DNA of 40,037 nucleotides, taken from assembly GCA_030065635.1 (NCBI GenBank), contig JASJDJ010000039.1, positions 1 through 40,037 on the forward strand, written 5' to 3'. The notes under the pieces are model-generated. The model saw only the letters and a list, made by a program, of their open reading frames with translations. It ran no database searches and was not told where the DNA came from. The position numbers and the translations under genes were made by a program. This stretch comes from Xenococcaceae cyanobacterium MO_188.B32 (GTDB lineage: Bacteria > Cyanobacteriota > Cyanobacteriia > Cyanobacteriales > Xenococcaceae). Shown piece after piece: positions 1-40,037 of the stretch. Numbering within the stretch: position 1 is the stretch's first letter; the number at the start of each line of letters is the position of its first letter.

Positions 1-3
1 ACC

Positions 4-137
4 CAGGGCTATTTCATTCTAAAAAGCCAGAGAATAAATTCTCGCATCTTTGCATATAAAGTCCTATAAGACGGACTTTGACTTTAAGCCAAGAAATTCA
101 TTTCTTGGTCGATCGCAGTCAGAATGAAATAGCCCTG
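4..137. mobile_element. MITE-like element with 17-bp terminal inverted repeats
   Basis: A perfect 17-bp inverted repeat bounds the element: CAGGGCTATTTCATTCT at 4-20 and its reverse complement at 121-137. The inside cannot encode a transposase and is full of hairpins: 30-43 (6-bp stem), 58-79 (7-bp stem) and 89-108 (9-bp stem, 2-base loop). The base triplet left of the element (1-3, ACC) equals the last three bases of the nine that follow it (138-146, CCTAATACC). This fits a 9-bp target duplication cut by the window edge. The CAGGG start and 8-10-bp duplications recall ISAs1-type ends, but that family call is uncertain. Confidence 0.7.
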
Positions 138-328
138 CCTAATACCTAATAATTAGGAGCTTTTTCAATTTAAACTTTATCAACCAACGGATATTACTAA
201 GTAGTTCAACCTAATTATTAAGACAAATTTTTCATAGTCGCATAGCTTAAATCTGAATCACTCTGAACTGCTGAACTCCTGACTCCTGAACTCCTAAAAT
301 TGTATTTGAAATTTAATTAGGTGGAGTG
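138..328. other. AT-rich intergenic spacer with short degenerate repeats
   Basis: No gene is visible. The spacer holds a run of CTGAACTCCTGA-type repeats at 261-296 and otherwise AT-rich sequence downstream of the minus-strand HpsJ-like gene. I see no clear terminator. Confidence 0.5.
261..296. repeat. Short degenerate repeat, CTGAACTCCTGA type
   Basis: Four imperfect units of CTGAAC(T/-)CCT occur in a row. The same motif recurs at 3161-3190 (opposite orientation) and 3957-3982. All three copies lie at the edges of genes in the exosortase island. It resembles the short tandemly repeated repetitive sequences common in cyanobacterial intergenic DNA. Confidence 0.5.
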
Positions 329-1108
329 TTAATTAGGAGATGTTTTTCTCGACCACTCAGTATGTCTCCAAAAAACAAGAAAAATACCTCCAGAAAAGAG
401 TGCTCCTATACACCATTTAAGACTTTTCTTGATTAAACTGAATTTTTGCTTTTGATAAGCCGAGCGTATTTGATTTGCACTCTTTATTTGTTCTTGCTCT
501 ACTCGCTCGAATGCTTGTTGCAAGAGTGTATTAGAAGAACTGCTTTTTGTGGAAGAAGATTGTTGAGATTGTCTCTGTCTGAGATAATTTGCCAATTGTC
601 GATCGGGAATTTGACTCAATTGTTTTTTGAACTGGGCTACCTGTTTTTTTTGAGTCTCTAATTGATTTTTTAACTCAGAGAAGCTTTTTTGCTGAATTTT
701 AATGGTATTAGAGATAATTAAGGGTGCAGATAAGAAATAAATTATTGCCATTAACAACATTAGGCGAGATAACCAGGACAATAGTTTTAATTCTGACTCT
801 CTAAAGCCATTTTGTTGGCGTATGAATACTAGTGCAAATCCCAATAATGGAGCCCATACATTTTCTACTAAATGACCGATAATATTCAATTCCCAAGTAG
901 GATTTAGAAAACGAGGTGGTATTAGTAAAAATACATAATCAAGAAATGTTAAGACAAGAATAAAATAACCAATCGAAGGAAGCATTTTACCAGAACGTTC
1001 TAGTTTTTCTGTAGCTACTTGGATTATTCGAGGAGTTCTAGATCTTTTAGGCTTACGATTTCGATTTTTAGAATTACGTTTCTTTGAAGATGATTTACTT
1101 AATGTCAT
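329..1108 (-). CDS. HpsJ-like membrane protein, cyanoexosortase A-associated (copy 1)
   Basis: A 259-residue membrane protein. The basic, Ser/Lys/Arg-rich N-terminus (about residues 1-30) is followed by hydrophobic segments near 45-65, 80-96 and 110-135. A Gln/Lys/Ser-rich, probably coiled stretch spans about 140-220, and a last membrane segment lies near 230-247. It shares the block IPPRFLNPTWEL with the gene at 4012-4716 (IPPQLMNPAWEL there), and the same order of membrane and coiled parts, so the two are paralogues. HpsJ-type proteins occur in cyanobacteria next to cyanoexosortase A and hormogonium-polysaccharide loci. Their biochemical role is not established. It is divergent from the rest of the island, which starts 270 bp away. 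The family name rests on motif memory and context. Confidence 0.6.
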   Translation of the reverse strand: MTLSKSSSKKRNSKNRNRKPKRSRTPRIIQVATEKLERSGKMLPSIGYFILVLTFLDYVFLLIPPRFLNPTWELNIIGHLVENVWAPLLGFALVFIRQQNGFRESELKLLSWLSRLMLLMAIIYFLSAPLIISNTIKIQQKSFSELKNQLETQKKQVAQFKKQLSQIPDRQLANYLRQRQSQQSSSTKSSSSNTLLQQAFERVEQEQIKSANQIRSAYQKQKFSLIKKSLKWCIGALFSGGIFLVFWRHTEWSRKTSPN

Positions 1109-1326
1109 TTATTAATACCAATTTTTACGGATTAATTGATGTCGATACTTTTAAATCAACAATATTTCTGCATATTGTCTTGTAACTAGACTGCAGATAT
1201 GCTAGCTAAAATACATAATATTTATATCTGTATATTGTTTTCTTTGTCGTCAGTATATCTTCGTAAATATCTTCTCCTAGTTTTAATTTTATTTATATAA
1301 ATACTGCACAATTAATATTAAAATAC

Positions 1327-1354
1327 TTGCCGTTTTTTTGAGATGAAATATAAT
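1327..1354 (+). promoter_or_regulatory. Candidate sigma-70-type promoter for the PFE-CTERM gene
   Basis: TTGCCG at 1327-1332 and a perfect TATAAT at 1349-1354 are separated by 16 bp and lie 26 bp before the start codon. An AAGGA ribosome-binding site follows at 1373-1377. Its distance of 9 bases fits the ATG at 1387 better than the one at 1381. Confidence 0.45.
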
Positions 1355-1380
1355 GTGATAGTCCAAACTATTAAGGATAG

Positions 1381-1941
1381 ATGAAGATGCTTTCTAAGCA
1401 CACATTTTTACCTACAAAAGGTTTATTTATGGCTGCTGGCATCGCTGCCTGCGGTCTAGCTACTGTTGGGCAGTCTGCTAATGCTCTCAATATTAGTTTC
1501 ACTGATAATGCTCCTTTTTTTACCTATGACATTACTGTTGAAGCAAACGAAAACATCACGGCAGGCGTTACAACTGTTACTTTTAATAATCTGGATGACG
1601 TTTCATTGCCCTCTTTTTCCGATGCCACTCTTAACATTTTTGATGTGACTAGCTCGGGTAATAATTTTATTCAACTTACAGCCCAAAGTAATTTGACATT
1701 TCCTGCCTCTTTTAATGCAGGATCGTTAACTTTTCTATCTAGCACTCCTGTAGTTACAAATGCTATTTTATGGAGTACAAACGCCACTGGTGTAGCTAAT
1801 ACTACTTTTGCTTCTATCGATGGACCGGCTGCTGTTCCTTTTGAGTTCTCTCCTGGCTTAGGTCTTATCTTATCTGGAACTCTTTTCGGTGCGCTTAAAT
1901 TTCGTAGCAAGTTTAGCCAAAAAGAAGAGATTAATTTCTAG
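1381..1941 (+). CDS. Secreted protein with PFE-CTERM (exosortase) sorting signal
   Basis: A 186-residue exported protein. An N-terminal signal peptide (about 1-36, hydrophobic core 15-31, cleavage expected after SANA) leads into a Thr/Asn/Ser-rich, beta-type body (37-148) with no recognisable enzyme motif. The C-terminus is a tripartite sorting signal: PFEFSPG at 153-159, a hydrophobic stretch to about 172, then basic KFRSK at 173-177 and a short tail. This is the cyanobacterial PFE variant of PEP-CTERM. Exosortase should cut at or near the motif, next to the membrane. Its neighbour at 2291 is the matching cyanoexosortase A. It has its own promoter and terminator, so it can be expressed separately. 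Position 1387 is an equally good start. Confidence 0.8.
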   Translation: MKMLSKHTFLPTKGLFMAAGIAACGLATVGQSANALNISFTDNAPFFTYDITVEANENITAGVTTVTFNNLDDVSLPSFSDATLNIFDVTSSGNNFIQLTAQSNLTFPASFNAGSLTFLSSTPVVTNAILWSTNATGVANTTFASIDGPAAVPFEFSPGLGLILSGTLFGALKFRSKFSQKEEINF

Positions 1942-2037
1942 ATATATATGTATAAAGGACTAAGTTCGTAGCTAACGCTAAAGCTATGGCTAAAGATTTA
2001 AAATAAATTAAAATTTGTTCTAATAGTTGCATAGTCA

Positions 2038-2056
2038 AAGCGAACAATGTTCGCTT
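2038..2056. repeat. Small palindromic repeat
   Basis: An 8-bp stem with an AAT loop, core GCGAACAATGTTCGC, followed by TTCGCC. This type of GCGAA/TTCGC palindrome is common in cyanobacterial intergenic DNA. No function can be read from it. Confidence 0.5.
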
Positions 2057-2203
2057 CGCCTACTAGTTTAATTGTGTCATAACTTGTAACTATTATAAAA
2101 CAATTGAAAATCTCTAGCCACTAAGCACCAGCGTTAGTTAATTAATGGCTTAAATTGATAGTGGGAAATTTACTTGTCATGTAGATATAAAGCATTACAA
2201 TAG

Positions 2204-2236
2204 GCTGCATTCAGAAAATCGGATGCAGCTTTTTCT
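2204..2236 (+). terminator. Rho-independent terminator after the PFE-CTERM gene
   Basis: GCTGCAT at 2204-2210 pairs with ATGCAGC at 2223-2229. One wobble pair and one G-C pair extend the stem to 9, and TTTTTCT follows directly. It separates the sorting substrate from the exosortase gene and leaves an unusually long 3' untranslated region of about 260 bases. Confidence 0.75.
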
Positions 2237-2290
2237 CGAAACTGAAAAATTCAAGTACACACAATATTTATTCTGCAAGTTAAACCAGTA

Positions 2291-3193
2291 ATGAAACTAG
2301 GGCAAAAAAGTGACAAATTCTGGTTATTTTCCAGTCTAGTCAGTTCTGCTGTTTTATATCTTAATTTAAGTTGGAAAACTACGGCGGATATAGATAAGCT
2401 GACGACAGAATCTCTATTTTGGATTGCTATTCTCTGGTTGCTATGGCGACGGCGAGATAAACTCAACTTTAACAGCAATCTTTTTTCTACTTGCTTTGGT
2501 TTAGTCTTAATTTTTTTGGTACTAGCTAAAAGCTTCTCTCTTTTTTGGTTTGAATCTACTTTAATTCCTTTAATGCCGATTTTTCTTAGTTTCGGTTTAG
2601 CTTTAATTGCTTCTGGGTTTAAAGGATTACGGCAATATTGGCGAGAACTATTTTTTACTTGGTTTTTATTTTTCCCTGAAGGAGTTATCGGTACCTTAAT
2701 AGATAAGTTCATTCGTATTACAGTTATCAATGCTAAATTAGCGAGTTTTGTGCTGCACTATGTGGGATTTAATGTTAGTAGCTATAGCAATCACGTAGTT
2801 CTGGAATTGCCCGAGTTGGGTAAGTTTACTGCCTTAGTAGATTATCCTTGTGCAGGAATACCAATGATTGTTTTGATGCTGAGAATATCTCTGTTATTAG
2901 TTGCTTTTTTCCCTTTACCAAAAAAGGAACGTATTTTAGTACCTTTAGTATCTTTAGGGATTGGATTTGGATTGGGGGTTATTCGTGTCTGTATTCTCAC
3001 CTTGCTAATATCAGAAAAGGCTAAATTTGATTATTGGCATGGCGCTGAAGGTTCGCAAATTTTTTCAACCCTAGCTATTGTTATTTTTTCTTTCTTTTGT
3101 CACTCGGTACTCAAAAAATACGCTCTTTTTGATTCCGTTCAAAAGTCAGAAGTTATCAAGGTTCAAGAAGTTCAGAATTCAGGAGTTCAGTAG
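2291..3193 (+). CDS. crtA: Cyanoexosortase A
   Basis: A 300-residue polytopic inner-membrane transpeptidase/protease that recognises and processes PEP/PFE-CTERM proteins. The three invariant exosortase residues are present: Cys187 in DYPCAG, Arg232 in GVIRVC and His250 in DYWHG. They lie between about eight hydrophobic segments in the usual order. Length fits the family. The last ten codons (VQEVQNSGVQ) are made of the CTGAACTCCTGAA-type repeat read in reverse, so the cytoplasmic tail may be a repeat-derived add-on. Its partner protein follows 44 bp downstream, and a likely substrate lies upstream. The symbol is the exosortase-family name and must not be confused with carotenoid crtA. Confidence 0.88.
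   Translation: MKLGQKSDKFWLFSSLVSSAVLYLNLSWKTTADIDKLTTESLFWIAILWLLWRRRDKLNFNSNLFSTCFGLVLIFLVLAKSFSLFWFESTLIPLMPIFLSFGLALIASGFKGLRQYWRELFFTWFLFFPEGVIGTLIDKFIRITVINAKLASFVLHYVGFNVSSYSNHVVLELPELGKFTALVDYPCAGIPMIVLMLRISLLLVAFFPLPKKERILVPLVSLGIGFGLGVIRVCILTLLISEKAKFDYWHGAEGSQIFSTLAIVIFSFFCHSVLKKYALFDSVQKSEVIKVQEVQNSGVQ
3161..3190. repeat. CTGAACTCCTGA-type repeat inside the exosortase 3' end
   Basis: On the minus strand it reads as CTGAACTCCTGAATTCTGAA and continues. It matches the repeats at 261-296 and 3957-3982. It forms the final codons and runs up to the stop codon of the exosortase gene. Confidence 0.5.
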
Positions 3194-3237
3194 AGGCAGT
3201 TTGCGAACTGCCCTTAATCCGCAATTTTTTGAAAAAT

Positions 3238-3918
3238 ATGGCTAAAATTCAATACCGTAATAATTTTCTTGCTTTTACTTGTATAGGATTTTGTCTGGCT
3301 ACTGTTTATTCCCTCATTCAGCCGACAGTAGGCAGTCGTCAAGTATCTTCTTTCAGTTTTCCCAGTACTGTTCCTCTTAAATCTTGGCAATTAGTAAAAA
3401 CTGAGTCTATTTCTAATCGTCAACCAGAAAAAAATAAACAGAAAGAACTAATAGCATCAGGTAAAAGTTATCTCTATAGCAAAGATAATCTTTCTCTGAA
3501 AGTGGAAATGCTATATTTAGTAGGAACAAGAGCAAATGTGCATAGTGTATTAGAAAATAAAATTGCTATTCCTGCTAAGTTATTGAAAAAAGCCGATACA
3601 CACAAATTAGAAGATATTGGATTTTACACAATTTTTAGCGATAAAAATAGGGCTTATTTAAGTAGTTGTATTAATCCTCGTGGCAGCACTACTGTAACGC
3701 AAAAGCAATTTTCTCAAAATCGTTACAAGCACGATTTGAAATATAGTCTTTTATTACCTTGGTTATTTGGACAAGAGACAATTAGAGATCGTCGTTGTCT
3801 GTTAACTAATTTATCTATACCAGTAGAAAATTTACAACCAGAAATAGCTTATAAAATTCTTCAGGAAGCTTGGCAAGATTGGTATTTATGGTGGCAACCT
3901 CGGTTTCCTAGTCTATGA
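3238..3918 (+). CDS. Cyanoexosortase A system-associated protein (EpsI-like)
   Basis: A 226-residue protein with one N-terminal membrane anchor (about 7-25) and a periplasmic body. Such EpsI/DUF3485-like proteins sit beside, or are fused to, exosortases and are thought to assist sorting. The body carries a tyrosine/tryptophan-rich end (YKILQEAWQDWYLWWQP) and two cysteines (SSCINPRG and RRCLLTN). Gene order directly behind cyanoexosortase A is the main support. A TTG three codons upstream (3229) is possible, but the ATG at 3238 is preferred. No clear ribosome-binding site is visible, so translation may be coupled to the exosortase transcript. Confidence 0.72.
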   Translation: MAKIQYRNNFLAFTCIGFCLATVYSLIQPTVGSRQVSSFSFPSTVPLKSWQLVKTESISNRQPEKNKQKELIASGKSYLYSKDNLSLKVEMLYLVGTRANVHSVLENKIAIPAKLLKKADTHKLEDIGFYTIFSDKNRAYLSSCINPRGSTTVTQKQFSQNRYKHDLKYSLLLPWLFGQETIRDRRCLLTNLSIPVENLQPEIAYKILQEAWQDWYLWWQPRFPSL

Positions 3919-3956
3919 ATATTTCTGATTATAATTAATTTCTAAATATCTGTTAA

Positions 3957-3982
3957 TTCTGAACTCCTGAACTTCTGAATTA
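3957..3982. repeat. CTGAACTCCTGA-type repeat before the second HpsJ-like gene
   Basis: TTCTGAACTCCTGAACTTCTG followed by AATTA. It is the same family as 261-296 and has the same orientation. It occupies the 93-bp gap between the exosortase partner and the HpsJ-like gene. Confidence 0.5.
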
Positions 3983-4011
3983 TAAAATTCTCTCCTTAGT
4001 ATTAGACCCTC

Positions 4012-4716
4012 ATGATGAATCAATTTCGTAGTCAACAGGTATTTTCTCTCTCCGTCATTAGATTGGTAGGTTATGGATTATTTTTAATGGCTGTAATTGA
4101 TTTTGTTAGTCTAACAATTCCGCCACAGTTAATGAATCCTGCTTGGGAATTACAAACAACTGGAGCTTTAGTAGAAAGAATTCCGGTTACTTTATTAGGA
4201 ATAGCTTTAATTTATTATGGAGAAAGGAACGATCGCACTCCTATTGAGCAATTGTTACTTAAATGGTTGTCTTGGTTATGTTTGATTTTGGCAATTGCCT
4301 TTTTTTTATTGATTCCTTTGAATATTAGCAACAGTATTAGAGTTTATCATGGTCAGAATGCTAAAGTTAACCTTCAAATAGCTCAAAAAATAGACCCGAT
4401 TAATGAATTTAAGCAGCAATTAAGATCGGCAAAATCTCCCGAGCAAATTAAAAATATTTTACAAATAAAAGCTAGTACAAAAATTAACATTCCTGACTCG
4501 GTCGATACTAAGTCTTTAAAAAAAAATTTGCTCGACAATATAACAAAACAAGAAAATTTTTTGCGTTCGCAAGCAAAAAATACACGCTCAAAAAGAGCCA
4601 ATAAACTTATTAAGAATTGCCTTAAATGGAATCTAGGTATGCTAATTTCTGCCTGTATATTCTTATTTATTTGGAAAAATACTCTTTGGGCAAGAATTGA
4701 ATATAATTTGGATTGA
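4012..4716 (+). CDS. HpsJ-like membrane protein, cyanoexosortase A-associated (copy 2)
   Basis: A 234-residue paralogue of the minus-strand protein at 329-1108. Hydrophobic segments lie near 13-35, 60-75 and 84-105. The conserved IPPQLMNPAWEL block is at about 38-49. A Lys/Gln/Ser-rich, probably coiled region spans about 115-205, and a C-terminal membrane segment (206-225) ends in TLWARIEYNLD. It lacks the basic N-terminal extension of copy 1. It lies downstream of the exosortase pair and so closes the sorting island. Two start codons occur in a row (4012 and 4015). Function is unproven. Position between the exosortase genes and wzc suggests a link between sorting and polysaccharide export. 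Confidence 0.62.
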   Translation: MMNQFRSQQVFSLSVIRLVGYGLFLMAVIDFVSLTIPPQLMNPAWELQTTGALVERIPVTLLGIALIYYGERNDRTPIEQLLLKWLSWLCLILAIAFFLLIPLNISNSIRVYHGQNAKVNLQIAQKIDPINEFKQQLRSAKSPEQIKNILQIKASTKINIPDSVDTKSLKKNLLDNITKQENFLRSQAKNTRSKRANKLIKNCLKWNLGMLISACIFLFIWKNTLWARIEYNLD

Positions 4717-4948
4717 ATGATTATAAATTGCTTACATAAAAACACCTGATTGAAAATCTTAACATTAAGAAATAAGACAAATAAGTGTATACACTGAGGC
4801 GACTTAAAAGGTAAATATCTATATTGTTATTCGTGGATTCTTTAGATTAATTTTTATCAGTAAAATGCCAGAAATACTGTAAGCAAAAATGCTGTGGATA
4901 GTAAAAAAAGTATTGCCGTAACTATTATTCGTTCAAGGTTTAAATATT

Positions 4949-7303
4949 ATGACTAATACATTAGCAAAGCCCGACGTAATTCATTTACCTTCTTCAGAAA
5001 CAGGATTTTCATTATCAGACTTAAAGCAAATTGTCTTTCGTCGCTGGAAACCAGCTTTAGCTGTAGGAGCGATCGCCTTTGTTGGTGTTTTTATTCCTAC
5101 TTTGCTCGAAACGCCCAAATATAAGTCAGAAACTCTGATTTTATTAGATAGTGCTAAAAATAAACAATCTGCATCGGTAGTGCCCGAACAGTCAAGAACT
5201 GGATATTACAATCTCAAAGACTTCTCTACAGAAATTATGATTTTGCGGAGTTACTCTCTGGTGGCAAAAGCAATGAAACAATCACCAGAAGTATTTGCAG
5301 GTATTCCTATTTCTGAAGTATTAAAAAAACTATCTATTCACCAGGCACTAGTAGGGGATACCCCTACAGATATATTAACTGTTTCTTATATCGATCCCGA
5401 TCCACAACAGGCTAAAGCAATTTTAGAGGCTCTTGGTGCTACTTATGTAGATTATAGTTTGGAAAGACAGCGATCGCAGGCTACCAATGCCATTGCCTTT
5501 ATTAAAGAACAACTGCCTCGCTCTCAGCAAGAATTAGATGAAGCAGCCAAAGAAATCCGTCAGTTTCGGCAAACTTATAATATGGTCGATCCCGACCAAT
5601 ATGCTGGAAACATAGGAGAATTTAGACAAGCTCTAGAACAAGAAATCAAACAAGCACAGATAACCTTAGCTCATACTCAACGAGAGTATCAAGAGATATC
5701 TCGTCAACTAGCAGAACTGGGTCAAAATCCTGACACTGCTTTAATTTATACTGTACTCGGTCAAGACCAAGTTTATCAAAATTTAGCTGCTCAACTAAAA
5801 GGATTAGAAACTGACCATGCGTTGGGAAGTGTTGATTTTAAAGACACTTACCATGTAATGGAGAGTATTCAACTAAGAAGAGCAGAGTTAAGGAAATTAT
5901 TGCAACAAAGAGCAAAACAGCTTTTAGGAGATGCTGTTTCTCGGATCAGTTTAGACCAAGTACTAGTTTCTCAACCAGAACTAATTGCAGCACCCACAGA
6001 ACAATCGGGAAGCGATGCTTCAGAAGCTAATTCTAGCTCTCAAACAGGTACTTCTGCTTCAACCTTACAAAACTTGGCTCATCAACTTCTAACTACACAA
6101 ACAAAATTAGCATCTCTGCATAGTCAAATAGATGGAATAGATCGAGCTAAAGCACAAGTAGAAAAAGATTTTCAAAGTGTACCTCAATTACAACAAACCT
6201 TTGCTGAACTACAACGCAAGTTTAAAGTTAAATCTGAGGCAGTTGATTTTCTCCTAAAAAGACAACAAGAATTAGAAATAGCTGCTGCCGAAGAAATTGC
6301 TCCTTGGCAAATTTTGGATGCTCCTTATCTGCCGACAAAACCTGTTTCTCCTAATATTCAGCGAGGCTTGGCGATCGCCTTAGTGGCAGGAGGATTTTTA
6401 GGGGTAGCTACAGCCTGGTTATTACAACAGTTAGACCAAAAAGTACGAGTAGTAGAAGAAATCAAACAACTAACTCGTTTACCGTTACTGGGAACTATTC
6501 CTGAGGTTGATTATCCTATCATTGATATCAATACTGGAAATAACCAAGAGTTCAGGAGCTATCAATACTCATCTTTTACAGAAGGGTTACGTGCCTTAGC
6601 CATGAACTTGCGTTATCTAATGTTAGAAACTGGCAGAATTAAGTCTTTGGCATTTACTTCTTCTACCTCTTCTGAAGGCAAAACCACAGTAACTTATAAT
6701 CTAAGTTTGGTACTGGCAGAATTAGGATTTAGAGTACTGGTAGTTGATGCCGATTTGCGTAAGCCAAGAATGCACAAATTAGCAAAACTATCCAATGAAC
6801 GAGGGTTAAGTAATGCCATCATTGGCGACGAACCTTGGTCTGATTTTGTCCAAACTGGTATAACAGAAAACTTGCATATCCTAACTTCTGGTGATACATC
6901 TCCCAATCCTATTGCTCTACTAAACTCAGAAAAAACTAAGCAACTAATTCAAGAATGGCGAGAAAGTTATGATTACCTGCTCATGGATACTCCACCTATT
7001 GGCGTAATGGCTGACGCTAAAAGTGTAGCCAGTCAGGTAGATAGTATTTTGTTTGTCACTGGTATTGGTAGAGTAAGTCCTAAAGCCATACAAAACTCTC
7101 TCGAAATTCTCCACCACAGTCGTTGTAATTTAGCAGGGTTTGTAGCCAATATGGTTAATCCTGATTTTGATTACTACGCTTACTCTTATTACGACTCTTA
7201 CTACAACCAAGCCTATACCAACGGCAATGGTAATGATAATGGCAATGGTCACGATCCAGAAGAAAGACAGGGTATTTTACAACAGTTCCGTCGTCGTTCC
7301 TAA
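4949..7303 (+). CDS. wzc: Wzc-type polysaccharide co-polymerase / BY-kinase
   Basis: 784 residues: an N-terminal Wzz domain with a membrane segment near 33-52, a long periplasmic coiled-coil region (about 160-440), a second membrane segment near 472-492, then a cytoplasmic BY-kinase. The kinase has Walker A SSEGKTT (Lys578), Walker A' VVDADLRKP (Asp600, Asp602) and Walker B LLMDTPP (Asp680). The C-terminus carries eight tyrosines between 742 and 756 (YYAYSYYDSYY and a later Tyr), the usual autophosphorylation cluster, followed by a Gly/Asn-rich spacer. It controls chain length and export of capsular or extracellular polysaccharide with an outer-membrane porin, which is not in this window. It opens the long + strand gene block, after a 232-bp gap that probably holds the promoter. 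Confidence 0.9.
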   Translation: MTNTLAKPDVIHLPSSETGFSLSDLKQIVFRRWKPALAVGAIAFVGVFIPTLLETPKYKSETLILLDSAKNKQSASVVPEQSRTGYYNLKDFSTEIMILRSYSLVAKAMKQSPEVFAGIPISEVLKKLSIHQALVGDTPTDILTVSYIDPDPQQAKAILEALGATYVDYSLERQRSQATNAIAFIKEQLPRSQQELDEAAKEIRQFRQTYNMVDPDQYAGNIGEFRQALEQEIKQAQITLAHTQREYQEISRQLAELGQNPDTALIYTVLGQDQVYQNLAAQLKGLETDHALGSVDFKDTYHVMESIQLRRAELRKLLQQRAKQLLGDAVSRISLDQVLVSQPELIAAPTEQSGSDASEANSSSQTGTSASTLQNLAHQLLTTQTKLASLHSQIDGIDRAKAQVEKDFQSVPQLQQTFAELQRKFKVKSEAVDFLLKRQQELEIAAAEEIAPWQILDAPYLPTKPVSPNIQRGLAIALVAGGFLGVATAWLLQQLDQKVRVVEEIKQLTRLPLLGTIPEVDYPIIDINTGNNQEFRSYQYSSFTEGLRALAMNLRYLMLETGRIKSLAFTSSTSSEGKTTVTYNLSLVLAELGFRVLVVDADLRKPRMHKLAKLSNERGLSNAIIGDEPWSDFVQTGITENLHILTSGDTSPNPIALLNSEKTKQLIQEWRESYDYLLMDTPPIGVMADAKSVASQVDSILFVTGIGRVSPKAIQNSLEILHHSRCNLAGFVANMVNPDFDYYAYSYYDSYYNQAYTNGNGNDNGNGHDPEERQGILQQFRRRS

Positions 7304-7338
7304 AAAACCCTTAGAGAAAACAAAGCAAAGGTCTTACT

Positions 7339-8229
7339 ATGGGTGCAATTAAAAGATTACGTTCGAGAAAAATAGTCGATCGACAAACAGATTGGGTAGT
7401 TTACACTCCCAAAAGTCGAATGAAACAACCAGCTCTATTGTTAAAAGAGCTATGGCGAGATTTGCTTGCTTCTCGCGAATTAGCCTGGCAGTTGTTAGTA
7501 AGGGATATTAATGCTAAATACCGTCAATCTTTGTTAGGAGTTGTCTGGGCTTTTATTCCACCAATTATTACTGCTGCTGGTTTCACTCTTGCCAAAGGAA
7601 ATGGAGTTATCAATATTGGCAATACAGACTTACCTTATCCAGCCTATGTAATGTTTAGCATGACCTTATGGCAGACTTTTGTGGAAGCACTTAATGGACC
7701 AATTCAGGCAGTAACTTCAGCAAAATCGATGCTAGCTAGGATTAATTTTCCCCGTGAAGCAATCATTCTGAGCAAACTGGGAGAAGTTTTCTTTAATTTT
7801 GGTATCAAGCTAATTTTGATTTTTTTACTTTTTCTCTGGTTCAAAATGCCAGTGACTGGAAGTGTAATTATCGCTCCTGTGGCTTTAATTCATCTAGTCT
7901 TACTAGGAACTTTTCTTGGTTTAATGCTTGCACCTATGGGCGCACTTTATAAAGATATTTCGATGGGGGTTACTTTAGTTACTGGATTTTGGTTGTTTCT
8001 GACTCCTGTTGTCTATCCAGTTCCTAGTGAAGGGATGTTTGGCGCGATCGTTAGATTGAACCCTGTCACTCCTTTACTAGTGACGACAAGGGAATTAGCT
8101 ACCACAGGGGTTATTTCCGATCCTGTCGGTTTTTGGATAGCTAGTGGAATGAGTGTAGTTGGGTTGATAGTAGCTTGGATTATTTATCGAGTAGCCATGC
8201 CTTATGTAGTTGAGAGGATTAGTTCCTAA
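7339..8229 (+). CDS. wzm: ABC-2 polysaccharide exporter permease (Wzm/KpsM/TagG type)
   Basis: A 296-residue permease with about six membrane segments after a cytoplasmic N-terminal interface helix (LLASRELAWQLLVRDINAKY, about 40-59). The block YRQSLLGVVWAFIPP and the later RLNPVTPLL stretch are typical of O-antigen/teichoic-acid exporters. It pairs with the ATPase that begins on its last base (TAATG overlap). It moves a lipid-linked glycan across the inner membrane. An AAAGG ribosome-binding site ends 7 bases before the ATG. Confidence 0.88.
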   Translation: MGAIKRLRSRKIVDRQTDWVVYTPKSRMKQPALLLKELWRDLLASRELAWQLLVRDINAKYRQSLLGVVWAFIPPIITAAGFTLAKGNGVINIGNTDLPYPAYVMFSMTLWQTFVEALNGPIQAVTSAKSMLARINFPREAIILSKLGEVFFNFGIKLILIFLLFLWFKMPVTGSVIIAPVALIHLVLLGTFLGLMLAPMGALYKDISMGVTLVTGFWLFLTPVVYPVPSEGMFGAIVRLNPVTPLLVTTRELATTGVISDPVGFWIASGMSVVGLIVAWIIYRVAMPYVVERISS

Positions 8230-9542
8230 TGATCATTAGTATGACAGACCAACCTTCGTCGAGTAAGACAGAAGATAGTGAAGTTGTTCTCTCAGTTGAG
8301 GGAGTGTCTAAAAAGTTTTGTCGAGATTTAAAACGGTCTTTGTTTTATGGAGTTCAGGATATTGCTAGCGATCTATTAGGAATTAGAGAAAAAAGTGACA
8401 AAATCAGAAAAAAAGAGTTTTGGGCTTTAGATAATGTCAGTTTTGAGCTAAGACGAGGAGAAGCACTAGGCTTAGTTGGCAAAAATGGTAGTGGTAAATC
8501 TACTTTGCTGCGTATTATTGCAGGTTTGATTAAACCCGATCTGGGAACAGTCAAAGTTAAAGGTAGAGTAGCACCGCTAATTGCTTTAGGTGCCGGTTTT
8601 AATCCCATTCTGACAGGGCGAGAAAACATCTATGCCAATATGTCAATCTTGGGTTTAACTAAACAAGAAATTGACGATCGATTTGATGAAGTAGTAGAGT
8701 TTGCCGAGATTGGTGATGCGATCGATTCTCCAGTGCAAACCTATAGTTCTGGTATGGCTGCGCGTCTTGGTTTTGCTACTGCGATTCATACTGAACCAGA
8801 TATTTTATTAATTGATGAAGTTTTGTCAGTAGGTGATATTAAATTTAGAGGAAAATGCACTAGAAAGTTAGCTGATTTACGAACAAAAGGAACATCTTTT
8901 TTAATAGTTTCTCACAATTCCTCGACAATTTCATACGTATGTCAAAATGCAGTCTATCTTTGTCAGGGAGAATTAGTCACTCAAGGACGAGTAAACGATG
9001 TATTAGAAAAATATGAAGAAGATTTATTTTTAAATAAACACAACATAGAAAGCTCCGTTTTGAAGATTCCGAAAAAGTCAAAATCTCATAGTCACGGTTT
9101 AGACATCAAATATGTATGTTTCAAAGACGAGCAAGGCATTATTATAGAATCGCCAAAAGTAGGAGAATATGCAGCGTTGTGTGTTGGCTGTAGTGCTTGG
9201 AAGAATTTTTCTTCAATAGCTCTTTTTGTAAATATTAGAGATTTGAGTAGAGAAGGAGAATCAATTCTCAAAGTTTCAAACTATTTCGATCGCAATTTTA
9301 TATCTGTTACTGATGAAGAAATAGAAATACAGTTCCAGATGACCCCATGTCATTTTAGACAGGGGATATATGAAGCAACACTAGTTATAAATACCGTACC
9401 TCCGCCAGGTAGAATTGATGAAGTTGAATCCTTCAAGTTTCAAGTTAAGGATAGAAATCAGATTAGCGGAATAGGAGTAAATACCAATATGTTTTATCAG
9501 CCTCGACAATGGCAAGTCTTGAAGTCAATATCTTTCAATTAA
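8229..9542 (+). CDS. wzt: ABC polysaccharide exporter ATPase with C-terminal glycan-binding domain (Wzt)
   Basis: 437 residues. The ATPase domain (about 20-260) has Walker A GKNGSGKST (Lys90), signature YSSGMAARLGFA, Walker B DILLIDEVLSVGD and the H-loop VSHN. The extra C-terminal part (about 275-437) is beta-rich and matches the Wzt C-terminal domain. In known O-antigen exporters this domain binds the modified non-reducing end of the finished chain. Two methyltransferase genes follow directly, which fits export gated by a terminal methyl group. The start could be 8229 (overlaps the permease stop) or the ATG at 8241. Confidence 0.9.
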   Translation: MIISMTDQPSSSKTEDSEVVLSVEGVSKKFCRDLKRSLFYGVQDIASDLLGIREKSDKIRKKEFWALDNVSFELRRGEALGLVGKNGSGKSTLLRIIAGLIKPDLGTVKVKGRVAPLIALGAGFNPILTGRENIYANMSILGLTKQEIDDRFDEVVEFAEIGDAIDSPVQTYSSGMAARLGFATAIHTEPDILLIDEVLSVGDIKFRGKCTRKLADLRTKGTSFLIVSHNSSTISYVCQNAVYLCQGELVTQGRVNDVLEKYEEDLFLNKHNIESSVLKIPKKSKSHSHGLDIKYVCFKDEQGIIIESPKVGEYAALCVGCSAWKNFSSIALFVNIRDLSREGESILKVSNYFDRNFISVTDEEIEIQFQMTPCHFRQGIYEATLVINTVPPPGRIDEVESFKFQVKDRNQISGIGVNTNMFYQPRQWQVLKSISFN

Positions 9543-9607
9543 TAATCTAACTATTAGCTGAATTATTTTGTAATTTACAATTATAAACTGCTACCAATTT
9601 TAAAGCT

Positions 9608-10399
9608 ATGAAAAAGCAAATTAAAGCTGCTCTGACACCCGTTTTAATGAATTTTGGACAACAAGTTTTAAAAAACAAAGTTTCTACTGAGCAAACTGCT
9701 TCCTCCCATCTAATTGAGATTGAGGGTAAAAGTATATATCTCCCTAAAAAATCTCTATTTAAGTTTAATTACGAACATATTTTTAGCCATCTGACGACCA
9801 GTATTGATACCCCAGTAAACTTTATTCAGATTGGCTCTTTTGACGGGATTACAAACGATCCAATTCGCAAATTTGTTATTAACCATTCATGGAAAGGTAT
9901 TTTTGTTGAGCCGATTAAAGAATATTACGATCGGCTTTTGAAAAATTATGATGGAATTGAGGGTTTAATTTTTAAAAATGTCGCTATTGATAGCAAGCCT
10001 GGACATCGTTCAATTTATCGCTTAAGACCTGAAGCTATTTCTCTTACTCCCTATGCACCTCAATTTAGCACATTTAATCGAGAAGTGCTAACAAAGAGAA
10101 AAAATAAATTTCCAGAGATTGAATCTTTAATTGAAGAAGTTAATGTGCCATGTATGACAGTTCAAGAGATTATCAATACAGAAGGAATGACACGAGTTGA
10201 TTTAGTTCAAATTGATACAGAAGGTTACGACTTTGAAATACTTAAATCTATTGATTTACAACTTATAAAACCCTCTGTAATTCGGTATGAGCATATTCAT
10301 CTGAAAGATGAAGATCGACAAAAAAGTGTCGATTTATTGGTTAATAATGGATATAAAATTCTTTTTGAAAGAATGGATATTACTGCATATAAGTTATAA
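9608..10399 (+). CDS. FkbM-family SAM-dependent methyltransferase
   Basis: A 263-residue cytoplasmic methyltransferase. SAM-binding motif I reads VNFIQIGSFDGITND (about 71-85). The acidic FVEPIKE at about 99-105 and the FkbM hallmark VDLVQIDTEGYDFEIL (about 198-213) follow. FkbM enzymes O-methylate sugars or polyketides. Directly behind wzt, it may methylate the chain end or a side sugar. It is intact, unlike the second FkbM gene at 21813. Confidence 0.82.
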   Translation: MKKQIKAALTPVLMNFGQQVLKNKVSTEQTASSHLIEIEGKSIYLPKKSLFKFNYEHIFSHLTTSIDTPVNFIQIGSFDGITNDPIRKFVINHSWKGIFVEPIKEYYDRLLKNYDGIEGLIFKNVAIDSKPGHRSIYRLRPEAISLTPYAPQFSTFNREVLTKRKNKFPEIESLIEEVNVPCMTVQEIINTEGMTRVDLVQIDTEGYDFEILKSIDLQLIKPSVIRYEHIHLKDEDRQKSVDLLVNNGYKILFERMDITAYKL

Positions 10400-10441
10400 G
10401 AATAAAGTATAAATTTCAATAAAATTATGTAAGGTGTATCT

Positions 10442-11371
10442 ATGGCTCTTATGTATGAAGATGCAGTTTTTCTGCAAAAGTTAATCAACTACATGAATAA
10501 GTATTCAGACGGACATAAAGCTCATAAGAAAACGGCTGTTTTTCTTGGAAATCCTGGTTCTAATATTACCTACTCTACTTTTAGTAATTTACTTGATAGA
10601 TTGAGAATTGAATGTAATCAAACAATAAAATCCAAAAAAAATCAGAACCAAAAAATAGGTATTAGAGATTTTTTTAGTTCTTTAGGATTTGATGAGTTTA
10701 AAGCCATAGATTTTAGTGACTATGAAGGAGCTGATATTGTTCATAATTTAAATAATATCAATTTACCTGAGAAATATCATTCTATAGCAGACTTAATCTT
10801 TGACACTGGAACTCTAGAACATTGCTTTAATATTCCAAATGCCCTTCAAAACATACACAAAATATTAAAAGAAAATGGAGTTATTGTTCATGTTCATCCA
10901 GTCAATGGATACGTCGATCATGGTTTCTATCAAATATCTCCTACTTTGCTACATGATTACTATGGAACTAATCAATATAAAATTTTAGGCTTTGTTATAT
11001 GTCCTGAAGTTCATTATAAGTATTCTAAATACTATTTTAAGATGCAACAATATTCGGAAGATGTTTATTGGAAAAATGGCTACGATACCTATCATACCTA
11101 TAACAAAATACCTTCTCACTACCCCAGAGCAATTCTCTGTTTTGCTGCACAGAAAACAAGCAAAAGTACTTGCTCTCAGCAAATTATACAAAGCTGGTAT
11201 CGGCAGGTAAATAGCCTTGAAAATATTTCATATAATACCTCAATAGAATTTAATTATGAAATTAAAAAACCAATACCGATCTTTAATTTTTCTTTTTTGA
11301 GACTACTAAAAGGTTTTTCTTCGATCGAAAAAACTTTGAATTTGAATTTCGATCTCTATTACCCTAACTAA
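10442..11371 (+). CDS. Class I SAM-dependent methyltransferase-like protein
   Basis: 309 residues with a degenerate methyltransferase core. ADLIFDTGTLEHCFN and NALQNIHKILKENGVIVHVHP (about 118-157) match motifs around the acidic and post-II regions of type-11 methyltransferases. The glycine-rich motif I is poor; only the DFSDYEGADIVHNL region (about 93-107) could replace it. SAM binding therefore needs proof. It sits between an FkbM methyltransferase and the three-domain protein, so a role in glycan tailoring is likely. Starts at 10442 and 10451 are both possible. The sequence is more AT-rich than wzc and wzt. Confidence 0.62.
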   Translation: MALMYEDAVFLQKLINYMNKYSDGHKAHKKTAVFLGNPGSNITYSTFSNLLDRLRIECNQTIKSKKNQNQKIGIRDFFSSLGFDEFKAIDFSDYEGADIVHNLNNINLPEKYHSIADLIFDTGTLEHCFNIPNALQNIHKILKENGVIVHVHPVNGYVDHGFYQISPTLLHDYYGTNQYKILGFVICPEVHYKYSKYYFKMQQYSEDVYWKNGYDTYHTYNKIPSHYPRAILCFAAQKTSKSTCSQQIIQSWYRQVNSLENISYNTSIEFNYEIKKPIPIFNFSFLRLLKGFSSIEKTLNLNFDLYYPN

Positions 11372-11501
11372 AATAGGCCTGGAGTAAAAAAATGCAAAAA
11401 TACATATCTAAGATGATGAACTTCAACTATATAACCCTTAAAAGTTAAGACCAAATTCAGTTAAGTTGAGTGAAATATCATAAACTCAGGGAAATAAATT
11501 T

Positions 11502-14315
11502 ATGTATAGTGACTGTTGCTTTGTGACATCTTGTGATTCAAATTATTTTCAAGGTGCTTTAAGTTTAATTTCGAGTATACGTTGTTTTTCTAATTTCCCC
11601 ATAGTTTTTCTTGATGCTGGAATAACTAAAGCTCAACAAGAACAATTAAAGTCACGAGTTGATAAAGTCGTCGATATCACTGAATTATTAAATGATTTTA
11701 GTAGTCTAAAAATAGTTCATAAACACTTAAAAATATCTGCATTAGCTTCACTTTTTTCTCACTATTCAGGTTATGAAAGACAAATCTATATGGATGTTGA
11801 CACTCTTCTTCTGGGAAAAGTCGATTTTGTTTTTAATTTTTTGAGAGACTTTGATATTGTTGGAGTAAGAGCAGGGGTCAGAAGTACTTTAGAATCATCA
11901 ATCTCCCATTCAATGCGTGATGAGATCGCGCCAGAATCATTAGATATATTTCGCTCTATTTTTCCTGGATTAAAGCTTGACGGCTTATGCTTGAATACGG
12001 GTTTTGTAGGCGTAAATTCATCTGTTTTAAAAGACTGGGAGAAAAACTATCAAAGTCTCTTTCAGTATATGGAGCATTATAAGTTTGTCGATCAATCTAT
12101 TTTTAATTTATTATTAAATTCTTTTTCTAACTCTATTAAAGAGTTACATTGGAGCTACAATTTTGCTGGTATTTCCGATTCACTTGATGAATCTAAGAGC
12201 TCTTTTAGTTTTGTTGCGACAAAATCGTTACCTCAATTTCTCTATCAAGCAAATTATCAAGCAAATTTTATAAAAGTTCCGCATTTTTCAGGTAAACCTA
12301 AACCATGGGAACTACAAAATCAATCACCTGGGTTTAAAATTTGGAATCATTTTAGTTCTATGCATTACAATCAGTCTGATTCAAGTATTAAAGATATTAA
12401 TATTATTCTCGATGAAAGTTGGTTTATTCAAGATGAAATTAATGCTAAGAATAAGTTTGAAATTATTGACAGGCATTTGGGAAATAATTTAAATATAAAA
12501 AATAGTAAAAATTTAGTCTTAGGATTGGGTTCGAGTTCAGCAAGCTTTCTACGCTTAATGCAAGCTGCTGGGTTTAAGGCATTCTGTTTAGAGCAAAGTA
12601 ATATCGATCTTAAGGCTATTCAAGAGAGATATGGATTTGAAATAAAAAAGAGTATTCTCAAAAAAACAGAATTTTCTCAGAAGTTCAATTTAGTTGCGAC
12701 TTTTGATTCTATCGAATATGCCAAAAATCCGATTGCTTGTTTGAGTGATATTAATTATCTACTAGAAATTGGTGGATATCTTTTTGTAGAATGTCAGAGT
12801 ATTGAGCGTTGGTATAGTGGCATTCTTGATTTTTCGCTCGATGATATTTGTCTGATTACTTTATCAGAGAAAGTCATTTTTTCTTTGTTAGATAAAGCTG
12901 GGTTTCAGATTATTGATAGTGGCTGGAATGGAATTATATTATGGGTTATTGCTAAAAAAGTTAGCCCAGATATTATTTCAGTTGCCTCAAATGACATTGA
13001 TGTAATTAAAACTATTATTCAAGAGACAGTTAGTAAATCTGACGGAAGCTACCATAAGGCTAGTAAATTGGGTAGTTTTGCTTCTTTAACTCAGAGAGGA
13101 TTGACGTTAGCAAAAAAGTCTCCCTTGCAAATTCCTTCAAAGATTTTAGCCAAGGTGAAAAAACGCTTTGGCATGACTGCAAATCCTCTGGATGCACAGA
13201 ATATTGCACTAAAGCCTCATAAAATATTAGCCAAAAGCTTAAAAATTGCTCATGTAGGTTTACACGGTAATGGTAACGCAGGCGATACTCTCCTATTTCC
13301 AGCAGTTAGATGGCTTTTCCAAAAAGAAGTTTGTCCAACTCACTTTACCCTTATCCCACTCCGTGAACCAGTAACTCAAGATACAATTGCTCAAATTAAT
13401 CAGCAAGACGCTTTAGTTATTGGTGGCGGTGGTCTATTTCTTGCAGACTCTAATCCTAATGAACGTTCGGGTTGGCAATGGGCTTGTCCAATAGAACTTT
13501 TAAAACAAATTAAAGTTCCGATTATTTTGTTTGCCGTTGGATATAATCAATTTCGCGGACAGAAAAACTTTGCACCAATTTTTGAACAAAATGTTCAATT
13601 GTTGATTGAGAAAAGTGCCTTTGTTGGTATTCGTAATCGAGGTAGTATTGAAGCTCTAAAAGATTATTTGCCTGAGTCTTTACATGAGAAAATTCACTAT
13701 CAACCCTGTCCAACTACTGTCCTGAGACATTTTTATCCAGATTTGCCTCAACATACTGAAGCTTCAAAGCCCATATTAGCTGTTAATATTGCCTTCGATC
13801 GTCATCATCTTCGCTTTGGCAAGCGAGAGGATGAAATACTGTGGAATATGGCTGATGCTTTCTTAGAGCTAAAGAGCCAAGGATGGCAGATTAAGCTTTT
13901 TAATCATGTGTCTATTGATGGTGACGCTCGTTATTGGTTTAGGGCAAGAGGTCTTTTTGCGGAGGAAGTTAATATTGGTAGTGTTCCACCTGTTGATATT
14001 CTGCATGAATATTCCCAAGCTACTATTGCTGTAGGAATGCGAGGTCATGCACAAATGATTCCATTTGGTTTACATCGTCCTATCTATAGTCTGATAAGTC
14101 ACGATAAGCTGCAATTTTTCCTCGATGATATTGGGCATTCTGATTGGGGGGTTGAGGTGCAAGATCCCACTATTTCTGAGAAGTTGATTCACGATCTTAA
14201 TGACATCTATACAAATCTTCCTCACAGAGAGACTCAGTTGGAAACAGCACAAAGCAAGCTATGGAGTCTCACACAGCAAAATTTAGACCTTATTAAGAAA
14301 GTCCTCAATGTATAA
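11502..14315 (+). CDS. Three-domain protein: GT8-like glycosyltransferase + methyltransferase + pyruvyl-transferase-like
   Basis: 937 residues, unusually long. Domain 1 (about 1-310) is a GT8-like glycosyltransferase with the DxD metal site YMDVDTLLLG (Asp98, Asp100) and the late His261 of HFSGKPKPW. Domain 2 (about 330-490) is a class I methyltransferase with LGLGSSSASFL (Gly341, Gly343) and a later GGYLFVECQS. After a Lys/Ser-rich linker, domain 3 (about 580-937) is of the polysaccharide pyruvyl-transferase/CsaB type: GNAGD (591-595), VIGGGGLF, and GMRGH (845-849). It could add a sugar, methylate it and place a pyruvyl ketal, though domain 3 may act on another substrate. An AGGG ribosome-binding site lies 10 bases upstream. 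Its stop overlaps the next start by 8 bases. Confidence 0.82.
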   Translation: MYSDCCFVTSCDSNYFQGALSLISSIRCFSNFPIVFLDAGITKAQQEQLKSRVDKVVDITELLNDFSSLKIVHKHLKISALASLFSHYSGYERQIYMDVDTLLLGKVDFVFNFLRDFDIVGVRAGVRSTLESSISHSMRDEIAPESLDIFRSIFPGLKLDGLCLNTGFVGVNSSVLKDWEKNYQSLFQYMEHYKFVDQSIFNLLLNSFSNSIKELHWSYNFAGISDSLDESKSSFSFVATKSLPQFLYQANYQANFIKVPHFSGKPKPWELQNQSPGFKIWNHFSSMHYNQSDSSIKDINIILDESWFIQDEINAKNKFEIIDRHLGNNLNIKNSKNLVLGLGSSSASFLRLMQAAGFKAFCLEQSNIDLKAIQERYGFEIKKSILKKTEFSQKFNLVATFDSIEYAKNPIACLSDINYLLEIGGYLFVECQSIERWYSGILDFSLDDICLITLSEKVIFSLLDKAGFQIIDSGWNGIILWVIAKKVSPDIISVASNDIDVIKTIIQETVSKSDGSYHKASKLGSFASLTQRGLTLAKKSPLQIPSKILAKVKKRFGMTANPLDAQNIALKPHKILAKSLKIAHVGLHGNGNAGDTLLFPAVRWLFQKEVCPTHFTLIPLREPVTQDTIAQINQQDALVIGGGGLFLADSNPNERSGWQWACPIELLKQIKVPIILFAVGYNQFRGQKNFAPIFEQNVQLLIEKSAFVGIRNRGSIEALKDYLPESLHEKIHYQPCPTTVLRHFYPDLPQHTEASKPILAVNIAFDRHHLRFGKREDEILWNMADAFLELKSQGWQIKLFNHVSIDGDARYWFRARGLFAEEVNIGSVPPVDILHEYSQATIAVGMRGHAQMIPFGLHRPIYSLISHDKLQFFLDDIGHSDWGVEVQDPTISEKLIHDLNDIYTNLPHRETQLETAQSKLWSLTQQNLDLIKKVLNV

Positions 14316-15021
14316 CCCCCTGAAGTTGTCACAATTAAAAGTTGCCATTATCCCAGCAAGAGGAGGATCGAAGGGTATCCCTGGTAAAAATATTCGTTCC
14401 CTTGCAAACAAACCTCTGATTGTTCATTCTATTCTAGATGCACGAGAAGCCCAACTTGTCGATCGGATTTATGTCTCTACGGATGACTGCAAAATTGCGG
14501 AAATTTCTAGAGATTATGGCGCAGAAATAATTAACCGTCCTGATGAATTAGCAGGAGATACAGCTTCTTCGGAGTCGGCTTTAATTCATGCAGTTAAACA
14601 AATTGAAGCTACTGGAGTAGTTATAGATTTAGTAGTGTTTTTACAATGCACTTCTCCTATTAGAACAGGAACAGATATTGACAATGCCATCAGAAAGGTT
14701 AAAACAGAAGGGGCAGATTCTTTGTTGTCGGTTTCTTCTGACCATAGATTTCTTTGGCAAGAAGTTGACGGCGTAGCTAAATCAATCAACTACGATTACC
14801 GTCGTCGTCCTCGTCGTCAAGATATGCCATCACAGTACGTAGAAAATGGTTCTATTTATATTTTTAAGCCCTGGGTGTTGAAGGAGTTAAATAATCGCCT
14901 CGGTGGTAAAATTGCCCTTTTGACCATGAGTGAAGCAGCAAGTTGGGAAATAGATTCTTTTCTGGATTTTGAAATTGCCGAATCTTTACTTAAAAAGCAG
15001 GTTATAGCCAATGCTTATTGA
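14308..15021 (+). CDS. neuA: CMP-nonulosonate (sialic-acid-like) synthetase
   Basis: A 237-residue cytidylyltransferase that activates a nonulosonic acid with CTP. The N-terminal nucleotide loop IIPARGGSKGIPGKNI (about 14-29), VFLQCTSPIRTGTDIDNA (about 110-127), YVENGSIYIFKP and the C-terminal EIDSFLDFEIAE are the family's blocks. Length is normal. It overlaps the genes on both sides (8 and 11 bases), so it is translated with the NeuB fusion. The sequence does not say whether the sugar is neuraminic, legionaminic, pseudaminic or KDN (neuA, legF or pseF equivalents). Confidence 0.85.
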   Translation: MYNPLKLSQLKVAIIPARGGSKGIPGKNIRSLANKPLIVHSILDAREAQLVDRIYVSTDDCKIAEISRDYGAEIINRPDELAGDTASSESALIHAVKQIEATGVVIDLVVFLQCTSPIRTGTDIDNAIRKVKTEGADSLLSVSSDHRFLWQEVDGVAKSINYDYRRRPRRQDMPSQYVENGSIYIFKPWVLKELNNRLGGKIALLTMSEAASWEIDSFLDFEIAESLLKKQVIANAY

Positions 15022-17257
15022 TAGAAATATAGCTAAATATATTGTCTTTGCTGAAGACAGTGTCATTAATGCTTTAAAAAAGATTAGTGACAACAAGAGT
15101 AAGGTTATCTTTTCTGTAACCGAGTCTGGAAGACTAGAAGGAGTGATGACCGATGGTGATTTTCGCCGTTGGTTGATAACTCAAAAGACGATCGATCTTA
15201 ATAAGTCAGTTTCTAAAGTTGCCAATAAAAACTTCAAGTATGTCTTTGACGGGGATGAACCAGAAAAGATTCAATCTTACTTATCAGACAAAATTGAGTT
15301 TGTACCTTTAATTAATAAAAGCCATCATTTAGTTGCTGTTGCCAGAAAACGCTCTAATATTGTCCAGATTGGGGAGTTTACGATAGATGCAGAGTCTCCT
15401 AGCTTCATTATTGCGGAAATTGGAAATAACCATAATGGTAGTTTGGAATTAGCGCGACAACTAATTGACGCAGCCGTATTAGCAGGTGCAAATTGTGCCA
15501 AATTTCAACTACGGGATCTGAACTCTTTATATGTTAATGCTGGTAATGCTAACGATGCCAAAGAAGATTTAGGCTCTCAATATACTTTAGACTTATTATC
15601 TCGCTTCCAATTAAGTCCAGAGGAGATGTTTGCAGCCTTTGACTATTGTAAAGAGCAAGGTATTTTACCTTTATGTACTCCTTGGGATAAAAATAGTTTA
15701 AGTCTATTAGAAGACTATGGAATGCCAGCTTATAAGGTTGCTTCTGCCGATTTTACTCATCATGACTTTTTAAAGGTGTTGGCGAAGACAGGCAAACCTT
15801 TAATCTGTTCGACGGGGATGTCAACAGAAAATGAGATTATCGAAACAGTTAATTTATTACAGGGTTTAGGAGCAATTTATGTATTACTGCACTGTAACTC
15901 TACCTATCCTGCCCCTTTTAAAGATATTAATTTAGCTTACTTAGACCGTCTGCGAGAATTGGGAGATTGTCTTGTAGGGTATTCTGGTCATGAAAGAGAT
16001 ATTAATGTAGCGATCGCATCTGTGGCAAGAGGGGCAAAAGTGATTGAAAAACACTTTACCCTAGATAAATCTATGGAAGGTAACGATCATAAAGTGAGTC
16101 TCTTACCCCAAGAGTTTCAAGCAATGGTAGAGGGGATACGCCAGGTAGAAACAGCCATCGGTAGTTCAGGCGATCGCCGTTTGAGTCAAGGGGAATTGAT
16201 GAACCGCGAAACCTTGGCTAAAAGCTTAGTTATCAATTGTGATTTGCAGTCAGGAGAAATTATTACTGAATCGATGATTGAGGTTAAAAGTCCAGGTAAG
16301 GGCTTGCAACCCAATCGGAAAAAAGAGTTAATCGGCAAAAAAGCCAAAAGAAACTTTAAAACAGGAGATTTTTTCTATCCTAGCGATCTAGAACAAGAAA
16401 GAGTTTTAGCTCGTGCTTACAAGTTTAAACGTCCTTGGGGTCTGCCCGTACGCTACCACGACTTTAAAACCATTTTAAGTAAAACCAATCCTGACTTATT
16501 AGAGTTTCATCTCAGTTATAAAGATTTAGAACAAGATATTAAACAGTATTTCGATCGAGTTTACGATTTAGATTTAGTCGTACATAGTCCCGAATTATTT
16601 GCAGGGGATGTCATTTTAGACTTATGTTCTACAGATAACGATTACCGTCAGCATTCAATTCAAGAATTGCAACGAGTAATTGACTTAACGCGATCGCTTA
16701 AACCCTATTTCAGTCAAGCTTCTCGACCCTGTATTGTAACTAATGTGGGCGGTTTTACAGAAGACAAACCTTTACCAAGTTCCGACAAAAGCCAATTATA
16801 CGAACTGCTAATTTATAGTTTATCTGCTTTAGACACAGAAGGAGTAGAAATCATCCCCCAAACTATGCCTCCTTTCCCTTGGCATTTTGGCGGACAACGC
16901 TACCATAACTTGTTTGTTGCTCCCCAAGATACGGTGCGATTCTGTCAAGAACAAAACTATCGCATCTGTCTAGATGTGTCTCACTCTAAACTCGCTTGCA
17001 ACCATCATAAATGGTCTTTTAAAGAATTTATCGAACAAGTAGCTGGCTATACAGCCCATCTACATATTGCTGATGCTGAAGGGATAGACGGGGAAGGATT
17101 ACAAATTGGTGAGGGGGATATTGATTTTCCTGCTTTAGCGGAAGACTTAGCCAAAACAGCTAGTCAAGCCTCTTTTATTCCAGAAATATGGCAAGGACAC
17201 AAAAATGATGGTGAAGGGTTTTGGATTTCTTTAAATAAACTCGAAAAATATTTCTAA
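15011..17257 (+). CDS. neuB: Four-module nonulosonate synthase: CBS pair + NeuB + SAF + TIM-barrel
   Basis: 748 residues, about twice the usual NeuB length. Residues 1-115 look like a CBS pair (VMTDGDFRRWL), a possible nucleotide sensor. Residues about 121-390 are the NeuB barrel that condenses PEP with a hexosamine: EIGNNHNG (136-143), KFQLRD, HCNSTYPAP, GYSGHE and KVIEKHFTL are all present. Residues about 398-460 are the SAF/antifreeze-like lid (SPGKGLQPN, IGKKAKRNF). Residues about 467-748 form a second barrel of the xylose-isomerase/AP-endonuclease-2 type (ICLDVSHSKLACNHH, HLHIADAEG, EIWQGHKNDGEG) with metal-ligand-like His/Asp/Glu. The last module may prepare the precursor or act on the product. 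It overlaps neuA by 11 bases. Confidence 0.85.
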   Translation: MLIDRNIAKYIVFAEDSVINALKKISDNKSKVIFSVTESGRLEGVMTDGDFRRWLITQKTIDLNKSVSKVANKNFKYVFDGDEPEKIQSYLSDKIEFVPLINKSHHLVAVARKRSNIVQIGEFTIDAESPSFIIAEIGNNHNGSLELARQLIDAAVLAGANCAKFQLRDLNSLYVNAGNANDAKEDLGSQYTLDLLSRFQLSPEEMFAAFDYCKEQGILPLCTPWDKNSLSLLEDYGMPAYKVASADFTHHDFLKVLAKTGKPLICSTGMSTENEIIETVNLLQGLGAIYVLLHCNSTYPAPFKDINLAYLDRLRELGDCLVGYSGHERDINVAIASVARGAKVIEKHFTLDKSMEGNDHKVSLLPQEFQAMVEGIRQVETAIGSSGDRRLSQGELMNRETLAKSLVINCDLQSGEIITESMIEVKSPGKGLQPNRKKELIGKKAKRNFKTGDFFYPSDLEQERVLARAYKFKRPWGLPVRYHDFKTILSKTNPDLLEFHLSYKDLEQDIKQYFDRVYDLDLVVHSPELFAGDVILDLCSTDNDYRQHSIQELQRVIDLTRSLKPYFSQASRPCIVTNVGGFTEDKPLPSSDKSQLYELLIYSLSALDTEGVEIIPQTMPPFPWHFGGQRYHNLFVAPQDTVRFCQEQNYRICLDVSHSKLACNHHKWSFKEFIEQVAGYTAHLHIADAEGIDGEGLQIGEGDIDFPALAEDLAKTASQASFIPEIWQGHKNDGEGFWISLNKLEKYF

Positions 17258-17268
17258 AATTGAGAGCA

Positions 17269-18774
17269 ATGGAACAGACAAAACAATGGAAATACGAGGA
17301 TTTTCATTTCCCAGAGAGAGGGGAAGCACTCGCTTTTTGGCAAGCACAGCAAATACTAGCAAAGGAAGACCCAGATCTTTCTAAATATTTTAGGTATTTA
17401 ATTTATAATGTCGAATTTGCTGAATCACAGTTTATAGATACAAATAAAATACAAATAAACAAGCATCTTAAAATTTATCGAAAGATTAAATCTTTATTTT
17501 TAACTCTAATAAGCTTTCTTGCTAAATTTAATCAAAGACCAAAACTTCACTATGACATTTTAATCAATCCTTCATTTTCAACTATTTCTCGCAAATCAGA
17601 ACAAAAAATACTTTTTGAACTTGTAAATGCCTGCTTGAGTCTCAATCATAAAGTAGGAATTGTAAGCGATCGCAGAACCCAAAATCTTTTTCAAGATTTA
17701 TTTACAGATAATGAACATCTTTCATTTATACAAATAGATTTTATTTTCGGAAAATTTGTCAGAAAAATACTACTATTTTTATCTAGACTTATTTCTAGAT
17801 TAGACTTATATCTAATCTCAGAATTACTAGTAAGAAATAATATTAAATTTAAACAAGATGTTAATTGCAATTTACTTATATTTTCGGAGTTAGTATGGTT
17901 TTGCCTCATAGGAAAAATCAATTTCGATCTTGCCATTTTACGCTGTGAGTGGGATGACCATTCCTTTTCTATCAAGGAGTATGCTAAGCGAATTAATAAG
18001 CCTGTTTTTTGTTTTCAACATGGTGTCATCAGTCATTCATTGGATATCCCTGTTACGGTTAATAGATTTTTTACATTCGGAGAACAATCAGCACAACTAC
18101 TACAGTCCCTAAATCAGCAATTTTATAAATTGATTTATCAGAATTGCAAAAAAGTTGAATTTTGTGCTGTTGGATCGATAATTGACTCCATAGTCAAAAC
18201 TGAAAATAATTTTGCAGAAAAAACCGTTCTTGTTATCGATCAATCTGTAGGAAGGGCTGTTAAGTTTAATGGTCTTAAGAACCAAATTGATGAACTTAAT
18301 TATTTGATTAAAAATTTTTTAGAACTTGAAGATATTAAAAAAATTATTATTCGACCTCATCCTCAAGCAAGTTTTTCTGACTTTTGGAATTACTGTTTAG
18401 CAAACTTTTCTAATAAATTTGAAGTTTCCAACCCTAAACTATCTTTAACAACTGATGTTAAAAGAGGTTCAATAGCGATCGGACTTTTTAGTGGTGCATT
18501 AGTTACTTGTGCAGCTAGTGGTTTACCTAGTTATTTTCTAACCTGCGAGAAAGCATACTATACTCCAGATCTAGAATGCTTTAGAGAAAATTTTACACTA
18601 CCAAAAGATAAACTATATTCAGAAATAAATCACATAATCAAAGATGAAGTAGCTTATCTTTCAAAAAGAGAACAATGTCTTAAAGCCAGTCAAGCATACT
18701 ACAAAAACAATAATAATTGCGTCTTAGATAAATCTTTTTTTACTAAATATATTAGTACTTTCAAATGTTCTTAA
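17269..18774 (+). CDS. GT-B-type transferase, candidate nonulosonate transferase
   Basis: About 501 residues. The fold is inferred from HGVISHS (from His251), IIIRPHPQAS (RPHP 362-365) and GLFSGALVTCAASGLP near 405. These are blocks of capsule-type GT-B enzymes related to Kdo/sialyl/glycerophosphate transferases, where the His-Pro pair contacts the CMP part of the donor. It lies 11 bases behind the NeuA/NeuB pair, so it is the best candidate for using the CMP-sugar made by them. A TTG nine bases upstream (17260) is a less likely start. Hydrophobic stretches at about 75-90 and 165-185 may bind the membrane. It is AT-rich and poorly matched to any family I can name exactly. Confidence 0.6.
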   Translation: MEQTKQWKYEDFHFPERGEALAFWQAQQILAKEDPDLSKYFRYLIYNVEFAESQFIDTNKIQINKHLKIYRKIKSLFLTLISFLAKFNQRPKLHYDILINPSFSTISRKSEQKILFELVNACLSLNHKVGIVSDRRTQNLFQDLFTDNEHLSFIQIDFIFGKFVRKILLFLSRLISRLDLYLISELLVRNNIKFKQDVNCNLLIFSELVWFCLIGKINFDLAILRCEWDDHSFSIKEYAKRINKPVFCFQHGVISHSLDIPVTVNRFFTFGEQSAQLLQSLNQQFYKLIYQNCKKVEFCAVGSIIDSIVKTENNFAEKTVLVIDQSVGRAVKFNGLKNQIDELNYLIKNFLELEDIKKIIIRPHPQASFSDFWNYCLANFSNKFEVSNPKLSLTTDVKRGSIAIGLFSGALVTCAASGLPSYFLTCEKAYYTPDLECFRENFTLPKDKLYSEINHIIKDEVAYLSKREQCLKASQAYYKNNNNCVLDKSFFTKYISTFKCS

Positions 18775-18846
18775 AATTAAAATTATTCAAATTAATTAAA
18801 TGATATCGGAATCATCTTATTCCATAAAAAAGAAATTAGTAAGCTA

Positions 18847-19611
18847 ATGATTAAGCAATATATAGCCAAGGGAAAAAAATATTTTAAATATTTGTCTTTA
18901 CTAAATCATCCTAGCAATCAGGGTTTTTGCTCAATTTGTAATAAAGAAACACTATTCGTAGAGTATGGTTCTGGGTTGAGAGATCAGTATAAATGCATTA
19001 AATGCAATTCTATTCCACGACATAGAGCATTGATCGATACCATTAAATTATTTGTGCCTAATTATAGGCAAATTTTAATTCATGAGTCTTCTCCTGGCTC
19101 AAGATCGTCAGATTATCTGAAAAAAGAATGTCAAAATTATTCTTGCTCACAGTATTTTCCAGATATTACTCCTGGTGAAATTCATCGGGGTTTTCGATGT
19201 GAAAATCTAGAAAATCTTACTTTCTCTGATGGAAGTTTTGACCTATTTATTACTCAAGATGTTTTTGAACATATTCTTCATCCAGATAAGGCTTTTAAAG
19301 AAATTGCCAGAGTCTTAAAACCTGGCGGAATGCACATTTTTACCATGTCCTGGTATCCAGAACTTCAACACTCAAGACAAAGAGCAACCATAGAAAATGG
19401 AGAAATTAAATATCTAGAGAAAGCAGTTTATCATGGTAATCCCATTAGCGATCGAGGTTCTCTAGTGACCTATGATTGGGGAGCGGATTTTGTGGATTAC
19501 GTATATAAACATTCAGGAATGTCAACAACGATTTATTTGCATATAGATCGTAGTTTAGGTCTTGATGCTAGGCATTTACAAGTTTTTATTAGTAGAAAGT
19601 GTTATGAGTAG
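18847..19611 (+). CDS. Zinc-ribbon class I methyltransferase
   Basis: 254 residues. A four-cysteine ribbon (CSIC near 28-31 and CIKC near 51-54) precedes a methyltransferase core. DGSFDLFITQDVFEHILHPDKAFKEI and RVLKPGGMHIFTM (about 130-175) are typical of type-11 enzymes. ILIHESSPGSRSSDYL (about 80-95) takes the place of motif I and is weakly glycine-rich. Its 3' end overlaps the next gene by 8 bases. The target is probably a sugar or lipid-linked intermediate; the sequence alone does not tell. Confidence 0.7.
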   Translation: MIKQYIAKGKKYFKYLSLLNHPSNQGFCSICNKETLFVEYGSGLRDQYKCIKCNSIPRHRALIDTIKLFVPNYRQILIHESSPGSRSSDYLKKECQNYSCSQYFPDITPGEIHRGFRCENLENLTFSDGSFDLFITQDVFEHILHPDKAFKEIARVLKPGGMHIFTMSWYPELQHSRQRATIENGEIKYLEKAVYHGNPISDRGSLVTYDWGADFVDYVYKHSGMSTTIYLHIDRSLGLDARHLQVFISRKCYE

Positions 19612-20728
19612 TAATATTAAAGCGATCGCTTTTTACCTTCCTCAATATCACCCCATCCCAGAAAACGATCGATGGTGGGGTAAAGGCTTTACTGAGTGGA
19701 CAAACGTTACTAAAGCTAAGCCTCTGTTTCTCCATCATTATCAACCCCATTTACCAACAGACTTGGGCTTTTATGATTTGCGTCTACCCGAAGTACGCCA
19801 AGCTCAAACAGACATGGCTAGAGAGTATGGAATTTATGGCTTTTGTTACTATCACTATTGGTTTAATGGAAAACGCTTGCTGGAGCGTCCCTTTAACGAA
19901 GTCTTAGCTACTGGAAAGCCAGATTTTCCCTTCTGTTTATGTTGGGCAAATGAAAACTGGACACGTCGTTGGGATGGTTTTGAAAAAGAAATTTTAATCA
20001 AACAGAATTACAGCAAAGAAGACGATCAACACCATATACAATGGCTAGCTAGAGTTTTTCAAGACCCTCGGTATATTCAGATTGACGGAAAACCCCTATT
20101 TTTGGTTTATCGAGTCAATAATCTGCCTAATCCGCAAAAAACTGCTGAAATTTGGCGGGAAGAGGCTTATAAACTGGGAGTTGGCGATATTTTTCTCTGT
20201 AGAGTTGAGAGTTTTACCGATGAACATGACGATCCTAGTGTCATGGGCTTTGATGCGTCTGTTGAGTTTCAGCCAGACTGGACACAAATGGGCTTGCCAT
20301 TACAAAAAGGTAGACTTTGGGAATTTTCACGAAAGCTAAGATTTGCGGAGAGAGCATATTCTGACCACAGAATCTATGAATATTCAGATGTAGTTAAGAG
20401 AATGCTGGCAAAGCCTAATGTATCGTACGAGCGTTTTGCTTGCGTGACACCCTCTTGGGACAACACTGCCCGTCGTCAAAAGAATGCAACTATTTTGCAT
20501 AACTCTACACCTGAAATTTACAAACGCTGGCTGAGAGAAGCCATTAAAAAGACTGCTACTAGTAAATCTGGCGAAAAGATAGTGTTTATTAACGCTTGGA
20601 ATGAGTGGGCTGAAGGTAATCATTTAGAACCCTGTCAACGATGGGGACACGCTTATCTAGAAGCAACTCGAAAAGTTTTGCTTGAGAGTGAAGTAAAAGA
20701 AAATCGAGAGTTTGCTTCCGTTGGTTAA
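19604..20728 (+). CDS. WbsX / glycoside hydrolase family 99-like protein
   Basis: A 374-residue protein of the WbsX group. AFYLPQYHPIPENDRWWG (from residue 9), GFTEWTNV, YGFCYYHYWFNGKRLLERP, CWANENWTRRWDG and FINAWNEWAEGNHLEP are hallmark blocks of this family. Members occur in O-antigen and capsule clusters with a GH99-like barrel, often in front of glycosyltransferase domains. Their reaction is not settled (hydrolase, transglycosidase or transferase). I place the start at the ATG at 19604, which overlaps the methyltransferase stop. An in-frame TTG at 19562 lies inside that gene and adds no conserved residues. Confidence 0.8.
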   Translation: MSSNIKAIAFYLPQYHPIPENDRWWGKGFTEWTNVTKAKPLFLHHYQPHLPTDLGFYDLRLPEVRQAQTDMAREYGIYGFCYYHYWFNGKRLLERPFNEVLATGKPDFPFCLCWANENWTRRWDGFEKEILIKQNYSKEDDQHHIQWLARVFQDPRYIQIDGKPLFLVYRVNNLPNPQKTAEIWREEAYKLGVGDIFLCRVESFTDEHDDPSVMGFDASVEFQPDWTQMGLPLQKGRLWEFSRKLRFAERAYSDHRIYEYSDVVKRMLAKPNVSYERFACVTPSWDNTARRQKNATILHNSTPEIYKRWLREAIKKTATSKSGEKIVFINAWNEWAEGNHLEPCQRWGHAYLEATRKVLLESEVKENREFASVG

Positions 20729-20729
20729 T

Positions 20730-21794
20730 ATGACAAACGTAAACAGTTTTTCAATGAATAAATCTAAAACTAGTTCAGAGGAAAATATAGCTTTTCCTTC
20801 GATCGAACCTATTCCAGAAGGAATTCATCGACCATTTTGGTCAGTAATGATTACCAGTTATAAACGTATAGAATATTTAGAGCAAGCTCTTAGAAGTGTT
20901 CTCAATCAAGGTATTGACGAGCAGGATATGCAAATAGAAGTAGTAGATGATTGTTCTCCACCAGAAAATGCCCAAAAAATTGCCAAAATTGTCGAAGAAG
21001 TTGGCAAGGGTAGAGTTGCTTTTTATCGTCAACCTCAAAATGTTGGCATTTATGCTAACTGGAATACCTGCATTGCTCGATCGCGCGGTCATTGGGTTCA
21101 TATATTACATGATGATGACTTCGTTATGCCTGGGTTTTATAGATGTTTGCAGGAATCTTTAGAGCAAGAATCAAATGTAGGAGCAGCTTTTTGTCGTTAT
21201 GCCTACATTAATGAAGAAGGAGAGCGACACTTTTTATCCCGACTTGAAAGAAAAACACCAGGTATCCTCTCTAATTGGATAGAACGTATTGCAGTATCTC
21301 AAGCAATTCAATGTCCTTCTATAGTCGTCAAACGTAAAACCTATGAACAATTGGGTGGATTTTATCTGCAATTACGTTGGTCTAATGATTGGGAGATGTG
21401 GAAGCGAATTGCGATTAATTATCCAGTGTGGTACGAGCCTCAAATCTTGGCATCTTATCGTTTACATTCGTCTTCAGAATCTTCTCAATTGACTAGGTCT
21501 GGAGCAAATATTGTCGATATACGTAATGCGATTAATTTTTCTCAATCTTATCTAGCTGAAAAATTGTCCCCAAAATATGCAAAAAAGCTTTCCAAAATGG
21601 CTTTTATTCACTATGCCTATTATGCCTTTAATGATGCCAAGAGATTCATTAATAAGGGTGACTTTGTGGCTGCTTTCAGCCAGCTCAAAGAAGCGTTACT
21701 GTGTTCACCATCAATCAAGATGATTTTAAAGTCATTGATGTTAGTGACCAGAGCATTTTATCAAATGATTAGTTCAAGATTACAAAGAGCATAA
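20730..21794 (+). CDS. GT2-family glycosyltransferase
   Basis: About 354 residues. The nucleotide-sugar fold begins at VMITSYKRIEYLEQALRSVL, with VVDDCSPPE as the first acidic site and HILHDDDFVMPGFY as the DxD metal site. The later GGFYLQLRWSNDWEMWKRI (ND/ED-like acceptor base region) is also typical. The C-terminal part is helical. It starts one base after the stop of the WbsX-like gene. The TTG at 20712 and the ATG at 20754 are other possible starts. It transfers a sugar to a growing glycan in the cytoplasm; donor and acceptor are unknown. Confidence 0.82.
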   Translation: MTNVNSFSMNKSKTSSEENIAFPSIEPIPEGIHRPFWSVMITSYKRIEYLEQALRSVLNQGIDEQDMQIEVVDDCSPPENAQKIAKIVEEVGKGRVAFYRQPQNVGIYANWNTCIARSRGHWVHILHDDDFVMPGFYRCLQESLEQESNVGAAFCRYAYINEEGERHFLSRLERKTPGILSNWIERIAVSQAIQCPSIVVKRKTYEQLGGFYLQLRWSNDWEMWKRIAINYPVWYEPQILASYRLHSSSESSQLTRSGANIVDIRNAINFSQSYLAEKLSPKYAKKLSKMAFIHYAYYAFNDAKRFINKGDFVAAFSQLKEALLCSPSIKMILKSLMLVTRAFYQMISSRLQRA

Positions 21795-21812
21795 ATTACT
21801 AAGGCTGAGATT

Positions 21813-22462
21813 ATGATTGTTAAACAAACAGTAAAAAAGATCTTTCAACATTTAGGTTATGACTTGTGTCGTCTCAGGGAGACTGGAGCAGAATGGCTAA
21901 AAAGATTTTTCCTGATGCCAATTGTTTCTTAATCGAACCTCTAGCAGAAATGGAATCATTTATGGAAAAATTTTGTGAGGAAAATCCTGGGTCTCAATAT
22001 TTTTTAGTCGGTGCCGGAGCAGAAATTAAAGAGTTGACTTTTACGGTTCAAGATCGTCTATCAGGCTCCAATTTTTTATATAAAGAATCAGCACAACTAA
22101 AAGCACAGGACAAACAAAGAAGGGTAAAAGTTATTTCTATTGATTCATTAATTGATAGTAATCAAATAGATATGCCTCAGTTGGCAAAATTAGATGTTCA
22201 GGGTTTTGAACTTGAAGTTCTCAGAGGAGGTAAAAAGCTATTTGGATTTGTTGACATATTTATTCTGGAGGTATCTTTATTTAGATTTATGGAAAAACAA
22301 CCTCTTTTTCATGAAGTCGTGAATTTCATGATTGAGCGTGGATATTTAGTTTATGACATTCCTGGTTTTTTACGTCGACCCTATGATGGAGCCTTAGGAC
22401 AAACAGATATTTGTTTTGTCAAAAAAGACTGCTTCTTACGCATGAGCGATCGCTGGAATTAA
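21813..22462 (+). pseudogene. Broken FkbM-family methyltransferase (internal deletion and frame change)
   Basis: The gene is split over two frames. From the ATG at 21813, one frame encodes MIVKQTVKKIFQHLGYDLCR, the usual FkbM N-terminus, but stops at 21930. A second frame, open only from 21863 (TGA at 21860), carries the rest. It starts with QGDWSRMAKKIFPDANCFLI, then LAKLDVQGFELEVLRGG, and an intact C-terminus to 22462. Missing between them is the segment with the SAM-binding glycine motif (normally V-DVGAN-G). It seems deleted, roughly 40 residues by family memory, with a frameshift at about 21863-21880. A GTG at 21866 could start a 198-residue protein without SAM motif I. A sequencing error cannot explain the missing motif. 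Confidence 0.72.
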
Positions 22463-22483
22463 CCCCTACCAATTAAATTACTG

Positions 22484-23536
22484 ATGAAAACTATCAATGG
22501 AGTCAGTGTCGTAGTTTGTTGTCATAATAGTGCCAAGAGATTGCCTCAAACCTTAGCTCACTTAGCTAATCAACAAGTTCAAGAGGAACTACCTTGGGAA
22601 GTAATTGTGGTTGATAATGCTTCCACTGATGAGACAACACAAACTGCCCTCAATTGCTGGTCAGAAAAACTAATAGCCCCTCTAAGAGTTGTCTATGAAT
22701 CTCAACTAGGACTGAGTTATGCCAGAGAAAAAGGCTTTCAAGAAGCACAATACAATTTTGTTAGTTTTGTTGATGATGATAATTGGGTTTGTCCTCAATG
22801 GATTCAGCGTATTTTTGATTTAATGACACAACATCCCGAAGTTGGGGCGTGCGGTGGTTCAATTGAAGCAGTTTGTGAAATAGAGCCACCTTGGTGGTTT
22901 GAACAACATAAGGCAGCTTATGCCATCGGTTTGCAAGCTCCAGAAGAAGCTGATATTACTGATACTAAAGGTAAGCTTTGGGGAGCTGGACTAACTGTCC
23001 GTAAATCAGCGTGGCAGAAGTTAAAAGACCAAGGTTTTAGCTCATTACTTACAGGTAGAACAGGTAAAAAATTAAGTGCTGGTGAAGATACAGAACTTTG
23101 CTACGCATTGCGACTTGCGGGATGGCGTTTATGGTACGACCCCAAACTACATTTAAAGCATTTTATCACTGCCCACAGACTACAGTGGGGATACTTACGT
23201 CATCTTTGTCGTGGTTTTGGTGCAGCAAGTATTTCTCTTGAGCCTTATTATTTTGCTTTAGATTGTAATCGACATAATTTAAAAAGAAAACTATGTCAAA
23301 ATTGGCAGGTGCGACTTATAGGTGATCTAAAAAATATACTTCCTCACTGGTATAAGGTACTCAAATCTTGGCACTACAACCTGGAAGGTGATAACGAAAT
23401 TTTAGGAATAGAAGGATTGTTGGGCAGAGTTGATGAGGTACTTAGGCAGAGATCCTTGTATAATCTCGGATTTAAAAAAATCAAAGAAATAGCCTGGAAA
23501 AATCATTTATCCATCCCTATAAAAAATCTTAAATAG
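22484..23536 (+). CDS. GT2-family glycosyltransferase
   Basis: 350 residues. VSVVVCCHNSAKRLPQTLAHL and VIVVDNASTDET form the donor-binding half. NFVSFVDDDNWVCPQW is the metal site, and GAGLTVRKSAWQKL followed by SAGEDTELCYALRLAGWRLWY is the acceptor/catalytic half with the ED base. The C-terminal 110 residues are basic and aromatic and may contact the membrane. It follows the broken FkbM gene by 21 bases. Substrate unknown. Confidence 0.85.
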   Translation: MKTINGVSVVVCCHNSAKRLPQTLAHLANQQVQEELPWEVIVVDNASTDETTQTALNCWSEKLIAPLRVVYESQLGLSYAREKGFQEAQYNFVSFVDDDNWVCPQWIQRIFDLMTQHPEVGACGGSIEAVCEIEPPWWFEQHKAAYAIGLQAPEEADITDTKGKLWGAGLTVRKSAWQKLKDQGFSSLLTGRTGKKLSAGEDTELCYALRLAGWRLWYDPKLHLKHFITAHRLQWGYLRHLCRGFGAASISLEPYYFALDCNRHNLKRKLCQNWQVRLIGDLKNILPHWYKVLKSWHYNLEGDNEILGIEGLLGRVDEVLRQRSLYNLGFKKIKEIAWKNHLSIPIKNLK

Positions 23537-23546
23537 TCTTATTCTC

Positions 23547-24653
23547 ATGAGAATACTTATGCGTCCTTGTTATGATGTAGGACTGAAAAATCATATTTTT
23601 GAACCTCAAGACTCTAGAGCTAATCATTGGCAATATCCTTTATATAAGTTGCGTTCTGTCGCCCAAGATCGAGGTATCGAAATTGATACTTGGGATATGT
23701 ATCCTTTATCTGAAGCTGATTTAATCTTAGTGCAGGATTTACCTGCTGACAAAGCCGAAATTATCAATGCTAAAAAGCAAGCCCCACATACTCCTTTTAT
23801 TTTATTACTTTATGAATCACCTCTAAGTAGAACCCATTTTTATAATCCCCAAAATCACAATCTTTTTGATGCAGTTATAACCTTCAATCATAATTTGTGC
23901 GATGAAAATAAATATTTTCATTATCAACTACCTATAGGTATACCAAAATCCTTACCCTGTTTTGTTTCTTTTGATGAACGTAAAGATTTAGTCATGATTA
24001 ATACTAATAAATACGCTGGATTACTAGCTCAACGTAATCTGGGCTGGACAGGATTACCTGTAATTGGAGCGCATTTTGGTGGATGGAAAATCTCTTGGTT
24101 AGAATTACTCAGACAACAAAAATCCGATCTATGTAAACGACGGAGAAAAATAGCGAGATTGGCAGAAAATCGATTTCCTCATCTCCTCAATATTTATGGA
24201 AAAGGATGGCAAGGAGAATCTATTAGTTGGCTGCATAAAATTATTCCTCCTAGACCATTTAATAATGCCTTTGGACGAACATCTCTTTCTAAATTAGAAA
24301 CCTTAAGTAAATATAGATTTTGTCTGGCTTTTGAAAACATTTTTGGAAACTACGGTTATATTAGTGAAAAAATATTTGACTGCTTTTATGCAGGAGTTGT
24401 TCCTATTTATCTAGGGGATAACAATATTAGTAAGTATATTCCTCAAGAAGCTTTTGTCGATGCTCGTCAATTTGCTACAGATTTAGAATTACTTAAATAT
24501 ATTCGAGACTGTCCTAAGTCTGTATGGCAAAAAATGTATGATTCTGGACAAAATTACTTACAATCTGAAGCGATCGAAATATTTCAATCAGATAGGTTTG
24601 TATCGCTAATGCTGGAAATAATAAATAAGCTTTCGAGAAATAAATTGACCTAG
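23547..24653 (+). CDS. GT10-family (fucosyltransferase-like) glycosyltransferase
   Basis: 368 residues. The C-terminal half holds the GT10 signature: FCLAFENIFGNYGYISEKIF followed by YAGVVPIYLGDNNISKYIP (about 257-297). The invariant Glu of FEN and the Glu-Lys of SEK bind the nucleotide sugar. The N-terminal half (acceptor side) is divergent. GT10 enzymes move fucose from GDP-fucose in alpha-1,3/1,4 linkage, but bacterial members with other donors exist. No GDP-fucose synthesis genes are in the window. It begins 10 bases after the previous stop. Confidence 0.82.
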   Translation: MRILMRPCYDVGLKNHIFEPQDSRANHWQYPLYKLRSVAQDRGIEIDTWDMYPLSEADLILVQDLPADKAEIINAKKQAPHTPFILLLYESPLSRTHFYNPQNHNLFDAVITFNHNLCDENKYFHYQLPIGIPKSLPCFVSFDERKDLVMINTNKYAGLLAQRNLGWTGLPVIGAHFGGWKISWLELLRQQKSDLCKRRRKIARLAENRFPHLLNIYGKGWQGESISWLHKIIPPRPFNNAFGRTSLSKLETLSKYRFCLAFENIFGNYGYISEKIFDCFYAGVVPIYLGDNNISKYIPQEAFVDARQFATDLELLKYIRDCPKSVWQKMYDSGQNYLQSEAIEIFQSDRFVSLMLEIINKLSRNKLT

Positions 24654-24700
24654 CTTAAAAATTAAATACGAAACAAATTATTAGTGTACGGGATGAATAA

Positions 24701-25534
24701 ATGGCAAATATAAAATATCTTACCAAAGTAGTAACAACTTATTTGAGTGGGCCAATGGATGAGACTTGTCCTTTTTGCCATCACACTCAAGCCGAAGTGT
24801 TGGGAAATAAGTACTTTTTAGTTCAGCTACGAAAGTGTCAAAACTGTGGTTTAATGTTTAGATTTCCTAAAGAAAAACCAGAGGAAAACTTAAGATTTTA
24901 TCAGTTTGACTATAAAGAAGGATTAACCACCGATCTACCCAGTAATTTAGAGTTAAAAAATTTATTAGAACGGCAGTTTAAAAATACAACCAAAGATTTT
25001 TCTGGGAAGATCGATCTACTTAAGTCTTATGTACCAAAAGGTAAATTGTTAGACTTTGGTTGTTCCTGGGGATATGGTGTTTGGCAATTTCAACAGGCTG
25101 GTTATGACACTATTGGTTTTGAGATTTCTCAGCCAAGAGCGGAGTTTGGCAGTAAATACCTGGGAGTAGATATTATCAATCGGTTAGAAGAAATTAACAA
25201 CCTAGCCAAGGAATCTTTTGATGTAATTTTTACCAGTCATGTTCTAGAACACTTGCCTGATATATCCAATGTATTTGAATTATTTTACAAGCTGTTAAAA
25301 ACTGGCGGTATCTTAGCAATATTTGTACCCAATTGTGATGGTTGTAATACATTATCGGGTTTCAAAAAGAAAAAAAGCTTTGCATTTGGTGAGAAGCATA
25401 CAATTGCATACGACTCTTCTTTTCTATCTCAAACCTTAGAAAATCATAAATTCTCAGTTCATCTACTAAAAGACCATCATTCAGAATTACAGGTCATTGC
25501 CAAAAAAATAATGAACTTAAATGAGGCATTTTAA
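24701..25534 (+). CDS. Zinc-ribbon class I methyltransferase
   Basis: 277 residues. An N-terminal ribbon with CPFCHH and CQNCGLMF (about 21-50) precedes a full methyltransferase core: motif I KLLDFGCSWGYGVWQFQQAG (about 113-132), acidic GFEISQPRAEFG, FDVIFTSHVLEHLPD and LLKTGGILAIFVPN. This ribbon-plus-core layout is frequent in sugar methyltransferases of O-antigen clusters, including C-methyltransferases. The C-terminal part is short. It is better conserved in motif I than the related protein at 18847. Confidence 0.8.
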   Translation: MANIKYLTKVVTTYLSGPMDETCPFCHHTQAEVLGNKYFLVQLRKCQNCGLMFRFPKEKPEENLRFYQFDYKEGLTTDLPSNLELKNLLERQFKNTTKDFSGKIDLLKSYVPKGKLLDFGCSWGYGVWQFQQAGYDTIGFEISQPRAEFGSKYLGVDIINRLEEINNLAKESFDVIFTSHVLEHLPDISNVFELFYKLLKTGGILAIFVPNCDGCNTLSGFKKKKSFAFGEKHTIAYDSSFLSQTLENHKFSVHLLKDHHSELQVIAKKIMNLNEAF

Positions 25535-25552
25535 AAAGCCCATACACACATC

Positions 25553-26794
25553 ATGATGATTCATCAACAAAAAATACTTGTTGCTCAACTGGGGGCACGC
25601 GGTCACTATGCTATCCCTCGAATTTTGCATCAAGCCAAGATGCTAGAACATTTCTACACGGATATTTGTGCTGTTAAAGGTTTACCTAAATATCTCCGTT
25701 TAATTCCATCCCAGTTGCAAAGTAAATCTTTAGCCCGTTTAACTGGCCGTGTACCACATCAACTACCAAGTAAGCTAATTACTGCTTTTTCTGGTTTTGG
25801 GTTTGAATATGTTCGACGTTTGCGAAAAGCTTTTTCAGCCTCGGAAGTAACCAAAACCTTTCTCTGGGCGGGAAAAACTTTCAACAGATTAGTTTTACAA
25901 CAAGGATTGAGAGGAACGGGAATATATACCTTTAATACGGCAGGATTAGAAATACTCCAAGCTGCCAAACAGCAAGGATTAACAACGATTATGGAACAAA
26001 CCATTGCCCCTCATCAAATCGAATATAGTCTTTTACAAGCAGAACAAGAACTTCATCCAGGTTGGTCAGAACCAATGCAAAAGGATGAGTATCGTCAAGA
26101 ATATATCGATCGAGAGCAACAAGAATGGTCGCAAGCAGATATAATCCTTTGTGGTTCGGAGTTTGTGCGCGATAGTATTGACAAATGTGGTGGCCCGATA
26201 GAGCGTTGTTTAGTAGTTCCCTATGGAGTAGACACTAAGTTTCAGGTTTCTCCTAAAACTGTTCCAAATAGACCTCTGCGAGTCTTAACTATTGGTTCTG
26301 TGGGATTACGCAAAGGAAGTCCTTATGTGTTGGAAGCAGCTAAAAGATTAGCAGGAAAAGCCGTTTTTCGGCTGGTAGGGCCGATTAATGTGTCTGATCA
26401 AGCTGCTTCTAGTTTGCAAGAACACTTAGAGTTAGTTGGACAAGTACCGCGAGCGCAAATTCACCAGCATTATGCCTGGGCGGATGTCTTTTTATTACCT
26501 TCTATTTGTGAAGGTTCGGCGGTAGCTACTTACGAAGCCTTAGCCTGTGGACTCCCTGTTATTACTACTCCTAATACTGGTTCGATCGTGCGAGATAACC
26601 TTGATGGTTACATAGTACCGATTCGAGATGTAGATGCCATAGTCGCGAAACTAGATTTTTTAAGTAATAATCCAGAACAGTTAACAAACATGAGCCAAAT
26701 GGCATTAGAACAATCCATTTTGGGTTCTCTAGACCAATATAAGCAAAGATTATTAAACAATTTAAAGAGTAAAAAAACTTTAGTTTCTAGTTAA
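25553..26794 (+). CDS. GT4-family glycosyltransferase
   Basis: 413 residues with a GT-B fold. VAQLGARGHYAIPRIL lies at the N-terminus. VVPYGVDTKF, VLTIGSVGLRKGSPYVLEAA and CEGSAVATYEALACGLPVIT with the EX7E motif form the C-terminal donor domain. It retains the sugar configuration. Two start codons occur in a row (25553 and 25556). The donor cannot be predicted from the sequence. Confidence 0.85.
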   Translation: MMIHQQKILVAQLGARGHYAIPRILHQAKMLEHFYTDICAVKGLPKYLRLIPSQLQSKSLARLTGRVPHQLPSKLITAFSGFGFEYVRRLRKAFSASEVTKTFLWAGKTFNRLVLQQGLRGTGIYTFNTAGLEILQAAKQQGLTTIMEQTIAPHQIEYSLLQAEQELHPGWSEPMQKDEYRQEYIDREQQEWSQADIILCGSEFVRDSIDKCGGPIERCLVVPYGVDTKFQVSPKTVPNRPLRVLTIGSVGLRKGSPYVLEAAKRLAGKAVFRLVGPINVSDQAASSLQEHLELVGQVPRAQIHQHYAWADVFLLPSICEGSAVATYEALACGLPVITTPNTGSIVRDNLDGYIVPIRDVDAIVAKLDFLSNNPEQLTNMSQMALEQSILGSLDQYKQRLLNNLKSKKTLVSS

Positions 26795-26831
26795 ATTAAA
26801 CTAGCTACTTTTGATTAAAAATATCTTAATT

Positions 26832-27869
26832 ATGATTACTACACTTAAAAATATTCCCCCTCGATCGATTCCCCAAACTTATCACAATCGCTGGATGAGT
26901 GAAAATTATCTAGAAGGATTGGTATCTGTTATTATTCCTACCTATAATCGATCAGAATTAATTATAGATGCGATTCAATCTATTATAAAACAAACCTATA
27001 GACCAATAGAATTACTGATTGTAGATGATGGTTCTACTGATGCGACTAAATTAGTAATTGACAACGCCATATCTCAAACAGAACAAGATGATAATTTAAC
27101 CATTCGTTATTTATGTCAAGCTAAAAAAGGAGCGCAAGCTGCTAGGAATTTAGGCTTAATTGAATCTCGAGGTCAATACATTCAGTTTTTAGATTCTGAT
27201 GATGTTCTTACTCACCAAAAAATAGAATGGGGAGTAGATAAACTAAAAACAAATAATTCTGCTTTAGTCTATTTTCTTACCCAACAAGCCGAGCGAAATC
27301 TCCAGCCAATTCCTAACTGTTTTTGTGGGAAAAATAGTTCTCAGTGGCATAACGATGTTATCGATTATTTATGGCATACTTCTGCTCCACTTTACCGTAG
27401 AAATGTGGTTAGAGAAATTGGACCGTGGTTAGAAACTTTGAGTGGCAGTCAAGATTGGGAATATGGAGCAAGAATTAAACTATATAAATACGAAGCATTA
27501 TACGATGACAGAATTGGTTCTTTATTTCGGAGTCATCAAAATCAGCGTATTAGTGTTGCAAAATTCGATTACAAATACACTCATAGCGCAGAGTTAGCTT
27601 ATGACTATATTCTTTCTCTAGCTCGTCAATTAAATTATTTAGATACTAAATTAGGTTCTCGTTTTGTGCGTTTGTATTTAACTAGAGCTTTAGAATTTCA
27701 TCAGGCTAATTATTATCCAGAGCGCGATCGATGTTTGCAAAAAGCCCTAAGTTTACCTTCTCCTAAAAATCTAGTTTGGTTTATTGTCTATTTGTGTCAA
27801 ATATTTCCCCATAAATTACTTTTGAATTTAATCAACAAAGTTTTGCTCTTAAGGAGAAAAATAAAATGA
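26832..27869 (+). CDS. GT2-family glycosyltransferase
   Basis: About 345 residues from the ATG at 26832 (a TTG at 26811 adds seven residues). VSVIIPTYNRSELIIDAIQS, LLIVDDGSTDATKL and YIQFLDSDDVLTHQKIE give the donor and metal sites. GPWLETLSGSQDWEYGARIK is the catalytic region. The tail is helical and basic. Its stop overlaps the next gene's start by 4 bases (ATGA), so the two glycosyltransferases are translationally coupled. Confidence 0.84.
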   Translation: MITTLKNIPPRSIPQTYHNRWMSENYLEGLVSVIIPTYNRSELIIDAIQSIIKQTYRPIELLIVDDGSTDATKLVIDNAISQTEQDDNLTIRYLCQAKKGAQAARNLGLIESRGQYIQFLDSDDVLTHQKIEWGVDKLKTNNSALVYFLTQQAERNLQPIPNCFCGKNSSQWHNDVIDYLWHTSAPLYRRNVVREIGPWLETLSGSQDWEYGARIKLYKYEALYDDRIGSLFRSHQNQRISVAKFDYKYTHSAELAYDYILSLARQLNYLDTKLGSRFVRLYLTRALEFHQANYYPERDRCLQKALSLPSPKNLVWFIVYLCQIFPHKLLLNLINKVLLLRRKIK

Positions 27870-28822
27870 AATTTCACGCCTTACTTCCAGTTCGTGACGA
27901 AGCCGACATTATCCAACAGTGTTTAGAACATCTTCTTACCTGGTGTGATGCTATTTATGTTTTTGATACTGGTAGTGTTGACGAAACTTGGGAAATAGTT
28001 CAAGATGTTGCTTGCCAAGATATGCGAATTATTCCGATTAGAAAAGAGCCTGTCTACTATTGCGAAACTAGACTAAGAGGATATATGTTTCACTATGCTC
28101 GTCAGCAAATGCAAGATGGGGATTGGTTTTTACGAGTAGATGCCGATGAATTTCATCATATTCCACCCCCTGAATTTGTTAAAACTTATCTCAAAAAACA
28201 CGAAACCATCGTTTACCATCAATACTACGACTTTCAGCTAACCCAGAAAGAGGTAGAAGCTTGGAACAAAGGAGAAGAAACTATTGCTGACCGACAAAAA
28301 CCCATAGCAGAACGTCGTCGTTATTTTACCCCTAGCTATTATAGTGAACCTCGCTTGTGTCGTTACCGCAGTACTATGAAATGGCCCGTCAACTGTTCAT
28401 TTCCTATCAATGCTGGCTTTGTTGCGAGAGAAAGATTACCTATTCGTCATTATCCCCATCGCGATCCTCTTCAACTAGAACGTCGCTGTCGTCTCAGAGC
28501 AATTATGATGGCAGATGCCACTAACCGTCAGAATTGGGCTAACCCCAAACAGCATCATTGGTCACAGGCAAATTGGCGACAATTTATTGTTAGTAATGAT
28601 GACCCTCAATTGCAATACTGGCAACCAGGTACAGATTTACCAAGATATCAATTTACTAACCATCTCAAACCAATTCCTATACGTTTAGTACAACGGTTGG
28701 TTCACGCATTTTTATTACCCATTTTGGATAGTAAAAGACCATCTTTCCCCGATGATGTTAGACCTCAACCTATTCCCGAGTCGATCGATCGAGCATTGAT
28801 TCAAGAACTACAAATAGGATAA
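27866..28822 (+). CDS. GT2-like glycosyltransferase
   Basis: 318 residues. MKFHALLPVRDEADIIQQCL opens a compact GT-A fold. AIYVFDTGSVDETWEI and WFLRVDADEFHHIPP (DxD) complete it. The middle and C-terminal parts are rich in Arg, His and Trp (YPHRDPLQLERRCRLRA, KQHHWSQANWRQF), which is common in this SunS/WaaE-like subgroup of GT2 enzymes. It overlaps the preceding GT2 gene by 4 bases. Donor unknown. Confidence 0.8.
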   Translation: MKFHALLPVRDEADIIQQCLEHLLTWCDAIYVFDTGSVDETWEIVQDVACQDMRIIPIRKEPVYYCETRLRGYMFHYARQQMQDGDWFLRVDADEFHHIPPPEFVKTYLKKHETIVYHQYYDFQLTQKEVEAWNKGEETIADRQKPIAERRRYFTPSYYSEPRLCRYRSTMKWPVNCSFPINAGFVARERLPIRHYPHRDPLQLERRCRLRAIMMADATNRQNWANPKQHHWSQANWRQFIVSNDDPQLQYWQPGTDLPRYQFTNHLKPIPIRLVQRLVHAFLLPILDSKRPSFPDDVRPQPIPESIDRALIQELQIG

Positions 28823-28909
28823 GAATCTACACTATTGCACTAACTAATGGCAAACTAGCCGTTCACAGCCAACAAGACAAACCTTATACAAATAAAAGGA
28901 GTAAAAGAT

Positions 28910-29623
28910 ATGAAGATTCCAACACCTGTAAATGATGTCATTAACGGTTTTTATCAAGATTATCTTAAAACCGACCAGGATGGGAATCAGAGAAATATGC
29001 GGTTAGGAAGCGGATGTCCTAGGATGGAAGAATGCTTTATTCTAGCAGAACTCTATTTACAGAAAAAACCCCAACATTCTCTAGATTTTGGTTTAGGTGA
29101 AGGAACAGCTTGTATAACTTTGGCAGCTTGTCGAAAACATCTTAACCTAGAAGGTAAACACACTACTCTCGATCCTTTTCAGTTCAATTTAGCAAAAGGA
29201 ATTGGCTTAAATGAAATTCACAAATATAACTTGCAAGAATATGTAGATTTTCTAGAAGATAAGTCTGAAGAGTTTCTTTACCATCAATATAAAAAGAACA
29301 ACCAATACGATTTTGTATTTGTTGATGGGGCTCACGATATAGGTCATAAGGTTGTTGACGCATTCTGGATCGATCGGATTCTGCAACCAGGAGGAATTGT
29401 AGCTTTCCACGATAGTTTATTTTTTTCAACAAGTGTAGCTATTAGATATCTAGCTGAAAATCAACAATATGATCTGTTAAAACTAAATATCGATCCAAAC
29501 TGGAAAGTATGGGGACGAACTGTTAAGCATTCATCTCGACTTGGTCCTCAATTTTGCTTCAAATATGTACCCAAGATGGGTAAATCTATTACTGCTTTGC
29601 GTAAACCACTTACTCCAAACTAA
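28910..29623 (+). CDS. Class I SAM-dependent methyltransferase
   Basis: 237 residues of the Methyltransf_24-like type. SLDFGLGEGTACITLA (motif I, about 57-72), HTTLDPFQ (acidic), FVFVDGAHDIGHKVVDAFW and LQPGGIVAFHDSLFF (about 141-172) are clear. These enzymes often need a metal ion held by the Asp/His of VDGAH and FHD, and act on hydroxyls of sugars or catechols. A strong AAAGGAG ribosome-binding site at 28895-28901 fixes the start. The 87-bp gap before it is one of the larger ones in the block. Confidence 0.78.
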   Translation: MKIPTPVNDVINGFYQDYLKTDQDGNQRNMRLGSGCPRMEECFILAELYLQKKPQHSLDFGLGEGTACITLAACRKHLNLEGKHTTLDPFQFNLAKGIGLNEIHKYNLQEYVDFLEDKSEEFLYHQYKKNNQYDFVFVDGAHDIGHKVVDAFWIDRILQPGGIVAFHDSLFFSTSVAIRYLAENQQYDLLKLNIDPNWKVWGRTVKHSSRLGPQFCFKYVPKMGKSITALRKPLTPN

Positions 29624-29693
29624 TAGATTATTACAGCAAACACTCTTTAGTATTTCGCCACTTTATTAAGTCTTTTGTCAAGATAGACTTCTC

Positions 29694-30842
29694 ATGAATT
29701 ATACTCCACCTATCAAAGTACATCTAGTCTGCACTGGTGTCGGCACTATTAACCGAGGTATAGAGACTTTTGCTCGTGAATGTTTTGATGGATTACATGG
29801 CACAGAAGGACTAAATATCACACTGTTTAAAGGTGCAGGGGAAGAGAAACCAGACGAATATCGACTGTGGAATTTGCCTCGTAATAGTAAAATGGCTTCC
29901 TGTGTGGGCAAACTAATTAAGCGCAATGGTTATGTAGTCGAACAACTATCTTCTTTTTTGCCCCTAGTTAGACAGATCGGAAAAAATAGACCAGATATTA
30001 TTTTTTACAGCGATTCTAATTTAGGTTTTCAGCTTTATCGTTGGCGCAAAGAGATAGGTGTTCCCTACAAACTCATATTTTCTAATGGTGGTCCCTGCAA
30101 TCCACCTTTTTCCCGAACCGATCATGTACAACAAGTCGCTCCATTCTACCGCGATATGGCTCTCCAAGCGGGGGAATCAGCCAACAAACATTCTTTAGTT
30201 CCTTACGGTATCAATGTTCCCCAAGGACCTCCTGTTTACGAACCAGCAGCTAAAGTTCGGCTTCGACAACAGCTTAATTTACCTACTAACCGTCCTCTTA
30301 TTTTAAGTGTCGGCTGGATTAGTTCTACTCATAAACGCATGGACTATATAGTTAAAGAAATTGCTGCTTTACCAGAACCTAGACCTTACCTTGTAATGCT
30401 AGGACATATGGATGAAAATAGTAACGAAATTGTGCAGTTGGCAGAACGATATTTGGGTAAAGAAAACTTTACTGCTCGTTGTGTCCCTTACGAACAAGTA
30501 CAAGATTACTATCAAGCAGCAGATATTTTTGTGCTTGGTTCTCTTAAAGAAGGTTTTGGCAGAGTTTATCTAGAGGCATTAATTCATGGACTACCCTGTA
30601 TAGTTCACGATTATCCAGTCATGCAATATGTTCTCAAAGACCAAGGAATATTCACCGATTTATCTCAATCTGGTTCTTTAACTAAGACATTAGCTGAATT
30701 ACTAAAACAAACCCAATCTCCTCAAATTGCGATCGCCAGAAGAGAATATGTCAGAGAGCATTTCAGTTGGCAAACTCTTACTCCAGCTTACTTAAATATG
30801 TTTCGCAACTGTTTAAAAATGCCTGTATTAAATTGCAGCTAA
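29694..30842 (+). CDS. GT4-family glycosyltransferase
   Basis: 382 residues, GT-B fold. HLVCTGVGTINRGIETFARE is the N-terminal acceptor-side loop. SLVPYGINVPQG, LILSVGWISSTHKRMDYIV and KEGFGRVYLEALIHGLPCIV (EX7E) mark the donor domain. IFSNGGPCNPP is a conserved cysteine-containing turn. It precedes the Wzy-like polymerase by 33 bases. Confidence 0.84.
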   Translation: MNYTPPIKVHLVCTGVGTINRGIETFARECFDGLHGTEGLNITLFKGAGEEKPDEYRLWNLPRNSKMASCVGKLIKRNGYVVEQLSSFLPLVRQIGKNRPDIIFYSDSNLGFQLYRWRKEIGVPYKLIFSNGGPCNPPFSRTDHVQQVAPFYRDMALQAGESANKHSLVPYGINVPQGPPVYEPAAKVRLRQQLNLPTNRPLILSVGWISSTHKRMDYIVKEIAALPEPRPYLVMLGHMDENSNEIVQLAERYLGKENFTARCVPYEQVQDYYQAADIFVLGSLKEGFGRVYLEALIHGLPCIVHDYPVMQYVLKDQGIFTDLSQSGSLTKTLAELLKQTQSPQIAIARREYVREHFSWQTLTPAYLNMFRNCLKMPVLNCS

Positions 30843-30875
30843 CTCAATATTATTAGTTAATTAATTACGACCCTA

Positions 30876-32168
30876 ATGCACCATTTTTATCTTTATTTAT
30901 TTGTAATTATTTGTTTCGGTTTACTAGGCTGGGGCATGATGCGCCTAGAAAGGATTTATCAATATCCTTTTTTCATGGGAGCAACCTTTATTTCTTTTAT
31001 CGTGCCTCAAGCTTTTTCTCTTACTAACAATCCAGGAGTAGTAAGCGATCGAGCTTTAGAGCGAGTTTTTTTGATGGCTTGTTTATGTGCTGCTATGTGT
31101 TGGATTGGGTATCAGTTTTCTCCCGATCCTAAACTGTTGAAAAAATTAAATATAGAAATCGACGATCGAAAACTATTTAAAGCAGGAGTAGCTTTAATGA
31201 TTTTTGGTCACTTCTTTAATTTTTTACTTTCTCGCACGAATATCGAAACAGCAGCCAATGGTAATTGGACTGGTCGAGCTACTATTTATGTATTTTTTGC
31301 CAAAGTTTTATACATTGCTTTTGCTATTTTTTTGAGACAGACTTTAAAAGATTTTAAGCTTAAATATATTTTTTGTACATTAATTACAGCTTATCCACTA
31401 TTAAGCTCTATTTTAATATCAGGTCGTAGACAGTCAACTATAGCTTTTGTAGTAATTATTGGTGTTTTATTTTGGTTTGTTAAAAGGTTTACGGTACCAA
31501 GATTTATTATTTTAGCTTTCTCATTATTAGGAATTTATTTTATTCGTTTATTAGGAAGTATGCGCGGAAATTTGTGGGGCCATATTGCTACTAATAAATG
31601 GGAACAAATTATGTCTACATCTCAAGACTCTATGGAAGTACTTTTGCAGGGAAAAATCTTAGAACTAAGAAATGCAGCCTTGCTAATGGATGCTTCAGTT
31701 ATGACTGGAAGACATGGCTACGGAACCGGCTATTGGGATAATATTGTCTTTCAATATTTTCCAGGACAGATTTTTGGGCATGGACTCAAGAAGGCTTTAC
31801 AGTTTAATTGGGGAACAAATCATTATTTGAAATATTTATATCATTACACTATACACCCCGGTACGACATTTACAGGAATTGGTGATAGTTTTGTTGAATT
31901 TGACTATTTTGGCTGTCTGGTTTTTGCGTTAATAGCATTTTTATTTAAAACTCTCTGGTTTTCATCTAATTATTACAAAAGCACACTAGGTACTCTGTTA
32001 TATGCTGCGTTAATTACTCCCGCTATGGTTGCAATAACTCATGGTACGGGAAGATTTATTCAAGAAGGAATATTTCAAGTTGGTGTACTCGGATTAGTCA
32101 CATTATTTGCCAGAAAAAAAACTAATTTAGATCGATACAATTTGGAAAATTATCGAAATTTACAATGA
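30876..32168 (+). CDS. Wzy-like O-antigen/oligosaccharide repeat-unit polymerase
   Basis: A 430-residue integral membrane protein with about ten to eleven hydrophobic segments and a long periplasmic loop around residues 225-330 (GSMRGNLWGH, MTGRHGYGTGYWDN, HYTIHPGTTFTGIGDSFVEF). Few sequence motifs are shared across this family. Topology, size, the arginine-containing periplasmic loop and cluster position support a polymerase joining repeat units in the periplasm. This sits oddly with the Wzm/Wzt exporter, which normally exports finished chains. Its stop overlaps the next start by 4 bases (ATGA). Confidence 0.72.
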   Translation: MHHFYLYLFVIICFGLLGWGMMRLERIYQYPFFMGATFISFIVPQAFSLTNNPGVVSDRALERVFLMACLCAAMCWIGYQFSPDPKLLKKLNIEIDDRKLFKAGVALMIFGHFFNFLLSRTNIETAANGNWTGRATIYVFFAKVLYIAFAIFLRQTLKDFKLKYIFCTLITAYPLLSSILISGRRQSTIAFVVIIGVLFWFVKRFTVPRFIILAFSLLGIYFIRLLGSMRGNLWGHIATNKWEQIMSTSQDSMEVLLQGKILELRNAALLMDASVMTGRHGYGTGYWDNIVFQYFPGQIFGHGLKKALQFNWGTNHYLKYLYHYTIHPGTTFTGIGDSFVEFDYFGCLVFALIAFLFKTLWFSSNYYKSTLGTLLYAALITPAMVAITHGTGRFIQEGIFQVGVLGLVTLFARKKTNLDRYNLENYRNLQ

Positions 32169-33292
32169 ACAAAAATATCGGTATACTATTTTCTAGTTAT
32201 GGTCCTTACCATATAGCTAGATTAGAAAGTATTAGTGCTTATTCTCCATCATCCGAGTATCAAGTAGTCGGGATAGAATTAGCTAGATCTGTTAAAAAAT
32301 ATCCTTGGAAAGTCAATTTAGATAATCTAGTTTTTCCACTTATTTCCCTTGTTCGAGACCGAGATTTAGAACGAACTAATTTTAAAGATTTAATCCAAAA
32401 ATTAATTAAAACACTAAACCAAATAAATCCAGAATTATTAGCGATTTCTGGTTATTTTAAACCATCTTTACTTATGGCTCTTTTTTGGTGTTTGTCAACG
32501 AAAAAACCTGCTATCTTATTATCAGAAAGTACAGAAGAAGATGCTCAGAGAATTTGGTGGAAGGAAAAAATAAAAAGTTTAATTGTTAGCAGATTTAAAT
32601 GTGCTTTGGTGGGAGGTATGCCACAAAAACGCTATTTAATGAAGTTGGGAATGCCAGAATCAGCTATTTTTCTAGGTTATGATGTGGTAGGTAATGATAC
32701 ATTTCATCCTGAAAAAATTAGCAATTTGTCTAGTCCTTGTACAAAACCTTTTTTCTTAACTATTAATCGGTTTATAGCTAAAAAAAATATCCCTTCTATT
32801 ATTTCTGCCTATGCTCAATATCGTCAGCAAATAGGTCAAGATGCTTGGGATTTAGTTTTATGTGGTGACGGGGAATTACGCCCTCAAATTGAACAACAAA
32901 TTGCCAAATTTGCTCTCCAAAATGTTATTCACTTGCCAGGATTTTTGCAACAAGAAGAGCTATTACCCTATTTTGCTCATGCTAGTTGTTTTATCCATGG
33001 AAGCACTCATGAGCAGTGGGGATTGGTCGTGAATGAAGCTATGGCTGCTGGCTTACCTGTTATTGTCTCTAACCGCTGTGGCTGTTTTGAAGATTTAGTG
33101 ATTGAAGGTGTAAATGGTTTTGGTTTTGAGCCTACAAATATTGAGGCTCTGGCTAATTTAATGCTCGAGATGAGTTCTGGCAATGTCGATCGAGCAAAAA
33201 TGGGTCAAGCTGCCTTAGAGCATATTCAAAAGTTTTCTCCTGAATATTTTGCAACAGGTTTAATCCAAGCTGTTAAATACGCAGTTGCCTAA
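32165..33292 (+). CDS. GT4-family glycosyltransferase
   Basis: 375 residues, GT-B fold. ILFSSYGPYHIARLESISAY lies at the N-terminus, and LAISGYFKPSLLMALFW and AILLSESTEED in the acceptor half. FFLTINRFIAKKNIPSIISA, LVLCGDGELRPQIEQQI and HEQWGLVVNEAMAAGLPVIV (EX7E) form the donor half. It is translationally coupled to the polymerase upstream. Confidence 0.84.
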   Translation: MNKNIGILFSSYGPYHIARLESISAYSPSSEYQVVGIELARSVKKYPWKVNLDNLVFPLISLVRDRDLERTNFKDLIQKLIKTLNQINPELLAISGYFKPSLLMALFWCLSTKKPAILLSESTEEDAQRIWWKEKIKSLIVSRFKCALVGGMPQKRYLMKLGMPESAIFLGYDVVGNDTFHPEKISNLSSPCTKPFFLTINRFIAKKNIPSIISAYAQYRQQIGQDAWDLVLCGDGELRPQIEQQIAKFALQNVIHLPGFLQQEELLPYFAHASCFIHGSTHEQWGLVVNEAMAAGLPVIVSNRCGCFEDLVIEGVNGFGFEPTNIEALANLMLEMSSGNVDRAKMGQAALEHIQKFSPEYFATGLIQAVKYAVA

Positions 33293-33332
33293 TCTTGGTT
33301 TACTCTCATGAGATTCAATAGAGGTTTATATA

Positions 33333-34313
33333 GTGGCTTTAGAGACTTTTTCGATTAGTGAAGGGTTAAAATCTTGTGGTCGAGCATTTAAGTATGAATG
33401 GCTTAAATTATCTGCGCAAAGACAAGTCAGGATTTTGAAGACGAGAAACCAACTCCAAAATTATAGCTCTTCGTCTATGGCTTTTATTGTTGGTTGTGGT
33501 CGTTCTGGAACAACAATTTTGGGCAAAATTTTTAGTAGCCACCCCCAAGTAAATTATTTATTTGAACCGTACCATTTATGGGCAGCAATTGACCGTAGAA
33601 CCGATGCTCTTAACCTTTTTTATCGAGTAGATGCTTCTTTATTAATGGATTCTGCTGATGGCGATCGACAAACAAAACTCTACTTTGAAAATCTAATTAA
33701 ATCTGCTCGCCAAAATAAACAAGCCAAGCTCACTATTGAAAAAACTCCTCTCAATGCCATGCGTATTGGATATCTAGAAGCACTTGCTCCTAATTCAAAA
33801 TTTATTCATCTTGTTCGTGATGGTGTAGATGTATGTTATTCGATCGATAAGTTGGCATCTGCCAGCACTTATAAAATTATGGGTAAACCAGCACTAAATC
33901 AATGGTGGGGAGTAAATGAAATAAAGTGGTCAATTCTGCAACGAGATGGTATTGCTGCTGGTTACTATACTGAAGAAGCTAACATCCTGTCGGATAACTT
34001 ATCGAAAGCAGCCTATGAATGGTTAGTAACCTTAGGAGAGATCGAGCGCAGAAAAGCCATGCTAGGCGATCGCCTCAAAGAAGTTTCTTATGACATCTTA
34101 TTAAAAGAGCCTCTCACCACTTTAAAAAATCTGTGTGAATTTTTAGAGATAGATTGGTTTTCTTCTTGGGGTAACAAAATAATATCTGCCATTGATTCTT
34201 CTTTATCTAATCCCAAACGGACTATAGCTTTACCCAGATCGATGTGTAAAGCTTTTAATCTTTATCAGCAGCAATATCAATTTGTTAATCGTTCTGTATG
34301 TTCTGATTCTTAA
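33333..34313 (+). CDS. PAPS-dependent sulfotransferase family protein
   Basis: 326 residues. The 5'-phosphosulfate loop MAFIVGCGRSGTTILGKIF (R57-S58-G59-T60-T61) and the 3'-phosphate loop KFIHLVRDGVDVCYSI identify a sulfotransferase. LTIEKTPLNAMRI between them fits the acceptor-side part. It would transfer sulfate from PAPS to a sugar hydroxyl and give a sulfated polysaccharide, which many cyanobacteria produce. I use the GTG at 33333, because an AGAGGT ribosome-binding site lies about 10 bases upstream and no better ATG is nearby. Confidence 0.8.
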   Translation: MALETFSISEGLKSCGRAFKYEWLKLSAQRQVRILKTRNQLQNYSSSSMAFIVGCGRSGTTILGKIFSSHPQVNYLFEPYHLWAAIDRRTDALNLFYRVDASLLMDSADGDRQTKLYFENLIKSARQNKQAKLTIEKTPLNAMRIGYLEALAPNSKFIHLVRDGVDVCYSIDKLASASTYKIMGKPALNQWWGVNEIKWSILQRDGIAAGYYTEEANILSDNLSKAAYEWLVTLGEIERRKAMLGDRLKEVSYDILLKEPLTTLKNLCEFLEIDWFSSWGNKIISAIDSSLSNPKRTIALPRSMCKAFNLYQQQYQFVNRSVCSDS

Positions 34314-34319
34314 TTAATA

Positions 34320-35498
34320 ATGAAAGTCTTAGCTGTAATTCCCTATCTTGCTTCTACTTATGGTGGTACTTCTAAAAGTGTCAAAGAACTAGCTCGAGAA
34401 GTAAGCAATCATAAAGTTTCTCTCGATTTAATTACAACTAATGCTGGCTATGCTCAAAATTTTACAATTCCTGTAAATACCTGGCTCAATGAAAAAAATT
34501 ATCGATTAAGATATTTCCCTTGTTGGCATCATAACGATTTTATAGTTAGTATTCCTTTAATTAGCTGGTTATTCAAACATATATCTCGATACGATTTGGT
34601 GCATACTAACACTATGTTTGCACCCTTAATTTCCATTACTCATAAGATATGTCAACTCAAAAAAATCCCTTATATTGTTACTCCTCACGGTATGTTAGAA
34701 CCCTGGGCATTATCTTATAAAGCCAGAAAAAAACAATATTATTACAATTTAGTAGAAAAAGCATCATTAGCAAAAGCTAAGGCTATTCAAACTTTAGCTA
34801 GTTCTGAAGCTAAAAATCTTCAATCTTTAGGATTCAAACAAACTATTGTCGTTCCCAATGGTATCGATACTCAAGAATACCAAGAACTGCCTACTCCAGA
34901 AATTTTCTACCAGCAATTTCCCCATACTCGCAATAAAACCTTAATTCTCTTTCTCGGTCGTATCGACCCCAAAAAAGGACTAGATTTGTTAGCTTCTGCT
35001 TTTGCTAGAGCTTATCGACAGTTTCCTAACATTCATCTTATTGTAGCCGGACCAGATAGTATCAACTTTTTTCCTACTGTGCGTAATTATTTTGTGGAAG
35101 CTGGCTGTATAGAGGCTGTTACTTTTACTGGAATGATTAAAGGCTCTCTCAAATATGCTGCTTTAGCTGCTGCCAAAGTTTATATAGCTCCTTCCTACTC
35201 TGAAGGTTTTAGTATGTCAATCTTAGAAGGAATGGTGTCAGGATTACCTTGCATTATTACTAAAGGGTGTAATTTTCCCGAGGCTGCAACAGCACAAGCT
35301 GCTCGTGTAGTAGATATGGAGCCAGAGGCAATAGCCTCTGCCTTAATAGAATGTTTGCAAAATCCCGATCGCGCTCGAGCAATGGGCGATCGCGCTCGTC
35401 AATTTATTTTAGATAATTATACTTGGGATAAAATAGCTGCCCAAATGAAAGAAGTTTATCAAGCTATTGCTGACAATCAGTCTATCCCCGTTCACTAG
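34320..35498 (+). CDS. GT4-family glycosyltransferase
   Basis: 392 residues, GT-B fold. VIPYLASTYGGTSKSVKELA, with its glycine-rich acceptor loop, opens it. YIVTPHGMLEPWALSYKARK, TIVVPNGIDTQEY, LILFLGRIDPKKGLDLLASA, and SEGFSMSILEGMVSGLPCII (EX7E) follow. PHGMLEPWAL is typical of a subgroup often found in exopolysaccharide clusters. It is the last gene of the long + strand block and is followed by a strong terminator. Confidence 0.86.
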   Translation: MKVLAVIPYLASTYGGTSKSVKELAREVSNHKVSLDLITTNAGYAQNFTIPVNTWLNEKNYRLRYFPCWHHNDFIVSIPLISWLFKHISRYDLVHTNTMFAPLISITHKICQLKKIPYIVTPHGMLEPWALSYKARKKQYYYNLVEKASLAKAKAIQTLASSEAKNLQSLGFKQTIVVPNGIDTQEYQELPTPEIFYQQFPHTRNKTLILFLGRIDPKKGLDLLASAFARAYRQFPNIHLIVAGPDSINFFPTVRNYFVEAGCIEAVTFTGMIKGSLKYAALAAAKVYIAPSYSEGFSMSILEGMVSGLPCIITKGCNFPEAATAQAARVVDMEPEAIASALIECLQNPDRARAMGDRARQFILDNYTWDKIAAQMKEVYQAIADNQSIPVH

Positions 35499-35538
35499 AA
35501 TCAAGAAGATCGATTGTACTCATAATATTTTGCTACGG

Positions 35539-35579
35539 GAACTTAATTTTAATAAGTTAAGTTCTTTTTGCTTTTTTTG
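35539..35579 (+). terminator. Rho-independent terminator closing the polysaccharide block
   Basis: GAACTTAA at 35539-35546 pairs with TTAAGTTC at 35557-35564 and is followed by TTTTTGCTTTTTTT. No other strong terminator is visible between 4949 and here, so the block may be one or a few long transcripts. Confidence 0.8.
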
Positions 35580-35731
35580 TTATTGTTTTTTTCTATCTAA
35601 AAAAATATAAGTTTAAAAATATAAGTTTATATTTCTTATAGATCTGGGAAACATGGGAGTAAGCCCTCATATTTTCTGAGAGATAAAGATCGTTAAAAGA
35701 CAACTACGATTGTAGTTGAATTAAAACAAGT

Positions 35732-36298
35732 ATGACTACTTTTATTTTTAAACATCGATTTATTTTATTGTCATTAATTAGCTTAATTATTTTTTCTTTA
35801 ATTGTAATTCCTCTAAGATTGGCGATCGCTCAATATCAAGCACCGTACCCCCAAGCAATTCTGACTCTTGGTGGTAGTCCAGATCGAGAAACCTTTACCG
35901 CCCAATTTGCCAAAATCAATCCTTCTTTAGAAATCTGGGTTTCTAGTGGAATTTCCAATGAACAAGCGTGGCAAATTTTCCGAACGGCAGACATTGCTGA
36001 GGAGCGGGTACATTTAGACCGTCGTGCTACAGATACGGTAACTAACTTTACTACTCTAGTTGACGATTTTAAACAAAAAGATATCAAGCATCTTTATTTG
36101 ATTACATCTAGTTTTCATATGCCTAGATCGGTCGCGATCGCGATGATAGTTTTAGGTAGTCAAGGTATTACTTTTACCTCTATTCCTATTCCTTCTAAAG
36201 AAAAACCCGAACCTACAATAGAAATTCTGAGAGATAGCTTGCGAGCATTGTTTTGGCTATTCACCAGACATACTGGAGCGAGTCTTAAACATAGATAG
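35732..36298 (+). CDS. YdcF family (DUF218) membrane-anchored protein
   Basis: 188 residues. One N-terminal membrane anchor (about 10-32) is followed by a YdcF/SanA-type domain: AILTLGGSPDRETFTAQF, EIWVSSGISNEQAW, VHLDRRATDTVTNFTTLVDD and LYLITSSFHMPRSVAIA. The conserved Gly, Asp/Glu and His-x-x-R residues of this domain are present. The family is linked to envelope integrity and may hydrolyse or bind nucleotide-like ligands, but no reaction is established here. The gene is separated from the polysaccharide block by the terminator, and ends 3 bases from the convergent hydrolase gene. Confidence 0.82.
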   Translation: MTTFIFKHRFILLSLISLIIFSLIVIPLRLAIAQYQAPYPQAILTLGGSPDRETFTAQFAKINPSLEIWVSSGISNEQAWQIFRTADIAEERVHLDRRATDTVTNFTTLVDDFKQKDIKHLYLITSSFHMPRSVAIAMIVLGSQGITFTSIPIPSKEKPEPTIEILRDSLRALFWLFTRHTGASLKHR

Positions 36299-36301
36299 GG
36301 C

Positions 36302-37180
36302 TTAGGAATTGGGGATTAAAAATTCTCTGAGACTTGAGTAAGTAATGTTTGGAGCTTCTTCGGGCAAAAAATGACCACAGTCAAGTGCTTTGCCAGTAAC
36401 ATTAACTGCTCTTTTGCGCCAGCTTGCTAAAACATCATATTTCTTGCCAATAATACCCCTACTGCCCCAAAGTACTAGCAAAGGACAAGTTATTTTTTGC
36501 TCTAAATCTCGTTCATCATGCACGAGATCGATCGTAGCCGAGGCACGATAATCTTCACAAGTACCGTGAATAACCGCAGGGTCTCTAAAACAGCGTAAAT
36601 ATTCAGCTAAAGCTTCGGGAGTAAAAGCATCTGGTATTTTGCTCCAGTTGTTTAAACAAGTGCGTAAAAAATATTCTGGATCTGCGCCAATTAATTTTTC
36701 GGGCAACGGGAAAGGTTGAATGAGAAAAAACCAATGATAGTAAGCAGTAGCAAATTCTCGATCGGCTGTAGTATATAACTCATAGGTAGGAACAATATCT
36801 AATACAGCTAACTTTTTCACTTTTTGAGGACGATCGAGAGTTAAACGATGGGCTACTCTACCACCGCGGTCGTGTCCAACTAAATAAAATTCTTCATAGC
36901 CTAGTTGAGACATTACCTCTACTTGGTCTCGAGCAACAACTCTTTTAGCATAGTTACTAGAATCTGCTGCACCTTGGGGTTTAGAACTATCTCCGTAACC
37001 CCGTAAATCTGTAGCAATAACTGTAAAATCTCGTGCTAAAAGATCGACAATTTTATGCCACATAAAATAAGTTTGTGGATAACCGTGGAGTAGCAATAAA
37101 GGCTCTCCTTTTCCACCTATTACTGTCTTAATTGCAGCTTGACTAGTTTGAACAATTGTCGATTCAAAATTAGTAAACAT
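36302..37180 (-). CDS. Alpha/beta hydrolase with fluoroacetate/haloacetate dehalogenase residue set
   Basis: 292 residues of the alpha/beta hydrolase fold. The oxyanion strand is LLHGYPQT (31-37). Nucleophile Asp104 lies in GHDRGGR with Arg105 and Arg108. Asp128 (AVLDIVPT) and His270 (DCGHFLPEE) complete the triad. His149-Trp150 and Tyr211 match the halide/fluoride-binding residues known from fluoroacetate dehalogenases (Asp110, Arg111, Arg114, Asp134, His155, Trp156, Tyr219, His280 in the Rhodopseudomonas enzyme). An Asp nucleophile means a haloalkane/haloacetate dehalogenase or epoxide hydrolase rather than an esterase. Natural substrate unknown. It is convergent with the YdcF-like gene. 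Confidence 0.8.
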   Translation of the reverse strand: MFTNFESTIVQTSQAAIKTVIGGKGEPLLLLHGYPQTYFMWHKIVDLLARDFTVIATDLRGYGDSSKPQGAADSSNYAKRVVARDQVEVMSQLGYEEFYLVGHDRGGRVAHRLTLDRPQKVKKLAVLDIVPTYELYTTADREFATAYYHWFFLIQPFPLPEKLIGADPEYFLRTCLNNWSKIPDAFTPEALAEYLRCFRDPAVIHGTCEDYRASATIDLVHDERDLEQKITCPLLVLWGSRGIIGKKYDVLASWRKRAVNVTGKALDCGHFLPEEAPNITYSSLREFLIPNS

Positions 37181-37212
37181 ACTATTTGTAAGTGACCTTC
37201 GGTATCCCGCTT

Positions 37213-37228
37213 CGCGTACGCGTACGCG
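37213..37228. repeat. CGCGTACG tandem palindrome
   Basis: CGCGTACGCGTACGCG is a perfect 16-bp palindrome made of tandem CGTACG/GCGTAC units. It stands out in an AT-rich spacer upstream of the divergent-facing hydrolase start. It is preceded by CCCGCTTCG. Such islands are common repeat cores in cyanobacteria. Confidence 0.6.
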
Positions 37229-37660
37229 TAAGGAGTTCGGAGTTAATGCTTATCCCAAAAATGTTGAATTTGCAGTTTCCTAACTCCAAATTCAGTAAAA
37301 ATAACTACAATTTATATTAAGCAAGTAAAAAATACGTATTTACACTGGTTATTTATAGTTGGGGATTGATTAAAACTAAAAAGACAAATCCTACTACTCT
37401 TATACCAAATTGCTAGATGCTTGTTGTCAATAAATTATTGTCAGGGCTATTACCTAAAGGATGTACCAATATTAGCAAAGTGGAAAACCCAGAAGGCTAA
37501 TTATTCCTACAAAAATTTTTGGCAACCAAAAAACAAATTGGTATTAATTACTGGTAAAAGTCAATTTACTAGCTATCGAAGCCGAAGAGCCAACTCTAAA
37601 CTTACGTTGAGGAAGGGTTTTTTCCAATCCCGTCAAATAAATATATTTCTCCTAATTTTA

Positions 37661-37698
37661 AGTCCAGCCAAGGTCTTTAGCTGGACTGTTTATTTTTT
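37661..37698 (+). terminator. Rho-independent terminator, probably for an unannotated + strand transcript
   Basis: AGTCCAGC at 37661-37668 pairs perfectly with GCTGGACT at 37680-37687, and GTTTATTTTTT follows on the + strand. On the minus strand the following bases (TAAAATTAGG) are a weak tail, so the hairpin serves folE less well. No + strand gene upstream needs it, apart from a possible small RNA. Confidence 0.6.
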
Positions 37699-37732
37699 AA
37701 AATTTGAGGGAGTTAACAAAAAAACTATTAAC

Positions 37733-38473
37733 TTAGAGGAAACTGGGTTGATGGCGAATTAAGTTTAAAAATTCTTCGCGAGTCTTTTGATCTTCTTGGA
37801 ATACTCCAACCATAGCACTAGTGACTGTCCAAGAGCCTGGTTTTTGTACACCGCGCATAACCATACACATATGAGTTGCTTCCATAACTACTGCAACTCC
37901 TTTTGGTTCTAATACTTCTTGAATGGCTTCGGCAACTTGACGAGTGAGACGTTCTTGTACTTGTAAACGACGAGCATACATTTCCACAATTCGGGCTAAT
38001 TTACTCAAACCAACTACTTTTTGATTGGGAATATAGGCAACGTGCGCTCTCCCCATAAAAGGTAACATATGGTGTTCGCACAGGCTGAAGAAATCAATAT
38101 CTCTCACCAGTACCATTTCGTTATGCCCTTCATCAAAAATAGCACCATTGACAATTTTTTCTAAGGATTGGCTGTATCCTTGGGTCAAAAATTGCATTGC
38201 CTCTGCAACTCTTTTGGGAGTTTTAAGTAGTCCTTCTCTCTCTGGATCTTCTCCTACACTTGTGAGCATCGTCTTGACAGCGTCCATCATCTGTTCTTTA
38301 TCTGTTGCTAAATCTGTATGGACTTCTGCTTGCTGACCATTGTGAGTATTGCGATCGGGTCTGCTAGAAATTTGTTCTTTGATTTTGGACTGATATCCAC
38401 TGGTTGTGTTTAGCATTACAGATTGAGAAGTACTAGAACCGTTAGAAGAACCATTAGAAGAAACTGTTGTCAT
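37733..38473 (-). CDS. folE: GTP cyclohydrolase I
   Basis: 246 residues. It converts GTP to 7,8-dihydroneopterin triphosphate, the first step to folate and tetrahydropterins. The zinc ligands are Cys132 and His135 in LCEHHMLPF and Cys203 in [24 protein letters not shown] (75-90) and [20 protein letters not shown] (155-174) are typical. The first 55 residues are Ser/Asn-rich and not conserved. An in-frame extension to 38614 exists, but its 47 extra codons come from the GC-rich repeat region, so I start at 38473. No strong ribosome-binding site is visible. Confidence 0.92.
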
Positions 38474-38541
38474 AATAAAAACTGTGAGTAAAACTCTTGC
38501 CTCATATAATTCGATAAAATTGACCGGGGAACGCCGAGCAC

Positions 38542-38642
38542 CGCAGGCACCGGAGGGGCTGTCTTCTGAGGACACCTCAGACGGGGGTCTTGAATTGGCG
38601 ACGCAGGTTCGCAAGGGGCTGTCTGCCGAGGAAACCTCGGCA
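38542..38642. repeat. Degenerate 60-bp tandem repeat with stem-loops
   Basis: CGCAGG at 38542 and 38602, and GGGGCTGTCT at 38555 and 38615, are each exactly 60 bp apart. Each unit ends in a hairpin: CTGAGG-ACA-CCTCAG at 38566-38580 and TGCCGAGG-AAA-CCTCGGCA at 38624-38642. The stem sequences differ but stay paired, so the structure is conserved while the sequence changes. Confidence 0.65.
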
Positions 38643-38686
38643 GTTTATACGCCCCGCCAACCGCCCCCTCAAGTTTATACGCCCCG
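38643..38686. repeat. GTTTATACGCCCCG direct repeat
   Basis: GTTTATACGCCCCG occurs at 38643-38656 and again at 38673-38686, exactly 30 bp apart. The reverse complement lies at 40002-40015. In both places it sits next to a GAGG/CCTC hairpin, so hairpin plus motif is one repeat unit. Confidence 0.65.
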
Positions 38687-38806
38687 TTCGTTAAAAGGCG
38701 GTGTAACGGTGACGAAATACTGGAGAACACTATAAAAAAGTGCGGTAAAGCTGGCTAGAAAATACTATCAGTGAATTTAGACTGATTTTCTGCTCAGTTT
38801 TACTCT

Positions 38807-39535
38807 CTACAAAGCCCCTCCACTGGGCATAACTGTCATCTCTTCTATGACTGCTTGTGTTGGTAGGAGTGCAGCATGAAGAATAGATTGAGCCACAATT
38901 TCTGGAGTTAACATTGCCTCTCGATTAAAATCTGCTTGAACTGTATCTGTATCCCAAAGGGAAGTATTGACAGCACCAGAAGCAATATTAACTACACGAA
39001 TACCGTTAGCTCTTTCTTCTACTGCTAGATTTTTACCCAATGCCACTAGGGCAGCTTTGCTAACGCCGTAAGCCCCCCAGTCGGGAAAGGCATTATAAGC
39101 TGCAATGGAAGCTACATTAATAATTGTTCCTGTAGCTCGATCGCGCATTTGAGGTAATACTCCCTGAACACACTGAAAGACGCTAGTTAGATTTAGATTA
39201 AGAATTTGCTGCCAATCGGCTAGAGAAGTTTTTGCTAGTGGGTTAGTATAGCCCATTCCTGCATTGTTAACAAGAATGTCGATCGGACCGAATTCTGTCG
39301 CGATCGCTGCGATCTTTTCTCTAACTGTTTCGATGCGAGCTAAATCTACTGGATAGGCTTTGGCTTCTACCCCCTCCTCGATGGCAGCCTGTTCTACTGC
39401 TGTTAATTTATCCAGAGAACGACTGAGTAGAGCAACGTTAATTCCAGCTTTAGCAAAAGTGAAGGCTGTTGCTTTACCAATGCCACTACTAGCTCCTGTT
39501 ATTATTGCTCTGAGTTGACTTGGGGGTAGATTCAT
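38807..39535 (-). CDS. SDR-family NAD(P)-dependent oxidoreductase
   Basis: A 242-residue classical short-chain dehydrogenase. The cofactor loop is TGASSGIG (13-20), followed by NNAG (90-93) and the catalytic Ser143, Tyr156 and Lys160 (YGVSK). LLSRS after the second strand suggests NADP(H) preference. The C-terminal region has VNIASGAVNTSLWDTD. Substrate not predictable; the family acts on many alcohols and ketones. It runs in the same direction as folE but is separated by the repeat region. The start at 39535 fits the normal N-terminus. Confidence 0.88.
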   Translation of the reverse strand: MNLPPSQLRAIITGASSGIGKATAFTFAKAGINVALLSRSLDKLTAVEQAAIEEGVEAKAYPVDLARIETVREKIAAIATEFGPIDILVNNAGMGYTNPLAKTSLADWQQILNLNLTSVFQCVQGVLPQMRDRATGTIINVASIAAYNAFPDWGAYGVSKAALVALGKNLAVEERANGIRVVNIASGAVNTSLWDTDTVQADFNREAMLTPEIVAQSILHAALLPTQAVIEEMTVMPSGGAL

Positions 39536-40037
39536 AAGATTTGGCTAAAAATTTAGTACGAATTTTTCTGTCTGGGTGAGTTTTTGTCGCATTAAAATAA
39601 GGTGATAGAGCTAAAAGTCTTTTGTCAACTCAACTATCACTATTTACTTCACAACAGCTATAGGACTGCCGATGAAAATTGATATTTAATACAACAAGTA
39701 TTTTTTAGATTGGCTCAATGGCTCTACCATTAATAGTCTTACTAAAAAGTTAATCTTTAAAGATAGTAGGTATATTTGTAAACCCTCACCAATTCATAGA
39801 AATTAGTACATACAAGTAATTGTTACAAAATGTTACCCGATCAATTATAGCATTCTCATAATCTTAATTTAAGTTTTCTGGAAAACTAAAGAGGAAAAAT
39901 AGACAATATTTAACTCAATCGGACGGGAAGTCCCCCGTCTAAAAAGCGAGTGGGATGTATCGAGCCGAAGGCGAGTACCCACGAAGCTTTTAGCGGTGGG
40001 ACGGGGCGTATAAACATCTGAGGTTTCCTCAGATGAC
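39536..40037. other. Intergenic region, structured at its end
   Basis: 39536-39910 is AT-rich with no gene or clear signal. From about 39920 to the window end it becomes GC-rich and highly self-complementary (listed separately). A gene may begin beyond the window. Confidence 0.5.
39920..40037. repeat. GC-rich structured element, possible transposon end or structured RNA
   Basis: Hairpin GACGGG/CCCGTC at 39922-39939. GTGGG at 39950-39954 pairs with CCCAC at 39978-39982 around a small GCC-GAA-GGC hairpin. The same CCCAC can pair with GTGGG at 39996-40000, and CCCCGT at 39933-39938 with ACGGGG at 40001-40006. A perfect 9-bp stem (CATCTGAGG-TTT-CCTCAGATG) lies at 40015-40035. It shares GGGGCGTATAAAC with the 38.6-kb repeats in inverted orientation. 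It could be an IS200/IS605-like end, a MITE or a repeat-derived RNA. The element may continue beyond the window. Confidence 0.5.

Follow-up and report, generated by a model that had tools for sequence, protein, structure and literature searches.

The window, which is the whole 40,037-base contig analysed here, contains at 11502-14315 on the forward strand a frame that runs from ATG to stop without a break and encodes a protein of 937 amino acids, as a preliminary description of this DNA had claimed. The protein comprises a GT8-like glycosyltransferase domain (11502-12326, residues about 1-275), a degenerate class I methyltransferase domain (MT; 12399-12971, residues 300-490), a helical linker (12972-13226, residues 491-575) and a PS_pyruv_trans domain (PT; 13227-14312, residues 576-937), all encoded on the forward strand. 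In Pfam searches, PS_pyruv_trans scored 73.7 bits at residues 592-863, above its curated cut-off of 25.3; Methyltransf_23 scored 27.6 bits at residues 332-471, barely above its cut-off of 27; and Glyco_transf_8 (PF01501) scored 21.9 bits at residues 7-270 (E 1.4e-4, profile positions 2-250 of 253), just under its cut-off of 24.3. The three folds that the preliminary description saw in a single protein are all detectable, the GT8 fold by Pfam only below the cut-off. As the middle domain lacks its key residues, the protein probably does two jobs and not three.

The neighbouring genes, also on the forward strand from the Wzm-like to the NeuB-type gene, are those of a polysaccharide locus. Upstream lie a Wzc-like gene and genes for the membrane subunit of an ABC-2 polysaccharide exporter (Wzm-like, 7339-8229; 71-76% identity in three same-family relatives) and for the exporter ATPase (Wzt-like, 8229-9542), followed, in the interval between wzt and the 937-residue gene, by two additional genes that encode an FkbM-type methyltransferase (9608-10399) and a methyltransferase-like protein of 309 residues (MT309, 10442-11371), the latter with Pfam matches only below cut-off. 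Downstream, the nonulosonate genes adjoin directly, as had been described: a CMP-nonulosonate synthetase gene (CTP_transf_3, PseF-like; 14308-15021) overlaps the 3′ end of the 937-residue gene and is followed by a gene for a NeuB-type synthase of 748 residues (15011-17257), which has a weak CBS-like N-terminus, a SAF domain and a C-terminal xylose-isomerase-like TIM barrel. The next frame, 17260-18774, was judged by eye to encode a further candidate transferase; a PDB sequence search with it gave no match. Thirty of the 37 window frames of at least 100 residues were scanned with Pfam, and none of these 30 is an amino-sugar pathway gene such as a DegT aminotransferase. Together with the sugar-isomerase-like barrel on the synthase, this makes it plausible that the sugar made at the locus is of the Kdn type.

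GT8 enzymes are marked by a DxD metal motif and a C-terminal HxGxxKPW. The N-terminal domain carries D98xD100, DQ (197-198), YN (219-220) and HFSGKPKPW (261-269), and an alignment with stand-alone GT8 relatives shows the family's motifs to be kept; against glycogenin-1, phmmer gave an E-value of about 1e-3. D98, D100 and H261 thus stand where the preliminary description had placed them, as do GNAGD (591-595) and GMRGH (845-849) of the PT domain. Structure prediction, to which that description had looked for support, served the three domains unequally: it yielded the PT domain at a pLDDT of 95.7 and a methyltransferase fold for the middle domain, and was unreliable for residues 1-300 (pLDDT 25-61), the GT8 part.

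The PT domain displays N592xGD595, R711xxxS715, R847xH849 and K869. The NxGD and RxxxS/T motifs and the arginine, histidine and lysine of the PEP site are described as marks of pyruvyltransferases in the available text on WbbZ, Pvg1p and CsaB (PMC10629545, PMC10435577), where R148, R306, H308 and K328 of CsaB are given as PEP-binding residues (PMC10435577). Matched by motif and not by alignment with CsaB, the equivalents of these four residues are present in 47 of 47 proteins of the subfamily to which the window PT belongs. Each of N592, G594, D595, R711, S715, R847, H849 and K869 is likewise found in 47 of 47, and in 28-30 of the 30 best-scoring other PF04230 proteins. The subfamily has a signature of its own, SGWQW (656-660) and GYNxFRGQ (680-687); SGWQW, N682, F684, Q687, D766-R767, H802 and H867 are invariant or nearly so within it and rare in other PF04230 proteins. 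With 32.2 bits against a cut-off of 213 for the CsaB equivalog model TIGR03609, the domain is not a CsaB equivalog. The PT model superimposes on BshA with a Z-score of 21.2 (rmsd 3.9, 309 aligned residues), which indicates a GT-B-like fold, and the top Foldseek matches are OGT homologues, UDP-GlcNAc 2-epimerases and other GT-B proteins; neither Pvg1p nor WbbZ is among the best 50 structural matches listed. A PDB sequence search with the PT profile, a search of phage records and a scan of genome contigs with P0001 alone returned no match or relative, and no relative was found in viral contigs. The two best viral matches of the PT carry the name WcaK-like pyruvyltransferases. The conserved residues make the PT a likely PEP-dependent ketal pyruvyltransferase of a distinct, tight PF04230 subfamily.

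The middle domain presents a different picture. Class I SAM-dependent methyltransferases have a SAM loop of the form GxGxG with an acidic residue ahead of it. In the alignment with cyanobacterial relatives, the loop, GCGTG in the relatives, is GSSSA at residues 343-347 of the window protein. The preliminary description had taken Gly341 and Gly343 for key residues of this domain; G341 in fact aligns with the acidic glutamate of the relatives, and G343 is the sole glycine of the motif, the other two glycine positions being occupied by S345 and A347. Elsewhere, VIEH has lost its histidine (EH to EY), and DVHINTF has become DICLITL, with the loss of H, N and F of DVHINTFS. The extent of the decay was gauged by a leave-one-out test on 13 domains (the window MT, nine others fused to a PT and three encoded by separate neighbouring genes) in which the window sequence was never a reference for the other rows. 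The window MT breaks 15 of the 24 columns that are invariant in its 12 relatives; L066 breaks 8 of 32, L065 3 of 27, L051 and L060 1 of 25 each, and the remaining eight none of 24. The outcome was the same on excluding close relatives: against rows less than 70% identical, the other MT domains break 0 to 3 columns and L066 8.

Further measures point the same way. Methyltransf_23 scores 27.6 bits in the window as opposed to 89.7-92.0 in three same-family orthologues. The window MT is 41% identical to that of G375, a genome of another family, while the MT of G008, a same-family genome, is 65% identical to it; the corresponding PT identities are 57% and 59%, i.e. normal for the window PT. At the first two codon positions, the window MT has a GC content of 34.3% and four relatives have 39-44% (third positions, 24% and 25-32%). 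The homology itself is clear (hhalign against intact relatives, E 9e-30), and a fold is predicted with a pLDDT of 72-94 in blocks of ten residues, dipping to 42 at residues 441-450. We rejected an active methyltransferase on the loss of the SAM motif together with the 15 broken columns; the residue pattern makes the middle domain very probably dead. Given the retention of E364 and E405 and the predicted fold, it might conceivably bind something other. A Pfam match barely over threshold here marks a decayed domain, which corrects the tempting reading of three enzymes in one chain.

The orthologue of the MT and PT parts is a conserved protein of 720-733 residues encoded between Wzt and the CMP-synthetase in four other genomes, three of the same family (G002, G003, which is Pleurocapsales LEGE 06147, and G008, Myxosarcina sp.) and G375. 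In all four, Wzt precedes this protein and the CMP-synthetase and NeuB follow it; G375 has an additional gene behind Wzt. The orthologues consist of an N-terminal CxxC/CxxC zinc finger, an MT with intact motifs and the same PT (Zn-MT-PT); the helical linker is common to them and the window protein by alignment, its helices being predicted with low confidence (pLDDT 43-61). The zinc finger is absent from the window protein and the GT8 domain stands in its place. Because its MT-PT portion is orthologous to a protein encoded upstream of the same two genes, the join of these two domains is not due to chance. In the PT tree, from which L018, L019, L052 and L054 were dropped as duplicates, the window sequence lies inside a clade of six rows (support 100/99), four of them Zn-MT-PT, which sits in a clade of 11 rows (support 99/97), seven of them Zn-MT-PT; five of the 51 usable PT segments (L072, L077, L096, L105 and L106) are missing from set A4, and L107 and L109 gave segments of insufficient length. 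The occurrence of Zn-MT-PT at the same site and the nesting in the tree suggest that the GT8 domain replaced the zinc domain, with the MT decaying in place.

The subfamily PT is found alone, after a zinc-finger MT, after a decayed MT and after unassigned N-termini, some of which look by eye like coiled coils. Zinc-finger MT and PT share one frame in L058-L063 and L065 and are encoded separately in L069 and L073. In Croceicoccus (L068, L075) and Sphingomonas desiccabilis (L094), the N-terminus of the PT protein matches nothing in Pfam and aligns with the MT profile with a score of 45.1 (hhalign, E 2.6e-6, probability 88.7%); 100 column shuffles scored 25.2 or less and the reversed control 11.9. 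No GxGxG was found in these three N-termini. The PT gene of L068 and L075 is followed by a stand-alone zinc-finger methyltransferase gene, as read by eye from the sequence. The sphingomonads would thus hold a second decayed MT on the same PT, and since they form a clade apart from that of the window in the PT tree, the two decays look independent.

The domain combination had been unfamiliar to the preliminary description. This holds for half of it: MT-PT is a recurrent fusion that occurs in three phyla, and the GT8 form was found in this genome alone. Samples of 388 genomes of the order and 388 of the class, which overlap, contain GT8 and PT in one frame nowhere besides the window; this search covered genomes and not metagenomes, and at least one long PF04230 frame (G734:C16, 658 residues) lay outside the scan. 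A BLAST search of the GT8 domain against 52 named PT loci gave no other GT8-PT frame, and the one other searched genome of the window's genus (90% complete) gave no match. Among 196 genomes, the GT8 domain has matches in 22 others, all in frames of 232-348 residues. Seven long PF04230 proteins examined as controls have no GT8 domain, five being FrhB/FdhB fusions and two PF04230 only. A GT8 domain where the zinc domain stood thus appears, from the sequences, to be the unusual feature of this protein, with no second case in the genomes searched.

The subfamily is tied to nonulosonate genes more strongly than the preliminary description could know. Two peptide patterns, independent of genomic context, retrieved 52 named loci from Cyanobacteriota, Bacteroidota, Bacillota, Pseudomonadota, Verrucomicrobiota, Planctomycetota, Actinomycetota and others. 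With gene profiles trained partly on these loci and two near-copies among them (L095 and L096), a NeuB-type gene was found in 39, a CMP-synthetase gene in 38, both in 35 and either in 42; in 28 of the 52, no more than 300 bp separate the PT from one of the two genes. Among the 44 loci of at least 10 kb, both genes occur in 32 and one or both in 37. Forty loci with other PF04230 genes, all from the window's phylum, hand-picked from 92 places to include lower-scoring and some high-scoring ones (three from the window's own genome) and counted over their whole 9-17 kb, as against 7.6 kb for the targets in this comparison, hold both genes once and either in four cases, one of which (L149, 48.5 bits) is itself a distant relative of the subfamily. 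Neither gene is present in 10 of the 52 loci; three of these are contigs shorter than 5 kb (L067, L077, L106), and the remaining seven (L063, L065, L080, L086, L089, L103, L107), whose flanks are longer, run counter to the linkage.

The converse association fails. Of 22 genomes of the order with the 748-residue synthase, five have a clear PT match in the 1.5-kb flanks, G024 has a weak match of 18 bits, and G153 carries the PT and the CMP-synthetase on a contig other than that of the synthase. A role of the PT in nonulosonate synthesis was rejected on the 5 of 22. As nonulosonate genes often occur without it, the PT looks like an optional partner of such loci and not a step in synthesis. Eight such loci were read further, and several have other genes at the position of the PT, for instance methyltransferases or another pyruvyltransferase-like protein. 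The linkage does not tell which sugar is pyruvylated.

Combining these findings, we propose, with a probability of roughly 0.6, that the window protein is a remodelled enzyme that tailors a surface polysaccharide with nonulosonate residues, exported by the ABC system, and that it would combine GT8-type sugar transfer with pyruvylation around an inert MT. Its ancestor would have been a zinc-finger methyltransferase fused to the subfamily PT. In this genome, the GT8 domain would have replaced the zinc finger, and the MT would have lost its SAM site and persisted without activity, as a spacer or for docking. The C-terminal domain would likely form a pyruvate ketal from PEP, on an acceptor that on balance would be a nonulosonate residue or a neighbouring sugar; the GT8 domain would likely transfer a sugar, and the middle domain would very likely perform no methylation. 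The exporter agrees with this weakly. The nucleotide-binding domain of the window Wzt is 72-76% identical to those of G002, G003 and G008, which are 80-83% identical among themselves, while its C-terminal half is only 32-36% identical to theirs, as against 71-76% among the three; the C-terminal carbohydrate-binding domain PF14524 scores 19.9 bits (cut-off 30.4). This divergence might fit a changed exported end group, and it is weak evidence for one because the Wzt C-terminus of G375, which keeps Zn-MT-PT, likewise differs from those of the three (31-35%).

A more tentative generalization, to which we give somewhat less than even odds, is that the subfamily is a dedicated nonulosonate (Kdn-type) pyruvyltransferase of at least seven phyla that serves as a chassis on which N-terminal modules such as a zinc-finger methyltransferase, GT8 or coiled coils are exchanged, and on which the MT has decayed at least twice to an inert domain. 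Against a dedicated role, the PT might be an ordinary pyruvyltransferase that acts on a neutral sugar, its linkage reflecting only shared polysaccharide loci: galactose is the commonest pyruvylated sugar in recorded structures according to the available text of PMC10629545, and nonulosonate genes often lack the subfamily. We consider this unlikely, as other PF04230 loci show NeuB or CMP-synthetase in merely 4 of 40 cases and the subfamily conserves a signature outside the PEP site. Less likely still is a changed donor, which would make the subfamily a CMP-nonulosonate glycosyltransferase. Both reactions give a ketal carbon that bears a carboxylate, and the strong association with the genes for NeuB and the CMP-synthetase, the GT-B-like fold and the subfamily-specific basic and aromatic residues R767, H802, H867, W658 and W660 would all suit such an enzyme. 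The PEP-site residues, however, are kept, and a gene of the alpha-2,8-polysialyltransferase family adjoins NeuB in L051 and the CMP-synthetase in L073, so that another transferase is available there; on these two grounds this was rejected as the leading view, and in the window the frame at 17260-18774 is another candidate for the role by eye.

It is very improbable that GT8 and MT were brought together by faulty assembly or mis-joining. The GT8 form was seen in one genome only, but the frame is open through the join, the MT part is itself decayed and AT-shifted, which a mis-join would not cause, and a low GC content of about 30-32% is common to GT8, MT and the upstream FkbM and MT309 genes. 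Around the junction, a repeat search listed only short imperfect pairs. Finally, the coupling of glycosylation, methylation and pyruvylation on one decoration by a single polypeptide, as first proposed, is scarcely credible: each of the three folds can be detected, and that of the MT is predicted with fair confidence, but in the degenerate MT the SAM loop and the other two motifs are altered and 15 of 24 invariant columns are broken.

If the broader reading is true, the subfamily would supply the class of enzyme that is still lacking for polymers with pyruvylated Kdn. Kdn pyruvylated at positions 7 and 9 is a cell-wall sugar of Promicromonospora citrea (PMC6801904), and no enzyme is named for this pyruvylation in the available text of that paper; the subfamily PT is a candidate for it. 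Among the literature matches listed, which comprised titles and abstract beginnings of openly available journal papers, neither the fusion nor the subfamily is described. The subfamily is compact and testable, and its ties to sialic-acid-like sugars extend across phyla.

The window PT shares with CsaB, Pvg1p, WbbZ and WcfO (PF04230) the PEP-site NxGD, RxxxS, RxH and K and the GT-B-like fold, and differs from them by its signature (SGWQW, GYNxFRGQ, DR 766-767, H802, H867) and the linkage of its subfamily to nonulosonate genes. WbbZ adds a terminal pyruvate in O1b, according to the available text (PMC10629545). The multi-module terminators of the ABC-exported Klebsiella pneumoniae O4 and O7 antigens likewise fuse tailoring modules in an ABC-transporter locus (PMC11231755), with no GT8 or pyruvyl module named in the available part of that source. 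The pseudoMT-PT proteins of the sphingomonads have the same PT subfamily and a decayed MT-like N-terminus, but no GT8. The Zn-MT-PT proteins (L058-L063 and L065, from Myxosarcina, Pleurocapsales LEGE 06147, Paenibacillus MSJ-34, Saprospiraceae and Flavobacteriaceae) have the same MT-PT order and, in five of seven cases, nonulosonate neighbours, and they differ by the presence of the zinc finger and the SAM motif and by the lack of GT8. Against this background, the window protein is a real variant of a recurrent fusion in which one of the three claimed activities is probably dead.

The NeuB-type synthase of the window (748 amino acids, 15011-17257) combines a weak CBS-like N-terminus with a C-terminal xylose-isomerase-like TIM barrel and is found, whole or partial, in 22 of the 291 genomes of the same taxonomic order that were searched, the window's own genome included. 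The 504-amino-acid open reading frame at 17260-18774 has no match in Pfam. Its FQHG and RPHPQ motifs, identified by eye, resemble those of GT-B transferases, making its product a candidate nonulosonate transferase. Elsewhere in the window, polysaccharide export genes lie near an exosortase gene (2291-3193).

A second type of protein, 435-463 amino acids long and carrying an N-terminal NWGC(R)AT motif, is encoded at the same operon position at three loci, L051 (11544-12935), L053 (10479-11795) and L209 (4574-5881), the last of which was called PF04230 by the genome search. In five long proteins from other members of the phylum (L163-L167), FrhB/FdhB-type domains precede PF04230 within one fused polypeptide, and two of these five fusions contain 4Fe-4S ferredoxin domains.

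At L073 (10086-12105), a locus of the pyruvyltransferase subfamily, Pfam identifies a short NeuB without SAF that adjoins a CMP-synthetase-HAD phosphatase fusion. Gene pairs of similar size are common beside this subfamily (loci among L069-L105), with domain make-up established by Pfam for L073 and likeness in size for the others. Such pairs, at L073 and similar loci, suggest a phosphorylated Kdn-type route.
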